Shown here piece by piece: positions 1-64,000 of a stretch of 64,000 bases of DNA. The translations under genes were made by a program, and so were the position numbers. The stretch lies in contig NZ_FPCG01000008.1 in the NCBI RefSeq assembly GCF_900116905.1, positions 1 to 64,000 on the forward strand, written 5' to 3'. The stretch is from Micrococcus terreus (GTDB lineage: Bacteria > Actinomycetota > Actinomycetes > Actinomycetales > Micrococcaceae). The notes under the pieces were generated by a model. It ran no database searches. It was not told where the DNA came from and was given only the letters and a program-made list of their open reading frames with translations. The first letter of the stretch is position 1. Every line of letters begins with the position of its first letter.

Positions 1-77
1 TCGAGCACTACAACAATGAACGCCGTCACAGCGCACTAGGAGGCCGCCCACCCGCCAGCCGGCTGCCACCAACCTGA
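1..77 (+). CDS. IS481-type transposase, 3' end only (partial)
   Basis: The first 77 bases read as an open frame (codons from base 3) giving EHYNNERRHSALGGRPP and then a few residues to a TGA at 75-77. The HYNxxRxHxALGGxxPxxR pattern is the C-terminal end of the DDE integrase core in IS481/IS3-type transposases, where the catalytic Glu lies a little upstream. The rest of the gene lies left of the window, so the state of the element cannot be judged. A TACA followed by TCTAG (86-94) just after the stop could be the element end and target: IS481 elements often end in ...ACA and insert at CTAG. That boundary is inference. Confidence 0.75.
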   Translation, partial: EHYNNERRHSALGGRPPASRLPPT

Positions 78-171
78 TGGCCGGGTACATCTAGGCGTGA
101 TGACTGCGCGGTACTGTCGTGCGCAGGACCCGGTCATCTCCGATCGGGCCAGCGGGCGGCGAGGGTTGAAC

Positions 172-1788
172 ATGGATGCATCACATCAGGACAACGCAGG
201 TGGCGGTCCGGCTCCGTCCGGGGCGGAATTCTCAGGCCTCGACCGTGAGCTGATGCTGCAGGTCGCCCGGTACCTGGAGCATGCCAACCAGCTGGCCGGG
301 GCCGCTGAAGGACGACGACGGCGCACTCCCCTGGGACAGGTCGTCTCGGATCATCTGGGCGTGGACGCCGAGACCGTGCCCGTCACCCAGGACTCCTTCC
401 CCGAGCACCGCCTCGCCGATGCCGACATCGCCCTGAACAAGCTGGCGGAGGACTCCGGCGGAACCCTGATCGGGGTCCAGGGAAGCGATCGCGTGCACCA
501 CGCCTTCAGCGACCTGGTCAGCAGTCCACACCACCCCTTCGAGCCAGGGCCGGTGGACTACTCCTCGCGTCCCACAGGGCCGGACAGCACCCGGCAGGTG
601 GTCACCTTCGGCATCTGGCTGCTCGCCGTGGACGGGGTCCCCAGCGCCGTGCTGCTGCGCGGTGCGCGGCCGGAGTCGGGCCGGATGGCCGCCGAGCTGG
701 AAGTGCTCTCGCCCTCGGCGGGGGCATCGACGGCCCTGTTGCAGCGCGTGCGTGCGTTGATGACCGAGCACAGCGTCCTGCGCGGCCAGGTCCTCTCCTT
801 CGCGATGAGCGACTACGGAGCGACGGCGGGCGCCACCCTGCTTCCACGGCCAGAGATCTCCCGCGATGACGTGGTGCTGCCAACAGGGGTGATGGACCAG
901 ATCACCGCGCATGTAGTGGGGATCGGCGAACAACGTCAGGCCCTGCGCGCAGCTGGACAGCATCTCAAGCGCGGCGTGCTCCTTTACGGCCCTCCGGGCA
1001 CCGGCAAGACCTTGACCGTGCGCCACCTGGTCTCGGTCACGCCCGGCGTCACGGTGGTCCTGCTGACCGGCTCGACTATCCAGCTCGTCACCGAAGCGGC
1101 CAGCCTGGCCCGTGCGCTCCAACCCAGCATCGTGGTCCTGGAGGACGTAGACCTGGTCGCCATGGAGCGAGGCCATTCTCCGCAGCCGTTGCTGTTCGAG
1201 GTGCTGGATGCGCTGGACGGTCTTGACGGCGATGCCGATGTGACGTTCCTGATGACCACCAACCGGGTCGAGGTCCTGGAGCGGGCGTTGGTTCAGCGTC
1301 CAGGCCGGGTGGACCTGGCCGTGGAGATCCCCCTGCCTGCTCGCGCCGAGCGTCGACGACTGGTGGAGCTCTATGCGGGCGAGTTGCCCTTCTCCGCCGA
1401 TGCCCTCGACGCCGTAGCCGGCCAGAGTGAGGGAACCACCGGAACCTTCGCCAAGGAGCTGGTGCGCCGAGCTGTCCTACGGGCGGCCCTGCGAGACGGT
1501 GCCGATCCTGTGCCAACGGACGAGGACCTGAAGTCTGCTCTGGACGAGCTGAACTCGGCCCAACACACCCTCACTCGACGCCTGCTCTCCGGCTCCCCCG
1601 AGCCAGATGATGCCCACGACGACATCACGCAGTATGGCGGCGGCTATGACTTCGGCTTCGTCGCCGGCGGTCCGATGCCTCGTGACATGCCCTACAGCAG
1701 CACAGTGTCCTTCGTCGGGGACGATTCCAGCCAGGAGCAGTGGTCCGACCAAGCCGACGAGGGATGGAACGACGACTCCCGAGCCTGA
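172..1788 (+). CDS. AAA+ ATPase (Cdc48/FtsH/SpoVK-like single AAA module)
   Basis: This 538-aa protein has one C-terminal AAA module. Walker A is GPPGTGKT at residues 273-280, Walker B IVVLEDVD at 320-327, a sensor-1 TTNR follows, and RPGRVD supplies the arginine-finger region, as in classic AAA proteins. The N-terminal 230 residues are not recognised and may be a substrate or partner domain; the last 60 are Asp/Gly/Ser-rich and probably disordered. No membrane segment or protease motif is present, so it is not FtsH. The start at 172 is preferred over an in-frame ATG at 97 because a GAGGG precedes it and the extension is low in similarity. Predicted role: ATP-driven remodelling of an unknown protein. 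It sits directly beside an IS remnant. Confidence 0.85.
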   Translation: MDASHQDNAGGGPAPSGAEFSGLDRELMLQVARYLEHANQLAGAAEGRRRRTPLGQVVSDHLGVDAETVPVTQDSFPEHRLADADIALNKLAEDSGGTLIGVQGSDRVHHAFSDLVSSPHHPFEPGPVDYSSRPTGPDSTRQVVTFGIWLLAVDGVPSAVLLRGARPESGRMAAELEVLSPSAGASTALLQRVRALMTEHSVLRGQVLSFAMSDYGATAGATLLPRPEISRDDVVLPTGVMDQITAHVVGIGEQRQALRAAGQHLKRGVLLYGPPGTGKTLTVRHLVSVTPGVTVVLLTGSTIQLVTEAASLARALQPSIVVLEDVDLVAMERGHSPQPLLFEVLDALDGLDGDADVTFLMTTNRVEVLERALVQRPGRVDLAVEIPLPARAERRRLVELYAGELPFSADALDAVAGQSEGTTGTFAKELVRRAVLRAALRDGADPVPTDEDLKSALDELNSAQHTLTRRLLSGSPEPDDAHDDITQYGGGYDFGFVAGGPMPRDMPYSSTVSFVGDDSSQEQWSDQADEGWNDDSRA

Positions 1789-1841
1789 GGTCACCGGCCA
1801 GGCACTCTGGATATTCCGTCCTGAGCGTGAACAATGGGTGC

Positions 1842-2099
1842 ATGGAACATCACGCACCTGCCAACCCCACTGACCATCCGGCACCGCTGCAGATCCGCGA
1901 TGAGTCCATCAAGCTCGGCCAGGCACTGAAGCTGGCCAACCTGGTGGAGGACGGCGCCGATGCGCGCGCGGTCATCGACGCCGGGCTGGTGCACGTCAAC
2001 GGCACCCCGCAGATGCGCCGCGGCCATCAGCTGCGCCACGGTGACGTGGTGGACTACTCCGGCGAGGCGTTCAAGATCGTCTCTGCCCTGCAGCAGTGA
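1842..2099 (+). CDS. S4-domain RNA-binding protein (YaaA/YbcJ-like)
   Basis: This 85-aa protein consists almost wholly of one S4 fold: IKLGQALKLANLVEDGADA, then VHVNGTPQMRRGHQLRHGDVV. These are the alpha-L hairpin and the VxVNG...R...L..GD signature of small stand-alone S4 proteins. Members bind structured RNA, typically ribosomal or tRNA-like; the exact target is not known here. It follows the AAA gene on the same strand after 53 bp. No convincing Shine-Dalgarno is seen before ATG 1842, and an in-frame GTG at 1827 is an alternative start. Confidence 0.8.
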   Translation: MEHHAPANPTDHPAPLQIRDESIKLGQALKLANLVEDGADARAVIDAGLVHVNGTPQMRRGHQLRHGDVVDYSGEAFKIVSALQQ

Positions 2100-2124
2100 C
2101 CGGCGTGGCCTGACCGGCCGGTCA

Positions 2125-2814
2125 TCACCTGACCATGTAGTCCAGGTACTCACCGACGTGCCGTAGCTCCTGCGGCCCGATCCCGTGGCCGATGCCTGCG
2201 TAGAGCACCTTGGTCAGGTCCACATGCTGGGTCACCCAGGCGTGCGTGTACTCGATCTTCTCAGGGGAGATCACCGGGTCCTCCTGGTCACGGCCCCAGA
2301 ACATCTTTGGCTGGGCCTGGGCCACAGCTGCGTCATCGAAGAACCCTGCCAGCGGACCGGTCCCCCGCTGTGCCGGCTCCAGGCCCGCATCGGGGTCGAT
2401 GGCGAATCCTGACAGCCCCACGGTGCAGGCGTAGGCGGTGGGGTCCAGACGCATCAGCGAGGTCGCCATGGACATGCCCATGGAGAACCCCAGGAGCGAG
2501 ACGCTGGAGAACTTGGGCGCCTGGTCCAACACCCACGCCCGGAGGTCTTCGATCGACGCCCGCACCTGCAGCGGATCCGCCATCAGGGTCTGCGTCACCG
2601 GGAACCAGGTGTATCCGCCGTAGTCCAGTGCCATGGGCGCCCGCACAGAGGCGACGGTGAACTTGGACGGCAGCTCCGGAACGATCCCAAACAGGTCGTT
2701 CTCATCGGCACCGAGACCGTGCAGCATCACCAGCAGGTGGCTGCCCTCACGCTCCTCCTCCGGGCGGGACCAGCGGACAGTGGGCTCTCGGTGTGCTTCA
2801 GGGCTCGATGTCAT
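2125..2814 (-). CDS. Alpha/beta-hydrolase, carboxylesterase/phospholipase type
   Basis: A compact alpha/beta hydrolase of about 229 aa of the phospholipase/carboxylesterase (Abhydrolase_2, YpfH-like) family. It shows the oxyanion LHGLGADENDL strand, the nucleophile elbow GFSMG, a GLSG strand, and a late GIGHGI segment giving the catalytic His. No signal peptide is visible, so it is cytoplasmic. Such enzymes hydrolyse short acyl esters; the substrate is unknown. ATG 2814 is taken as the start; an in-frame GTG two codons upstream (2820) is possible. It lies 22 bp downstream of the HNH gene on the same strand and converges with the S4 gene. Confidence 0.82.
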   Translation of the reverse strand: MTSSPEAHREPTVRWSRPEEEREGSHLLVMLHGLGADENDLFGIVPELPSKFTVASVRAPMALDYGGYTWFPVTQTLMADPLQVRASIEDLRAWVLDQAPKFSSVSLLGFSMGMSMATSLMRLDPTAYACTVGLSGFAIDPDAGLEPAQRGTGPLAGFFDDAAVAQAQPKMFWGRDQEDPVISPEKIEYTHAWVTQHVDLTKVLYAGIGHGIGPQELRHVGEYLDYMVR

Positions 2815-2836
2815 GCACACCAGCCTAGTGATCCGT

Positions 2837-4795
2837 TCACCATGGTGGGTCTGGGTGGTCGGCCCAGTACTGGTTGCGGGTCAGCTCCGGCTCAGCACCG
2901 GTCCTCGAGCTGGCCTGCCTGGACCGGGCGGTGGGGCTGGTGTCTTCGAACCAGGGGACCCCGTGGCGCATATGGATCCGGTACTGGTCATGGTGCACCG
3001 CCTGGTGGTGGTGCTCGCACAGCAGCACCCCGTTCTCCACCGTGGTCGGACCCCCATGCTCATAGTGCTGAACATGATGGACCTGACAGCAGGTCGCCGG
3101 CTGCCCACACCCCGGGGCAGCACATCCCCGGTCCCGGGCGATGATCGCCCTGCGCAACGGGGCCGGGAACACCCTGCGGGCCGGCCCGGCATCCACGATC
3201 TGACCCTGAGCACCCAGCACCACCGGCAGGATCTTGGCGTCACAGGCCCACGCCCTGATGACCCTGGGGTCGATCGGACCCGTGAACCCCGCCGTGGACA
3301 CCAAAGACCCCCGTAAGTCCACCCCACCCGGCGGTGGCTTCCCCGGAGGCTCATACCCCGGCTCACCTGGCCGCAGCAGCTCCGTCGGGACCTCAGGTTG
3401 TGGTGGCGGGTCCGGGTGGTCCAGGATCCGCCCGGCCAGGGTGTCGTAGTCGATCACCGCCATCACCTGCGGGGCATACCCACCGGTGTCCGGCAACCCC
3501 GAATCCCTCACGCGCAGCGCCGCGGTCAGGGCGGTGATCACCGCATCGACCTGACGACGATTCCGCTCCTCCGCCCGCTCCACCCACGGTGCCACACCAG
3601 CACAGAACACCTCGTCCTCGTCCTCTGATGCGCCGCTGGCATCAGCAGCAGGAACAGCCTGGCCGTTGTGGTTCTCGTGGGCCTCGTGGCCACGGGCCTG
3701 CTGGGCGCGCTGGGCCTGGTCGAACAGACTGAACAGGTCCTGGCCCCGCCCGGACGTGTTGGCAGCGCTCTCGGCCCCCTCCGGGGACGATTCACTCCTA
3801 CCCCGCTGGTTCTTCCTGGCCCGAGGGTTGGCACCAGCCGAGGCCACGGTCTTGAAGATCTCATGCTGGGACTGAGTCAGGAACAGGTGCCACAGGAACA
3901 ACCCGTTCTCCTCACGCACGAACCGGGCCGCACGACCCTGATCCACCACCCCAGCCGGTGGCTCACCGGTGGTCCGCTCCAACGCGTCCTTGAACCTCAC
4001 CAGCCAGCGCTTGCAGACTTGGACCATCACCCCCGGCGGCTCCCGACGCGCCCGACCCATCAACTCCACCTCACCAGAGGAAACCTTCTCCAGCACCCAC
4101 TCCTTCGGTGCCCGCGCCGCCGCCGCGGCACGACGGGCATCCCCCAGAGTCCGGGTGATCACATCCACCACCACCGGATCCACAGCACCGGACCACAATG
4201 CACCAGAGACCTCACCCAGAGTGGTGGTGTTCGGTGTGCCGTCTGCTGCCGGTGCAGGAGCCAAGTGTTGAGCCGCCCTGTTCTCCCGATCCCGGGTCTG
4301 ACGCGCCGGAGTATGCAACGTCTTCTCCACGAAATCAGCCGAGGACCGGAACCCGGTCTTGCCCTGCGGCAACCCCAACCACCGGCGCCGGGCCTGAGGA
4401 TCCTCAAACACCCGGGCCGTATGCCCCGCCACCGCCGTCGCCGCACCCTCCACCACCCGCACCAGAGCAGCCACCTGTTCCTGCACCACCGGCAACGTCA
4501 CCGCCTCCGCGGACGAGACCACCTCGGAAGGAGTGACCGGATCCAACGACTCCACAAAGTCCGGGCGCGCCAGGCGCCCCGTCAACTCTCGAGTCAGGTG
4601 TTGAGTCAGCGACAGCAGCTCACCCAGACACAGAGCAGAGGCATCGACATGCTGAGCCGAAGGCAGCACACCTGCCACCTCATCCACCACCGCTGCCACG
4701 ACCACCACCTCCTCCAGCTGCTCCGAGCAATACCCGTTCTTCTCGTACTGATATTCGACCAGACCCCACGGACACCTTAAGGTCCACCCCGCCAA
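2837..4795 (-). CDS. HNH endonuclease with DUF222 (13E12 repeat family)
   Basis: A protein of up to 652 aa. The N-terminal two thirds match the DUF222/13E12 arrangement common in actinobacteria. A C-terminal HNH module follows: CAAPGCG, then CQVHHVQHYEHGG and LLCEHHHQAVH, carrying the metal-binding His residues and the zinc-ribbon-like Cys pairs. A long linker around residues 330-400 is Gln/Glu/Ala-rich. Such genes occur in many copies per actinobacterial genome and are often linked to mobile DNA; their function is not established. The start is uncertain: the frame opens with a TTG at 4795 and no ATG is available until well inside the protein. Confidence 0.82.
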   Translation of the reverse strand: MAGWTLRCPWGLVEYQYEKNGYCSEQLEEVVVVAAVVDEVAGVLPSAQHVDASALCLGELLSLTQHLTRELTGRLARPDFVESLDPVTPSEVVSSAEAVTLPVVQEQVAALVRVVEGAATAVAGHTARVFEDPQARRRWLGLPQGKTGFRSSADFVEKTLHTPARQTRDRENRAAQHLAPAPAADGTPNTTTLGEVSGALWSGAVDPVVVDVITRTLGDARRAAAAARAPKEWVLEKVSSGEVELMGRARREPPGVMVQVCKRWLVRFKDALERTTGEPPAGVVDQGRAARFVREENGLFLWHLFLTQSQHEIFKTVASAGANPRARKNQRGRSESSPEGAESAANTSGRGQDLFSLFDQAQRAQQARGHEAHENHNGQAVPAADASGASEDEDEVFCAGVAPWVERAEERNRRQVDAVITALTAALRVRDSGLPDTGGYAPQVMAVIDYDTLAGRILDHPDPPPQPEVPTELLRPGEPGYEPPGKPPPGGVDLRGSLVSTAGFTGPIDPRVIRAWACDAKILPVVLGAQGQIVDAGPARRVFPAPLRRAIIARDRGCAAPGCGQPATCCQVHHVQHYEHGGPTTVENGVLLCEHHHQAVHHDQYRIHMRHGVPWFEDTSPTARSRQASSRTGAEPELTRNQYWADHPDPPW

Positions 4796-4909
4796 CTGGG
4801 GACGAGAACGCCGAGCGTGTCACCTGTGCAGGGCTGGCCCCTCGACCGATCCCAGGAGTACCTGAGACGGCCCTTCCCTTCTCCCCTGACTCAGCTAGGG
4901 TGGTGTGCC

Positions 4910-5824
4910 GTGCCACAGTCTGAACAGCCCCCGCAGCCCGCCCTCACCGCCGATCACCCTGACCAGGGACCCCACCCGTGGCGCCGCTATGTGGCCCTGG
5001 GCGACTCCTTCACCGAGGGCATCGGTGACCCGGATCCTCGCCACCCCGGCTATCACCGCGGCTGGGCGGACCGGGTGGCCCAGGAGCTGGCACGGCAGGT
5101 CCCGACGACGGCCGGCGCCACCCCGGAGCAGCGCCAGTTCGCGTATGCGAACCTCGCGGTGCGCGGCAAGCTGATCGACCAGATCGCCGCCGACCAGACT
5201 GAGCCGGCGGTCGCCCTGAACCCGGACCTGATCTCGCTGTGTGCCGGCGGCAATGACGTCATCCGCCCCAGTGGCGACCCGGACCGCACCGCCGAGAAGC
5301 TCGACGAGCTGGTCGGCCGCCTGGCTGTCACCGGCGCCACGATCGTCCTGTTCAACGGGGCAGACATCCGTGACACCCCGGTGATGGGCAAGATCCGCGG
5401 CCGCGTGGCGATCTTCAACGAGAACATCAGGGTGGTCGCCCGCCGGCATGACGCCGTGGTCGCGGACATGTGGGCGCTGCGTGAGCTGACCCGCCCGGAG
5501 ATGTGGGATGCCGACCGCCTGCACTTCTCCAGCATCGGCCACCACACGATCGCCCGGATGGTCCTGGACACCCTGAACGTGCCCCACGCCCTGAACCCCG
5601 CCGTGCCGGCACCGGTCGAGCCCCGCACCTGGCGGCAGGCCCGCGCCGAGGATGCCCGGTGGGCGCGCGAGCATCTGGGCCCGTGGGTGCTGCGTCGCCT
5701 GCGCGGCCAGTCCTCCGGGGACGGCCGCGCGGCCAAACGTCCGGAGGCTGGTCCCATCACCGATCTGGTCGAGGCGAACTTCGGTCAGTCGATGCCGTTG
5801 GGCACCGGACCGGACGGGGACTGA
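4910..5824 (+). CDS. SGNH/GDSL-family hydrolase
   Basis: This 304-aa protein carries the SGNH blocks in order: GDSFTEG (residues 31-37, nucleophile Ser33), the Gly block NLAVRGK, the Asn block CAGGNDV, and the C-terminal ADRLHFSSIGH with the Asp-x-x-His dyad. There is no signal peptide, so it is probably a cytoplasmic esterase/lipase acting on small acyl or acetyl esters. GTG 4910 is chosen because AGGGTGG lies 7 nt upstream; a 31-residue extension to 4817 is less likely. It is divergent from the HNH gene and convergent with metX, leaving only 31 bp between stop codons. Confidence 0.85.
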   Translation: MPQSEQPPQPALTADHPDQGPHPWRRYVALGDSFTEGIGDPDPRHPGYHRGWADRVAQELARQVPTTAGATPEQRQFAYANLAVRGKLIDQIAADQTEPAVALNPDLISLCAGGNDVIRPSGDPDRTAEKLDELVGRLAVTGATIVLFNGADIRDTPVMGKIRGRVAIFNENIRVVARRHDAVVADMWALRELTRPEMWDADRLHFSSIGHHTIARMVLDTLNVPHALNPAVPAPVEPRTWRQARAEDARWAREHLGPWVLRRLRGQSSGDGRAAKRPEAGPITDLVEANFGQSMPLGTGPDGD

Positions 5825-5855
5825 CCACTCACGAAGCCACCGGACCGGAGGACCC

Positions 5856-7013
5856 CTACAGCTCCAACGTCTGCACGAGTTCTGGGTAGACCTGTTCCAG
5901 GTCGGTCAGGAAGCCGTCATGCCCGATCGGTGAGTTGATCAGGTGCAGGGGAACGTCTCGCCCCTCTGCCCGGCTGGCGGAACCGGTCAGCTGCCGCGCC
6001 AGCTCCTGGGACTGCTCGGGCCAGTACAGCCGGTCCGAGTCGACCGCGGCCACGAAGGCGCGCGCGGTGACCCCAGCGAGCGCCGCGCCCTCTCCGCCCC
6101 GCCCCCGGCCGACGTCGTGACTCATCAGGGCCTCGGTGAGCACCAGGTAGCTGTTGGCGTCGAACCGCCTGGCCAGCTTGCCGGCCTGGTGGTCCAGGTA
6201 GGACTCCACCTGGTAGCGCCCCCCGCGGGCCACGGGCGCCCCGAAGGGGTCCTCACCGGGCTGAGGGGACCGCCCGAATCGGCCCTGCAGCTCAGCCTCC
6301 GAGCGGTAGGTGATGTGCGCGATCCGCCGGGCGATGCCCAGGCCGCCCTCCGGCGCGGGGCCTCCGTAGTAGTCCCCGCCGGCGAAATGCGGGTCCAGGC
6401 GGATGGCGGCGGTCTGGGACTGGGCGAAGGCGATCTGCTCGGCGGTGGAGTGCGCCCCACAGGCGATCACCGCCACTCCGGCCACCCGGTCCGGGAACGT
6501 GGCGGCCCACTCCAGCGCCCGGGCGCCGCCCATGGATCCCCCGACGACGGCATGGAACCTCTCGATGCCCAGGACATCGGCCAGCAGGGCCTCCGCGCGC
6601 ACCGAGTCGCGGATGGTGGTGAAGGGGAAGCGTGAGCCCCAGGGGCTCCCGTCAGGATCCAACGACGACGGCCCGGTGGTCCCATAGCAGCCGCCCAGCA
6701 TGTTGGGGGCCAGGACGAACCACTTCTCCGTGTCCAGGGGGCGTCCCGGACCGACCAGTCCTTCCCACCACCCCGGCTCCGGGTCCGCCGCGGTGGCGGC
6801 CACGTGGGTGGACCCGGTGAGGGCGTGCAGGATCAGCACCGCGTTGGAGCGGTCCGCGTTCAGGGTGCCCCAGGTCTCGTAGGCGATCTCCACGTTCGGC
6901 AGCCGTCCGCCGGTCTCGAACTCGAAGGGGCCGATGCTGTGCGTGCGCAGGGCGCTCTCCGGCACGGGCGGGCCGTCCTTCACGGGCGTGCTGCGCGTCA
7001 GGGTGTCCGTCAT
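5856..7013 (-). CDS. metX: Homoserine O-acetyltransferase
   Basis: This 385-aa enzyme transfers acetyl from acetyl-CoA to L-homoserine, the committed step of methionine synthesis by direct sulfhydrylation. It has the MetX alpha/beta-hydrolase fold: HALTGSTH near residue 63, nucleophile in GGSMGG (Ser160), the acid in DSDRLYWP (Asp327) and the base in PIGHDGF (His365). Length is normal for the family. It is the second gene of an operon, starting 14 bp after metY stops, and is therefore under the SAM riboswitch ahead of metY. Its product is the substrate of MetY. MetX enzymes can prefer succinyl-CoA, which cannot be settled here. Confidence 0.95.
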   Translation of the reverse strand: MTDTLTRSTPVKDGPPVPESALRTHSIGPFEFETGGRLPNVEIAYETWGTLNADRSNAVLILHALTGSTHVAATAADPEPGWWEGLVGPGRPLDTEKWFVLAPNMLGGCYGTTGPSSLDPDGSPWGSRFPFTTIRDSVRAEALLADVLGIERFHAVVGGSMGGARALEWAATFPDRVAGVAVIACGAHSTAEQIAFAQSQTAAIRLDPHFAGGDYYGGPAPEGGLGIARRIAHITYRSEAELQGRFGRSPQPGEDPFGAPVARGGRYQVESYLDHQAGKLARRFDANSYLVLTEALMSHDVGRGRGGEGAALAGVTARAFVAAVDSDRLYWPEQSQELARQLTGSASRAEGRDVPLHLINSPIGHDGFLTDLEQVYPELVQTLEL

Positions 7014-7027
7014 GGCGCTCCCGTTCC

Positions 7028-8416
7028 TCAGGCTCCGGCCCCGGAACCCGCCGCGGCGAACCCACGGTCCAGGTCGGCCAGGATGTCCTGGATGCTCTCC
7101 AGGCCCACCGAGAGCCGGACCAGCCCGGGGGTGACTCCGGCGGCGCGCTGTTCGGCCTCGGTCAGCTGGGAATGGGTGGTGGAGGCCGGGTGGATGACCA
7201 GGGAGCGGACATCGCCCACATTGGCCACATGGTGGTGCAGGGTCAGCGCGTCCACGAACCGCGCACCGGCCTCGCGGCCCCCCTCGATCTCGAAGGACAG
7301 CACCGCCCCGGTCCCGTTCGGCAGGTAGGTCTGGGCCCGCTCGTGCCAGCGGCTGGAGGCCAGCCCCGGGTAGGTCACCCCGCTGGCCTGGGGGTGGTCC
7401 TCCAGGTACTGGGCCACGCGCTGGGCGTTGGCCACATGCCGTTCCATGCGCAGGCTCAGCGTCTCCAGACCGAGGTTGATCAGGAAGGCGTTGAAGGGGC
7501 TGATGGTGCTGCCGTAGTCGCGCAGCAGCTGCACGCGGGCCTTGAGGATGAAGGACAGGTTCGCCCCGAAGGCGCTGCCCACGCCCAGGTCCCGGGCGAA
7601 GACCAGCCCATTGTAGGACTCGTCGGGCTGGTTGAACCCGGGGAACCGGTCCGGGTGCTGGGCGTAGTCGAAGCTGCCGCCGTCCACCAGCACCCCGCCC
7701 ATGGCAGCGGCGTGTCCTCCGAGGTACTTGGTGGCCGAATGGACCACGATGTCCGCGCCGTGCTCGAACGGGCGCACCAGGTAGGGCGTGGTCAGCGTGG
7801 AGTCCACGGCCAGCGGCACCCCGGCCTCGTGGGCCACCTGAGCCACGCCGGCGATGTCCAGCACGTCTCCACGGGGGTTGCCCAGCACCTCACCGAAGAG
7901 CAGCTTGGTGTTCTCCTGGACGGCGCCGCGCCACTCGTCCAGGTCGTCCGGGTCCTGGATGAACGTGGTGCTGATCCCGATCTTGGCCAGCGTGTGCTTG
8001 AACAGGTTCTGGGTGCCTCCGTACAGGGAGGCCGAGGCCACCACATGATCACCCGCACCGGCCACGTTGAGCACGGCGAAGGTGCTGGCGGACTGGCCGG
8101 AGGCGAGCAGCAGGGCGCCGACCCCACCCTCGAGTGCGGCGATCTTGTCCTCCACTGCGCCGGTGGTGGGATTGCCGATCCGGGTGTAGATCGGCCCCAG
8201 GTCCTGCAGGGCGAAGCGGTCCGCCGCGGTCTGGGCCGAGGGGAAGTCGAAGGAGGTGGTCTGGAAGATCGGCAGCGCCGTGGCCCCGGTGGTGGGGTCG
8301 GAGTGCGCGCCAGCGTGGACCTGACGGGTCTCGAAGCCCCAGCTCTCGGGCCCTGCAGTCTGCGCGGTCTCTGCAGTCTCTGCAGCCTGCTGCTCGGGGG
8401 TGTGCTCCTGGGTCAT
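7028..8416 (-). CDS. metY: O-acetylhomoserine sulfhydrylase (aminocarboxypropyltransferase)
   Basis: This 462-aa PLP enzyme of the Cys/Met metabolism family makes homocysteine from O-acetylhomoserine and sulfide. Seen in the protein are GFETRQVHAG near the N-terminus, the PIYTRIGNPTT block, and the PLP-lysine segment SATKYLGGH (Lys230). Its length and the long QTTSFDF start are typical of MetY rather than MetB/MetC. The N-terminal 20 residues are Ala/Glu/Thr-rich and extend beyond the usual family start. An AGGAG precedes ATG 8416. A SAM-responsive riboswitch lies 130-240 nt upstream, so high SAM should reduce expression of metY and metX together. Confidence 0.95.
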   Translation of the reverse strand: MTQEHTPEQQAAETAETAQTAGPESWGFETRQVHAGAHSDPTTGATALPIFQTTSFDFPSAQTAADRFALQDLGPIYTRIGNPTTGAVEDKIAALEGGVGALLLASGQSASTFAVLNVAGAGDHVVASASLYGGTQNLFKHTLAKIGISTTFIQDPDDLDEWRGAVQENTKLLFGEVLGNPRGDVLDIAGVAQVAHEAGVPLAVDSTLTTPYLVRPFEHGADIVVHSATKYLGGHAAAMGGVLVDGGSFDYAQHPDRFPGFNQPDESYNGLVFARDLGVGSAFGANLSFILKARVQLLRDYGSTISPFNAFLINLGLETLSLRMERHVANAQRVAQYLEDHPQASGVTYPGLASSRWHERAQTYLPNGTGAVLSFEIEGGREAGARFVDALTLHHHVANVGDVRSLVIHPASTTHSQLTEAEQRAAGVTPGLVRLSVGLESIQDILADLDRGFAAAGSGAGA

Positions 8417-8544
8417 GGTGACTCCTGATCTCTCAGGGCCTGTCCGCCAGCTGCGGTTACCGCCCCTGGATCAGTCCGCGTCCGAGGATCACCCGGAGCG
8501 CGCTGTGGAGCGGCTCACCGGCAGCCAGGGCGTGGGCCCGCGCT

Positions 8545-8655
8545 TGCCTGCACCGTTGTGGTGCCTGCCTGGTCCTCACCCGGGGCACCCCACCGCGAGT
8601 TGGAGGGTTGCCGGCCAGCGAGCCGGGGCTTGACGCTGACACTCATGACCTGCCC
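8545..8655 (-). ncRNA. SAM-IV-type riboswitch upstream of metY
   Basis: On the minus strand the spacer holds GGTCATGAGTGTCAGCG, CAAGCCCCGGCTCGCTGGCC, GGCAACCCTCC, CGCGGTGGGGTGCCCCGGG and a closing GAGGACC. These segments, in this order, match the conserved core of actinobacterial SAM-sensing leaders (SAM-IV/S-box related). P1 closes by GGTC (8650-8647) with GACC (8574-8571). A small downstream hairpin GCACC-ACAAC-GGTGC follows, as expected for the SAM-IV extra helix. About 130 nt then run to metY, including a GCGGTTAACCGC-like hairpin and the AGGAG ribosome site. The metabolite and target pathway agree. Exact borders and the switching mode are inferred. Confidence 0.88.
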
Positions 8656-8724
8656 TCAGTGTGCCAGATCCACCCGGTCCGGATCACCCCGTGGAGCCCA
8701 TGCGACACACTGTGACGCAGCTCG

Positions 8725-8743
8725 CAAAGTTAGGTGACCCTAA
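8725..8743. promoter_or_regulatory. Candidate DtxR/IdeR-like box
   Basis: A 19-bp stretch CAAAGTTAGGTGACCCTAA contains a perfect TTAGG/CCTAA inverted repeat (8730-8743) and agrees with the classical DtxR box TTAGGTTAGGCTAACCTAA at 13 of 19 positions by eye. It lies 37 bp before the glyoxalase-like gene and upstream of the metY leader on the other strand, so it could act on either promoter. Iron control is an inference from the motif only. Confidence 0.4.
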
Positions 8744-8779
8744 GTCGTCGCCTCCCCCTGAAAGTGGGACGATGAACAC

Positions 8780-9427
8780 ATGATGCGCCTGGACCACGTC
8801 TCGTACGCCGCCGGACCGGAAGGCCTGACGGGCACCGTCGCCCGAGTGGCCGATGCCCTGGGCATTGAACGCGTCAAGGGCGGCATCCACCCCCGCTTCG
8901 GCACCCGCAATGCGATCTTCCCCCTGGCCAACCGCCAGTACCTGGAGGTCGTGGAGGTGCTGGACCACCCCGCTTCGGAGAAGGCGGCGTTCGGCCAGGC
9001 CGTGCGTGCCCGCTCGGAGATGGGCGGCGGCTGGATGGGCTGGGTCGTCGCCGTGGACGACCTCTCCCCGTTCGAGCAGCGCCTGGAGCGCAACGCCGTG
9101 CCGGGCAACCGCAAGTTCCCGGACGGCCGGGAGCTGACCTGGCAGCAGATCGGACTCAAGGGCCTGATCGCCGATCCCCAGGTCCCCTTCATCATCAAGT
9201 GGGATGAGGGCACCGCGGATCTGCATCCCTCCTTGGCGGCCCCCGCAGAGGCCGCCCTGAAGACCGTGACCATCGGCGGCTCCCGCGATCGGGTCCGCTC
9301 CTGGCTGGGCCTGGAGAACTCCGATCAGCTCGTCGAGGACCTGGACATCGAGTACGTGGCCCCCTCCGGCACCCCGGGCATCATGTCCGTGAGCTTCGAG
9401 ACGCCGAAGGGCACCATCACCCTGTGA
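8780..9427 (+). CDS. Glyoxalase-like (VOC) domain protein
   Basis: This 215-aa protein opens with MRLDHVSYAAGPEGLT, the beta-alpha start of a vicinal-oxygen-chelate (Glyoxalase_3-like) domain. It continues with GTRNAIFPLANRQYLEVVEV, a typical second module strand, and then GWMGWVVAVDD. The paired-module layout fits metal-dependent lyases, isomerases or dioxygenases, but the metal ligands cannot be assigned with confidence and the substrate is unknown. Two ATGs are possible (8780 and 8783). It is divergent from the metYX operon, and a DtxR-like palindrome lies in its promoter region. Confidence 0.78.
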   Translation: MMRLDHVSYAAGPEGLTGTVARVADALGIERVKGGIHPRFGTRNAIFPLANRQYLEVVEVLDHPASEKAAFGQAVRARSEMGGGWMGWVVAVDDLSPFEQRLERNAVPGNRKFPDGRELTWQQIGLKGLIADPQVPFIIKWDEGTADLHPSLAAPAEAALKTVTIGGSRDRVRSWLGLENSDQLVEDLDIEYVAPSGTPGIMSVSFETPKGTITL

Positions 9428-9450
9428 GTCCCTGCCGGTCCGGTGCCAGT

Positions 9451-10323
9451 TCAGGTGCCGAACCAGCCCAGCTGTGCCAGCAGCGGGTATCCGACGAACC
9501 CGGCCACGTCCAACAGCAGGTGGGCCACCACGAGCGGCATCACCCTGCGGTACTTCAGGTAGAAGACGGCGAAGACCAGTCCCATGACCAGGTTGCCGAT
9601 TCCCGGGCCCAGACCTTGATACAGGTGGTAGCTGGCGCGCACCAATGAGGAGATCACGACGACGGCCCACGGGTTCACCGGCCAGAAGGCACCGGAGGTG
9701 CCCGCCGAGTGAACGCCTGAGCGCAGCCGCTGCAGGTAGGACAGGCGGTCGATCAGCCAGGCCACCACGATCACCTCCTCCAGCAGGGAGTGGCGCAGGG
9801 CGGAGAGGATCAGCACCGGCGTGGTCCACCAGTGCTCGTTCATGGCACTGCCCACCACGGCGGTGGTCACACCTGCCGAGCGCCCCACCGCATAGACCAG
9901 CAGCGTGCCCAGCCCCATGGCCAGGAACAGCAGGGCGCCCCAGCCAAGATCGCGTGCGGGCCGGCGCAGGTCCAGTCCGAAGGTCCGGAAGGGGTTGCGC
10001 CCGTGGATCCAGAGCAGGTGGAAGACCAGCAGGACCGGGACCAGGGCGAAGCCGATCCCCAGCAGCTGATAGGTCAGATCGAACAGGGGCCGGGGAGCCA
10101 GGGGCGGGTTGAGCGTGGTGACCTGGTCCCGGAGCGGTGCACGGGTGATCTTCTCGATCAGGTCCACGATCGCGTAGACGCCCGAACGGCCCAGGGACAG
10201 GGCCAGCACGATCCCGATCTCCCAGCCCACGGCGCGTGCGGACGGAGCAGGCAGGGCTCGGACCGGCTGGCCGGGCAGGTGCCCGGCGGACTGTTCGGAA
10301 GATGCATGACGGTGGTGGCTCAC
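9451..10323 (-). CDS. CPBP-family intramembrane protease-like protein
   Basis: This 290-aa multi-pass membrane protein carries the CPBP (CAAX protease/bacteriocin-processing, Abi) architecture: a Glu-Glu pair in LLEEVIVV (Glu182-Glu183), a later SSLVRASYHLYQG with the conserved His, and a C-terminal HLLLDVAG. In active members the first motif is EExxxR; here the Arg position (187) is Val, so activity is doubtful or the subfamily differs. GTG 10323 is the chosen start because the frame upstream of it is low-complexity Pro/Arg/Ala sequence antisense to the next gene. It is divergent from the phosphotransferase gene. Confidence 0.8.
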   Translation of the reverse strand: MSHHRHASSEQSAGHLPGQPVRALPAPSARAVGWEIGIVLALSLGRSGVYAIVDLIEKITRAPLRDQVTTLNPPLAPRPLFDLTYQLLGIGFALVPVLLVFHLLWIHGRNPFRTFGLDLRRPARDLGWGALLFLAMGLGTLLVYAVGRSAGVTTAVVGSAMNEHWWTTPVLILSALRHSLLEEVIVVAWLIDRLSYLQRLRSGVHSAGTSGAFWPVNPWAVVVISSLVRASYHLYQGLGPGIGNLVMGLVFAVFYLKYRRVMPLVVAHLLLDVAGFVGYPLLAQLGWFGT

Positions 10324-10394
10324 CCGGACAGTGTAGGAGCAGGCCCTGACAAGAGAGGACAGGACGAGACAGGACGTGGGGCTACGGTGGGGGC

Positions 10395-11465
10395 ATGGCC
10401 TCTGCACCGACCCCCGCTGACCTGGAGCTGGCCGTCCGCACCGCTGCCCGGCCCCTCCCCTGGCTCTCCGCCGAGGCCCGCGATCGACTGGCCCGAGTGG
10501 ACTGGTCCGAGGGCACCGTGGAGGAGGGCGGACAGTTCCACCGCGTGCTGGTGGTCCCCGGCCAGGGCGTGCTGCGGATGACCCGGAGCCCCCAGGCCGC
10601 CGGGCTGCTCCCGCGGCGCGTGGCTCTGCTGGAGGCGCTGGCCGCCCAGGACCTGGCCATCTCCCTCCCCCGCGCCCTGACCGAGGTGACCTCGAATGAG
10701 AAGGGGACGGCCGCCGTCGTGCAGGACTATGTCCCGGGGACCGCACACCCGCCGCATTCCGGTGACCCCCGCGTGCTGCGGGAGCTGTGTGAGCGCCTGG
10801 CCCGCGTGGACGTGGAGCCGCTGCGCCCGCATCTGGCCGAGGCGTTCTCCTTCCGCGGTCCGTGGACCCCGGAGAAGTCGGCGGCGGTGCGGTTGCTGCC
10901 GGATGTGCTCGGCGAGCGCTGGCCGGACTGGTTCGAGGCCACTCTGCCTGGCTCCTGGGGTAGCACGGTGGACGCGCTGACGGATGCCGCACGGCGCTGG
11001 ACCGCAGAGCCGGTGGTGGAGCCGTCCCTGGTGCACGGAGATCTGGCCGGGCACAACATGCACTGGGCGCCCGTGGGGAGCCCGGCGGTGCGGCAGCTGG
11101 TGGAACGGGAGGGACCGGACGTGCGGCGACTGGGCCTGGCGGCGGGCGGTCGGGACGAGGCGAGTGGTCAGGGCGAGGCCTCCGGCTGGGTGCTGCTGGG
11201 CATCCTGGACTGGGACCTGGCCTGCGTGTGGGACCCGGCGCTGAACCCGGCGTACCTCTCACTCTGGCACGGCGAGGAGAAGCTCGAGGCGATCGCTCGG
11301 GATGCGTTCGAAGCCCAGCGAGGACGCGTGTGGCTGGGCGTGATGGCGCTGGAGTCGCTGTACGACGCCTCCCTGCGTGAGGGCACTCCGAGTCCGGCGA
11401 ACTGGGGGAAGCTGCTGCGCAAGACCCTGCCGAGGATCGGCCGGGCCATGGACGCCCTGCGCTGA
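10395..11465 (+). CDS. APH-type phosphotransferase family protein
   Basis: A 356-aa protein of the aminoglycoside phosphotransferase/choline-kinase-like fold. The catalytic loop is LVHGDLAGHNMHW, with Asp as base and Asn for metal, and the second metal site is in GILDWDLACVWDPALN. A GTVEEGGQFHRVL segment resembles the N-lobe glycine turn. Cytoplasmic. Family members phosphorylate small hydroxylated metabolites or drugs; nothing here identifies the substrate, and a resistance role should not be assumed. The ATG at 10395 follows a divergent promoter region shared with the CPBP gene. A second, unrelated-looking member of the family lies at 16477-17406. Confidence 0.82.
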   Translation: MASAPTPADLELAVRTAARPLPWLSAEARDRLARVDWSEGTVEEGGQFHRVLVVPGQGVLRMTRSPQAAGLLPRRVALLEALAAQDLAISLPRALTEVTSNEKGTAAVVQDYVPGTAHPPHSGDPRVLRELCERLARVDVEPLRPHLAEAFSFRGPWTPEKSAAVRLLPDVLGERWPDWFEATLPGSWGSTVDALTDAARRWTAEPVVEPSLVHGDLAGHNMHWAPVGSPAVRQLVEREGPDVRRLGLAAGGRDEASGQGEASGWVLLGILDWDLACVWDPALNPAYLSLWHGEEKLEAIARDAFEAQRGRVWLGVMALESLYDASLREGTPSPANWGKLLRKTLPRIGRAMDALR

Positions 11466-11517
11466 AAGTGGAACCTTCAACTACACTGGTGAGCAACCTC
11501 ACTTCTACTGACGAGTA

Positions 11518-11527
11518 CCCCCCCCCC
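11518..11527. repeat. Ten-C homopolymer tract
   Basis: A run of ten C residues sits 65 bp before the start codon of the secreted SH3b-hydrolase gene and 31 bp after a TACACT (11482-11487) that could be a -10 element. The tract would lie in the 5' untranslated region. Long mononucleotide tracts like this can change length by slippage, but the position makes any effect on expression speculative. Confidence 0.7.
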
Positions 11528-11591
11528 GGTCGCCCGTCACCCGCTGTCATCGCGCCTGCTGTGAGGTCATCGCATCTGAGAGGACCTCATC

Positions 11592-12917
11592 ATGGCCGCC
11601 CGCCTGAACGCGCCCTTCGCGTCGCTCGCCTCTGCCGCACTGGCGGCGTCGATCACCGTGGGGATGGCTCCGCCCGCTCTCGCTCTGGCTTCGGTCTCCA
11701 TCACCGCGCCCGTGGTGTCCGCCGTCCCGGCCACCGTCACCTCCACCCCCGGCTGGACCACGAAGAACGTGAACCTGCGCACCGGCCCCTCCACCAGCTA
11801 CACCTCCCTGGCCACGATCCCTGCCGGCACCCCCATCACCATCCACTCCACCCGCTCCGGCGTCTGGAACCGCGTCACCACACCCCGCGGCGACGGCTGG
11901 ATGTCCTCCAACCTCTTCACCACCACCCCACCGGCCACCGTCACCTCCACCCCCGGCTGGACCACGACGAACGTGAACCTGCGCACAGGCCCCTCCACCA
12001 GCTACACCTCCCTGGCCACGATCCCTGCCGGCACCCCCATCACCATCCACTCCACCCGCTCCGGCGTCTGGAACCGCGTCACCACACCCCGCGGCGACGG
12101 CTGGATGTCCTCCAACCTCTTCACGACCACCCCACCGGCCACACTGCGTCCTGCCGCGCCGAGCACCACCCCGGTCGCCAACCTCACGGGCGCACGCTTC
12201 TCCGCCGCGGGCATGACCTCGACGTACCACGTCCGGACCCAGGGCATCGACTACTCCAAGCCGGTCGGAGCACTGTTCTACTTCGACGGCGACTACTACG
12301 GCAGAGCGGCCTCCATCACCGAGAATCCCACGAGCCAGGACTTCACCGCCCTGGCAGCCGAGGCCAACCGGCGCAATCTGGTCTTCATCGCCCCGGTCAC
12401 CCCGTCATCCGCCACCTCGGCCAACGGCTACACCTGGTGGGAACGGGTGAATCAGAACGGCGACTGGCAGCGCGCCTTCGCCCGGGACATCCTGGGCAGG
12501 AACCCCTCGATCAGCCCCGACCGGATCCACTTGATGGGATACTCCGGAGGCGCCGAATTCATCTCCGGTGAGCTGTCCAAGGACCGCCCTGAGACCTGGA
12601 TGCGCACCGGCTCGGCGATCATGGTCGCCGGCGGCGGCCACTTCAACGGGCCGATCCCCTCCACCACCCCGTCCGCAACATTCCGTCAGAGCGTGAACCT
12701 GCGCTGGTACGCGGGTTCGCTGGACGTGGCCGGACAGACCAATCCACCCACCTGGTCGGCCCTCAGCGCGGCACAGAAGGGGTCCGCTGCCTACCGCGCC
12801 GCAGGATTCTCCCGTGCCCGGCTGGTCACCCTGCAGGGACTGGGCCATCACGACTACGTGCTGCACAGCATCATGGCCCAGCACTTCAACGCGATCGGGG
12901 TCCAGCGCCTGCGCTGA
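11592..12917 (+). CDS. Secreted SH3b-repeat alpha/beta hydrolase
   Basis: This 441-aa exported protein begins with a signal peptide of about 35 residues (MAARL..., a hydrophobic Ala-rich core, then an ALA-type cleavage region). Two near-identical bacterial SH3 domains follow (about residues 47-182), each with the NVNLRTGPSTSYTSLATIP signature. The C-terminal 240 residues form an alpha/beta hydrolase with GYSGGAEF as nucleophile elbow, an Asp in the GSLDVAGQ region and a late GLGHHDYV His. SH3b domains usually bind peptidoglycan, so this is probably a wall-associated esterase; the substrate is unknown. A GAGAGG ribosome site precedes ATG 11592 and lies in the loop of a TGAGGTC/GACCTCA hairpin. 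Confidence 0.85.
   Translation: MAARLNAPFASLASAALAASITVGMAPPALALASVSITAPVVSAVPATVTSTPGWTTKNVNLRTGPSTSYTSLATIPAGTPITIHSTRSGVWNRVTTPRGDGWMSSNLFTTTPPATVTSTPGWTTTNVNLRTGPSTSYTSLATIPAGTPITIHSTRSGVWNRVTTPRGDGWMSSNLFTTTPPATLRPAAPSTTPVANLTGARFSAAGMTSTYHVRTQGIDYSKPVGALFYFDGDYYGRAASITENPTSQDFTALAAEANRRNLVFIAPVTPSSATSANGYTWWERVNQNGDWQRAFARDILGRNPSISPDRIHLMGYSGGAEFISGELSKDRPETWMRTGSAIMVAGGGHFNGPIPSTTPSATFRQSVNLRWYAGSLDVAGQTNPPTWSALSAAQKGSAAYRAAGFSRARLVTLQGLGHHDYVLHSIMAQHFNAIGVQRLR
11731..12138 (+). repeat. 204-bp tandem duplication encoding two SH3b domains
   Basis: Two copies of a 204-bp unit (11731-11934 and 11935-12138) are nearly identical at the nucleotide level. Differences seen by eye include AAG/ACG at the Lys/Thr codon, one C/A in the ACCGG/ACAGG codon and one C/G near the end. 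The period is exactly 68 codons. Such near-identity, synonymous sites included, implies recent duplication or ongoing conversion. Confidence 0.9.
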
Positions 12918-12942
12918 TCAGTCTGAACGCCGGACTCGGGTC

Positions 12943-14082
12943 TCAGCGCGCGAGCGGGAACCGTCGCGGGTCCAGCGCCTGAGCCGCCCATGCCGGGCAC
13001 CAGTCCCCCACGGCACCGTCCACCAGCAGGTCGGTGGCCACGCGGGCCAGTGCCGAACAGGTCTGGAAGCCGTAGCCGGACTGACCGGCCAGCCAGAACA
13101 GCCCGGGCACCTCTGGGTCCGGTCCCACTACGGGCACGCCGTCCGGGGATTCGGTGCGCAGCCCGGTCCACGCGCGCTGAACGGGACCGATCTGCAGTGT
13201 GGTGTCCTGGCGGATCAGCTCGATCACCGCCTCCACCTCGGCCAAGATCGGCTGGGCGTCCTCCGCAGGCGAGGGGACCGCCTCAGACGGGGAGATCAGC
13301 AGGTGCTCCCCTTCAGGCCGGTAGTAGTACGCCTCATCAGCTCGGTCCAGCAGCGGATGCTCCGGCGCGAGTGGCTCCGCCAGGGTCACGACGGCGGCCG
13401 TTCGCCTCAGCGGGGTCAGCTCCAGGGGCGCTGCGCCCGCCAGGGAGGCCACGTGGTCCGCCCAGGCGCCGGCCGCGTTGACCACGACGCGTGCGTGGAT
13501 CCGCTCGGTGCCGGTCTCGGTCTGCACGCTCACCTCGAACCCGTCTCCCGCAGGACGCGGCTCGATCCCGGTCACCCGTGCACCGGTCCGCAGCTGTGCG
13601 CCGGCGGACCGGGCCCGTTCGGCGTGCCAGTGGATCAGCCGTGGGGCGTTGCTGCGCACGGCGGTGGTGTCCAGTCCGGCGGCCTCGAACCGTTCGATCC
13701 GCAGCTCCGGCGCCAGCTGAGCCAGCTCGTCCAGGCTGATCCGCCGCATGGCCTCTGAGGCTCCTGCAGCGACCTGCTCCTCGGTCCCAGCCATCAGGAA
13801 CCCACTGGGCCAGACCACGGGATGCGCCAGCTCTGCCTGAGTCCGGTCCAGTTCCTCCAGTGTGAGCCGCGTCAGCTCGCGCACGGCATCGGGTCCGTAG
13901 GAGGGGATCAGCTGCTGGGCGGAACGCCCGGAGGTGTGGTGGGCCAGGATGGGTTCGGCCTCGAGCAGCAGCACGTCGGCCCGCTCATGGGCTGCCCGCT
14001 CACGCTCAGCCAGGTGCGCGGCCAGACTCACCCCGGCCACGCCTCCACCGATGATCAGGTGCTCCACCCTGGTCGTGCTCAC
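12943..14082 (-). CDS. FAD-dependent oxidoreductase (DAO/glycine-oxidase type)
   Basis: This 379-aa flavoprotein starts with a Rossmann dinucleotide motif, LIIGGGVAGVSLAAHLAE, followed by the acidic strand end LLLEAEP. It ends with VPVVGPDPEVPGLFWLAGQSGYGFQ, the second FAD-binding block of D-amino-acid-oxidase-like (DAO) enzymes. Members oxidise secondary or primary amines such as glycine, sarcosine or D-amino acids to imines. It follows kbl by 13 bp on the same strand, so a role next to threonine/glycine breakdown is plausible. GTG 14082 with a GAGG ahead is preferred; a GTG at 14106 would overlap kbl. Confidence 0.85.
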   Translation of the reverse strand: MSTTRVEHLIIGGGVAGVSLAAHLAERERAAHERADVLLLEAEPILAHHTSGRSAQQLIPSYGPDAVRELTRLTLEELDRTQAELAHPVVWPSGFLMAGTEEQVAAGASEAMRRISLDELAQLAPELRIERFEAAGLDTTAVRSNAPRLIHWHAERARSAGAQLRTGARVTGIEPRPAGDGFEVSVQTETGTERIHARVVVNAAGAWADHVASLAGAAPLELTPLRRTAAVVTLAEPLAPEHPLLDRADEAYYYRPEGEHLLISPSEAVPSPAEDAQPILAEVEAVIELIRQDTTLQIGPVQRAWTGLRTESPDGVPVVGPDPEVPGLFWLAGQSGYGFQTCSALARVATDLLVDGAVGDWCPAWAAQALDPRRFPLAR

Positions 14083-14095
14083 GCCCGGGCCTCGA

Positions 14096-15304
14096 TCACT
14101 CCGCACCTTCCCGTGCCGCCATGAACGCCTGCACGCAGGCCTGGATGTCCTCCTCGGTGTGCGCCGCGGAGAGCTGGACCCGGATCCGGGCCTGTCCCTT
14201 GGGCACCACCGGGTAGCTGAATGCGGTCACGTACACGCCTTGGTCCAGCATGCGGTCGGCCACCCGGGCGGCCTCCACGGCATCGCCGAACATGACCGGG
14301 ATGATGGCGTGCTCGCCGTCCAGCAGCTCGAAGCCCTCCTCGGTCATCCGGCGGCGGAACAGGGCGGCGTTGGACTCCAGCTGCGCGCGCAGGTCCGCCG
14401 AGCCCTCCAGCAGGTCCAGAGCGGTCAGCGTGGCGGCCACGATCGAGGGGGCCAGCGAGTTGGAGAACAGGTACGGCCGAGCCCGCTGCCGCAGCATCGC
14501 CACGATCTCCGCCCGTCCGGACACATAACCGCCGGAGGCACCGCCCAAGGCCTTGCCGAAGGTGCCGGTGTAGATGTCCACCCGGTCCGTGACACCCGCA
14601 TGCTCCGGCGTGCCCGCTCCGGTCTGCCCCATGAATCCCACCGCGTGGGAGTCGTCCACCATCACCAGGGCCCCGAACTCCTCGGCGAGATCGCAGATCT
14701 CCTGCAACGGCGCGAGGTAGCCGTCCATGGAGAACACGCCATCGGTGACGATGACCACCCGACGTGCCCCGCCGCCGTCGTGCAGGGCCTTGGTCTTCTC
14801 CAGCTGGGCCCGCAGGTCGGCCATGTCCCGGTTGGCATAGCGGAACCGGGCCGCCTTGGAGAGCCGGATGCCGTCGATGATCGAGGCGTGGTTCAGGGCG
14901 TCGGAGACGATGGCGTCCTCAGGGCCGAACAGGGACTCGAAGACACCCCCGTTGGCGTCGAAACAGGAGGAGAACAGGATGGTGTCCTCGGTGCCCAGGA
15001 ACTCGGAGAGCCGGCGCTCCAGCTCCAGGTGGGTGTCCTGGGTGCCGCAGATGAACCGCACGGAGGCCATGCCGAAGCCGCGCTCGTCCAGGGCACGCTT
15101 GGCGGACTCGATCAGCCGGGGGTCATCGGCCAGGCCGAGGTAGTTGTTGGCGCAGAAGTTCAGCACGTCCCGGCTCTCCCCGTCCACGGGTCCGGCCTGG
15201 ATGCGGTTGGACTGTGGGGAGTCGATCCGACGCTCGCGCTTGGTCAGGCCGTCGGCCTCGATCTGCGCCAGTTCGGCGACCAGCTGGTCCTTCACGGTGT
15301 ACAT
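14096..15304 (-). CDS. kbl: Glycine C-acetyltransferase (2-amino-3-ketobutyrate CoA ligase)
   Basis: This 402-aa alpha-oxoamine synthase cleaves 2-amino-3-oxobutyrate with CoA into glycine and acetyl-CoA. Visible motifs are [15 protein letters not shown] near residue 50, the substrate/PLP-binding [10 protein letters not shown], and the PLP-lysine segment [15 protein letters not shown] (Lys251). Length is standard. Its ATG overlaps the tdh stop codon (TGATG), so the two are translationally coupled. Tdh makes the unstable ketone that Kbl consumes, forming the complete two-step threonine-to-glycine route. Near-relatives such as 8-amino-7-oxononanoate synthase are less likely because of the tdh partner. 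Confidence 0.95.
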
Positions 15305-16350
15305 CAGATGTTCCTCCAGTCCAGGACGACCTTGCCGGTGCTGCCGGACCGGGCCGTCTCGAATGCCCGCTCCCAGTCCGGGGCGGGGATGACGTCGGTG
15401 ACCACTCCGGCCACGTGTTCGCGCAGTGTGGGGTTCGAGGAGAGCATGGCGCTCATGGCGTACCAGGTCTCGAACATCTCCCGGCCGTAGATCCCCTTGA
15501 TGGTCAGCATGTGGGTGACCACCTTGGTCCAGTCCACCTCGATGGGCTGATCCGGCAGGCCCAGCAGGGCGATCTTGCCGCCGTGGTTCATGTTGTCGAT
15601 CATCTCGCGCAGAGCGCTGGGCCGGCCGGACATCTCCAGCCCCACGTCGAAGCCCTCCAGCATGCCCAGCTGCCGCTGCGCCTCGGAGATCCGGGTGGTG
15701 GAGACGTCCACGGCCAGGTCGGCGCCGATCGCCCGGGCCAGTTCGAGCCGTTCGGCGGAGACATCGGTGATGGCGATCTTGCGCGCACCGGCATGACGGG
15801 CCACAGCGATGGCCATCAGCCCAATCGGACCGGCACCGGTGATCAGCACGTCCTCGCCGACCAGTGGGAAGGACAGGGCGGTGTGCACGGCATTGCCGAA
15901 GGGGTCGAAGATCGCGCCGAGCTCGGCGGTGATGCTCGGATCCTGGTGCACCCACACATTGGACTCGGGGATGACCACGTACTCGGCGAACGCGCCGTCC
16001 CGCTGCACGCCCACGGAACGGGTGTTGATGCACATCTGGCGGCGCCCGGCCCGGCAGTTCCGGCACATCCCGCACACCACATGACCCTCGCCGGAGACCT
16101 TGTCCCCCACCTTCACGTGGGTGGCGAGGTAGCCGACCTCCACGACCTCCCCGTAGAACTCGTGGCCCGGGATCATCGGGGCCTGGATCATCGCCTGCGC
16201 GGCGGCGTCATAGGACTCGATGTGCAGGTCGGTGCCGCAGATGCCGGTGGTGTGCACGCGGATCTTCACGTCGTGCGGGCCGCACTCGGGCTCCGGGCGG
16301 TCGGTGAACTCGAAGCCGGCGTGGGGGCCGGACTTGTACAGGGCCTTCAT
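15304..16350 (-). CDS. tdh: L-threonine 3-dehydrogenase
   Basis: This 348-aa zinc-dependent medium-chain dehydrogenase oxidises L-threonine to 2-amino-3-oxobutyrate with NAD+. Catalytic zinc ligands lie in [10 protein letters not shown] (Cys38, His43) and PGHEFYGEV; the structural zinc loop is [15 protein letters not shown] near residues 94-108. The cofactor Rossmann motif is [10 protein letters not shown]. It is the first gene of the tdh-kbl pair. A strong hairpin (16356-16383) lies 5 nt before the ATG with the likely Shine-Dalgarno in its loop, and a 9-bp direct repeat lies about 100 bp upstream, so regulation at both levels is possible. Confidence 0.95.
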
Positions 16351-16355
16351 GGGGC

Positions 16356-16383
16356 GGCGGTGCCTCTCCGCAGGGGCACCGCC
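16356..16383 (-). promoter_or_regulatory. 5'-UTR hairpin enclosing the tdh ribosome-binding site
   Basis: Perfect 9-bp arms GGCGGTGCC (16356-16364) and GGCACCGCC (16375-16383) end five bases before the tdh ATG. On the mRNA the 10-nt loop and the first arm contain GGAGAGG, the only good Shine-Dalgarno before the start. The hairpin would hold the ribosome site partly in a stem, so it could be a translational control element; it may equally be an incidental GC palindrome. Confidence 0.5.
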
Positions 16384-16445
16384 GGGGTGGTGCGGCGCCG
16401 GGATACAGGGAACGACGACGGCCAGGCAGGTGTGTGCCCGACCGT

Positions 16446-16469
16446 CGCCTTCACTGTAACCGCCTTCAC
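16446..16469. promoter_or_regulatory. Direct repeat CGCCTTCAC x2, candidate operator for tdh
   Basis: CGCCTTCAC occurs at 16446-16454 and 16461-16469, a 15-bp period, in the short spacer upstream of tdh. A perfect 9-bp direct repeat in a 126-bp spacer suggests a site for a regulator that binds direct repeats. No regulator gene is adjacent, and no known consensus is matched. Confidence 0.35.
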
Positions 16470-16476
16470 AGACGCG

Positions 16477-17406
16477 CTACGAGTCAAGGACCTCGAGCAT
16501 GCGTCCTCCGGCGCGGCGCAGGTCCTCCGGACGGTGAAGGTCCAGATAGATCAGGGCATAGTGCACGGCCCAGCCACGAGCACGGGTCCAGAGGGCCTGG
16601 TCGTCCTCAGCAGTCAGCCCTCGAGCCTGCCCGTACGCCGCCCGGAACCGTTCCCGTCCAGCACTGGTGAAGTGGTCCCAGGACTGCCCCAGATCAGAGG
16701 CGGGGTCTCCGACGCAGAGGTCACCGAAGTCCACCAGCTGGGGGCTGCCTGGGCCCTCATCCTGAGGGGCCGCGGTCAGCACGGTGTTCCGCGGGTGGGG
16801 ATCGCCGTGCAGCCACCGGGGCGGTCCTTCGTGCGGTCTCGCGTCCAACGCCTGCTGGATCAGGTCACCCAGGTGTCCCACCTGTCGTTCTCCCAGCTCG
16901 GCGGTCCGGTCCCGGAGTCGCTCCCGCACCCGGTCCAGGACGGTCTCGATCCCCTGGCCCCGCCCCACGGGACTCACCGGGGCTCCCGCAGCTCCGGGCA
17001 CATGCAGGGCGGCCAGCGTCCTCGCGAACGGCTCGGCATAGGCGTCTCTGGTCTGCGTGAGCAGCTCCCCTGCGGATCGGCCGGCCGTCCACGGCACCAC
17101 CGCCCAGCGGTACGGATAACCGGGGCCGTCCGGGCTCGTGGCCAGGGGCACCCCGGTCCACACGGCAGCCGGCACCCGCACACCGGTCTGCAGCCCCAGC
17201 ACTGGAAGCCACTGGATCTCCTGCCCCAGCAGTCGCTCCCCCATCTCGTGTCGAGGCAGGCGCAGGGCCAGCTCATCACCGAGGCGGACCATGGTGTTGT
17301 CCCATCCCTGGACGATCTCTCCGACCTTCAGCTCCCCCAGGTCCGGATGCTGCTCCTGAAGCAGCCTCCGGACCAGCGTCGGGGTGATGACCGGTTCACT
17401 GCCCAC
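16477..17406 (-). CDS. APH-type phosphotransferase family protein
   Basis: This 309-aa aminoglycoside-phosphotransferase-family protein has the catalytic loop WLHGDPHPRNTVL and the metal segment LVDFGDLCVGDPASDLGQ, which are closer to the streptomycin/macrolide-type APH branch (NWDNTMVRLGDELALRLPR at the N-lobe) than to the copy at 10395-11465. Substrate is not predictable; many such genes are intrinsic small-molecule kinases. GTG 17406 is the likely start. It overlaps the end of the upstream membrane protein gene by 11 bp, implying co-transcription with it. Confidence 0.82.
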   Translation of the reverse strand: MGSEPVITPTLVRRLLQEQHPDLGELKVGEIVQGWDNTMVRLGDELALRLPRHEMGERLLGQEIQWLPVLGLQTGVRVPAAVWTGVPLATSPDGPGYPYRWAVVPWTAGRSAGELLTQTRDAYAEPFARTLAALHVPGAAGAPVSPVGRGQGIETVLDRVRERLRDRTAELGERQVGHLGDLIQQALDARPHEGPPRWLHGDPHPRNTVLTAAPQDEGPGSPQLVDFGDLCVGDPASDLGQSWDHFTSAGRERFRAAYGQARGLTAEDDQALWTRARGWAVHYALIYLDLHRPEDLRRAGGRMLEVLDS

Positions 17407-18475
17407 TGCTGGGCCTCCGGGATCCGCCGACCAGGTTCTCGGCGGCGCGGATGACGCCCTCGATCGGCCCGGCCGACCACGGTGCACGGCGTACCCCGGT
17501 CCGCCACAGCAGCGCGACCATCACAGCTCCCAGCATCAGCGTGCCCAACACGAGCCAGGAATCGTCGTACCGCCCGCTGACCTGCCACGGCCCCGGATGG
17601 CGTGCCACCCACCCCAGGAACGCCGTGTGGGCCACGTACAGGGACAGCGTCATGGACCCGGGCACGGCCAGCAGCCGAGTCAGCCCGAGCGGCAGCAGCG
17701 GCACCACAGCGGCGCACCCGGCCACCACCGCCACCACGAGCGCAGTGTTGAACACCACCTCCGCCTGCTCACCGGTGTAAGGCACCAGGAAGCTGCCACG
17801 CTCCCACCGGATCCACACCATCACGACGACGGCCACAACAGTTCCCGCTGCGCAGACCACCAGGGCGCGGGGCCGGGAGGCCTTCCCACCGCGTCCGCGG
17901 GTGAGGCTGTCGAGGACCAGGCTGCCCACCAACGCCCAGAGCAGCAGGCTGGGCAGTCGGTAGTACGGCCCGGCGGCCAGATCCTGGATGCCACTCGCCA
18001 GCGCAGGATCAAGCCCCGACTGTGTCAGGGACAGCACCAGTCGGCCGGCTCCCCAGGTCGACTGCAGCAGCGGGGCAACTGCCATCAGGAGGGCGGCGAG
18101 GCCCGCTCGGACCATCCAGGGCAGTCCTGCCAGCAGCGCTGCAAGCAGCGTGACGACAGCCAGAAATCCCAGGATGTCCACCACGCCGGCACCGAACTGG
18201 ACGTTGAGCAGTGTCAGTGCCACCAGCACGGCACCGCGCCACAGCGACCTCAGCAGTGCTGGGCCGAGACCGGTCCTCCCTGCCTCCAGCCGCGCCGAGA
18301 CCCCGATGAGCGCGGCGAACAGTGCCGCGGTCAAGTGCTCGGTGAGGTTCAGGACCCCGGCCGGGCCACCGGACGGCGCCGTGTGGGCGACGAACATGGA
18401 GAACAGGGCCACGCCGCGAGCGGCATCGATCCACTCGATGCGCTCACGGCGCGGCCCTGTACGGGTGCTGCCCAT
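17396..18475 (-). CDS. Multi-pass membrane protein, DUF1624/DUF418-like acyltransferase
   Basis: This 359-aa integral membrane protein has about ten hydrophobic segments. The N-terminal RIEWIDAARGVALFSMFVAHTAP matches the start of heparan-alpha-glucosaminide acetyltransferase-like and DUF418 proteins: a charged cytoplasmic start, then the D-ARG-A-LxM pattern. Such proteins are thought to move acyl groups across the membrane onto envelope sugars; no substrate can be named. It starts 24 bp downstream of gatB on the same strand and overlaps the next gene, so it may ride on the gatCAB transcript. Confidence 0.75.
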   Translation of the reverse strand: MGSTRTGPRRERIEWIDAARGVALFSMFVAHTAPSGGPAGVLNLTEHLTAALFAALIGVSARLEAGRTGLGPALLRSLWRGAVLVALTLLNVQFGAGVVDILGFLAVVTLLAALLAGLPWMVRAGLAALLMAVAPLLQSTWGAGRLVLSLTQSGLDPALASGIQDLAAGPYYRLPSLLLWALVGSLVLDSLTRGRGGKASRPRALVVCAAGTVVAVVVMVWIRWERGSFLVPYTGEQAEVVFNTALVVAVVAGCAAVVPLLPLGLTRLLAVPGSMTLSLYVAHTAFLGWVARHPGPWQVSGRYDDSWLVLGTLMLGAVMVALLWRTGVRRAPWSAGPIEGVIRAAENLVGGSRRPSSGQ

Positions 18476-18499
18476 GTCAGCGGGCGGCTGTTGCCGAGG

Positions 18500-20013
18500 T
18501 CACTCCTGGACGCCCAGCTGCTCCAGGACGATCTCGCGCACACGCGCGGCATCGGCCTGGCCTCGGGTGGCCTTCATGACCGGGCCGATCAGTGCGCCGA
18601 CGGCCTGCAGCTTGCCGCCCTTGATCTTCTCCACCACACCGGGGTTCTGCTCGATCGCCTCCTGGACGGCGGTGGTGAGGGCGCCGTCGTCGGAGACCAC
18701 GGCCAGGCCCTTGGCCTCGACGATCTGACGAGGCGTGCCCTCCCCGGCGGCGACGAACCCGAGCACCTGCTTGGCGATCTTGTCGTTGATCGTCTTCTCA
18801 CCGATCAGCGTCTCGATCTCCACCACGTGCTCCGGAGTCACGCCCAGGTCGGCGATGTCCTTCTCGGCGACGTTGGCCAGGCGGGCGATCTCACCCATCC
18901 ACCACTTGCGGGCGGCGGACGCGGTGGCGCCGGCCTCCACGGTCGCAGCGATCTCCTCGGTCACACCGGCGTTGACCACATCGCGGAACTCCTCATCAGA
19001 GTATCCCCACTCGGCCTTCAGGCGCTTGCGGCGCTCGGCGGGAGGCTCGGGCAGCTCGGCGCGCAGTCGCTCGATCCACTCGGGCGTGGTGTGGACCGGC
19101 ACCAGGTCCGGCTCCGGGAAGTACCGGTAGTCGTCGGCATCGGACTTGGGACGACCCGAGGTGGTGGTGCGGGTGTCCTCGTGCCAGTGACGGGTCTCCT
19201 GGACGATGCTGCCGCCGGACTGCAGCACGGCGGCCTGACGCTGGATCTCGAAGGTGACCGCGTGGGCCACGGCCCGCGTGGAGTTCACGTTCTTGGTCTC
19301 GGTGCGGGTGCCGAAGGTGGTGGAGCCCTTGGGCATCAGCGAGACGTTGGCGTCGCAGCGGACGTTGCCGCGCTCCATCCGGGCGTCGGAGATGTCCAGG
19401 TTCTTCACGATGTCCCGGATGGCGGTCACGTAGGCGCGAGCCAGCTCCGGGGCACGTTCACCGGCGCCGACGATCGGCTTGGTGACGATCTCCACCAGGG
19501 GCACACCGGCGCGGTTGTAGTCCACCAGGGAGTAGGCGGCGTCCTGGATGCGGCCGGAGGCACCGCCCACGTGGGTGAGCTTGCCGGCGTCCTCCTCCAT
19601 GTGGGCGCGTTCGATCTCCACGCGGAAGACGGTCCCATCCTCCAGCTCCACGTCCAGCCAGCCGTCGAAGGCGATCGGCTCGTCGTACTGGGAGGTCTGG
19701 AAGTTCTTCGGGGTGTCCGGGTAGAAGTAGTTCTTCCGCGCGAACCGGCAGGTCTCGGCGATCTGGCAGTTCAGGGCCAGGCCGAGCTTGATGGAGTACT
19801 CCACGGCCTCGCCGTTGACCACCGGCAGGACGCCGGGCAGGCCCAGGCACACCGGGGAGACGTTGGTGTTCGGCACGTCTCCGAAGGCGTTGGGCGCCGG
19901 GGAGAACATCTTGGTCTTGGTGTTCAGCTCCACGTGCACCTCGAACCCCAGGACGGGGTCGAAGGCGGCCATGGCCTCGTCGAAGCTGAGCACTTCGTCG
20001 GTGACGGCTGCCA

Positions 20014-20014
<1 letters not shown>
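18500..20014 (-). CDS. gatB: Asp-tRNA(Asn)/Glu-tRNA(Gln) amidotransferase subunit B
   Basis: This 504-aa tRNA-binding and kinase subunit of the GatCAB complex activates the tRNA-bound Glu/Asp by phosphorylation before amidation. The start region VLGFEVHVELNTKTKMFS is the GatB signature, followed by NTNVSPVCLGLPGVLPV and the FARKNYFYPDTPKNFQ block. The C-terminal YqeY-like tail (GFVAAGEGTPRQIVEAKGL) is complete. ATG 20014 has a strong AGGAGGAG seven bases upstream and overlaps the gatA stop (TGATG). The operon implies the organism makes Gln-tRNA, and perhaps Asn-tRNA, indirectly. Confidence 0.96.
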
Positions 20015-21582
<1,568 letters not shown>

Positions 21583-21593
21583 GTCTGCTCCGC

Positions 21594-21890
21594 TCACTCG
21601 CCGTCCAGGATGGCCGGGACCTTGAACTGTCCGTCCTCGGCATCGGGGGCCATGGCCAGGGCCTGCTCCTGGGTGAGCATCCCGTGGGGGGTGTCCTCGC
21701 GGAACACGTTGTTCAACGGGATGGGGTGCGAGGTGGCCGGCACGTCCTGCGAGGCGACCTCGCTGACGGAGGCGATGGCGTCGACGATGACATCGAGCTC
21801 ACCGGCCATCCGGTCCAGCTCCTCACCGTCCATCTGGATGTGGGCGAGCCGCGCCAGGTGGGCGACGTCCTCACGGGTGATGGCAGACAT
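21594..21890 (-). CDS. gatC: Asp-tRNA(Asn)/Glu-tRNA(Gln) amidotransferase subunit C
   Basis: This 98-aa small subunit wraps GatA and GatB together. [21 protein letters not shown] is the typical GatC N-terminus and LRED-like [19 protein letters not shown] the typical end. First gene of gatCAB; the 63-bp gap to the upstream GNAT gene could hold a promoter, but none is clear. Confidence 0.95.
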
Positions 21891-21953
21891 AGATCTCCTG
21901 TGGTCTCCTGCTGCGGATGGTGTGGTTCGGTGACTCAGTCTAGTGCCGGTGGG

Positions 21954-22547
21954 TCACACCGGACGCCGGTAGACCGGGAAGCACTTGTCCGGTTGACCGG
22001 GGGTGAGGGTCATGATCTCGGAGAGGCACCAGTCGCGCTCCGGGGTGCGCACGAATCCCTCGGACTCGTAGAGCCGGTGGGCTCCCAGCATGGTCTCCAT
22101 GGTGGTGAGCACGACGGCGGAGATCGCCTCGTGCGCCTCGGCGCGGGCGATCACGGTGCGCACCAGGGCGCGGGCCACTCCCTTGCGGTGGTGATCCGGG
22201 TGGACGGCGAGCATCCTGAACTCCAGCTCCCCGTCCTGGGCGAGCTCGGACATCTCCATGCCGGGCAGGCTCAGGACCACGGATCCGGCCACCACGGGGG
22301 TGCCGTCCGGTCCGGGGACCTCGGCGACCAGCACCCGGGCAGCGGCCGCACGCGTGGCCACATCGGCCAGGTTCTCCAGGTAGTGGTCGCCCTCCTGCAG
22401 GTGTCCGCCGTCGATGTAGGCGCGGACGGTGAGCTCACCGATCGCCCCGAAATCCGCCTCCACGGCGTCACGGACGGTGACGTGTCCATGCTGCAGGATC
22501 GGCTCGGTGGGACGGGGGCCGTGCAGGTCGATGGGTGTGCTGTTCAT
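21954..22547 (-). CDS. GNAT-family N-acetyltransferase
   Basis: This 197-aa protein has one GNAT fold: an N-terminal VTVRDAVEADFGAIGELT, the acetyl-CoA pyrophosphate loop RMLAVHPDHHRKGVARALV, and a C-terminal LYESEGFVRTPERDW. It transfers an acetyl group from acetyl-CoA to an unidentified amine. Its ATG overlaps the stop of the glutaredoxin-like gene (ATGA), so they are co-translated. Confidence 0.85.
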   Translation of the reverse strand: MNSTPIDLHGPRPTEPILQHGHVTVRDAVEADFGAIGELTVRAYIDGGHLQEGDHYLENLADVATRAAAARVLVAEVPGPDGTPVVAGSVVLSLPGMEMSELAQDGELEFRMLAVHPDHHRKGVARALVRTVIARAEAHEAISAVVLTTMETMLGAHRLYESEGFVRTPERDWCLSEIMTLTPGQPDKCFPVYRRPV

Positions 22548-23005
22548 GCTCTCTCGGCGGGAGTGGCGGTGCGGATGGTCTCCACGGCGGCGGCAGTGTC
22601 GGTGGCGACCACGTGGCCGGCGGAGGTGACGAGGGTGGGGACAGTCTCGTTGCCGTCGTTGTAGCTGCGCAGGCGTTCAGCGGCCTCCGGCTCATCCCAG
22701 ATGTTCACCCAGTACGGGCTGTTGCGCAGTTCAGGTCCCAGGGCTCGGATCAGTGCGCCGCAGTAGGGGCAGCCGGGCCGCCAGAAGACGACGGCTCCGC
22801 CCTGGGCGAGATGGGCGTCCACCCCGGCAACGGGGCGGGATTGGATGGTGGCGTCCACGAAGTACCTCACGGTGAAGAAGATGAACAGTGCCGCGATCAG
22901 CCAGCTGACCCAGTCACCCTGCAGGATGGCCCGGGCGAGGAACAGCAGCGCCCCGGCCGCGAACGCCATGGGGAGCAGGGCTGGAACCTTCAGCACCCGT
23001 CGCAT
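22544..23005 (-). CDS. Membrane-anchored mycoredoxin/glutaredoxin-like protein
   Basis: This 153-aa protein has two hydrophobic helices (about residues 6-22 and 31-47) followed by a thioredoxin-fold domain with the redox motif CPYC in FWRPGCPYCGALI and the cis-Pro segment NETVPTLVTSAGHVVAT. Actinobacterial mycoredoxins use this CxYC motif to reduce mycothiol mixed disulfides; the membrane anchor is an addition. GTG 23008 is an alternative start. It is followed with a 4-nt overlap by the GNAT gene. Confidence 0.85.
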   Translation of the reverse strand: MRRVLKVPALLPMAFAAGALLFLARAILQGDWVSWLIAALFIFFTVRYFVDATIQSRPVAGVDAHLAQGGAVVFWRPGCPYCGALIRALGPELRNSPYWVNIWDEPEAAERLRSYNDGNETVPTLVTSAGHVVATDTAAAVETIRTATPAERA

Positions 23006-23117
23006 CACCCCAGTCTGTCACGCGGTGGCCCCACACCCGCACGCCCCACCCCCTCGGATCACGTGCGCAGAAGTTCGTGCGACACGCCGTGCCGGAGCCG
23101 AGTTGGCGTGATCGTGA

Positions 23118-26488
<3,371 letters not shown>

Positions 26489-26623
26489 CTAGTGCTGGGC
26501 CCGGACACGGGAGGAGTCGCCGGGGCCCTCCGGTGAGCAGAACCATCCGTTCCCCTGCGAGAGTCCACGCGCTACCGTTCAGCACAAGAGGTGGACCGCC
26601 CACACTCGGACAGGAGTCCTCCA

Positions 26624-26791
26624 GTGGAGCTCAACACCGTGGGGATCATCGTGCTGGCGATCTGGGCGGCAGGGATCGTCTGCGGGCTGATCGCCGTCCG
26701 TCGGTTCGGCCCAGCCTGGCGCGGCCCTCTGATGCTTGCCGCCGCTCACGGTCAACGTGGGGCTGAATATCCGGGGTTGCGAGGCCGATGA
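26624..26791 (+). CDS. Small single-pass membrane protein (hypothetical)
   Basis: A 55-aa frame begins at GTG 26624, with AGGAG eight bases upstream. Residues 5-22 (TVGIIVLAIWAAGIVCGLIA) form a clear transmembrane helix, followed by the positive VRRFGPAWR. The tail has no recognisable motif. It is the only rightward gene in a long leftward block and lies between ligA and an FHA gene. Coding status rests on the ribosome site and helix only; codon bias fades after residue 40, so the gene could also be a remnant of something longer. Confidence 0.45.
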   Translation: MELNTVGIIVLAIWAAGIVCGLIAVRRFGPAWRGPLMLAAAHGQRGAEYPGLRGR

Positions 26792-26904
26792 ACCCCCGAT
26801 TCTCGGCCACACGTTAGAGGGCGAGGGCGAGGGGAGGCCAAGGGCAGGGACAATGGCGGGGACTGCCCGCCCGGTCCAGTCAGACCCAGCGCACCCCGGG
26901 CCCC

Positions 26905-27636
26905 TCAGTCCTCTTCGTCCACCTGCTGGTCCAGCAGGGGCAGGTCCTCCGGAGTGATCAGGTGTGAGGTCACGGCGTGCTCCACCAGGCGGGCCCGGCG
27001 ATTGGTGGCCAGTTTGCCGCCGCCTCCGCGCAGCCCGGCCACACCCACACGGTCGAGTTTGTCGCAGACATTGTCCAGCTTCCGGTTGAACCGGGTGATC
27101 GGCCAGCCCAGACGTTTGGCGGCATCGGCCGAGGATGGAACAGTGGAGAACCCGGTGCCGCCACGGCGAAGGATCGGTTCGGCCAGGGCCACGATCACCG
27201 CCTTCTGGGACGGGGTGAACACCACGGGCCCGATGGTGGTCTCCCCCACCGCGTCACTGCCGCCGCCCTGCTGCAGGAAGGACGGGGTCTTCAGATGCAC
27301 CGAGAACTCATACGTGGTGGGGCCTGCGGTGAAGACCACGTTCAGCTGACCGAACACCAGCGGGATCCGGGACCCGGGCGAGACCCAGGCCTGCATGCCG
27401 CCGGAGGAGTCGGCCACGGTCGCCGAGATCATCGAGCCGACATTGGAGAGCCACCAGATCCCGCCGAGCTCCTGGATCTCCATGAACCGCCGGTGCAGGT
27501 ACGGGTTGTCGTCGATCTCCAGATCGCCCTCACGCCCGATCGTGAAGGTGGACCCCGGTTCGACCTCGTACCACTCCCCGCAGAAGTCGATGGAGAGCTG
27601 GCCGGCAGCCTGCTCCGGTCTCGTCTGCTCTGTCAT
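26905..27636 (-). CDS. FHA-like domain protein with C-terminal winged-helix region
   Basis: This 243-aa protein starts with a forkhead-associated-type beta sandwich (FTIGREGDLEIDDNPYLHRRF, then IWWLSNVGS); the usual Ser-x-x-His is replaced by NPYLH, so phosphothreonine binding is uncertain. From residue 140, FTPSQKAVIVALAEPIL through GWPITRFNRKLDNVCDKL resembles the helical DNA-binding module found in some actinobacterial FHA proteins. It is the last gene of the kinase cluster, 38 bp after the Ser/Thr kinase gene, and may be a transcriptional output of the pathway. Function is inferred. Confidence 0.72.
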   Translation of the reverse strand: MTEQTRPEQAAGQLSIDFCGEWYEVEPGSTFTIGREGDLEIDDNPYLHRRFMEIQELGGIWWLSNVGSMISATVADSSGGMQAWVSPGSRIPLVFGQLNVVFTAGPTTYEFSVHLKTPSFLQQGGGSDAVGETTIGPVVFTPSQKAVIVALAEPILRRGGTGFSTVPSSADAAKRLGWPITRFNRKLDNVCDKLDRVGVAGLRGGGGKLATNRRARLVEHAVTSHLITPEDLPLLDQQVDEED

Positions 27637-27674
27637 GGACGTTCCCCCGCCTCTCGTTCTGTCCTGTGCACCAT

Positions 27675-29384
27675 CTAGTCCACGCAGCCCACGGCCGGCT
27701 CCGACTGCTTGCCGTTGGACCGCACCACCACCACCTCGACGCAGGTGCGGTCATCCTCCAGCACGGGCGTGGTGGCAGTGGGCTCCTCCACCCCGGTGAT
27801 CCGTCCCTTGCCGGTGGCGGTGGTGGTGCGCCACAGGTAGGTGTCGCCCTCGCGCTGCTCCGGATTCTCCCAGGTGAACACGGCCTCGTCCCCGGAGACC
27901 TCAGCGGTGATCCCCGCGGCGGGCTGGACGGGCTTCTCCGGTTCGGGCAGCGGCAGGGCCGGAGTTTCACTGATCAGACCGCCCTCCGGCGAACGGTCCG
28001 GCCCAGACCCGCCCAGGGTGTTGGCCAGCCAGATCGCGGCCACCACGCCCAGCACGAGCACCACCACCGAGGCGATCACCCCCACTCGGTTCTCCGCAAA
28101 CCAGGCCTGGGCGCCGCCGGTCTTCTGCCGCACCTCGACCCGCTGGGCGGTGACGCCCGAGGTCTCCCAGGTGCCGTCGTCGGGAACTCGCTGCGCGGGA
28201 CGCGACCGGGACCGCGAGCCGGCCAGGGCACCGCCGACCCGTCCACCCATGATGGTGGGGTCGTCATCCGGTCCGCCCGGAGGCTGCGGCGTCCAGGGCT
28301 GCGCAGGTCCGCGGGAGGGACGCATGACAGTGGCGTCGTCCGCGTGCGTGTCCAGCTCCGTGCCCGCCCCGGGAGGCGACGACGGCGGCAGCGGCGGGAA
28401 GCGATGGGAGCCTCCGGTGGCGCCCTGCTCGGGATCGATGGAGACGATCTGCCGGACCCGAGTGGCGTCCCCGCCCAGGTCCTCAGCCTCGTCCTCGGCC
28501 TCCAGGGCACCGGACTCGTCCATCACCTCGAAGGGAGTGACGGACAGGCCCAGCTCGGTCTGCACCCGCTGCAGGGCCAGGGCCAGGGCGTGCGCGGAGG
28601 GGAAGCGCGAGGTGGGCGTCTTGGCCATGGTGGTGGCCAGCACCTGTTCCAGGGAGGCCGGCACGTCCGCCCGGTTCAGCGGAGGCAGCGGGTCTTTCCC
28701 GATCCGGGCGATCAGCGCCTTCTGCGAGTTGTCCGCCCCCGGCCGCACGAACGGAGACCGCCCGGCCAGCAGCGTGTATAGGGTGGCGCCCAGGGACCAC
28801 ACGTCCATGGCCACCCCGTCCGGGGAGTCCGAGGTGAAGGCCTCCGGGGCGGACCACGGAATGGACATGCCGGCGTCCTCGTCCAAGGCGTCCGTGGTGC
28901 CGGAGATGCCGAAGTCGGTCAGGGCCGGACGGTTGTAGTCCGTGGTGAGCACGTTGGCCGGCTTGATGTCCCGGTGCACGATCCCGGCGCGGTGGGCCGA
29001 CTCCACTGCGGAGGCCACCTGGATCCCGATCGCCAGGACCTCGTCCACGCCCAGCCGGGAGCGGCGGTAGCGCACATCCAGCGAGGGGCGCGAGCAGTAC
29101 TCCATGGCCAGGTAGGAGTGCCCGTCCTCGGTGATGTCCGCCTCGTAGATCGTCACGATGTACGGGTGCGAGGAGAGCTGGGCCATCAGGTTGGCCTCGG
29201 ACTCGAAGGAGCGGCGGGCCCGTTCGGTCTTCAGCCCGGAGAGCAGCACCTTGATGGCCACCTTGCGGCGCGGACGGTCCTGCTCATACAGGTACACGTC
29301 CGAGAATCCGCCCGATCCCAGCAGGGAGACGTACTTGTACCCCGGGATGTGCGGCGGCGGTGCGGGAGGTCTCTTGGAGCTCAT
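27675..29384 (-). CDS. Membrane Ser/Thr protein kinase (PknB-like)
   Basis: A 569-aa Hanks-type kinase. The glycine loop is GSGGFSDVY, the ATP-binding Lys45 is in KVAIK, the catalytic loop is HRDIKPAN (Asp139), and DFGISGT starts the activation segment at Asp157. A Pro/Arg-rich juxtamembrane stretch leads to a transmembrane helix near residues 435-454 and an extracellular C-terminal domain of about 100 residues that looks like a fibronectin III fold with a Cys pair. There are no PASTA repeats. ATG 29384 is seven bases after the stop of the FHA gene. With the PP2C phosphatase and three FHA proteins it forms a phospho-signalling module. Confidence 0.93.
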   Translation of the reverse strand: MSSKRPPAPPPHIPGYKYVSLLGSGGFSDVYLYEQDRPRRKVAIKVLLSGLKTERARRSFESEANLMAQLSSHPYIVTIYEADITEDGHSYLAMEYCSRPSLDVRYRRSRLGVDEVLAIGIQVASAVESAHRAGIVHRDIKPANVLTTDYNRPALTDFGISGTTDALDEDAGMSIPWSAPEAFTSDSPDGVAMDVWSLGATLYTLLAGRSPFVRPGADNSQKALIARIGKDPLPPLNRADVPASLEQVLATTMAKTPTSRFPSAHALALALQRVQTELGLSVTPFEVMDESGALEAEDEAEDLGGDATRVRQIVSIDPEQGATGGSHRFPPLPPSSPPGAGTELDTHADDATVMRPSRGPAQPWTPQPPGGPDDDPTIMGGRVGGALAGSRSRSRPAQRVPDDGTWETSGVTAQRVEVRQKTGGAQAWFAENRVGVIASVVVLVLGVVAAIWLANTLGGSGPDRSPEGGLISETPALPLPEPEKPVQPAAGITAEVSGDEAVFTWENPEQREGDTYLWRTTTATGKGRITGVEEPTATTPVLEDDRTCVEVVVVRSNGKQSEPAVGCVD

Positions 29385-29391
29385 CGGCGGC

Positions 29392-31472
<2,081 letters not shown>

Positions 31473-31476
<4 letters not shown>

Positions 31477-32330
31477 GAGGGGGCCTCCGTGGGCGTGCTG
31501 GTCGGTGCGACCTCATGGTCGCGGGGTCGAGTGGTGCCACGTTCCTCGCCATCGCGCGGGGAGGTGTCATTCCGATCCGACTCGGCGGCAGAGTCCTCCA
31601 CATCCACCACGACGACGGTGATGTTGTCCCGGCCGCCCCCGCGCAGGGCCAGGCCGATCAGCCCGTCCACCGCATCCTGGGCGGTGTGACGGGATTGCAG
31701 CTCCTGCCGGATCCGCTCGTCCTCCACCTCGGTGGTGAGTCCGTCCGAGCAGATCATCAGGCGGTCCCCGTCATGCACCGGGAGCATCCAGAAGTCCGCG
31801 TCCGGGGCCTCCCCGGTGCCCAGGGCACGCGTGATGACATGGCGCCGAGGGTGGTGCTGGGCCTCGGCCTGGGAGATGTACCCGCGGTCCACCATCTCCT
31901 GGACCTCAGAATGATCCACGCTGACCTGGCTGAACTCGTCCTCGGAGAGGCGGTAGACCCGCGAGTCCCCCACGTTGAAGACCATCCAGTACAGGCCCTG
32001 GTGCTCCCTGACGATCGCCACTCCGGCCAGGGTGGTCCCGGCACGGGCCCCGGAGGCCTCCCGGATCGCCTCATCGGCGCGCACCATCAGGTGCTGCAGG
32101 TCCTCGGCCGTGAGGTCGTCCTGGACCTCCTTCACACCAGCGGCCAGGGTCTCCACGCAGATGCGGCTGGCGACCTCACCGGCCTCGTGTCCGCCCATGC
32201 CGTCCGCCACGGCGAAGAGGTTCCCCGTCACCACCAGGGAGTCCTCGTTGAGCTGACGGCGCAGCCCACGGTGCGAGCCGAACCCGTAGTTCAGCCGGAA
32301 GGGACGCGGTGCCGCTGCTTCGCCTGTCAT
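31473..32330 (-). CDS. PP2C-family Ser/Thr protein phosphatase
   Basis: This 285-aa cytosolic phosphatase has the metal-binding motifs in order: LNEDSLVV, FAVADGMGGHEAGE, ICSDGLTTEV and GGRDNITVVVVDV. It contains the catalytic domain only, with no membrane helix and a Pro/Thr tail of about 35 residues. It should reverse phosphorylation by the neighbouring kinase. Its start overlaps the RDD-FHA gene and its stop overlaps the FHA gene, each by four bases. Confidence 0.93.
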
Positions 32331-33535
32331 GCAGCAGCCACCGTGAAGTGGCGGTCACCGAAGTGCACCGTGGCCCCAGGGGCGGCCAGGACCGGCTGTC
32401 CCGGTTCGAGCCGCTGACGCTCGCCGCCCTTCGGGGTGAGAGCCGATCCGTTGGTGGAATTGCGGTCCGTGACCCAGACACCGGAGGAGTCCACGGTCAG
32501 GTGCAGATGGGTCTTGGACACCGAACGCCCCATGTCCGCGAAGGGGATCAGCTCATCGACGGTCTCCCCGGCTGCTCCGGCGGGGTTGCGTCCCACCAGC
32601 ACGACCCCGGAGATCGTATGGACCTGTCCGTCGTCGAAGGTCAGCTTCATGGCGCGCGGCCGGGCGACCTCGCTGCGCAGCTGGGTGCTTCCCATCTCAC
32701 GGTCCGGATCCGCGTCGACGGGATCGGCCGCGCCGCCCACCATCACGACCTGCCCGTCCTGGAAGCCGGTGGAGCTCCCGGACCGGGCCGGAGCATCCTG
32801 GGACGGCTGCGGTGGGGCGGCGACCGGGTTCTGCGGAGCAGCCGGGGCCGGCGTGGATGCAGGGGCCGGCTGGGCCGCCGGGCGCCCGGGGACCGCCGTG
32901 ATGGGTCCGTCGGCCACAGCGGCATTGAACTCGGGCCAGCGTGATCCGGCCGGCACCGCCTCCGTGCCGGTGTCCGGGTGGCCGGGCTGCCCCGGCTGGA
33001 GCATGCCGCCGGGAGCGAACGTGGATGGGCCGAACAGCCCGCCGGTGGTCAGCGGGTTCCGTCCGGCCTTCACGTCCACCACGAGCGTGTGTGCGACCTT
33101 GTCGTGCCAGCCCTGGCGCTGATGATGCGGGTCCCAGATGTTGGAGATCATCATCAGGATCGATCCCACCACCGGGACCAGGCCGCTCAGAGCGATGATC
33201 AGCCCGCGCAGGAAGATCGCGCCCCAACCGGCCGGCATTCCGTCCTCCGAGGTGGTGCGGATGCCCATGATCAGGTTGCCGGGGGTCTTCCCGGCGGTGG
33301 CCTCCCAGCCCCACAGCCACACGGTGTAGGCCAGCGAGACCACGGAGGCGCCCAACAGGGCCATCCAGAAGGTGAAGAGGGCGTCGTCCTGGGCGCTGCC
33401 GGCGGTCTCCAGCACCTCCGGCAGGGTGATGCCGGTGGCCAGGCCCACGGCCAGCGCGGGTACGATCCGGTCGATCAGCCAGGCCGCCAGTCGTTTCCCG
33501 GCCGTGGCGTTGACCAGATTGAGCGTCTTCTGCAC
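32327..33535 (-). CDS. RDD-family membrane protein with C-terminal FHA domain
   Basis: In this 402-aa protein an RDD domain occupies residues 1-150 with three to four membrane segments (KRLAAWLIDRIVPALAVG, the GKTPGNLIMGIRT loop). A Pro/Ala-rich linker follows, then a canonical FHA domain from about residue 300 (VVLVGRNPAG, SVSKTHLHLTVDS, DRNSTNGS). It may place phosphothreonine binding at the membrane, to dock a phosphorylated partner such as the kinase. The GTG start at 33535 is 57 bp after the transglutaminase-like gene. Regions upstream and downstream overlap, indicating one transcript. Confidence 0.88.
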   Translation of the reverse strand: MQKTLNLVNATAGKRLAAWLIDRIVPALAVGLATGITLPEVLETAGSAQDDALFTFWMALLGASVVSLAYTVWLWGWEATAGKTPGNLIMGIRTTSEDGMPAGWGAIFLRGLIIALSGLVPVVGSILMMISNIWDPHHQRQGWHDKVAHTLVVDVKAGRNPLTTGGLFGPSTFAPGGMLQPGQPGHPDTGTEAVPAGSRWPEFNAAVADGPITAVPGRPAAQPAPASTPAPAAPQNPVAAPPQPSQDAPARSGSSTGFQDGQVVMVGGAADPVDADPDREMGSTQLRSEVARPRAMKLTFDDGQVHTISGVVLVGRNPAGAAGETVDELIPFADMGRSVSKTHLHLTVDSSGVWVTDRNSTNGSALTPKGGERQRLEPGQPVLAAPGATVHFGDRHFTVAAA

Positions 33536-33592
33536 GGTGTCCTGTCCCGTCCTGTTCCTGGTGCTGCGATCGTCGAAAGTGGTGCGGCTGGG

Positions 33593-36112
33593 TCAGTCCC
33601 GGCCGGAGGTGTCCGGTCCAGTCGCCGTGTCCGTGGCCTGCTGGTCCACTGTACGGACCTCCGAGCCGCCTCCGCCACGCCGTGTGGCTCGGGCGGCACG
33701 TTCCAGGGCACGGCGCTGCTCGCGGGCCTCGGCTCGGCTCTGCCGTGCAGCGTCCCGCTCGCGCCGGCGCTGGGCCTGCTTGAGCTGGCGCCGGTGCTTG
33801 GCCTCCACCATGAGTGAGCGCGGCGAGTACTTGGCCCGGAGCCGTCTCCAGCCGGACACCGATCCGCGCATGTCCTGCACCTGGGACTCCACCATGGTCC
33901 AGTAGTCGGCGACCTGCGCCTCGGTCGGCTCGTCCGGACCGAACACGGCTGCGTCGGCCCGCCGGGCCAGCAGCGTGGTGCCGGCAGCCGCCGGGAAGGT
34001 GCTGCTCAGCGCCCCGGCGTGCTCCTTCCGGGTGCCGGAGCGCAGGGGCTCGGCGCCCAGATCGGTGGCGTAGCTCATCACCTCGGACCAACCGCCGGAG
34101 ACCTGGTCGGACGGGGTCTGGGCCTGGCGGCGGCGCTTGCGGCGGCGCAGTTTGAGCCAGGCGATGATCAGCAGCGGGATCAACAGGATCAGCAGCGGGA
34201 TCAGCGAGTAGATGATCGCCCGGATCAGTTCGCCCCAGATCTCCCAGAAGTCCCGTTCACGCTGTTCTGCATCCTGGGGCTCCGGCGCGGTGTCCGGGGG
34301 CAGGTCGGCCTGCTCCTGCGGCGGGGGCGGGGGCTGCAGCACCTGAGGCTTGGGTGTGGACTTGGGCTCCTGCTGGGGCGGCGTGGGCTCGTTGTCCTTG
34401 TCCGGGGTGGGGTCCAGCGGCACCCATCCGATGTTCCCGAAGTGGACCTCCACCCAGGCGTGCACGTCCTTGCCCTTGATCTGCACCGGGCCGCCGTCGG
34501 CCGGCAGGTTCTCGGGGTAGAAGCCCATCACCACGCGTGCGGGGATGTCCAGGGACCGGGCCATCAGGGCCATCGCCACGGCGTACTGTTCGTCGTCGCC
34601 GATCATCTGTTCGGCATCGAGCAGCGCCGAGATCCGGCCCGCGTAGTGCCCGGAGAGCGAGGTGACCTCTCCCTCACGTCCATTGGAGAAGGCACCGGAC
34701 TCGTGCAGCGTGGAAGCCAGTCCGCTGACCCGTTCCCAGGGCTGCTGGCGGTCGCCCACCAGTTCCTGGGCGCGTTCGGGGACGATCTGCGGGACGTTGA
34801 GCAGCTCGGGCATCACGATCCGCCCGAAGTCCTGCCCCTCGAGCTCACCGGAGTCGATCTGCACAGGGAAGACCACATCGGCCACGTACGAGTCCCCCTC
34901 CTGCAGCGGGATCGTGGACAGCGCGGTCTCGTTCTCGTCGTTGTAGTACAGGCTGCGGGAGAGCTGGTCGGCTCGAGGACCGGAGGCCTCCAGGCCGCGC
35001 AGCCGCCCGCCGCCGGGCAGCCAGACGCCCTCGTAGCCTTCGATCGTCACCTCCAGGGTGCCGGCCTGCCGGTGCTCGGGCAGGTTCTCGTCGGTCCCGG
35101 TGAGCCGGGAGGCGTCTCCCACGGGCGAGAAGTTGCCTCCGGCCATCGGATTCACGTTGTAGACCATGCCGTCGTAGGCGTCCAGAGCCGCCAGGCGCAC
35201 TCGTTGGCCCTCACCCAGTCCGTCCACGGTGAACAGCACGGTCTCGTGCTCGTCCTTGACGTACTGACGGAACTTCATCAGCGGGCTGGGGTAGTCGAAG
35301 AGCTCGATCGGCGGCTCCACCACATCGCGCAGCACCCGCCGGTCCTCGGCCTGGGTGAGCAGAGGTGCGGCCGCCGCAGTCAGCAGGGTGGCCACGGCCA
35401 GCACCGCCGCTCCCATGCCCACGCGGCGCAGCAGCAGCCGGCGTGCCGACTCCGGGCTGGAGACGGTGGCGGTGTCCTCCTGGACGCGGGTGCCCCGGGT
35501 GCGCATCATGTGCCGCCGCCAGGCCAGCCAGGCCACGGTGGCCATGACCAGCACGGTGCCCCGCAGCAGCGGCATGGGGGCGTCCTTGGTGCCGAACATG
35601 ATCCCGACCACGAACATCACGGTGATCGGCAGCACGGTCCAGTACGGCTGTTTCACCCGCCAGGCCAGCAGGCCGGCCACCAGGGCGGTCACCAGACCGG
35701 ACAGATAGGGAGCCACCAGCATTCCGCCGTGCACCCCCACCGGGGCGGCCACGGTCAGGATGTCCTTCCAGGTGGTCACCGGCCCCAGGGCCAGCACCTG
35801 CAGGGCTGGCAGGGAGGGGAGGAATCCTGCTGCGGCCTCGAGAGGCGCAGCCAGGGCCGAGCCGAAGAGCAGGTACCCGACGACGGTCAGGCCGGCGGTG
35901 AGCCAGGCGTTCAGCCGCCAGTGAGCCGAGGCCACGGCGATGGCCAGTCCCAGCACGATCCCGCCGAGGCCGGCGACGAGGTACCGGATGTCGCCACCGA
36001 ACGTGGCGTGGAAGCCCAGCAGGCCCAGGGTGAGCAGCACCAGCAGGACGGCGGCGTCCATGCCCACATGGGACCAGGGCTGGCGCAGTCCGCTCTCTCT
36101 GCGCGCCATCAT
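33593..36112 (-). CDS. TgpA-like transglutaminase-fold membrane protein
   Basis: This 839-aa protein has six or seven N-terminal membrane helices (to about residue 230), an extracytoplasmic domain with a transglutaminase-like core, another helix near residue 640 (IIYSLIPLLILLIPLLIIAW) and a basic cytosolic tail. In the core, MALMARSLDIPARVVMGFYP and DVHAWVEVHFGNIGWVPLD match the family, with His551 and Asp567 in place. The nucleophile position, normally in a GYCEQF motif, reads GDDEQY (505-510), so Asp507 replaces the catalytic Cys. It is therefore probably inactive as a transglutaminase/protease. It overlaps the DUF58 gene start-to-stop by 4 nt. Confidence 0.88.
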   Translation of the reverse strand: MMARRESGLRQPWSHVGMDAAVLLVLLTLGLLGFHATFGGDIRYLVAGLGGIVLGLAIAVASAHWRLNAWLTAGLTVVGYLLFGSALAAPLEAAAGFLPSLPALQVLALGPVTTWKDILTVAAPVGVHGGMLVAPYLSGLVTALVAGLLAWRVKQPYWTVLPITVMFVVGIMFGTKDAPMPLLRGTVLVMATVAWLAWRRHMMRTRGTRVQEDTATVSSPESARRLLLRRVGMGAAVLAVATLLTAAAAPLLTQAEDRRVLRDVVEPPIELFDYPSPLMKFRQYVKDEHETVLFTVDGLGEGQRVRLAALDAYDGMVYNVNPMAGGNFSPVGDASRLTGTDENLPEHRQAGTLEVTIEGYEGVWLPGGGRLRGLEASGPRADQLSRSLYYNDENETALSTIPLQEGDSYVADVVFPVQIDSGELEGQDFGRIVMPELLNVPQIVPERAQELVGDRQQPWERVSGLASTLHESGAFSNGREGEVTSLSGHYAGRISALLDAEQMIGDDEQYAVAMALMARSLDIPARVVMGFYPENLPADGGPVQIKGKDVHAWVEVHFGNIGWVPLDPTPDKDNEPTPPQQEPKSTPKPQVLQPPPPPQEQADLPPDTAPEPQDAEQRERDFWEIWGELIRAIIYSLIPLLILLIPLLIIAWLKLRRRKRRRQAQTPSDQVSGGWSEVMSYATDLGAEPLRSGTRKEHAGALSSTFPAAAGTTLLARRADAAVFGPDEPTEAQVADYWTMVESQVQDMRGSVSGWRRLRAKYSPRSLMVEAKHRRQLKQAQRRRERDAARQSRAEAREQRRALERAARATRRGGGGSEVRTVDQQATDTATGPDTSGRD

Positions 36113-37497
36113 GCTGCCGCCTTCCTCAGGGCCAGGCCCAGGTCCTGCAGGTCCCCGACCGAGACGACGGTCAGGTCCCCGATGTTCGCGCGGGAGGTCT
36201 CCACACCGTGGGCACACCGGATGGCGAAGGCACGCACTCCGGGAGGCACGTGGTTGGTGGCCTTGCGCAGATCCGTGGCGGTGGGCTGGTCTCCGGTGAT
36301 CAGGAAGAACACGGAGGCGTTGGGCACGTTGTCAGCGGTGGACCGGGCCACGTCGATGCTGGTCTCCCGCAGGACCTTGCCCTCCACCCGGGTCAGGTCA
36401 TCGAGCATGTTCCGTCCCGTCTCGGTGTGCACCGGCCCGGCGTGGGTGCGGATGGAGAGGTTGCGTTGCTCCTTGAAGGCCTCCAGTCCGATCGAGGCGG
36501 CCACGGACACGGCGAGCTCGAAGTCGTGGTCGGTGGCGTACTCCGCGGTGTTGGTGGACAGGGCGATCGCCAGGTGGGCCCGGCGGGTCTCCTCGAACTG
36601 GCGGACCATGAGCTTGTTCGTGCGGGCCACGGTCTTCCAGTGGATGTGACGGCGGTCGTCCCCGGGAACGTAGTCCCGCAGGGCGTGGAAGGAGACGTCG
36701 GCACTGGAGAGGTCCTTGGTGGGCAGGCCCTCGAGATCGCGGATGAACCCGGCCGAGGAGCCCTGCAGGGCCACCGTGCGGGGGTGCACATAGAGGTCTT
36801 CAGGATCGGTCCACTCCAGCTGGCGGCGCAGCAGCCCGAGCGGATCCTGCCGCACCGAACGGACCGGCCCGACGACGATGACCGCGCGCCGGTGCGTCGG
36901 GATCGTGAACAGGTCCTCGTGCGTGGCCGCTGCACGCATGCGGGGCAGCTGGAACACCGCGGTGGCCCGGCCCACGGGCAGCTCCATGGCGGCTGGCATC
37001 AGGGTGCGGTCGGAGGAATTGGTGACTTCGATCCCGCCCACGGCGCGGTCTCCCACGGCCACGCGGGTCCGGGCCAAGTCCAGGCGCACCTGGTAGGCCG
37101 AACGGCCCAGGATGAACCCGATGCCCATCAGCAGCAGCAGCACGCCCATGAATCCGGCGATGCGTGCCTCGACCCATCCCAGGGCCAGCCCGGCGATCCA
37201 GGCGCAGACGGTGATGACGATGACCAGCCAGCCGAGCGGGCTGATGATGGACAGCGCCGGGCGCCCGGTGGCCCTCCACCAGCCCTGGGTCGATTCCCGT
37301 GCCGGTGCGGTGGCCACGCTCCCCCACTCGGAGAACTCTCGCCAGAGCTGTTTGGGGTGGGTGCGCACGCGGGCTGCCCGGCGCTCACCCGAACGCTGGC
37401 TGCGGTTGGTCGAGTCCGATGTGGGCCGCTGTGCCGGATCCGGGGTCGGACCGGGTCCAGGCGCGGCCGTGCCGGGTGCGGACTGTTCAGTGGACAT
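36109..37497 (-). CDS. DUF58-domain membrane protein
   Basis: This 462-aa protein has a variable basic N-terminus and two adjacent membrane helices (near residues 73-88 and 92-112). The DUF58 core follows: RDYVPGDDRRHIHWKTVAR and the FEETRRAHLAIALS strand. DUF58 proteins are von Willebrand-like and nearly always sit beside MoxR ATPases, as here. The usual Asp-x-Ser-x-Ser metal motif after that strand is STNTAEY, so a metal site is doubtful. Predicted role: membrane partner or substrate adaptor for the MoxR ATPase. Confidence 0.88.
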   Translation of the reverse strand: MSTEQSAPGTAAPGPGPTPDPAQRPTSDSTNRSQRSGERRAARVRTHPKQLWREFSEWGSVATAPARESTQGWWRATGRPALSIISPLGWLVIVITVCAWIAGLALGWVEARIAGFMGVLLLLMGIGFILGRSAYQVRLDLARTRVAVGDRAVGGIEVTNSSDRTLMPAAMELPVGRATAVFQLPRMRAAATHEDLFTIPTHRRAVIVVGPVRSVRQDPLGLLRRQLEWTDPEDLYVHPRTVALQGSSAGFIRDLEGLPTKDLSSADVSFHALRDYVPGDDRRHIHWKTVARTNKLMVRQFEETRRAHLAIALSTNTAEYATDHDFELAVSVAASIGLEAFKEQRNLSIRTHAGPVHTETGRNMLDDLTRVEGKVLRETSIDVARSTADNVPNASVFFLITGDQPTATDLRKATNHVPPGVRAFAIRCAHGVETSRANIGDLTVVSVGDLQDLGLALRKAAA

Positions 37498-37511
37498 GGA
37501 TGCGCTGATCC

Positions 37512-38510
37512 TCAGGACTCAGTGGTTCCGGCGGAGGCCGGCGCCGCGGAACGCTGCTGCGGTGCAGGGACCTGGGCGAGGACTCGAGTGATCACCGCAG
37601 GCGCGGTGGCGCCGGCGAACTCGGCCTCCGGGTCCAGCACGAGTCGGTGGGTCCACACATGCGGGACCAGGTCCTTGACGTCGTCGGGAAGCACATAGTT
37701 CCGCCCCTGGGAGGCGGCCCAGACCTTGGCGGCGCGCACCATGGCCATGGCACCGCGCACCGAGACGCCGAGGCGGGTCTCATCGGCCTCACGGGTCTTC
37801 TCCGCCAGTTCGGCGATGTAGTCCAGCACCGCTCCGTCCACGTGGACCGTGGTCCCCAGATCGATCATGTCCCGCACCGCCTGAGTGGTGATGATGGGGC
37901 TGAGCGCACCGGAGCGGTCCTTGGTGGCGGCACCGGAGAGCAGCTCGACCGTGGAGCTGCGGTCCGGGTAGCCGATCGAGGTCTTGATCAGGAAACGGTC
38001 CAGCTGAGCCTCGGGCAGCTTGTAGGTGCCCGCCTGCTCGATGGGGTTCTGGGTGGCGATGACCATGAAGGGACGCTCGTTGGCGTGGGTGATGCCGTCC
38101 ACGGTGACCCGGCCCTCCTCCATGACCTCGAGCAATGCCGACTGGGTCTTGGGTGAGGCACGGTTGATCTCATCGGCCAGGACGATGTTGGCGAAGATCG
38201 GGCCCTTGTGGAACTCGAACTCCTGGGTCTTCTGGTCGTAGATCGTCACACCGGTCACGTCCGAGGGCAGCAGGTCAGGGGTGAACTGGATGCGGGAGTG
38301 AGTCCCCTTGACGGTGGCCGCCAGCGACCGGGCGAGCATGGTCTTGCCGGTGCCCGGTGCATCCTCGAGCAGCACGTGGCCGTCGGTGAGCATGGAGGTG
38401 AGCACCAGGGCGATCACGTTCTCCTTGCCCAGGATGGCCTGGCCGACGTTGTCCGAGATCTTCTCGAACGTCCCGGCGAACCATTCGGCCTGTTCGGTGG
38501 TCATGGTCAT
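37512..38510 (-). CDS. MoxR-family AAA+ ATPase
   Basis: This 332-aa ATPase has Walker A DAPGTGKTMLARSLA, Walker B VLADEINRASPKTQ, sensor motifs VIATQNPIEQAGTYKLPEAQ and LDRFL, and a C-terminal lid. MoxR proteins act as chaperones that insert cofactors or assemble partner complexes with DUF58/vWA proteins. It is 14 bp upstream of the DUF58 gene and 81 bp downstream of the first giant gene in the order of transcription. A second in-frame ATG at 38504 is possible. Confidence 0.93.
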   Translation of the reverse strand: MTMTTEQAEWFAGTFEKISDNVGQAILGKENVIALVLTSMLTDGHVLLEDAPGTGKTMLARSLAATVKGTHSRIQFTPDLLPSDVTGVTIYDQKTQEFEFHKGPIFANIVLADEINRASPKTQSALLEVMEEGRVTVDGITHANERPFMVIATQNPIEQAGTYKLPEAQLDRFLIKTSIGYPDRSSTVELLSGAATKDRSGALSPIITTQAVRDMIDLGTTVHVDGAVLDYIAELAEKTREADETRLGVSVRGAMAMVRAAKVWAASQGRNYVLPDDVKDLVPHVWTHRLVLDPEAEFAGATAPAVITRVLAQVPAPQQRSAAPASAGTTES

Positions 38511-38591
38511 GGTGCGATGTCCCTCTGTTCGTGCTGTTCGTGGTCAAGGTCGAGTGGGGGTCGTGTCAGCGCGGCGGCGCGGTCGTCCTGG

Positions 38592-41500
38592 TCACCAGGG
38601 GCTGCGGATCTCGTTGGACTTCACGCCGTTGATGACCACCCAGAGCCGATCAACGTAGTCGCCTTCGATCATGCAGCCGGTGGAACCGGAGAACGAACCA
38701 TTGGAGCCCACCCGGATGCTATTGGCGGTGGAGAAGCGGTAGTCCTGGTTCGGGTACCTCCAGGAGTTGTGGTACCAGCATTCGACCGTATAGGTCCCCG
38801 GGTCCATGTTCTGCACGGTCGCGTTGATCACCGAGCAGCCCAGGTCACCTGAGCACTGGCCCGGACGATCGATCGGGGCACCCCGGGAGATCCGCACGCT
38901 CGGCGGAGTGGGCGGCGGCGGGGCCGGGTCGGAGGTGGCGCTGGCTGTCCAGGACCGGGTCTGCCCGGCGCTGTCCTTGGCGGTGACCGTGATGGTGCGC
39001 TGGGTGTCGTGCCCCACCTTCACCGACTGAGAGCCGTCATTCGGCGTGCTGGAACCGTTGACGGAGACCGAGAGTGTCACCGGACGGCCGTTCGCATAGG
39101 CGTCGGCACTCGAGTTCCAGGAAAAGTCGACCTTCTCCTTCCCGCCGGTCGCCCGCACGTTGGCGGCGTCCCGCAGGGGCCCGTAGGCACTGTCCTGGTT
39201 GGACACCGCCGAGGGGTCGCCGGCACCGGCGGCGTTGATCGCCCGGACCCTCACCGTGACGTTGGTGCCGTTGCCGCCCACGTTCACGCTGGCCCCAGAC
39301 CCTCCTGGGAAGGCTTGCCAGGACCCGCCGCTGACCGAGTACTGGTACCCGGTGATGGGTGAGCCGTTGGCCGAGCCTGCGGTGAAGTCCACCGTGAGCT
39401 CGTTGTTGCGTCCGGTGGCCGTCAGCTTCGGTGTCCCCGGTGCCTTCGGCCGGCCGTAGGGCGTGACCGCGGTGGAGCGTGCCGAGGCCTCCGAGGAGCC
39501 GACGCGGTTGGTGGCGATCACGGCGAAGGAGTACGCCGAAGTCGTCTTCAGATCGGTGACCTGCTGGGAGGTCCCGCTGATGCCGCGGATCGTGCGCACC
39601 AGGGTGCCTCCCTCGAAGACCTGAAGGTCGTACCCGGTGATGGTGGCGCCGTTGGCGTTCGGTACCGTCCAGCTGACATTGGCCACGCCACCGTTCACCG
39701 CGGACTCAGCACGGGAGGCCGAGGGCGCCAGCGGGCGCATGGGCTTGCCGGCAGGGGTCACGGACGAGGACCAGCCGGAGAACTCCGACGGGCGGTCAGC
39801 ATCGTTCACGGCCTGCACCCGGAACTGGTAGGCCGTGCCGTTGACCAGACCGTCCCAGCTCAGTGAGGTGCCGCCGGTCTGCCGCTGGGTGATCCCGTTC
39901 GGCGGGGCCGGGGAGATCTCCACCGTATAGGCGGTGATGGGTGAGCCGCGGTTCACCGGCGGGGTCCAGGTCAGGTCCACCTTCCGGTCTCCGTCGGTAC
40001 CCCGCGGCGGCGCGGGCTGCTCCGGCTCCACATCCGGACGGGCTGGCGCCGAGGCCGCAGAGGGCTCGGATTCGCCGACGTCGTTGGTGGCGGTGACGGT
40101 GAAGGTGTACTCGGTGTTGTTGGTCAGCCCGCTGATGGTGCAGGTGGTGGCCGGGCACGCCTGGTTCACCCCGGAAGCCTTGACGGTGTAGCCGGTGATG
40201 GGTGATCCGTTGTTCGCCGGGGCATCCCAGGTCAGCACGACCTGACCGTCCGAGACGGACTCCACGCGAGGCACACCCGGGGCATCCGGGCGACCCTTCA
40301 CGTTCAGGGTGACCATGCCGGTGACATCACGGGCCGGATCCATGGAGGCATCGCCCACTGTGTACTGCACGCGCATCTGACCGACATAGTCCTCACCCGG
40401 GGTGATGACCAGGCTGGACCCGGAGACCTCGGCCACGCCCTGTCCTTCGGCCATGTCCGCCGCGAGCAGCCGCAGCGGACCGACGTCCTCGAAGAAGTTG
40501 CGATCGTTGGCCAGCACATCGACCGTCACCGGCTCACCCTGGCGGGCCTCCGCCACGGTGTCCGGATTGGCGATCGTCAGCGGACGGTCCGAGGCGTTGA
40601 CGGTGACCGTCACCTGGGCGTTGACCGGATCGGACTTGCCGTCGGTCACGGAGACCGGCAGGTTGCCGCGGCTGCCCTTGGGCGTGTCGGCATCGGCCTG
40701 AACGGTCAGGATCGAGCCCTCCAGCGAGGCGCTCACCCCCTCCAGCTCCTGCTCTCCGAGGGCGAACTCGAGCAGCTCGTTGTCACCGGGATCGGGGTCG
40801 TTGGCGGCCTGGCGCAGATCCAGCCGGGCGGGATCGCCGCCGGCCGAGACCTCGAGGGTGTTGGACTGCAGGGTCGGGGGCTTGTTCTCCTCGGGACGCG
40901 GCAGCACGCGGATGGGCTGGGTCAGCACGGACTTGAGCCCCTCGGGGTCGTCCGGCCCGCTGCCGTCGGTGACCTCGAAGGTGACGGAGGCGGCACCGGC
41001 GTAGTCATCGGCGGAGGTGAACGTGAGCTCGGTGGCCGAACCGACCAGGGATCCCTGCGACTGCGGGGAGGAGGTGACCCGAGACTCATCGGTGATCCGG
41101 GGCGAGCGCCCGTCCCGGACCACGACCAGATCAGACAGCGCCATGGTCAGGGTCTCCCCCGCCATGATCTCCAGGGGCGTGTCCGAGGCCAGGGCCGGAC
41201 GAGCCTCTCCCGCACCGGGAACCACCACGAAGCCGTAGGTTCTCAGATCGTCCACGTCGGTGAGCTGGTAGGTGATCACCTGCGGGTTGGAGGTCACCGG
41301 CACCACCAGCTGGCGATCATCGGTCAGCTCCACGCCGTCCGGTGCGTCCGGCAGGGAGACCTGCAGGTCCTCCACGGTGCCGTCCGGGTCCTCGTCGTTC
41401 TTGAGGATCTCCACGGTGACCTCATCACGGTCCACGGTCTCCTGGAAGGACACCCGGTCGTCGCGGGCGATCGGCGCGCGCAGCGGCGCCTCGGGGTCGG

Positions 41501-44500
41501 ACTCCACGGTCAGTGTGGCCGTGTCCTGTCCACCTCGGCCATCGGTGATCTTGTAGGTGACCGAGACGAAGCCGGGCTCGGCGGGAGCGGTGAGCAGGAT
41601 GCGGCCGTCCACCAGGGCGGCGTCGGAGCCCTCAGAGGCCTCCAGCCAGTCCACGAAGCTGAGCTCGTCGCCATCGGCGTCGGTGTCGTTGGAGAGCACG
41701 TCCACCGCCACGGGGCGGTCCGGGCGGACGCGGATGGAGTCGTTGACGGCCACCGGCGGGGTGTTGCGTGAGGAGACCGGTGCGATGCCCACCTGGATGG
41801 TGCCCACAGCACGGGCGCCCAGCCGGTCCTCGACCACATAGCTGAACGAGTCCGTCCCGGAGCTGCCCTCGGAGGCGGAGTACTCGATGGAGTCGGCGGT
41901 GACCTTGGCGGTGCCCTGCGTGGGCGGGGTCTCCAGCTGGACCAGGGAGACGGAGTCCCCGTCCGGGTCGATCCCGTTCAGCGGGATCGGGACCGCCACG
42001 GTGTTGCCGGCAAACACGCGGGCCTCCACGCGTTCGGGGGCCGGCGGGGAGTTGTTCTCCAGGTCCTCCGGCTGGATGTGGAACGTCACCCGGGCCGAGG
42101 CCTCCTGCCCGTCCGGACCGGAGACGGTGTACACCGCGGAGACGGTCTTGGCCTCCTGTCCGGCGCGGAAGCGGATGGTGTCGTCGGCCACGGAGATCAG
42201 GCCGTCCTCCGCGTCCACGGTCTCGGCCAGCTCCGGCTCCAGGGTCAGCTCGGCCCCATTGGGATGGACGTCGTTCTCCAGGACAGGAACCGTCACCACA
42301 TCACCGGCACGGACCACGGCGGTGTCCGGGTTGGGACGGGGCGGCTCCAGCTTCTCGGGGGCGGGGATCGGAATCACCGTCACCTCGCCCACCGAGGTCG
42401 CCGACCCGTTGGTGACCGTGTAGGTGAAGGTCAACGGCTCGCGCAGACCCTGCTGATCGGTGACCCGGATCAAGGCATTGCGTTCCACGGCCACGGTCAC
42501 CGGGGACTCCTCCGGCAGGCTCACCTGCTGCACCACCAGCACGCCTCCAGCGGGATCGGAGTCGTTGCCCAGGACATTGACGAGCACGTCCTCGTTGGCC
42601 GGCAGCAGAGCGACGTCCCGCACGGCCACGGGGGCGCCGGTGTTCTTCTCCGGGTCCTTGACGTCCACCCGGACCAGCCCGGGAGCCGAGGCCGGGCCGT
42701 TGGTGGCCACGTACTTCAGGTAGTGGGTCTTCTCCTGGTCTCCCCGGAAGGTGACCGTGCCGGTGTCGGCGTTCAGGGAGACGTCGGCGTCATTGGGCTG
42801 GTCCACGTGGGCCAGCCGCAGGGAGGTGCCGGTGGGGTCGAAGTCGTTGGTGAGCGGGGAGAACTGGGCCTCCTCTCCCACGTTGACCGTCACGTGGTCG
42901 GTGGCCGTCACCGGTGGAGCGGAGCCGCGCGGCAGCACCTCGACCATGACGCGCCCGGTGGTGGACTCGCGCCGGTCTGAGACGGAGACCTCCAGCTCCT
43001 TCATCCCCGTGGTCTTCCCGACGTCCTCGAAGGTGAGGACGCCGTCCGGGCGGACACGGACCACGTCGCCGTCCTCGGACGTGGCGCCGAGCAGCTGAAG
43101 GTCGTCCCCATCCGGGTCACGCCAGTCCGTGAGGATGTTCTGGGAGACCTCGGTGCCGGCCTGGACCCGCAGGGTGGTGACCCGTTCCTGCTTCGGCGGG
43201 GTGTTCTCGTCCTCGGGCACCACGCGCAGGTTGACCCGTGCGTCGTCGGTGCCGGTGCGTCCGTCATCGGCACGGTAGGTGAAGCTGGCCCGCCCCGTGG
43301 CGTCGTCGGGGACCACGATCTGGAAACCGGTGCCGTCATAGATGGGCTGGACGGTGCCCAGCTCAGGCTGGTCCCCGCGCAGCGTGGCGGTGAGCAGGTC
43401 GCCGTCCGGGTCCACGTCGTTGAACAGCACGGGCAGCGCGGTGGTGCGCCCGGCCCGCACGCCGAAGCTGTCATCCCGGGCGATCGGCTTCTGGTTCTCC
43501 TCCTGACGGTCAGGCAGCTCGATGGCGTCGGTGACCTCGTCGGACTCCTCTTCCTCCTGCTCGCCCTCGCCCTTGGGCGGTTCCAGATCGGCCCAGTTGT
43601 TCACGATCTTCATCGCGTCCTGCACCAGCCAGGTGTTGCCCTCGTTGATGTCGTTGAGCACCACCACGTCCCGGTTCACCCGGAACACCAGCTGGGCTTC
43701 GGCAGGCAGCTCGGGGATCTGCTCGGTGGTGTCCTGGGAGTCGTCGTCGCAGTCCCGCAGATAGGTCCCGGATCCGGTCCACGCCGAGTGCGTGCAGGAG
43801 CCCACGCGCACCGGCTGGACGGGGGTGCCGGTGCTCTCCACCGGAGCGTACTGCGGCTCGCCGCCGCCCAACGGCACCAGGGCGTTCTTGTTCGCCAGGG
43901 AGATCACGGCCGAGTCGGCATCCGGACCGGGGGCCTGCAGCCTGCCTTCAGCCGGGTCGACGACGGCCGAGGAGTTCCCCTCGGAGGTCACCACGGTGCC
44001 ACTGGCCGGATCGAAGACCACCGCGGTGTCCCCCACAGCGGTGATCTGCGGTTCGGTCAGGCCCTGAAGCCCGTCCACCTCGGTGTCGGCGATCTGACGG
44101 AACCCGGCAGGATCCTCACTCCCATCCTCACCGGATGCCGAGCCGTCCTGCTCAGGCGAGGAGCCGTCGTCGGGAGATCCGCCGTCTCCCACCTGCTCGG
44201 TGCCCTCCTGCTGACGCTCCTCATCGGTGAGGGGGCGGAAGCCGAGGATCCGGTTGCCGTCCAGATCGGCCACCCAGACGGAGTCGTCCCGGCCGACGGC
44301 AGAGATGACCCGTCCCTCGCCCTCGAAGATCGGCTCGGCGCCTTCGGCCGCCAGGCTGCCCAGAGCACTGGACTCGGCGGCGTAGACCCGTCCCTGGCCG
44401 GTGTCCGAGACAGCGACCATGGACTCGCCAAAGGAGAAGCTTCCGTTGGTGGGGAGCATGTTCTCGTCCGTGAGCTCGAACGCGGCTGGGTCCACGGTGG

Positions 44501-44792
44501 TGAGGGCGGCCTGCTCGAGGTTGCGGAGGTAGACCTGGCTGCCGTGCTGGGCGAGGTCGTACTCCGTCATGGTGGTGGTGACGCCGCCGTCCAGGGTCCC
44601 CGACTGATAGTTCAGATGGGCGACCTTGTTCTCCTGGGCGTTGACCACCCACACGCCGCCGTCATTGAGGTCCACGTCGGCGGTCTGGAAACCGGGGTAC
44701 AGGACAGCACCGGTGACGGCAAGCGCCGACGCACCCACGAAGGCCGTGGTCTTGACGGTCCCGGACCGTCCTGCGAACAGACGTGCACTCAA
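38592..44792 (-). CDS. Giant membrane-anchored Ig/FN3-repeat protein, copy 1
   Basis: A protein of about 2066 aa. A basic N-terminus precedes one membrane anchor (about residues 12-34, ending VTGAVLYPGF). Residues 40-400 look like a beta-propeller (DLNDGGVWVVNAQENKVAHL, then repeated short strands). An acidic linker follows, then about eleven cadherin/Ig-like modules of roughly 95 aa from residue 434 to 1500, each with an xxxNDxDPDGD-type calcium-like motif. Four fibronectin III modules span 1500-1885 (VLTWDAPANNGSPITGYTV pattern), and a small Cys-containing domain forms the C-terminus. TTG 44792 with GAGGGG ahead is the chosen start. It is extracytoplasmic, probably adhesive or scaffold-like, and paralogous to the next gene upstream. 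Confidence 0.88.
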   Translation of the reverse strand: MSARLFAGRSGTVKTTAFVGASALAVTGAVLYPGFQTADVDLNDGGVWVVNAQENKVAHLNYQSGTLDGGVTTTMTEYDLAQHGSQVYLRNLEQAALTTVDPAAFELTDENMLPTNGSFSFGESMVAVSDTGQGRVYAAESSALGSLAAEGAEPIFEGEGRVISAVGRDDSVWVADLDGNRILGFRPLTDEERQQEGTEQVGDGGSPDDGSSPEQDGSASGEDGSEDPAGFRQIADTEVDGLQGLTEPQITAVGDTAVVFDPASGTVVTSEGNSSAVVDPAEGRLQAPGPDADSAVISLANKNALVPLGGGEPQYAPVESTGTPVQPVRVGSCTHSAWTGSGTYLRDCDDDSQDTTEQIPELPAEAQLVFRVNRDVVVLNDINEGNTWLVQDAMKIVNNWADLEPPKGEGEQEEEESDEVTDAIELPDRQEENQKPIARDDSFGVRAGRTTALPVLFNDVDPDGDLLTATLRGDQPELGTVQPIYDGTGFQIVVPDDATGRASFTYRADDGRTGTDDARVNLRVVPEDENTPPKQERVTTLRVQAGTEVSQNILTDWRDPDGDDLQLLGATSEDGDVVRVRPDGVLTFEDVGKTTGMKELEVSVSDRRESTTGRVMVEVLPRGSAPPVTATDHVTVNVGEEAQFSPLTNDFDPTGTSLRLAHVDQPNDADVSLNADTGTVTFRGDQEKTHYLKYVATNGPASAPGLVRVDVKDPEKNTGAPVAVRDVALLPANEDVLVNVLGNDSDPAGGVLVVQQVSLPEESPVTVAVERNALIRVTDQQGLREPLTFTYTVTNGSATSVGEVTVIPIPAPEKLEPPRPNPDTAVVRAGDVVTVPVLENDVHPNGAELTLEPELAETVDAEDGLISVADDTIRFRAGQEAKTVSAVYTVSGPDGQEASARVTFHIQPEDLENNSPPAPERVEARVFAGNTVAVPIPLNGIDPDGDSVSLVQLETPPTQGTAKVTADSIEYSASEGSSGTDSFSYVVEDRLGARAVGTIQVGIAPVSSRNTPPVAVNDSIRVRPDRPVAVDVLSNDTDADGDELSFVDWLEASEGSDAALVDGRILLTAPAEPGFVSVTYKITDGRGGQDTATLTVESDPEAPLRAPIARDDRVSFQETVDRDEVTVEILKNDEDPDGTVEDLQVSLPDAPDGVELTDDRQLVVPVTSNPQVITYQLTDVDDLRTYGFVVVPGAGEARPALASDTPLEIMAGETLTMALSDLVVVRDGRSPRITDESRVTSSPQSQGSLVGSATELTFTSADDYAGAASVTFEVTDGSGPDDPEGLKSVLTQPIRVLPRPEENKPPTLQSNTLEVSAGGDPARLDLRQAANDPDPGDNELLEFALGEQELEGVSASLEGSILTVQADADTPKGSRGNLPVSVTDGKSDPVNAQVTVTVNASDRPLTIANPDTVAEARQGEPVTVDVLANDRNFFEDVGPLRLLAADMAEGQGVAEVSGSSLVITPGEDYVGQMRVQYTVGDASMDPARDVTGMVTLNVKGRPDAPGVPRVESVSDGQVVLTWDAPANNGSPITGYTVKASGVNQACPATTCTISGLTNNTEYTFTVTATNDVGESEPSAASAPARPDVEPEQPAPPRGTDGDRKVDLTWTPPVNRGSPITAYTVEISPAPPNGITQRQTGGTSLSWDGLVNGTAYQFRVQAVNDADRPSEFSGWSSSVTPAGKPMRPLAPSASRAESAVNGGVANVSWTVPNANGATITGYDLQVFEGGTLVRTIRGISGTSQQVTDLKTTSAYSFAVIATNRVGSSEASARSTAVTPYGRPKAPGTPKLTATGRNNELTVDFTAGSANGSPITGYQYSVSGGSWQAFPGGSGASVNVGGNGTNVTVRVRAINAAGAGDPSAVSNQDSAYGPLRDAANVRATGGKEKVDFSWNSSADAYANGRPVTLSVSVNGSSTPNDGSQSVKVGHDTQRTITVTAKDSAGQTRSWTASATSDPAPPPPTPPSVRISRGAPIDRPGQCSGDLGCSVINATVQNMDPGTYTVECWYHNSWRYPNQDYRFSTANSIRVGSNGSFSGSTGCMIEGDYVDRLWVVINGVKSNEIRSPW

Positions 44793-44994
44793 CGTATGCC
44801 CCTCGTTTCCCCTGGATTCCCGTCCTGGCCGCAGGAGACGCACGGGGATCCATCCGTGTGCAGGTCAGGACGAACACTCCGGCTGAGACGCGCCGGATCT
44901 TCGCTCCCAGTGTACCCAGGGCTGAGTCAGGCTGAGGCCGAGCGGTATGGGGAGTTCTCCCCTGCCACAGGACGGCAGTGGCGCCGATCAGGTG

Positions 44995-47900
44995 TCACTG
45001 CCACCCGGCGTTGGCATAGACCGCCATGCCTCCGCCCCAGGGGTCCTCCACCCCGAACGGCAACGGACCGGAGATGAAGTCGCCACCGCTGGGCTCCGTG
45101 CCAATCGAGCTGCCCGTGCAGATGGTCCCTGTGAACCGGCCTCGGCTGTCCGATGTGAACGAACTGGTCGTGTAGTACTGACTCCTCCCTGGGAAGCAGT
45201 CGAACAGGTAGCTGGTATTCGGCGGGGCGTTCTCCACGGTCAGCACTGAGCTGGTGGCCGTCACATCCCACCGGGCGCGAGGACCTGCCGGCGCGGTGGG
45301 TGTCGGCGTGGGCGTGGGGGCCGGCGCTGTCGTCGGTGGTGGCGGAGCCGGCGCTGTCGTCGGTGGTGGCGGAGCCGGTGCAGTGGTGGGCGGCGGAGGT
45401 GGCGGAGCCGGTGCAGTGGTGGGCGGCGGTGGCGGCGGAGGGGTGGGCGTGGGAGCCGGAACAGCGCGGGCCACTCCATCTCCGGTGAACGTGCGGCAGG
45501 GGGTGTCCTGCGCGCACACCGTGATCGCCAGCGTGTGCGTACCGCCGTTGGGGGAACTGACCGTGGTGGACCCGGAGTTCGCCACGGTCCGGCCGTCGGC
45601 AGTGACCTTGATGGAGGTGATCGGGCGCCCGTTGGCGTAGTCGGAGGTACGGGAGTTCCATCGGAAGGCCACCGCTCCGGTCTGCGTGGTGGAGCTGATG
45701 TTGGAGGCATCCCGAATCGGCCCGTAGGCGGTGTCCGTGGTGACTGCGGCAGATGGTTCCCCGGCTCCGATGGTGTTCAGGGCCCGCACCTGCAGTCGAT
45801 AGGCGGTGCCGTTGGCTGGAACGGTGATCGCCGAGCCGCTGGCCCCGAGGGCCTGCCAACCACCGCCGTTGAGTGAGTACTGGTATCCGCTGATCCGGCT
45901 TCCGTTGGCGGCGGCTGCCGCGTAGCTGACCGTCAGCTGACGGTCCGTACCTGTGGCACGGGTGCTGACACCGGTGACAGCCTGGGGTCGACCGAACGGG
46001 GTCACCACGGCGGACCGTCCTGAGGCTGGGGAGGTCCCCACCCGGTTGGTGGCACGGACGGTGAAGGAGTAGCTGCCTCCGGGGTCCAGTCCGGTGAAAC
46101 GCAGGGAGGTCGTGGCTCCTGTCACCGTGCGGGAGTCAGCCGTGGTCTGCCCCTGGTAGGCAGTGACCACATAGGACTCGATCGCCGCCCCGTGGGTCTC
46201 CGGCATGGTCCAGTCCACCTGGACCGCCCCGCCGTCCACCACGGAGGTGATGTGGGTGGCCGTGGGTGCAGCCGGGGCGGCCGGTGCGCCCGCCGGTGCC
46301 ACAGCCGCAGAGAACGGCCCCCAGTCGGAGGGGTCGTCGGCATCGTTGATGGCCTGCAGCCTGAACTGATAGCGCACGCCGTTCTGCAGTCCGTCCCAGC
46401 GCAGTGCTGTGGACGGTCCGGTGGTGCGGACGGTGCCACCCCCCGGTGCCGCAGGCGAGATCTGCACTCGGTAACCGGTGATGGGGCTGCCTGGGTTCTC
46501 CGGTGGCGTCCAGGACAGGTTCACGACGGCGTCACCTGGGTCAGTCGCGGGCGCTGCGGGAGCCAGGGGGCGTACGTCTGGGGTGATGGGGGCCGACGGT
46601 GCCGACGGGTCGGATTCACCGATCGCGTTGACGGCAGTGGCGGTGAAGCGATGCTGCACTCCGTTGCTCAGTCCGGTGACCGTGCAGCTGGTGGCGGGAC
46701 ACTGGATGGTCCGATCTGAGGCCACCTCACGCAGCAGGTAGTGGGTGATGGGCGAGCCCTGGTCGCTGGGGGCAGACCAGCTGAGGACCGCGGTGCCGTC
46801 GTTGACGCCGTCGGCTTGGGGTACCCCGGGTATGCCGGGCACGCCGGCCACCACCACGGTGATGACCGCAGTGGAGGATCGCGCCGGGTCCCCGGAGGCG
46901 TCGCGGATCTCATAGGTGGCCCGCAGCCGCCCGGAGAAGCCTGCTGCAGGGGTGATGGCCACCTGGTCCCCCTGGACCGTGGCAGTGCCCTGGCCGGCCA
47001 CCACACTGGTGGTCATCAGGCGCAGGGGCTCGTCATCCCCGGCGGGATTGATGTCGTTGGCCAGCACGTCCACCAGGACCTGCTGTCCGGCACGGGCGTC
47101 CTCCACCAGGTCGTCCACCGCTTCAGGCGGGTCCACCTCGTCGCGGATCACCGTCACCTCCACCGTGACCGGGACCGGCTCGGCGGACCCGTCCGAGACG
47201 CTGAGGCCGATCTCCTCGGTGTGGCCGGCAGACGTGTCCGGCCCGGCGCTCACCAGCAGCAGCGCGCCGGACAGGTCCGCCTGGATCTGGTCCCCGGGTT
47301 CCTCGACCCGGAAGGACAGCTCGTCCCCGTCCGGGTCCTCGGCCAGGCGTGAGAGGTCCACGGAGGTCGGCTCGGCGCCGGCGGTCACCTCGACGGCCGT
47401 GGAGCGCACTCGAGGCGGCGAGTTCTGCTCGGGACGAGGCAGCACGGTGATCGGCAGGGTCAGGGTGGAGGTCAGCCCCGTGGGGTCCTCGGCGCTGGAG
47501 CCGTCGGTGATCACCATGTTCACCGACGCCGAACCCCAGTAGTCCGCCGGTGCGGAGAAGGTCACTGCTGTGGCCGAGCCGATCTGGACCGAGGCGGTCG
47601 AGGGTGAGGCGATCACCGCGTCGTCCCGCAGCAGCCGCGGCTGGCGCCCTTCGCGGACTCCCACCAATGCTGTCAGGTCCAAGGCCAGCGATTCCCCGGC
47701 CATCACCTCGCGCGGTGTGCTGTCCAGCAGCCACGGCGGCGTGGACGAGGTTCCCGGAACGGTGATGAAGGCCGTGGCCGTTTCGCCGTCCGGATCCGTC
47801 ACGCGGTACGGGATGATCTGCGGCGCATCGGTCAGCTGGATCTGGACCTGACCGGTGTCCGTGACGGAGGCGGTGGAGGCGACCCCTGAAACGGACGGGA

Positions 47901-50900
47901 CGCTCACGGTCAGATCCTCCACAGAGCCGTCCGGGTCCTCATCATTGGCCGACACCGAGACGTCCACTGCCGTCTGACCGCGGGCCTGGTCCATGCTGAT
48001 GTGGTCGTCGCGGGCGATGGGCGGCATCAGCGCAGCCTCGGGATCCACCCGCACGGACAGGGTCCCCGTGTCCGTGGCGCCCAGCGGATCGGCGATCGTG
48101 TAGCGGATGTTGAGATGGCCGGGCTGATCCGGCGCGGTGACAGCCAGGCGCCCGTCTCGCAGCTCGACCTGCACGGCGGGATCCTGGCTGGAGAATCCGC
48201 CCTCGACCAGGGCGACGGGATCCCCGTCCGGATCGGCGTCATTGCGGAGCACATCCACGGTGAACGTTCGCGCAGGTCGCACGGTGAGGGAGTCGTCCAC
48301 TGCCGTGGGCGGGGTGTTGCTGGTGGGCGGCTGAGCTATGCCCACAGAGACCGTTCCCACGGACTGTGCACCCAGACGGTCCTCGGCCAGGTAGGTGAAG
48401 CTGTCCGTGCCGGTGGCCCCCTCCGAGGCGGTGTAGACCAGCTGGCCGGCATCGATCTGGACGGTGCCCTGGGCCGGCGTTCCCTCCAGGCCCGTCAGGG
48501 ACACCCAGTCCCCGTCCGGATCAGTGCCTTGCAGTCGCACCGGGATCCTGACCGTCTGCCCGGCCAGCACCCGAGAGGTCACCTCCGGCAGCACGGGCGG
48601 GGAGTTGGTCTCCCGGTCCATGGGGACCACGGTGAACTGCACGCGTGCTGAGGCCTGCTGGCCATCCGGCCCGGTCACCGTGTAGGCCACCGACGTCCGT
48701 CCGGGTCGCTCCGAGGCCAGGAAAGCCACGCGACCGTCAGACACGGTGGCGAATCCATGCTCCTCAGGCACGGTCTCGGCCAGCTCCGGCTCCAGGGCCA
48801 GCTCAGCCCCCTGGGGGTGGAGGTCGTTGGCGAGCACGTCCACGCTGACCATGTCCCCCACTCGCACCACGGCGGTGTCCGCCACGGCGATCGGGGGCTG
48901 GAGGGTCTCGGGCTCTGGCAACGGGATGACGGTGATCTCGCCCCGCGTGGTGCCCTGGGCGTTGGCCACGCTGTAGTGGAGCGTCAGCGGAGCGCTGCGG
49001 GCGCCCGTGTCCACCACTCGCACGACGGAGTACCCCTCGACGGAGGCCTTGACGAGTGGCCGTGAACCGTCAGCGGTGGCGGGGACCTGGACGCCGTGGA
49101 CCACCAGCACGCCTCCCCCCGGATCGGTGTCGTTGGCAGTGACGTCCACCAGGGTCTGTCCACCAGCCGGCAGCAGCGCGATGTCCCGCACGGCGATCGG
49201 CAGTCCCTCGCTGCCGTCCTGGCCCATGACATCCACTCGGATCAGTCCGGGTGTGGAGTCAGCCTCGTTGGCCGCCACATAGTCCAGGTAGTACGTCCCC
49301 GGCGTGCGTGAGGCGAAACTGACGGTCCCGGCCTCGGTGTTGAACTGGCTCTGGGTGTTCGGCGCCGTGCCCACGTAGGCCAGACGCAGGGTTCCACCGA
49401 GCGGGTCTTCATCGTTGGCCAGGGGGCGGATGACGGTCTCCTGGCCGGCCACGGCCACCACGTGGTCGGCCACGGTCACCGGTGGTGTGGCCAGGCCGTC
49501 GATCACCTTCACCTGCACGGTGCCCTGGGCTGTCTCTCGCCCGTCGGTGACGGTGATCGCGACCGTTCGCGTGCCCGTGACCCCCTGTCCGTCCTGGAAG
49601 GTCAGCTGGCCGTCCGGTCGGATCCGGACGCTGTCCGGGTCCTCGGCCACGGCATCGACGAGCCGGACGTCGTCTCCGTCCGGATCCAGCCAGTCCGTGA
49701 TGACCTGGCCGGTGACGGACTGTCCCGCCCGGACGGTCAGGGTGGGCACCCGGAGCTGTTCGGGCTCTCGGTTGATCTCGTCCGGCACCACTCGCACCGT
49801 GACGGTGGCGCTGTCCTTGCCGCCCCGACCGTCATCGGCGGTGTACTCGAAGCTCGAGTCGCCGGTGGCGTCATCGGGGACCACCAGCTGGAACGCCACT
49901 CCGTCGTGGGTGCGTTGGACCTCGCCGACGCTGGGCTGGGGCCCGGTCACGGACACCGTGAGCACATCCCCATCCGGATCGGAGTCGTTCAGCAGCGTCT
50001 GGAGCGGGACGGTGCGGCCGGCGCGCACACCGAACTCGTCGCCCACGGCGACGGGGTCCCTGTTCTCCTCCCGCCGCTCGGGCGGAGCGGTGTCGCGGGT
50101 GATCTCCTCGGATTCCTCCGTGTCCCGCTCATCCTCGGACGACGGCGGTTCCAGATCCTCCCAGTTGGTCACCATGCGCATGTCCTGGGTGACGATCCAC
50201 GAGGTGCCCTCCTGGACGTCGTTCAGGACCACAGCCGTGCGATTGGTGCGGAAGACCAGCTCGGCGTCAGTGGAGAGTCGGGGCACGGCTTGGAGGACGT
50301 CGTCCGTCTCATCCGGGCAGTCGCGCAGGTACGTGCCTGTGGCGGCTGACGCCGCATGGACGCACTCGCCCACCACCACGGGCTCGGCAGCGGAGGTCCG
50401 CGAGCCGGACTGGGACTGGGCCTGGGCGGGATCGGTCAGGTCGGTGGCCTGGATCTGACCGCGATCCAGCGAGACTGTCAGGTGAGTGCGCGGTCCTGTC
50501 AGGGCCACCTCCGGCCTCTCGGGGCCCGGAGCCTGGAGACGGGCTCCGCGCAGGGACTGGTCCTCCACAGATCCCCCGGGCCAGACCAGGGTGCCCCGTG
50601 AGGGGTCGAGCACGACGGCGGTCCCGCCCACCGCGGTCAGCTGCGGCTCGTCGAGGTCCGCGACTCCAGCGAGGGGCTCCGGCTCGGAGGCGACCAGGTC
50701 AGCGGCGGGCGAGTCTTCTCCGCCCGACGGGGCGAGGCGGTGCAGGGTCTGCTGCTCCACGTCCACGGCCAGCACCACTCCGTCCACCGTGGTGGTGGCC
50801 AGCACGGGACCGTCGACATTCAGCAGCGGCTCGACGCCGTCCACCTCCGGCACCGGATCCGCCCGCATCCCGAAGACCTCACCGGTCTGGGGGTTCGTGG

Positions 50901-51315
50901 CCGAGAGGGTTCCCCCGCCCAGCCGGAAGCCGTGGGTGGCCGGCAGGATGGCCTGTTCGGCCAACACCATGCCCGCCGGGTCCACGCGGGCCAGTACGCC
51001 GGAGGCCGGCTCGAGCAGCAGGACCTGTTCCTGGTCCTGGTGAAGTTCGTAGTCGGTGAACGGGGAGGCCAGTCCTCCGTCCAAGGTGCCGGACTGCACG
51101 TTGAGGTGGCCCACCGAGTCGTCCTGGGCAGAGGTCACCCACACACCGCCGTCATGCAGGTCCACCGTGGTGCTCTCGAATCCGGGGTACAGCACCGCCC
51201 CGGTCACCACCAGGCCGCTGACCGCAGTGAAGGTCGCGCTGGTACGCCAGGGACGTCGTCGGGATGCGCCCGGTCGCTGACCGGATGCCGCCTGTGTCCG
51301 TGGTGCCCTGCTCAC
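44995..51315 (-). CDS. Giant membrane-anchored Ig/FN3-repeat protein, copy 2
   Basis: A 2106-aa paralogue of the gene at 38592-44792 with the same architecture: basic N-terminus, anchor at residues 26-46 ending VTGAVLYPGF, propeller-like part to about residue 400, Ig/cadherin array from about 418 (VGDEFGVRAGRTVPLQTLLND) to 1495, and four FN3 modules to about 1870. It differs by a Thr/Pro-rich run (residues 1950-2005, TTAPAPPPP units) before a short Cys-containing C-terminal domain (FDCFPGRSQYYTTSSF). It is the first gene of the presumed 25-kb transcript; a TACACT -10-like site and stacked GTGAC palindromes lie within 100 bp upstream. The GTG start at 51315 agrees with the anchor position. Confidence 0.88.
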   Translation of the reverse strand: MSRAPRTQAASGQRPGASRRRPWRTSATFTAVSGLVVTGAVLYPGFESTTVDLHDGGVWVTSAQDDSVGHLNVQSGTLDGGLASPFTDYELHQDQEQVLLLEPASGVLARVDPAGMVLAEQAILPATHGFRLGGGTLSATNPQTGEVFGMRADPVPEVDGVEPLLNVDGPVLATTTVDGVVLAVDVEQQTLHRLAPSGGEDSPAADLVASEPEPLAGVADLDEPQLTAVGGTAVVLDPSRGTLVWPGGSVEDQSLRGARLQAPGPERPEVALTGPRTHLTVSLDRGQIQATDLTDPAQAQSQSGSRTSAAEPVVVGECVHAASAATGTYLRDCPDETDDVLQAVPRLSTDAELVFRTNRTAVVLNDVQEGTSWIVTQDMRMVTNWEDLEPPSSEDERDTEESEEITRDTAPPERREENRDPVAVGDEFGVRAGRTVPLQTLLNDSDPDGDVLTVSVTGPQPSVGEVQRTHDGVAFQLVVPDDATGDSSFEYTADDGRGGKDSATVTVRVVPDEINREPEQLRVPTLTVRAGQSVTGQVITDWLDPDGDDVRLVDAVAEDPDSVRIRPDGQLTFQDGQGVTGTRTVAITVTDGRETAQGTVQVKVIDGLATPPVTVADHVVAVAGQETVIRPLANDEDPLGGTLRLAYVGTAPNTQSQFNTEAGTVSFASRTPGTYYLDYVAANEADSTPGLIRVDVMGQDGSEGLPIAVRDIALLPAGGQTLVDVTANDTDPGGGVLVVHGVQVPATADGSRPLVKASVEGYSVVRVVDTGARSAPLTLHYSVANAQGTTRGEITVIPLPEPETLQPPIAVADTAVVRVGDMVSVDVLANDLHPQGAELALEPELAETVPEEHGFATVSDGRVAFLASERPGRTSVAYTVTGPDGQQASARVQFTVVPMDRETNSPPVLPEVTSRVLAGQTVRIPVRLQGTDPDGDWVSLTGLEGTPAQGTVQIDAGQLVYTASEGATGTDSFTYLAEDRLGAQSVGTVSVGIAQPPTSNTPPTAVDDSLTVRPARTFTVDVLRNDADPDGDPVALVEGGFSSQDPAVQVELRDGRLAVTAPDQPGHLNIRYTIADPLGATDTGTLSVRVDPEAALMPPIARDDHISMDQARGQTAVDVSVSANDEDPDGSVEDLTVSVPSVSGVASTASVTDTGQVQIQLTDAPQIIPYRVTDPDGETATAFITVPGTSSTPPWLLDSTPREVMAGESLALDLTALVGVREGRQPRLLRDDAVIASPSTASVQIGSATAVTFSAPADYWGSASVNMVITDGSSAEDPTGLTSTLTLPITVLPRPEQNSPPRVRSTAVEVTAGAEPTSVDLSRLAEDPDGDELSFRVEEPGDQIQADLSGALLLVSAGPDTSAGHTEEIGLSVSDGSAEPVPVTVEVTVIRDEVDPPEAVDDLVEDARAGQQVLVDVLANDINPAGDDEPLRLMTTSVVAGQGTATVQGDQVAITPAAGFSGRLRATYEIRDASGDPARSSTAVITVVVAGVPGIPGVPQADGVNDGTAVLSWSAPSDQGSPITHYLLREVASDRTIQCPATSCTVTGLSNGVQHRFTATAVNAIGESDPSAPSAPITPDVRPLAPAAPATDPGDAVVNLSWTPPENPGSPITGYRVQISPAAPGGGTVRTTGPSTALRWDGLQNGVRYQFRLQAINDADDPSDWGPFSAAVAPAGAPAAPAAPTATHITSVVDGGAVQVDWTMPETHGAAIESYVVTAYQGQTTADSRTVTGATTSLRFTGLDPGGSYSFTVRATNRVGTSPASGRSAVVTPFGRPQAVTGVSTRATGTDRQLTVSYAAAAANGSRISGYQYSLNGGGWQALGASGSAITVPANGTAYRLQVRALNTIGAGEPSAAVTTDTAYGPIRDASNISSTTQTGAVAFRWNSRTSDYANGRPITSIKVTADGRTVANSGSTTVSSPNGGTHTLAITVCAQDTPCRTFTGDGVARAVPAPTPTPPPPPPPTTAPAPPPPPPTTAPAPPPPTTAPAPPPPTTAPAPTPTPTPTAPAGPRARWDVTATSSVLTVENAPPNTSYLFDCFPGRSQYYTTSSFTSDSRGRFTGTICTGSSIGTEPSGGDFISGPLPFGVEDPWGGGMAVYANAGWQ
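45300..45450. repeat. Pro/Thr-rich tandem repeat (TTAPAPPPP units)
   Basis: On the minus strand the giant copy-2 gene encodes four to five TTAPAPPPP-type units of 27-33 bp. The DNA units (GGTGGTGGCGGAGCCGG...) are near-identical in pairs. Pro/Thr runs of this kind act as extended, often glycosylated, spacers near the wall. Copy 1 lacks them. Confidence 0.8.
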
Positions 51316-51362
51316 GTTGCCGTACTCCCCTGCACTGGTCGCGCCCCTACGCGGTTGACCGC

Positions 51363-51410
51363 AGTGTAGCCGCGCCAGGTGACGTCACCGTGACGTGTGA
51401 CACCGTGATG
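51363..51410 (-). promoter_or_regulatory. Candidate promoter/operator of the giant-protein gene cluster
   Basis: Reading leftwards, a TACACT (51368-51363) is a fair -10 hexamer about 50 bp before the GTG of the first giant gene. Just upstream lie four GTGA(C/T) repeats beginning at 51379, 51390, 51397 and 51405, two of which form perfect palindromes: GGTGACGTCACC (51378-51389) and CGTCACCGTGACG (51383-51395). The block covers the expected -35 region, so a bound protein would block or recruit polymerase. It does not match the TGTGA-N6-TCACA cAMP-receptor consensus. Confidence 0.5.
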
Positions 51411-51415
51411 GCGGC

Positions 51416-52753
51416 TCAGTCCAGGACTAGGCCCTCCCCGCTGCCGCTCATCAGGATGGAGGGCCGGATCTCGCCGAAGCCACGGACCAGCCGTGGGGGC
51501 TGCGGGATGAGGATGAACCGCTCGTCATCGCCCAGGGCGGCGGCCGTCAGGGCGTCCACCAGGACGGTGCCGGGATCGGCCAGCGAGGTCAGGCGGGAGG
51601 CCAGGTTCACGGTGGGGCCGTAGATGTCCCCGAGCCGGGAGAGCACCCGGCCCCACACCAGGGAGACGCGGGCCGAGGGCAGCACCGGATCCTCGGACAT
51701 GGCCCGGGCCAGGGCCAAGGAGATCTGGGCACCGGCCTCCGGGGTCTCGGCGTTGAAGAGCACCTCGTCGCCGATGGTCTTGACCAGGCGTCCGCCGCCG
51801 ATCGAGATGATCTCGGCGCACTTGTTCTCGAAGCGCTGGACCATCTGGGCCAGGGTGCGCTCGTTCATCTGACGGGACAGGGAGGTGTAGGAGACCATGT
51901 CCGCGAAGCCGACGGCGCGGGCCAGGGGCAGCGGTGCGTCATCCTCGGTGCCGTCGCGCAGGTGGTCTGAGGCGGCCAGGCCGGCCTCCACCCGCACGGC
52001 CAGGCGCTGCAGTGCGGAGTTGAGCTGACGGCGGTAGGAGTAGGCCATGACCTGTTCGAGGGGCTCGACGATGCTGTTGAGCATCTGTACCACCTCGCGC
52101 CGGGCCTGGGGGTCGGTCATGCCCTGGCTGCTGATCTTGTCCTCCACCAGGGCCTCGATCTGCCAGACCACCATGCGGTCGGTCATCTGCCCGATCGAGC
52201 GGGTCAGGGAGATCGCGGTCTCCTCGTTGAGCACCCCCTGGCGGACGAGGTCGATCATGGTGTCCATGGCGGCCACGTCCTGGTCGTTGAACACCTTCTC
52301 CCCCTCCGGCACGTTGGGGAAGCCCAGGGCACGCCAGAGCTTGCGGGCGGAGACCATGGAGACGCCGAGCTCGGCGGCCATCTCACGCCGGTCCAGGGAG
52401 CGCGGTCCGCCCAGCAGCTCCTCGTCCAGCACGCGGATGGCCTGGGTCCAGGTGGCCCGTTCGGCGCCGGTCAAGGGGACGGGGTCGGTGGAGTCCGTGG
52501 TGTCGGCGGGATCGACCAGGGCGCCCAGGGACTCGTCGGCATCGGCCGGGCCGGCACTGACGGCGGGGATGGTGCCGGTGGCGATGTCCCCTACGGGCAG
52601 GTCCACGGGCACCTCCATGGGGAGGTCCAGCGGCAGCGTGCGCGGTCCGGTGGTGAACCCGTCCGGTCCGGGCTCGATCTCGGCCTCGGGCCAGTGCTCG
52701 GGATCGTGGTGCTCGTCTCGAGGCGTTCCACCGGTCATCGGGCGCTGGTCCAT
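51416..52753 (-). CDS. Class III adenylate/guanylate cyclase with N-terminal regulatory domain
   Basis: A 445-aa cyclase. The C-terminal catalytic domain keeps the metal aspartates (FADMVSYT, Asp285; GDEV, Asp329), the purine-specifying Lys325, and the transition-state pair Asn383/Arg387 in NLASR; Lys favours ATP, so cAMP is the likely product. Ahead of it is an all-helical module (residues 110-260) beginning LSLDRREMAAELGVSMVSARKL-like, similar in layout to the pH-sensing regulatory domain of some actinobacterial cyclases, and an acidic N-terminal tail. AGGAGG lies five bases before ATG 52753; the start overlaps the PH-protein gene by 19 nt. No membrane segment is seen. Confidence 0.9.
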   Translation of the reverse strand: MDQRPMTGGTPRDEHHDPEHWPEAEIEPGPDGFTTGPRTLPLDLPMEVPVDLPVGDIATGTIPAVSAGPADADESLGALVDPADTTDSTDPVPLTGAERATWTQAIRVLDEELLGGPRSLDRREMAAELGVSMVSARKLWRALGFPNVPEGEKVFNDQDVAAMDTMIDLVRQGVLNEETAISLTRSIGQMTDRMVVWQIEALVEDKISSQGMTDPQARREVVQMLNSIVEPLEQVMAYSYRRQLNSALQRLAVRVEAGLAASDHLRDGTEDDAPLPLARAVGFADMVSYTSLSRQMNERTLAQMVQRFENKCAEIISIGGGRLVKTIGDEVLFNAETPEAGAQISLALARAMSEDPVLPSARVSLVWGRVLSRLGDIYGPTVNLASRLTSLADPGTVLVDALTAAALGDDERFILIPQPPRLVRGFGEIRPSILMSGSGEGLVLD

Positions 52754-53343
52754 GTGGCCTCCTGTCGGTACGGTCCGGCGGCTCGGGCGGGGTCAGCCGT
52801 GCCGTGCGGCGGTGCGCCGTAGGGCTGGGCCTGCTGCGCGATCTGCCGGCGCAGGGTCCCCAGTTCAGCCAGGATCAGGGCGCGGAACCGTTCAGCCTCG
52901 GGCATCTCTGTGAGCACCCATCGAGTCCCGGTGGCGTGGTCCAGGAGCAGGTCCCCGGATCCGGCCCGGCGCTGCCCGCGGCGCTGCCGCACGCTCACAT
53001 CCGCCAGGGAGAGCAGGTGCACGGTGCGCTCACGGGACCGTCCCCATCCGGCCCGCTGGATCACCCGGTGGGTGGTCAGCAGGGTCTTTCGCGTCAGCCA
53101 CCGCACGAGTGGACGGACGGTGCCCAGCAGCAGGGCCAGGCCGGCCAGCGCCCACACCAGGGTCACCAGCCAGGGCCGGGCCTCGATCAGCGCCGGCTGT
53201 TCATGCGGACGGGCCAGCAGCCCCTGCAGGTACCCGGTGGCGGCGGCGACCAGCAGCATCCGGACCATGGGCAGGGTCAGGGCACGCGGATGGGATCGAG
53301 TGCGCACCCGCACCTGCTCCCCCGGGGCCAGCTTGACCGCCAC
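52735..53343 (-). CDS. Bacterial PH-domain (DUF304-like) membrane protein
   Basis: This 202-aa protein starts AVKLAPGEQVRVRTRSHPRAL, typical of bacterial PH (bPH2/DUF304-like) proteins. Two membrane helices follow at about residues 24-40 and 58-80, then the TLLTTHRVIQRAGWG strand-turn and LLSLADVSV core. A disordered Pro/Gly tail ends the protein. The role is unknown. It is translationally coupled to the cyclase by a 19-nt overlap. Confidence 0.8.
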   Translation of the reverse strand: MAVKLAPGEQVRVRTRSHPRALTLPMVRMLLVAAATGYLQGLLARPHEQPALIEARPWLVTLVWALAGLALLLGTVRPLVRWLTRKTLLTTHRVIQRAGWGRSRERTVHLLSLADVSVRQRRGQRRAGSGDLLLDHATGTRWVLTEMPEAERFRALILAELGTLRRQIAQQAQPYGAPPHGTADPARAAGPYRQEATWTSAR

Positions 53344-53404
53344 GTCTCCTCCTGAGTGCTCCTGCCGCGTCCACCTGCCGTGTCATGCCAGGTCACCGGC
53401 CGCT

Positions 53405-54322
53405 TCAGCGCGGCCGCAGATGCACGACGTCGGCCGCCGAGATCTCCACTCGCCTCACCTCAGCGGGGCGCGAGGGTGCAGAGTCAGCGGACTCCTCCAT
53501 CATTCCATGCTCGGGCTGTGCGTGACCTGCGCGCTCGCTGGTCGGTGCGTGACCGTCGTCGGGATGCGCTGTGCCCTGCCCCGTCTCCAGCAGCAGGGTG
53601 CCGCCCGCCCCCAGCCCGACGGCACGGCCGGTGAGGGTGGATCCGTCTGGCTGCTCGGCTCGGACCTGTTGGCCGAGAGTGGCGAGTCGGTCGGCGATGT
53701 GGCGGACGGCGGGGTGGGATCCGTCCACGGGCTCGGGCTCGTGGGCGAGGCCGTCCTGCAGCGTGTCCACAGCGGCCACCACGGCGTCGCGCAGACGCTG
53801 GGCCAGGGTGGGGCGGTCCAGGGTGGCGGCATCGGCCCACCAGTGGGTCAGATCGGCGGCGGTGGGCACGGGCGGTCCGGCGGGGCCGAAGTCCAGGTTC
53901 AGGCCGATGCCCAGCACGAGTCCGGAGCGGTCCGGCACCACGGTGGCCAGGATGCCGCTGACCTTGCGGCCGTCCTCCACCAGGACGTCATTGGGCCACT
54001 TGATCTGCGCCGGGACGCCCTGTTCACGCAGCAGATCGGTGAGGGTGGCCGCCGCGGCAAGGGTGATCCAGCTCCAGTGCGCCGGTGCGACTGTGGGACG
54101 CAGGAGCACCGAGAGGGCCAGAGCGCTGCCGGCGGGGGCCATCCACGTCCGGCCGAGCCGACCGCGGCCAGAGCGCTGGTCCGCTGTGGCCGCTGCTGCC
54201 CCGTGGGGCCACGTCTGGGGGTCCTGGGCAGCGCCGTCCAGCACCACCTGTTGCGTGGAGTCGGTGTGCTCGAGCCAGGTCAGACTGGAGTCCGGAGTCG
54301 TGTTGCTCTGCGCGTCGGTCAT
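53405..54322 (-). CDS. birA: Biotin--[acetyl-CoA-carboxylase] ligase
   Basis: This 305-aa single-function biotin protein ligase lacks the N-terminal DNA-binding domain. Seen in it are TDSTQQVVLD, the biotin/AMP loop SGRGRLGRTWMAPAG, the catalytic WPNDVLVEDGRKVSGIL, and GIGLNLDF. It attaches biotin to the carrier domain of acyl-CoA carboxylase; the carboxylase genes lie within 9 kb. ATG 54322 with GAGG ahead is preferred to a longer, low-complexity extension. An insertion of about 40 residues rich in Glu/His/Pro precedes the C-terminal SH3-like domain end. Confidence 0.92.
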   Translation of the reverse strand: MTDAQSNTTPDSSLTWLEHTDSTQQVVLDGAAQDPQTWPHGAAAATADQRSGRGRLGRTWMAPAGSALALSVLLRPTVAPAHWSWITLAAAATLTDLLREQGVPAQIKWPNDVLVEDGRKVSGILATVVPDRSGLVLGIGLNLDFGPAGPPVPTAADLTHWWADAATLDRPTLAQRLRDAVVAAVDTLQDGLAHEPEPVDGSHPAVRHIADRLATLGQQVRAEQPDGSTLTGRAVGLGAGGTLLLETGQGTAHPDDGHAPTSERAGHAQPEHGMMEESADSAPSRPAEVRRVEISAADVVHLRPR

Positions 54323-54435
54323 GTCCTCAGGTATACCCCTCGCCGCGGACCCCCAGAGGCCTGGGGGATCTCGACGGGCAGTCTGGCTGCGCCGCGCTGT
54401 GATTCCGGCGAGGACCGCAGCTCCGTCCCCGAAGG

Positions 54436-54819
54436 TCAGGCGTGGCGGTGGATGCACTCGGAGGCTCGGATCAACAGGGCCTGCAACGGAAGCCGGCCGA
54501 GGGAGATCAGCTGGAACTTCCAGGGGCGGTGGCGCCAGCGGCGGGCCATCACCAGATTGCCCGGGAAGACCGCCAGGAACAGCAGGGTGGCCACGCGCCC
54601 GCCGAGACGCCGGGTGGCCGGCACGGCCAGGAGTGCAGCCGTGCCCAGCTCGGCCACTCCGGAGGCGTAGGTGTAGGTGCGCGGTGAGCCCGGCAGCTTC
54701 CGCGGGATCAGCCCGTCGAAGGGGCGGGGCTTGGCGAAATGGAGTACCCCCATGCCGGTGAGAAAGGTGGACATGACGCGGGCCGAGGCGTGGGCGCGGC
54801 GCTGCTGTGAAGTCTGCAT
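54436..54819 (-). CDS. DoxX-family membrane protein
   Basis: A 127-aa protein with four hydrophobic segments and the DoxX-like layout STFLTGMGVLHFAKPRPFDGLIPRKLPGS, then GVAELGTAALLAV. Short DoxX relatives are integral membrane proteins of unclear function, sometimes linked to redox stress. Start 54819 (ATG) or a GTG at 54822. It is divergent from the carboxylase beta gene, sharing a 178-bp promoter spacer. Confidence 0.78.
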   Translation of the reverse strand: MQTSQQRRAHASARVMSTFLTGMGVLHFAKPRPFDGLIPRKLPGSPRTYTYASGVAELGTAALLAVPATRRLGGRVATLLFLAVFPGNLVMARRWRHRPWKFQLISLGRLPLQALLIRASECIHRHA

Positions 54820-54997
54820 CACCTGATCCTGCCCTACCCCTGAGAATCCACCGAACTTTGTGCGGTTCCTACAAGCGCGGTCCCTGCCTGCCTCAGTAGA
54901 GTAATCTTCTGCGTGCGGATCTGCGCGCCGAAGCCTGCGCGACCTTGTGCGAACCATCCAAAAGCACCGCCGCCTCCCGCGGCGGATCGGAGGATCC

Positions 54998-56656
54998 ATG
55001 ACCCCCTCACCCCAGGAGCTGTCCGGAGAACCCGGCCTGCCGTCGTCGGGAAGGTCTGAGACGTCCGCGCCTGCCGGGCCGGACCTGACCACCACCGCCG
55101 GAAAGCTCGAGGATCTGCGCAACCGGCTGGCCGAGTCAGCCCTGCCCTCCGGCCAGGACGCCGTGGACCGTCAGCACGCCCGGGGCAAGCACACCGCCCG
55201 CGAGCGGATCGAGATGCTGGTGGACGAGAACTCCTTCGTGGAGTTCGACGCCCTGGCCGTGCACCGCACCTCGGCGTTCGGCATGGACCGCAAGCGCCCC
55301 CTCGGGGACGGTGTGGTCTCCGGCTACGGCACCGTGGACGGGCGCCTGGTGGCCGTGTACTCGCAGGACTTCACCGTGTACGGCGGTTCGCTGAGCAAGG
55401 TCAACGGCGAGAAGATCGTCAAGGTCCAGGAGTTCGCCGCCCGCAACGGCTGCCCGGTGATCGGGATCAACGACGGCGGCGGCGCGCGCATCCAGGAGGG
55501 TGTGTCCTCGCTGGCCATGTTCGCCGACATCTTCCGGAACAACGTGATGGCCTCCGGCGTGGTCCCGCAGATCTCCCTGATCATGGGTCCCTGCGCCGGC
55601 GGCGCCGCCTACTCCCCCGCGCTGACGGACTTCATCGTCATGGTGGACCAGACCTCCCACATGTTCATCACCGGCCCGGACGTGATCAAGACCGTCACCG
55701 GCGAGGACGTGGACATGGAGACCCTGGGCGGAGCGCGGCAGCACAACGCCTCCACCGGCACCGCCTCCTACCTCGCCGCCAATGAAGAGGACGCGATCGA
55801 GTACGTGCGGGAGCTGCTGGAGTTCCTGCCGGCCAACAACCTCGCCGAGGCCCCGATCGAGCCGTTCGTGGAGGAGCTGGAGGTGCTGGACGAGGACCTC
55901 GAACTGGACACCTTGATCCCGGACTCGGCGAACCAGCCCTATGACATGCTCACCGTGATCGAGCGCCTGGTGGACGAGGGCCATTTCCTGCAGACCCAGG
56001 AGCTCTACGCCCCCAACGTGATCACCGGGCTGGGCCGGATCGAGGGCCGGACCGTGGGCGTGGTGGCCAACCAGCCGCTGCAGTTCGCCGGGACCCTGGA
56101 CATCGCCGCCTCGGAGAAGGCCGCCCGGTTCGTGCGGTTCTGCGACGCCTTCAACATCCCGATCATCACCCTGGTGGACGTGCCCGGCTTCCTGCCCGGC
56201 ACCGATCAGGAGTTCTCCGGCATCATCCGCCGCGGGGCCAAGCTGATCTACGCCTACGCCGAGGCCACCGTGCCCAAGCTGACCGTGATCACCCGCAAGG
56301 CCTACGGCGGCGCGTACATCGTGATGGGCTCCAAGAAGCTCGGTGCCGACCTGAACCTGGCCTGGCCCACCGCGCAGATCGGCGTGATGGGTGCCCAGGG
56401 CGCGGTGAACATCCTGTACCGCCGCGACCTTAAAGCCACCGAGGAGGCCGGCGGCGACGTGGATGCCCGCCGCGCCGAGATCGTCCAGGACTACGAGGCC
56501 GAGCTGCTCAACCCCTACCAGGCGGCCGAACTGGGGTACGTGGATGCGGTCATCCCCCCGTCGGAGACCCGCGTCCAGCTGGTCCGCGCCCTGCGGGCCA
56601 CCTTCCACAAGCGCGAGGCCCGCCCCGCCAAGAAGCACGGGAACATGCCGCTGTGA
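54998..56656 (+). CDS. accD: Acyl-CoA carboxylase beta (carboxyltransferase) subunit
   Basis: A 552-aa carboxyltransferase of the PccB/AccD5 type. It transfers carboxyl from biotin to acetyl- or propionyl-CoA. Visible blocks: [17 protein letters not shown], the oxyanion region [46 protein letters not shown] and the second oxyanion [17 protein letters not shown]. Length is normal for the family. GGAGG precedes ATG 54998. Specificity (acetyl versus propionyl) depends on one residue not identified here. It is followed closely by the epsilon-subunit gene. Confidence 0.93.
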
Positions 56657-56691
56657 CGGCTGCCCAGCACCGACCCGAAGGAACCGAGACC

Positions 56692-56931
56692 ATGACCGCA
56701 GTCACCGAGACCACCGCTGCCGAGGCATGCGAACTGATGATCCGAGGGAACCTGACCCCGGAGGAGACCGCCGCGCTGACCGCGATCGTGCAGGCCGCCG
56801 TCGTGGAGGCCCAGCAGGCGGGCGGTGAGGACACCTCCGCCGTGGACCGCACCCTCGACCGCCGCCGTCGCCTGGGCCTGTGGGACCGCCCGGGCTCGGG
56901 GTCGTGGAAGAACTCCGCCGGCTGGAACTGA
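56692..56931 (+). CDS. accE: Acyl-CoA carboxylase epsilon subunit
   Basis: A 79-aa protein. The start LMIRGNLTPEETAALTAIVQA and the C-terminal tail ending RPGSGSWKNSAGW match actinobacterial AccE/PccE proteins, where the C-terminal Trp-rich tail packs against the carboxyltransferase. It begins 35 bp after accD. ATG 56692 has AAGGA upstream; a longer in-frame start at 56653 is possible. Epsilon subunits raise activity or set specificity of the alpha/beta complex. Confidence 0.9.
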   Translation: MTAVTETTAAEACELMIRGNLTPEETAALTAIVQAAVVEAQQAGGEDTSAVDRTLDRRRRLGLWDRPGSGSWKNSAGWN

Positions 56932-57254
56932 GCTCCTGACCCGGGCGGGTGACCGCTGGGCGTGCTGCTGACCCAGGGTTTCTGAGCTGCACTGATCGGC
57001 GCTACGTGGGTCTCGGTTGCACGTATTGCCGAGAGGCGAAACCGTGATGCACAGTTCGACGGTTTCGACCCCGGAACTGGTCAAGTGGTGCAACAGCCCC
57101 TCGGATTCCGTCACACGGTGCAGCAGGGATCAGCGTCCTCCCAGCGCCCTCCGCGCCGGACTCCCGTCCTGCACAGGAGTCCGGCGCTCTCGGCTGATCA
57201 ACAGGATGCCCGCCCGCCCATGCGACCTCACGCCCCGCAGGGTCTGCTGGGGGC
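56932..57254. repeat. Intergenic array of 30-bp-phased TGCAC motifs (copy A)
   Basis: No gene is seen in this 323-bp spacer. TGCAC-type hexamers begin at 56987, 57017 and 57047 (exact 30-bp steps), and inverted GTGCA hexamers begin at 57088 and 57118, with a 41-bp step across the centre. The inner pair 57048-57052/57088-57092 and the outer pair 57018-57022/57118-57122 share one symmetry axis. A GAC/GTC pair at the fixed offset strengthens the central dyad. The right end carries GTGCAGCAGGG. See copies B (58191-58448) and C (62782-63125). Confidence 0.65.
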
Positions 57255-58190
57255 ATGGCACCACGTTCGTCCCCACTGCTGTCCCCCGTCTTCACACTCG
57301 ATGAGGCCCGTGCCCACGGACTGACCGACTACGACCTCTACCGTGCTGGCTTGGAATCCCCGAAGCCCGGCCTGCGGATGGCTGCCGGGCATCAACCGGA
57401 CCCGTTGCAGGTGGCCGGCAAACTGGCCACGCGCGACCCCTCCCTCATCCTGACCCACCAGACCGCCGCGCACCTCTGGGGACTCTGGCTGCCCTCCTCC
57501 ATGCGGGAGCCCACCATTCACCTGGCACGGAGGCGTGGTCACGGCGGGATTCCGCGGGTCGACGGCACCACCGGCCACCTCACCGCCGCGCAGGACCAGG
57601 ACCTCCGCATGATCCGCGGCGTGGCCATCACCTCTCCTGCCTGGACCTGGACCGACCTGGCCTCAGAACGTCTCACGCTCCGAGAACTGGTGGCGGCGGG
57701 AGACTCCCTGCTCCAACGCCCCGATGGGCCACCCCGCTCTGGACGCCACGAGGGGATGAACCCGTTGTCCACCCTGGCCGAGATGCGCGAGCTGGTGGGG
57801 CGGCGTCCAGGAATCTGCGGCGCACCCCTGCTTCGCGAGGCACTGGAGCTCGTCCGCACCGGAGTGGATTCGTCGCCGGAGTCGTGGGTGCGGACCGGTC
57901 TGCTGGACGAAGGATGGCCCGAGCCCGAAGTGAATCCTCTGCTCTCATTCGAGGACGGGTGGTCTGTTCGCCCGGATCTGGCCTACCGCCAGTGGCGGAT
58001 CGCCATCCAGTACGAGGGCCAGCACCATTTCACCGAGGCTCAGCAGTACGCCTCGGACATCCACCGGGACGATCGGCTGTCACAACGAGGCTGGGAGACC
58101 ATTCGCCTCTCCTCCCGTGTGCTGACGCCGGTGGGGTGGGGCGAGTTCACCGACGGACTGCGTCGCGCCGTCCAGCGGCAGACCCGGTGA
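57255..58190 (+). CDS. DUF559/Vsr-like nuclease-fold protein with winged-helix N-terminus
   Basis: This 311-aa protein has an N-terminal half (DEARAHGLTDYDLYRAGL, HQTAAHLWGL) resembling the AbiEi/DUF4095-like winged-helix region. The C-terminal 100 residues (VRPDLAYRQWRIAIQYEG, then HRDDRLSQRGWETIRL) fit the DUF559 fold, where Asp and Glu/Gln-x-Lys residues form a PD-(D/E)xK-type site. Here the second acidic position reads IAIQYEG, so catalysis is uncertain. It lies between two copies of the repeated TGCAC array. Proteins of this sort are patchy and commonly move; their function is unknown. Confidence 0.72.
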   Translation: MAPRSSPLLSPVFTLDEARAHGLTDYDLYRAGLESPKPGLRMAAGHQPDPLQVAGKLATRDPSLILTHQTAAHLWGLWLPSSMREPTIHLARRRGHGGIPRVDGTTGHLTAAQDQDLRMIRGVAITSPAWTWTDLASERLTLRELVAAGDSLLQRPDGPPRSGRHEGMNPLSTLAEMRELVGRRPGICGAPLLREALELVRTGVDSSPESWVRTGLLDEGWPEPEVNPLLSFEDGWSVRPDLAYRQWRIAIQYEGQHHFTEAQQYASDIHRDDRLSQRGWETIRLSSRVLTPVGWGEFTDGLRRAVQRQTR

Positions 58191-58448
58191 AGCAGCTCTG
58201 GTGGGGCCGCCCCCGCGAGCACAGGTGGAACTCCTGCGGATTCAGCGGGACCCTGTCACGCCGTTGGACTTTTCGCTGAGCTGCGTTGCACACCTCGGCG
58301 AGATCAGCCTCAGTTCCCGCCATGTCATGCAACATTGACTGCGCTGGCGCCGAACATCGCATCACAGAGGACCACCTCGACGATGTGTGCAGCAGGGAAT
58401 CGACGTTCCGCGATCAAGAGCGTCCGCACGAACCCTAGGATGGCCACC
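58191..58448. repeat. Intergenic TGCAC/GTGCA array (copy B)
   Basis: No gene in this 258-bp spacer. TTGCAC begins at 58286, and 41 bp on lies the inverted ATGCAA (58327). A weaker TCGCAT (58357) and GTGCAG (58387) follow at exact 30-bp steps. The centre pairs as GGCG (58297-58300) with CGCC (58318-58321) at the same offset as in copy C. The right end reads GTGCAGCAGGGA, as in copy A. It precedes the DUF885 gene, whose ribosome site AGGA is at the right end. Confidence 0.6.
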
Positions 58449-60164
58449 ATGACTTCTACCGAGCGTCCTGACCAGGAAGCGGCCCTCACCCCGGCCTTCC
58501 CCTCCACCCGTGAGCCGTCACAGATCGATGCGCTGGCGAACCAGTACGTCAAGGACGTGCTCGCCCTGGACCCGGAGATGGCCACCTCCATGGGCCTGCC
58601 CGGGCACGAGACCGAGTACGGGGATTACTCCCCCGCCGGGGTGCAGGCCAAGGACGAGCTGAATCGCCGCCTGCTGGCTGACCTGGACTCCGCCGAGCCG
58701 CAGGACGACGTGGACCGGGTGACTGTGGCGGCCATGCGAGAGCGCATCGGTCTGGAGCGCGAGATCGTGGCCACCGGCCGCACCGAGCTGAACAACATCG
58801 CCTCCGCCGCCCAGGGCATCCGCGCCGTGTTCGACCTGATGCCCACGGACACCGCCGAGCAGTGGGAGCACATCGCCGGCCGGCTGAAGAACCTGCCCGC
58901 GGCCCTCACCGGGTACCGCGAGTCGCTGGAGGCCTCGCGCCAGGCCGGCCTGGCCCCTGCCCAGCGCCAGGTGGACATCGTGATCGAGCAGGCCCGTGCC
59001 CACGGCGAGCACCACGGATTCTTCCCCGGCCTGGTGGAGCGAGCCGCGGGGGCCGGCGTCGTGCCCTCCTCCCTGATGACCGAGCTGGAGGCCAACGCCA
59101 TCAGCGCAGGTCATGCCTACAAGGAGTTCGCAGACTGGCTGCAGGACGATCTGCGCCCGCACGCACCGGAACAGGACGCCGTGGGCCGCGAGCGCTACGC
59201 CCTGGCCTCTCGCGAGTTCCTGGGCGCCACGATCGACCTGGAGGAGACCTACGAGTGGGGTCTGGAGGAGCTGCGCCGGATCGTGGCCGCCCAGCAGACC
59301 GATGCGGAGGCCATCCAGCCCGGAGCCAGCATCGAGGAGGCCCGTCAGATCCTGAACCAGGACCCGGCCCGCCGCCTCGAGGGCACGGATGCGCTGCGCA
59401 CCTGGATGCAGGGCAAGTCGGACATGGCCCTGACCGCCATGCAGGAGTACTTCCACATCCCCGCGCCCATGGACCGCGTGGAGTGCATGATCGCCCCCAC
59501 CCAGGAGGGCGGCGTGTACTACACGGCTCCGTCCGAGGACTTCTCCCGCCCGGGCCGGATGTGGTGGTCCGTGCCGGCGGGCGAGGACTCGTTCACCACT
59601 TGGGGCGAGACCACCACGGTCTTCCATGAGGGCGTGCCGGGCCACCACCTGCAGATCGCCACCGCCATGCTCAACCCTGATCTGAACGACTGGCGCCGCC
59701 ACCTGTGCTGGACCTCCGGCCACGGTGAGGGCTGGGCCCTGTACGCCGAGCGGCTGATGGAGGAGTTCGGCTTCCTGCAGGATCCGGGCGACCACCTGGG
59801 CATGCTGGACGGCCAACGGATGCGCGCGGCCCGCGTGGTGTTCGACATCGGCGTGCACTGCGGCTTCCGTGCCCCGCAGGAGTACGGCGGCGAGGTCTGG
59901 ACCCCCGAGTCCGGCTTCGCGTTCCTGCAGCAGCACCTCAACGACTCCCCCGGCCAGGTCCGCTTCGAGTTCCTCCGCTACCTGGGCTGGCCCGGACAGG
60001 CGCCGTCCTACAAGATCGGGCAGCGCCACTGGGAGCAGATCCGCGCCGACCACCAGCGCCGTGCCGCTGACGCCGGCCAGGACTTCGACCTCAAAGCCTT
60101 CCACACGCGCGCACTGCTGCTGGGCTCCATGGGCCTGGACACCCTGCGCGAGGCCATGGCCTGA
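58449..60164 (+). CDS. DUF885-family metallopeptidase-like protein
   Basis: This 571-aa protein of the DUF885 family is mainly alpha-helical, with the zinc-site-like motif FHEGVPGHHLQ and a later GHGEGWALYAERLMEEFG, as in M3/M32-like carboxypeptidases. The C-terminal AFHTRALLLGSMGLDTLR is the conserved end of the family. No signal peptide. Probably a cytosolic peptidase; the substrate is unknown. ATG 58449 with AGGA nine bases upstream is preferred to ATG 58440. Confidence 0.87.
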   Translation: MTSTERPDQEAALTPAFPSTREPSQIDALANQYVKDVLALDPEMATSMGLPGHETEYGDYSPAGVQAKDELNRRLLADLDSAEPQDDVDRVTVAAMRERIGLEREIVATGRTELNNIASAAQGIRAVFDLMPTDTAEQWEHIAGRLKNLPAALTGYRESLEASRQAGLAPAQRQVDIVIEQARAHGEHHGFFPGLVERAAGAGVVPSSLMTELEANAISAGHAYKEFADWLQDDLRPHAPEQDAVGRERYALASREFLGATIDLEETYEWGLEELRRIVAAQQTDAEAIQPGASIEEARQILNQDPARRLEGTDALRTWMQGKSDMALTAMQEYFHIPAPMDRVECMIAPTQEGGVYYTAPSEDFSRPGRMWWSVPAGEDSFTTWGETTTVFHEGVPGHHLQIATAMLNPDLNDWRRHLCWTSGHGEGWALYAERLMEEFGFLQDPGDHLGMLDGQRMRAARVVFDIGVHCGFRAPQEYGGEVWTPESGFAFLQQHLNDSPGQVRFEFLRYLGWPGQAPSYKIGQRHWEQIRADHQRRAADAGQDFDLKAFHTRALLLGSMGLDTLREAMA

Positions 60165-60179
60165 GGCGGCGGTTCCAGC

Positions 60180-60854
60180 ATGGTCAGCAGTGAGGCATTC
60201 CCGACGCCGGCTCCCTCACCGTCCAGCGCACCGCGCCTGATCCTGGCCTCGGCATCGCCGGCACGGGCCAGGATCCTTCAGGCGGCAGGCATCCCGTTCA
60301 CCGTGCTGGTCTCGGACGTGGACGAGGATGCCGTGGCCGCACGGCACCCCGAGGCCACCCCGGAGCAGACGGCGCTGCTGCTGGCCCAGGCCAAGGCGCG
60401 GGATGTGGCGCAGCGCTCGGTTGCGGCTGATGCTCTGGTGGTGGGCTGCGATTCCGTGTTCGAGCTGGACGGGGTGCCTTACGGCAAGCCCTGGGAGCCC
60501 GAGGTCGCTGTGGAGCGGTGGCTGATGCAGTCAGGCCGGTCCGGGGTGCTGCACACCGGACACTGGGTGGTGGACACGCGCAGCGACTCCCAGGCCGGCG
60601 GGACCAGTTCGGCCACGGTCACCTTCGCCCCGGTGGACGAGGACCAGATCCGTGCCTACGTGGCGACCCAGGAGCCGCTGCAGTGCGCGGGAGCGTTCAC
60701 CATCGACGGCCGGGGTGCGGCGTTCATCGAGTCTGTCCAGGGCGATCCGAACGCGGTGATCGGCCTGTCCGTGTCCGCTCTGAGGTCTGTGCTGGGCCAG
60801 CTCGGGGTGGATCTGACGGCCTACTGGGGCTTTGGAGGAAACCTACAACCCTGA
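60180..60854 (+). CDS. maf: Maf-like nucleoside-triphosphate pyrophosphatase
   Basis: This 224-aa enzyme hydrolyses non-canonical or pyrimidine NTPs, limiting their use in nucleic acids. It begins LILASASPARARILQAAGIPF, the Maf signature, with the second motif VVGCDSVFELDGVPYGKP and GAFTIDGRGAAFIESVQGDP. It starts 15 bp after the DUF885 gene and sits ahead of the carboxylase alpha gene, a common actinobacterial order. Confidence 0.92.
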   Translation: MVSSEAFPTPAPSPSSAPRLILASASPARARILQAAGIPFTVLVSDVDEDAVAARHPEATPEQTALLLAQAKARDVAQRSVAADALVVGCDSVFELDGVPYGKPWEPEVAVERWLMQSGRSGVLHTGHWVVDTRSDSQAGGTSSATVTFAPVDEDQIRAYVATQEPLQCAGAFTIDGRGAAFIESVQGDPNAVIGLSVSALRSVLGQLGVDLTAYWGFGGNLQP

Positions 60855-60893
60855 GGGCGCGGCGCGGGGATGTGCCGCGGTTTCCTGTAGGAA
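60836..60893. terminator. Inverted repeat spanning the maf stop, possible terminator/operator
   Basis: AGGAAACC (60836-60843) pairs with GGTTTCCT (60879-60886), and inside it GCGGC (60859-60863) pairs with GCCGC (60874-60878). The structure begins in the last codons of maf. No U-run follows, so an intrinsic terminator is unproven. An overlapping TTCCT-GT-AGGAA (60882-60893) lies 59 bp before the carboxylase start and could be a regulator site; a similar TTCCTAC occurs upstream of accD near 54866. Confidence 0.35.
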
Positions 60894-60951
60894 TCCCACC
60901 GAGGGGATAGTGTCGGCACGTTGAGTTCCGTTCCGAAGGAGTCCCTCCCGC

Positions 60952-62781
60952 ATGACCGAGTCGACACACCCGTCCTCCCCCGCCGCCCGCCCGTTCTCCC
61001 GGGTGCTGGTGGCCAACCGCGGAGAGATCGCCGTCCGGGTCATCCGGGCCGCCCATGACGAGGGCCTGACGGCCGTCGCCGTGTATGCCGAACCGGACCG
61101 GGACGCACTGCATGTGCGGATGGCCGATGAGGCCATCTCCCTGGGCGGCTCCACCGCCGGGGACTCCTACCTGGTGATCGAGAAGATCATCGAGGCCGCT
61201 CGCACCGCTGAGGCCGATGCCGTCCACCCGGGATACGGATTCCTCTCGGAGAACGCCGACTTCGCCCGTGCCGTGGAGGCGGCGGGCCTGGTCTGGATCG
61301 GACCTCCCGCCGAGGCGATCGAGCAGCTCGGGGACAAGGTCTCTGCGCGCCACCTGGCCCAGAAGGTCGGCGCTCCCCTGGTGCCGGGCACGGCAGATCC
61401 GGTCACCAGTGCAGATGAGGTCCTGGCCTTCGCTGACGAGCACGGTCTGCCCCTGGCCATCAAGGCCGCCCACGGTGGCGGTGGCCGCGGCATCAAGGTG
61501 GTCCGCGAACGCGAGGACATCACCGAGCTGTACGAATCCGCCGTGCGTGAGGCCACGGCCGCGTTCGGCCGTGGAGAGTGCTTCGTGGAGCGCTTCCTGG
61601 ACGCCCCGCGCCACGTGGAGACTCAGTGCCTGGCCGATGCCGCCGGCAACGTGGTGGTGGTCTCCACGCGTGACTGCTCCCTGCAGCGCCGGAACCAGAA
61701 GCTCGTGGAGGAGGCACCGGCCCCGTTCCTGACCGCCGAGCAGCAGGAGCGTCTGTACAGCTCCTCGAAGGCGATCCTGCGTGAGGCCGGGTACCGCGGT
61801 GCGGGCACCTGCGAGTTCCTGGTGGGCGTGGACGGGACCATCTCGTTCCTGGAGGTCAACACCCGTCTGCAGGTGGAGCATCCGGTCTCCGAGGAGGTCA
61901 CCGGGCTGGACCTGGTGCGGGAGCAGTTCCGGATCGCCCGCGGCGAGGAGCTGGGCTACGGGGACCCCGAGGTCCGCGGCCACTCCTTCGAGTTCCGGAT
62001 CAACGGCGAGGACCCGGGCCGCGGCTTCATGCCTGCCCCTGGCACCCTGAGCACGTTCCGCCTGCCCGCCGGCCCCGGCGTGCGCGTGGACACCGGCGTG
62101 GAGGAGGGCGAGACCATCTCCGGCGCGTTCGACTCCATGGTGGCCAAGGTGATCGTCACCGGCGCCACCCGCGAGCAGGCCCTGCAGCGCTCCCGCCGTG
62201 CCCTGGCCGAGATGCAGGTCGAAGGGATGCCCACGGTGCTGCCTTTCCACCGTGCGGTGGTGTCCGATCCCGCGTTCGCCCCGCAGGACGGCAGCGCCTT
62301 CACCGTCCACACCCGCTGGATCGAGACCGACTTCCAGAACACTCTGGAGCCCTACCAGGGTGGGATCCCGGCCGCACCGGACGCCCCCACCGCGGAGGAG
62401 CGCCGCACCATGACCGTGGAGGTCAACGGCAAGCGCGTGGAGGTGACCATTCCAGCCATCTTCGGGGCGATCTCCACCTCGGTGACCAATACGGCCAAGC
62501 AGGCCGGCCGTCGTCGTGGTGGGCGCGGACGCAGCCGTGGCGGTGCCGCAGCCGCCGCGGCCAACGGGGACACCCTGACCTCGCCCATGCAGGGCACCAT
62601 CGTCAAGGTGGCCGCCTCCGTGGGCGACACCGTGGCCGAGGGTGACCTGATCGTGGTGCTGGAGGCGATGAAGATGGAGCAGCCGCTGACCGCGCACAAG
62701 TCCGGCACCCTCACCGAGCTCAATGCCGAGGCCGGCGCCACGGTGACGGCTGGTGCCGCCATCGCCACCATCGAAGACTGA
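60952..62781 (+). CDS. accA: Acyl-CoA carboxylase alpha subunit (biotin carboxylase plus BCCP)
   Basis: A 609-aa biotin-dependent subunit of acetyl/propionyl-CoA carboxylase. The N-terminal biotin carboxylase begins [20 protein letters not shown] and contains the ATP-grasp [12 protein letters not shown] and the active-site [15 protein letters not shown] basic Gly/Arg linker ([12 protein letters not shown]) leads to a C-terminal biotinyl domain with [11 protein letters not shown], whose Lys is biotinylated by BirA. It works with the beta and epsilon subunits at 55-57 kb for fatty-acid precursor supply. Actinobacteria keep several alpha subunits; which acyl-CoA is used is not decided by this sequence. 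AAGGAG precedes ATG 60952. Confidence 0.94.
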
Positions 62782-63125
62782 CTCCACCGGCTCGACCGGC
62801 GGGGATCTCCGATGCAGCCTTCGTCCCTGCGGTGATCCTGGTTGCACACATCGTCGACTCCTCTGCCTGAGTTGCACGGTTCGTCCTGATCCCCCCTGAT
62901 CGTGGACACCTCGTGCAACCCATCGCCCCGAGTCGACCAGTGCTGCAACAGGGTTCTCCAGCGCCACCGGCCGGGGATCGACCGCCCGCCCAGGCCAGCC
63001 CTTCGGCCTCCGCATGTCCACTATGTGGAACGAGTGGATCCGCATCGTGGACCGCGGTTTACGATCAATCGTCGCTTCGCACACGAACGACGACTGAACG
63101 ATCCTGACCTGGAGGGATGCCCCCG
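62782..63125. repeat. Intergenic dyad-symmetric TGCAC array (copy C)
   Basis: No gene in this 344-bp spacer. ATGCAG (62812), TTGCAC (62842) and TTGCAC (62872) step by exactly 30 bp. After a 41-bp step come GTGCAA (62913) and CTGCAA (62943). All symmetric pairs share one axis near 62895: TTGCA/TGCAA (62842/62948), GTCGACTC (62853-62860) with GAGTCGAC (62930-62937), GTTGCAC with GTGCAAC, and GTCC (62883-62886) with GGAC (62904-62907). The result is a 107-nt imperfect palindrome. The right third holds the MFS promoter region. Confidence 0.7.
63017..63029. promoter_or_regulatory. Palindrome TCCACTATGTGGA, candidate operator for the MFS gene
   Basis: TCCAC-TAT-GTGGA is a perfect 5-3-5 inverted repeat 97 bp before the transporter start. 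IclR-family regulators of catabolic genes and transporters often bind short dyads of this shape. A TACGAT (63060-63065) downstream could be the -10 hexamer. No regulator gene is in view. Confidence 0.4.
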
Positions 63126-64000
63126 ATGAGCACTGACCTGTCCACGCCGAGCACGGACGGCCGCCGTCCGGACGGGCGCCGCATCAAGGACGACGGCACC
63201 GCCGAGCTGGGGGTCCCCCGCTCGCGCATCGTGATCGCCTCGCTCATGGGCACCTCGATCGAGTTCTACGACTTCTACATCTACGCCACCGCCGCGGTCT
63301 CGGTGTTCCCGCTGATCTTCTTCGCGCAGGGCGACGACAGTGCGGCGCTGCTGGCCTCCATGGCCACCTTCGGCGCGGCGTTCGTGGCCCGCCCGGTCGG
63401 CTCGGTGCTCTTCGGCCACTTCGGGGACCGGATCGGGCGCAAGGCCACCCTGATCGGCTCGCTGCTGACCATGGGCATCGCCACGTTCCTGATCGGCCTG
63501 CTGCCCACGTATTACCAGATCGGCCTGTGGGCCCCGGCCATGCTGACCCTGATGCGCTTCTGCCAGGGACTGGGCCTGGGCGGCGAGTGGTCCGGAGCGG
63601 CACTGCTGGCCACGGAGACCGCCAAGGAGGGCAAGCGCGCCTGGGCGGCCATGTGGCCCCAGCTGGGCGCCCCCATCGGCTTCCTGCTGGCCAACGGCCT
63701 GTTCCTGGCCCTGACCCTGGCCTTCGACCACGACTCCACCAACCCGGACATGGACGGTGCGTTCCTGACCTGGGTCTGGCGCCTGCCGTTCCTGCTCTCC
63801 CTGGTGATGGTGGCCATCGGCCTCTACGTGCGCGTGAAGCTGGAGGAGACCCCGGTGTTCCAGCGCGCCGTGGACAATGACGAGCGCGTCAAGGCCCCGC
63901 TGGGCGAGGTGTTCCGCCGCAACTGGTGGGAGCTGATCCTGGGCACGTTCATCATGCTGGCCACGTACGTGCTGTTCTACCTGATGACCACCTGGATCCT
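63126..64000 (+). CDS. MHS-type MFS transporter, N-terminal part (runs off the window)
   Basis: At least 291 aa of a major-facilitator permease of the metabolite:H+ symporter branch. MGTSIEFYDFYIYATAA is the first helix signature, GHFGDRIGRKATLIG is the loop-2-3 motif, and MRFCQGLGLGGEWSGAALL is the helix-5 motif, as in shikimate, proline/betaine and dicarboxylate symporters. Seven to eight helices are visible before the window ends. Substrate is unknown. GGAGGG lies nine bases before ATG 63126. It follows the carboxylase gene after 344 bp and is probably transcribed on its own. Confidence 0.88.
   Translation, partial: MSTDLSTPSTDGRRPDGRRIKDDGTAELGVPRSRIVIASLMGTSIEFYDFYIYATAAVSVFPLIFFAQGDDSAALLASMATFGAAFVARPVGSVLFGHFGDRIGRKATLIGSLLTMGIATFLIGLLPTYYQIGLWAPAMLTLMRFCQGLGLGGEWSGAALLATETAKEGKRAWAAMWPQLGAPIGFLLANGLFLALTLAFDHDSTNPDMDGAFLTWVWRLPFLLSLVMVAIGLYVRVKLEETPVFQRAVDNDERVKAPLGEVFRRNWWELILGTFIMLATYVLFYLMTTWI

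Follow-up and report, generated by a model that had tools for sequence, protein, structure and literature searches.

Between two presumed genes of Micrococcus terreus, for a biotin carboxylase/BCCP-like protein and an MFS-type transporter, lies a dyad-symmetric run of phased TGCAC motifs (array C), and the question raised by this locus is what kind of element it represents. The window is the whole stretch of DNA that was analysed (64,000 nucleotides). A sequence-only reading of it had described the run as a symmetric structure and offered three identities: a long RNA or cruciform hairpin, a REPIN/MITE-like element, or a protein-binding array on one helical face. The locus contains the following features:

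60952..62781, + strand: gene which we take to encode a biotin carboxylase/BCCP-like protein; its 3' end lies 23 bp ahead of array C
62805..62956, no strand assigned: array C, three + units and two - units, with TGCA starting at 62813+, 62843+, 62873+, 62914- and 62944-
62805..62828, + strand: unit 1 of array C, site-matrix score 19.3, without a mirror partner
62835..62858, + strand: unit 2, site-matrix score 21.4
62865..62888, + strand: unit 3, inner, facing the centre, site-matrix score 22.0
62902..62925, - strand: unit 4, inner, inverted, site-matrix score 15.4
62932..62955, - strand: unit 5, outer, inverted, site-matrix score 22.2
63117..63998, + strand: presumably an MFS-type transporter gene, downstream of array C and continuing beyond the window

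Read directly, the hexamers of array C are ATGCAG at 62812, TTGCAC at 62842 and 62872, GTGCAA at 62913 and CTGCAA at 62943, so that the positions and the 30-bp and 41-bp spacings given earlier are correct, as are the four pairs of arms placed on one axis, all of which sum to 125790. The symmetric layout stands for 62842-62948; the fifth unit, at 62812, is unpaired and forms a left-hand extension only, leaving three units plus two inverted ones. The claim that the symmetry exceeds chance is borne out by the genome itself (3,087,520 bases), in which four TGCA words at 0/30/71/101 occur six times exactly and ten times with at most one mismatch, compared with zero for the reversed pattern. With the same tolerance, four of 117 other relatives have one match each and five have control matches.

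A model of sequence without structure (R1), built from 12 ungapped array copies, recovered 13 loci in the genome, the thirteenth being copy B at 36.7 bits and the next independent locus having an E-value of 0.17. Each of the 13 arrays consists of four or five copies of an asymmetric site of ~18 bp, 30 bp apart and inverted over a 41-bp centre, with a unit make-up of 2+2, 3+2 (as in copy C) or 2+3. Two of the others lie in the window:

56980..57131, no strand assigned: array A, with TGCA at 56988+, 57018+, 57048+, 57089- and 57119-
58249..58400, no strand assigned: array B, with TGCA recognisable at 58287+, 58328- and 58388-, downstream of a nuclease-like ORF; the places at 58257 and 58358 are decayed (judged by eye in the model's register)

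Conservation is concentrated in the site. Across the 48 units of the 12 copies, whose majority sequence is ATCTCTGTTGCACGGCTCGTCGAGATCCGG, G-2, C2 and G10 are invariant (48/48) and A3 (47), G1 (45) and C12 (45) are nearly so. The bases outside the site are nearly, not wholly, random among arrays: identity at the 32 spacer positions set by the unit geometry is 28.5%, where base composition predicts 25.3%, and when the 45 columns of lowest conservation are picked on half the copies, the other half shows 34.8% identity at them versus 25.3% expected. With so little common ancestry outside the sites of the 13 copies, recent copying is not visible. Beyond the arrays, 233 kb of own DNA contain no excess of units (five sites of at least 12 bits versus five in the reversed control), and the top off-array site of 26 in own DNA scores 14.9 on the unit matrix. 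At 30, 30, 41 and 30 bp, the spacings are close to whole numbers of helical turns (3, 3, 4 and 3), and within the site roughly one turn separates the two conserved halves. Fixed phasing together with half-sites one turn apart would be the pattern expected of a cooperatively bound array.

The arms of the dyad, in contrast, behave unlike the arms of a conserved stem. In-register pairing about the axis gives 60.7% standard pairs in the 12 copies versus 62.0% with partners shuffled among copies; there is no excess covariation, all five measures falling below the shuffled means, and the consensus fold contains six pairs. In-register pairing exceeds that in slid registers (28.6-38.4%) because the inverted site is common to the copies. 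Since site and spacing are conserved and the arms lack covariation, the arrays resemble helically phased protein-binding sites and not RNA hairpins; the earlier suggestion of a protein-binding array on one helical face thus holds in part, through the conserved site and fixed spacing, and that of a long RNA or cruciform hairpin finds no support as a general property. Folding copy C itself gave a z-score of -3.97 (-5.2 and -6.0 for the two strands of its core), which is strong, and C9:52160 folds more strongly (about -10 and -9 on its two strands). Intermediate values were obtained for C27:13976 (about -3 on both strands), C30:314180 (-3.4 and -2.4) and C9:91528 (-0.8 and -3.1), whereas the other eight of the 13 copies lie near background, between +0.5 and -2.2 on both strands. 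A bidirectional terminator or mRNA-end stabiliser acting as an RNA hairpin would account for these strong folds, for the negative z-scores of 25 of the 26 strands (eight of them below -3), for the location of arrays at gene 3' ends and for the many bracketing dyads, described below, that are good palindromes. It is very improbable all the same, given the absent covariation and the eight copies near background, and the extra direct half-sites at 30-31 bp would be superfluous for a hairpin. Rfam has no match at its gathering threshold at array C; the single Rfam match in the window is a SAM-IV riboswitch at 8535-8650 on the - strand (105 bits).

Two classes of recombination site were also considered. 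The integron attC was set aside, since the arms lack covariation and its core boxes differ. Direct sites inverted across a centre bring to mind multi-site transposon ends, and array C could in principle be a MITE or the end-array of an ordinary DDE transposon. However, little sequence is common to the copies outside the sites, and array C has no DNA relatives in phage or plasmid collections, nor is there longer similar DNA in them, one weak match being found among 38 relatives; no parent element was found by DNA similarity in these sets, so ordinary transposon ends were rejected and the probability of this origin is close to negligible.

According to a simple codon-based gene call, all 13 arrays are intergenic, between convergent (3), divergent (2) or tandem (8) gene pairs. 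Ten of the 13 lie closer to the 3' end of a gene than to any 5' end, the exceptions being B and the two divergent cases, and the neighbours named by family search are functionally unrelated (e.g., enolase, Cpn60 chaperonin, sulphate permease, ribosomal protein S6). By eye, the 13 arrays seem clustered. The sulphate permease gene is bracketed by two arrays ~1.8 kb apart (L031:4153-6099; arrays C9:52160 and C9:53986). Between chaperonin and permease genes that lie 3' to 3' (L198:9690-10262), a TGCAC array is flanked by two palindromes of a second, sequence-unrelated system, whose gene is at C10:15611, so that a single landing site is common to elements of different systems.

A gene bracketed by copies A and B, which the sequence-only reading did not mention, provides a candidate partner for the arrays:

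57255..58190, + strand: ORF of 311 aa with an AbiEi-antitoxin-like region at about residues 49-148 and a C-terminal MTES_1575/DUF559 PD-(D/E)XK-like region at residues 243-287

The ORF sits between accE-like and DUF885 genes, and array A lies 48 bp past the accE-like stop and 124 bp ahead of the ORF. No homologue was found in the accE-DUF885 interval or the accD-to-accBC region of any of seven congeners (tblastn, E<=1e-5). The accE-DUF885 interval (window 56932-58440; L188-L194) varies between genomes, the two genes being direct neighbours in G007 and about 3.5 kb apart in G001, and is possibly a hot spot of variable DNA. Within the genus the protein has 33 matches, of which 30 had loci and were flank-tested and 29 were aligned (fragment L187 excluded). 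Pfam gives a weak MTES_1575 match for the window ORF (E 1.4e-4, under the gathering cut-off) and, for the 29 homologues at E<=0.01, MTES_1575 in 16, DUF559 in 10, AbiEi_1 in four and no other family; a Y1 HUH tyrosine transposase match is absent from these 29 proteins in the same search. The PADLOC AbiEi profile PDLC02249 matches 29/29 (best E 1.6e-12; window ORF E 9.5e-5), and the other PADLOC matches among them are DpdF in three and two further models in one each. No solved structure is similar to the family by sequence (one match, E 0.27). Invariant residues in the alignment include E209, D241, Y253, G255 and H258. At least 80% of members have Q at a position where E is usual, which makes the predicted catalysis uncertain. 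An AbiEii toxin gene was not called beside the window ORF, whose neighbours are the accE-like and DUF885 genes. A viral contig (L230) encodes a distant relative with 28% identity over residues 196-286 in a protein-alignment search.

Full arrays are confined to this genome as far as the searched sets extend: further copies were found within the genome, and no full array in relatives. R1 found none in seven congeners, five of which have weak partial matches (best 21 bits), and in 396 genomes of the order (own included, stricter filters) 15 others gave matches of at most 23.5 bits; those in other genera were judged by eye to be chance or single operators. The inner-pair pattern, searched in 396 genomes of the phylum, occurs ten times in the own genome and once each in nine others, which is on a par with the reversed control, positive in ten genomes. 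Candidates from the viral collection were likewise rejected: L140 is a lone dyad, and L216 and L217 have a single unit at the matched spot (14.8 and 11.7) without phased neighbours, which was taken as chance. Array C is missing from the congeners whose accBC-MFS gap was read, and congener intergenic DNA in that gap and in the accE-DUF885 interval is too diverged for element borders to be placed, so that a target duplication was not established. In Aeromicrobium flavum, 15 exact 59-bp dyads occur in 12 stretches (L125-L134, L138, L139), each with the half-site CTGAGTTGCAC (the search word) and an inner CGACACGCCG-like block; several seem by eye to lie a few bases past a stop codon, and the window protein has no tblastn match (E<=1e-3) in these 12 dyad-bearing stretches. 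In another family of the order, an operator-like palindrome around TGTGCACAGATCGTC (L150:1500-1583) lies upstream of what is presumably an FAD-oxidoreductase-like gene.

Homologues of the window ORF elsewhere in the genus have palindromes of their own. The two weak congener matches to R1 are single dyads with TGCA-to-TGCA distances of 42 and 41, and the half-sites of the dispersed dyads score 20.3 and 19.6 (G005) and 12.8 and 17.6 (G002) on the own unit matrix, for which the off-array best is 14.9. A half-site word taken from these dyads matched in four of 89 genomes (own included), several times in G002 and G005 and once each in G022 and G059, with three genomes positive in the reversed control. 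In G005, the gene most similar to the window ORF (51% identity) has one of these matches ~190 bp upstream and a second dyad immediately downstream. The word came from the two weak dyads and not from the gene, yet it landed beside the homologue, and this is counted as support; scored with the own matrix, the bracketing half-sites reach 16.1 and 11.1, and their partners stay below 11. A called 3' end lies within 50 bp at seven of the eight congener dyads or half-dyads, one of which also overlaps a called gene, and the exception is the upstream bracket. The palindrome of the closest homologue (G003, 57% identity), TGTGACACG, is visibly different, and raw alignment scores of the elements (own versus G003 9.0, own versus G005 7.5) are at background level.

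The flanks of the 30 genus loci were compared systematically, 350 bp upstream against 400 bp downstream, with a threshold of 17.46 (the 99th percentile of 137 control genes, all from the own genome). The test was passed by 21 loci, one of them barely (17.5 versus 17.46), and failed by nine, including that of the window (12.0), whose copies match by site motif only. Two control genes exceed the threshold, one of them being the sulphate permease gene that lies between arrays C9:52160 and C9:53986. The best palindrome spans 57-73 bp in 24 of 34 flanks (17 positive loci among the 18 printed) and is shorter, weaker or, once, longer in the remaining ten. Palindrome sequences differ between gene groups (18 loci compared), and the more alike two proteins are, the more alike their elements (r 0.77; 0 of 2000 permutations; 22 loci), a correlation carried by pairs above 60% protein identity, so that descent alone could explain it. 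These results bear on the idea of a chromosome-architecture or boundary array (BIME-like) bound by some other protein, with the nuclease-like gene as a bystander. Fixed helical phasing, intergenic position and functionally unrelated neighbours would all suit such an array, which is nonetheless distinctly improbable when full arrays occur in one of eight genus species searched and the flanks of homologous genes elsewhere carry palindromes particular to the gene.

Bracketing extends beyond the genus. Among seven records found in the plasmid collection, judged by a threshold from own-genome control genes, matching flanks were found for three of three Arthrobacter genes (24.5, 34.0, 24.5) and three of three Tsukamurella genes (26.5, a weak palindrome; 43.5; 40.0), and a Nonomuraea gene failed (12.5), giving six of seven. 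The 'plasmid' records (Arthrobacter ERGS1:01, 754 kb; Tsukamurella NCTC13231; L231, L235-L241) carry serS, lysS, purB, gatA and the like, all housekeeping genes, and look like chromosome pieces. Searched against 72,556 plasmid records, five bracketing elements matched solely in records of the organism of origin, at 11, 13, 44, 20 (on 8 contigs) and 12 (on 9 contigs) places, counts for which the true sites may be about half, as palindromes can be counted on both strands, and which refer to a plasmid collection with chromosomes as such outside it. The 196 kb examined from Arthrobacter sp. ERGS1:01 contain the element in seven merged stretches at six intergenic spots, none more than about 31 bp from the 3' end of an annotated gene. 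At least two of these are arrays, with direct half-sites 31 bp apart as well as inverted ones, and so repeat the layout of the window arrays with a different sequence in a different genus. In 334,810 bases of own DNA, the second system (gene C10:15611) has five further copies, one next to the gene and four at other spots, and a called 3' end lies within about 110 bp at four of these five copies and at both brackets; the element of the own paralogue L167 has no further copy in the same DNA.

The reading preferred here is that array C is probably a dispersed non-coding member of a cognate REPtron-like system built on a protein unrelated to RAYT. The earlier label of a REPIN/MITE-like element survives in this form to the extent of the dispersal and the bracketed gene. 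One part of the system would be a protein, represented here by ORF 57255-58190, that joins an AbiEi-antitoxin-like region for DNA binding to a nuclease-like domain of the DUF559/MTES_1575 (PD-(D/E)XK-like) type. The other part would be extragenic dyads or arrays derived from that protein's site, two of which, A and B, enclose the gene, while the remaining eleven, C among them, sit between other genes and in most cases closer to a 3' end. AbiEi of Streptococcus agalactiae binds cooperatively to inverted repeats, and AbiEi antitoxins autoregulate through such repeats, as reported (PMC7319586). From this reported binding, the bracketing and the co-diversification of genes and palindromes, we infer site-specific binding by the ORF product, and its binding to the arrays is predicted. 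One protomer may contact two adjacent major grooves per ~18-bp site, through a G-TGCA half and a T-Y-G-x-C half about one turn apart, and cooperative assembly of four or five protomers on the same face would let the protein regulate its own gene. Bound dyads might then be where the nuclease-like domain acts, and repair-coupled copying or recombination could spread the element into gene 3' ends, where least harm would be done. Spreading by cleavage and repair-coupled copying is put forward tentatively, at somewhat less than an even chance.

The same protein could instead be a regulator and nothing more. In that case an AbiEi-like regulator would use the palindromes as operators for its own control and as 3' insulators; the dispersed copies would be decoys or a lineage-specific regulon, and neither mobility nor nuclease action would be involved. 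The autoregulation of AbiEi antitoxins via inverted repeats (PMC7319586), the phased and cooperative-looking sites and the AbiEi profile in all 29 proteins are in keeping with this explanation. It appears unlikely, however, in light of the 3' gene ends nearest to 10 of the 13 arrays, the functionally unrelated family-named genes that flank them, and the six Arthrobacter spots each close to an annotated 3' end; copies on both sides of the gene, and in one organism only, fit dispersal better.

If the cognate system is as proposed, the problem solved by RAYT and REP would have a second solution in an unrelated protein family with private, dispersed and bracketing palindromes, and a role would be suggested for uncharacterised DUF559/AbiEi-like genes. 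Every gene predicts its own binding sequence, which makes the protein-site pairs testable. A broader proposal, doubtful by a small margin, is that these loci represent an undescribed kind of actinobacterial selfish DNA, in which the mobiliser would be an AbiEi-type domain fused to a PD-(D/E)XK-like nuclease, a private palindrome would bracket each gene, tens of copies would lie behind 3' ends and could grow into helically phased arrays, and targeted cleavage with repair-coupled copying would replace a DDE or HUH transposase. Cleavage-driven copying, if true, would be categorically new. No published description of DUF559/AbiEi-like genes with bracketing palindromes or arrays was found in a search lying mostly outside the subscription literature.

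Several known systems share parts of this organization. BIME/BOX-type modular intergenic repeats are similar in having modular arrays of sites between genes, whereas in the present arrays conservation is mainly of site and spacing, and there is a candidate binder whose gene is bracketed. The AbiE type IV toxin-antitoxin system has in common the AbiEi-like region (by PADLOC profiles), but differs in that here a nuclease-like domain is fused to it, an AbiEii toxin gene was not called beside the window ORF, and copies of the site are dispersed. Some palindrome families are without a known dedicated gene, as stated for CGTC REPs, which are reported to have 8-9-bp stems and no dedicated transposase (PMC3733652). 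Like those, the present elements are dispersed extragenic palindromes with a CGTC-like motif (TYGTC within the site), although TYGTC lies inside an asymmetric ~18-bp site and not at the foot of a short stem, and a bracketed gene is present. REP/REPIN elements with RAYT genes are the best-known extragenic palindromes having a dedicated gene. In the REPtron, a RAYT (TnpA-REP) gene is flanked by GTAG REPs or REPINs that are also dispersed, extragenic and often near gene 3' ends (PMC3733652). The systems described here resemble REPtrons in that a gene is bracketed by palindromes (A and B in the window, 21 of 30 genus loci, six of seven outside it) that are also dispersed extragenically. They differ in that the bracketed protein is AbiEi/DUF559-like and not a Y1 HUH tyrosine transposase, that there is no GTAG tag at the foot of a 20-40-bp stem-loop, and that half-sites of ~12-24 bp are combined in dyads of about 40-73 bp or in arrays phased at 30 or 31 bp. 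The architecture of the system is thus already known from the REPtron, and the protein is new to it.
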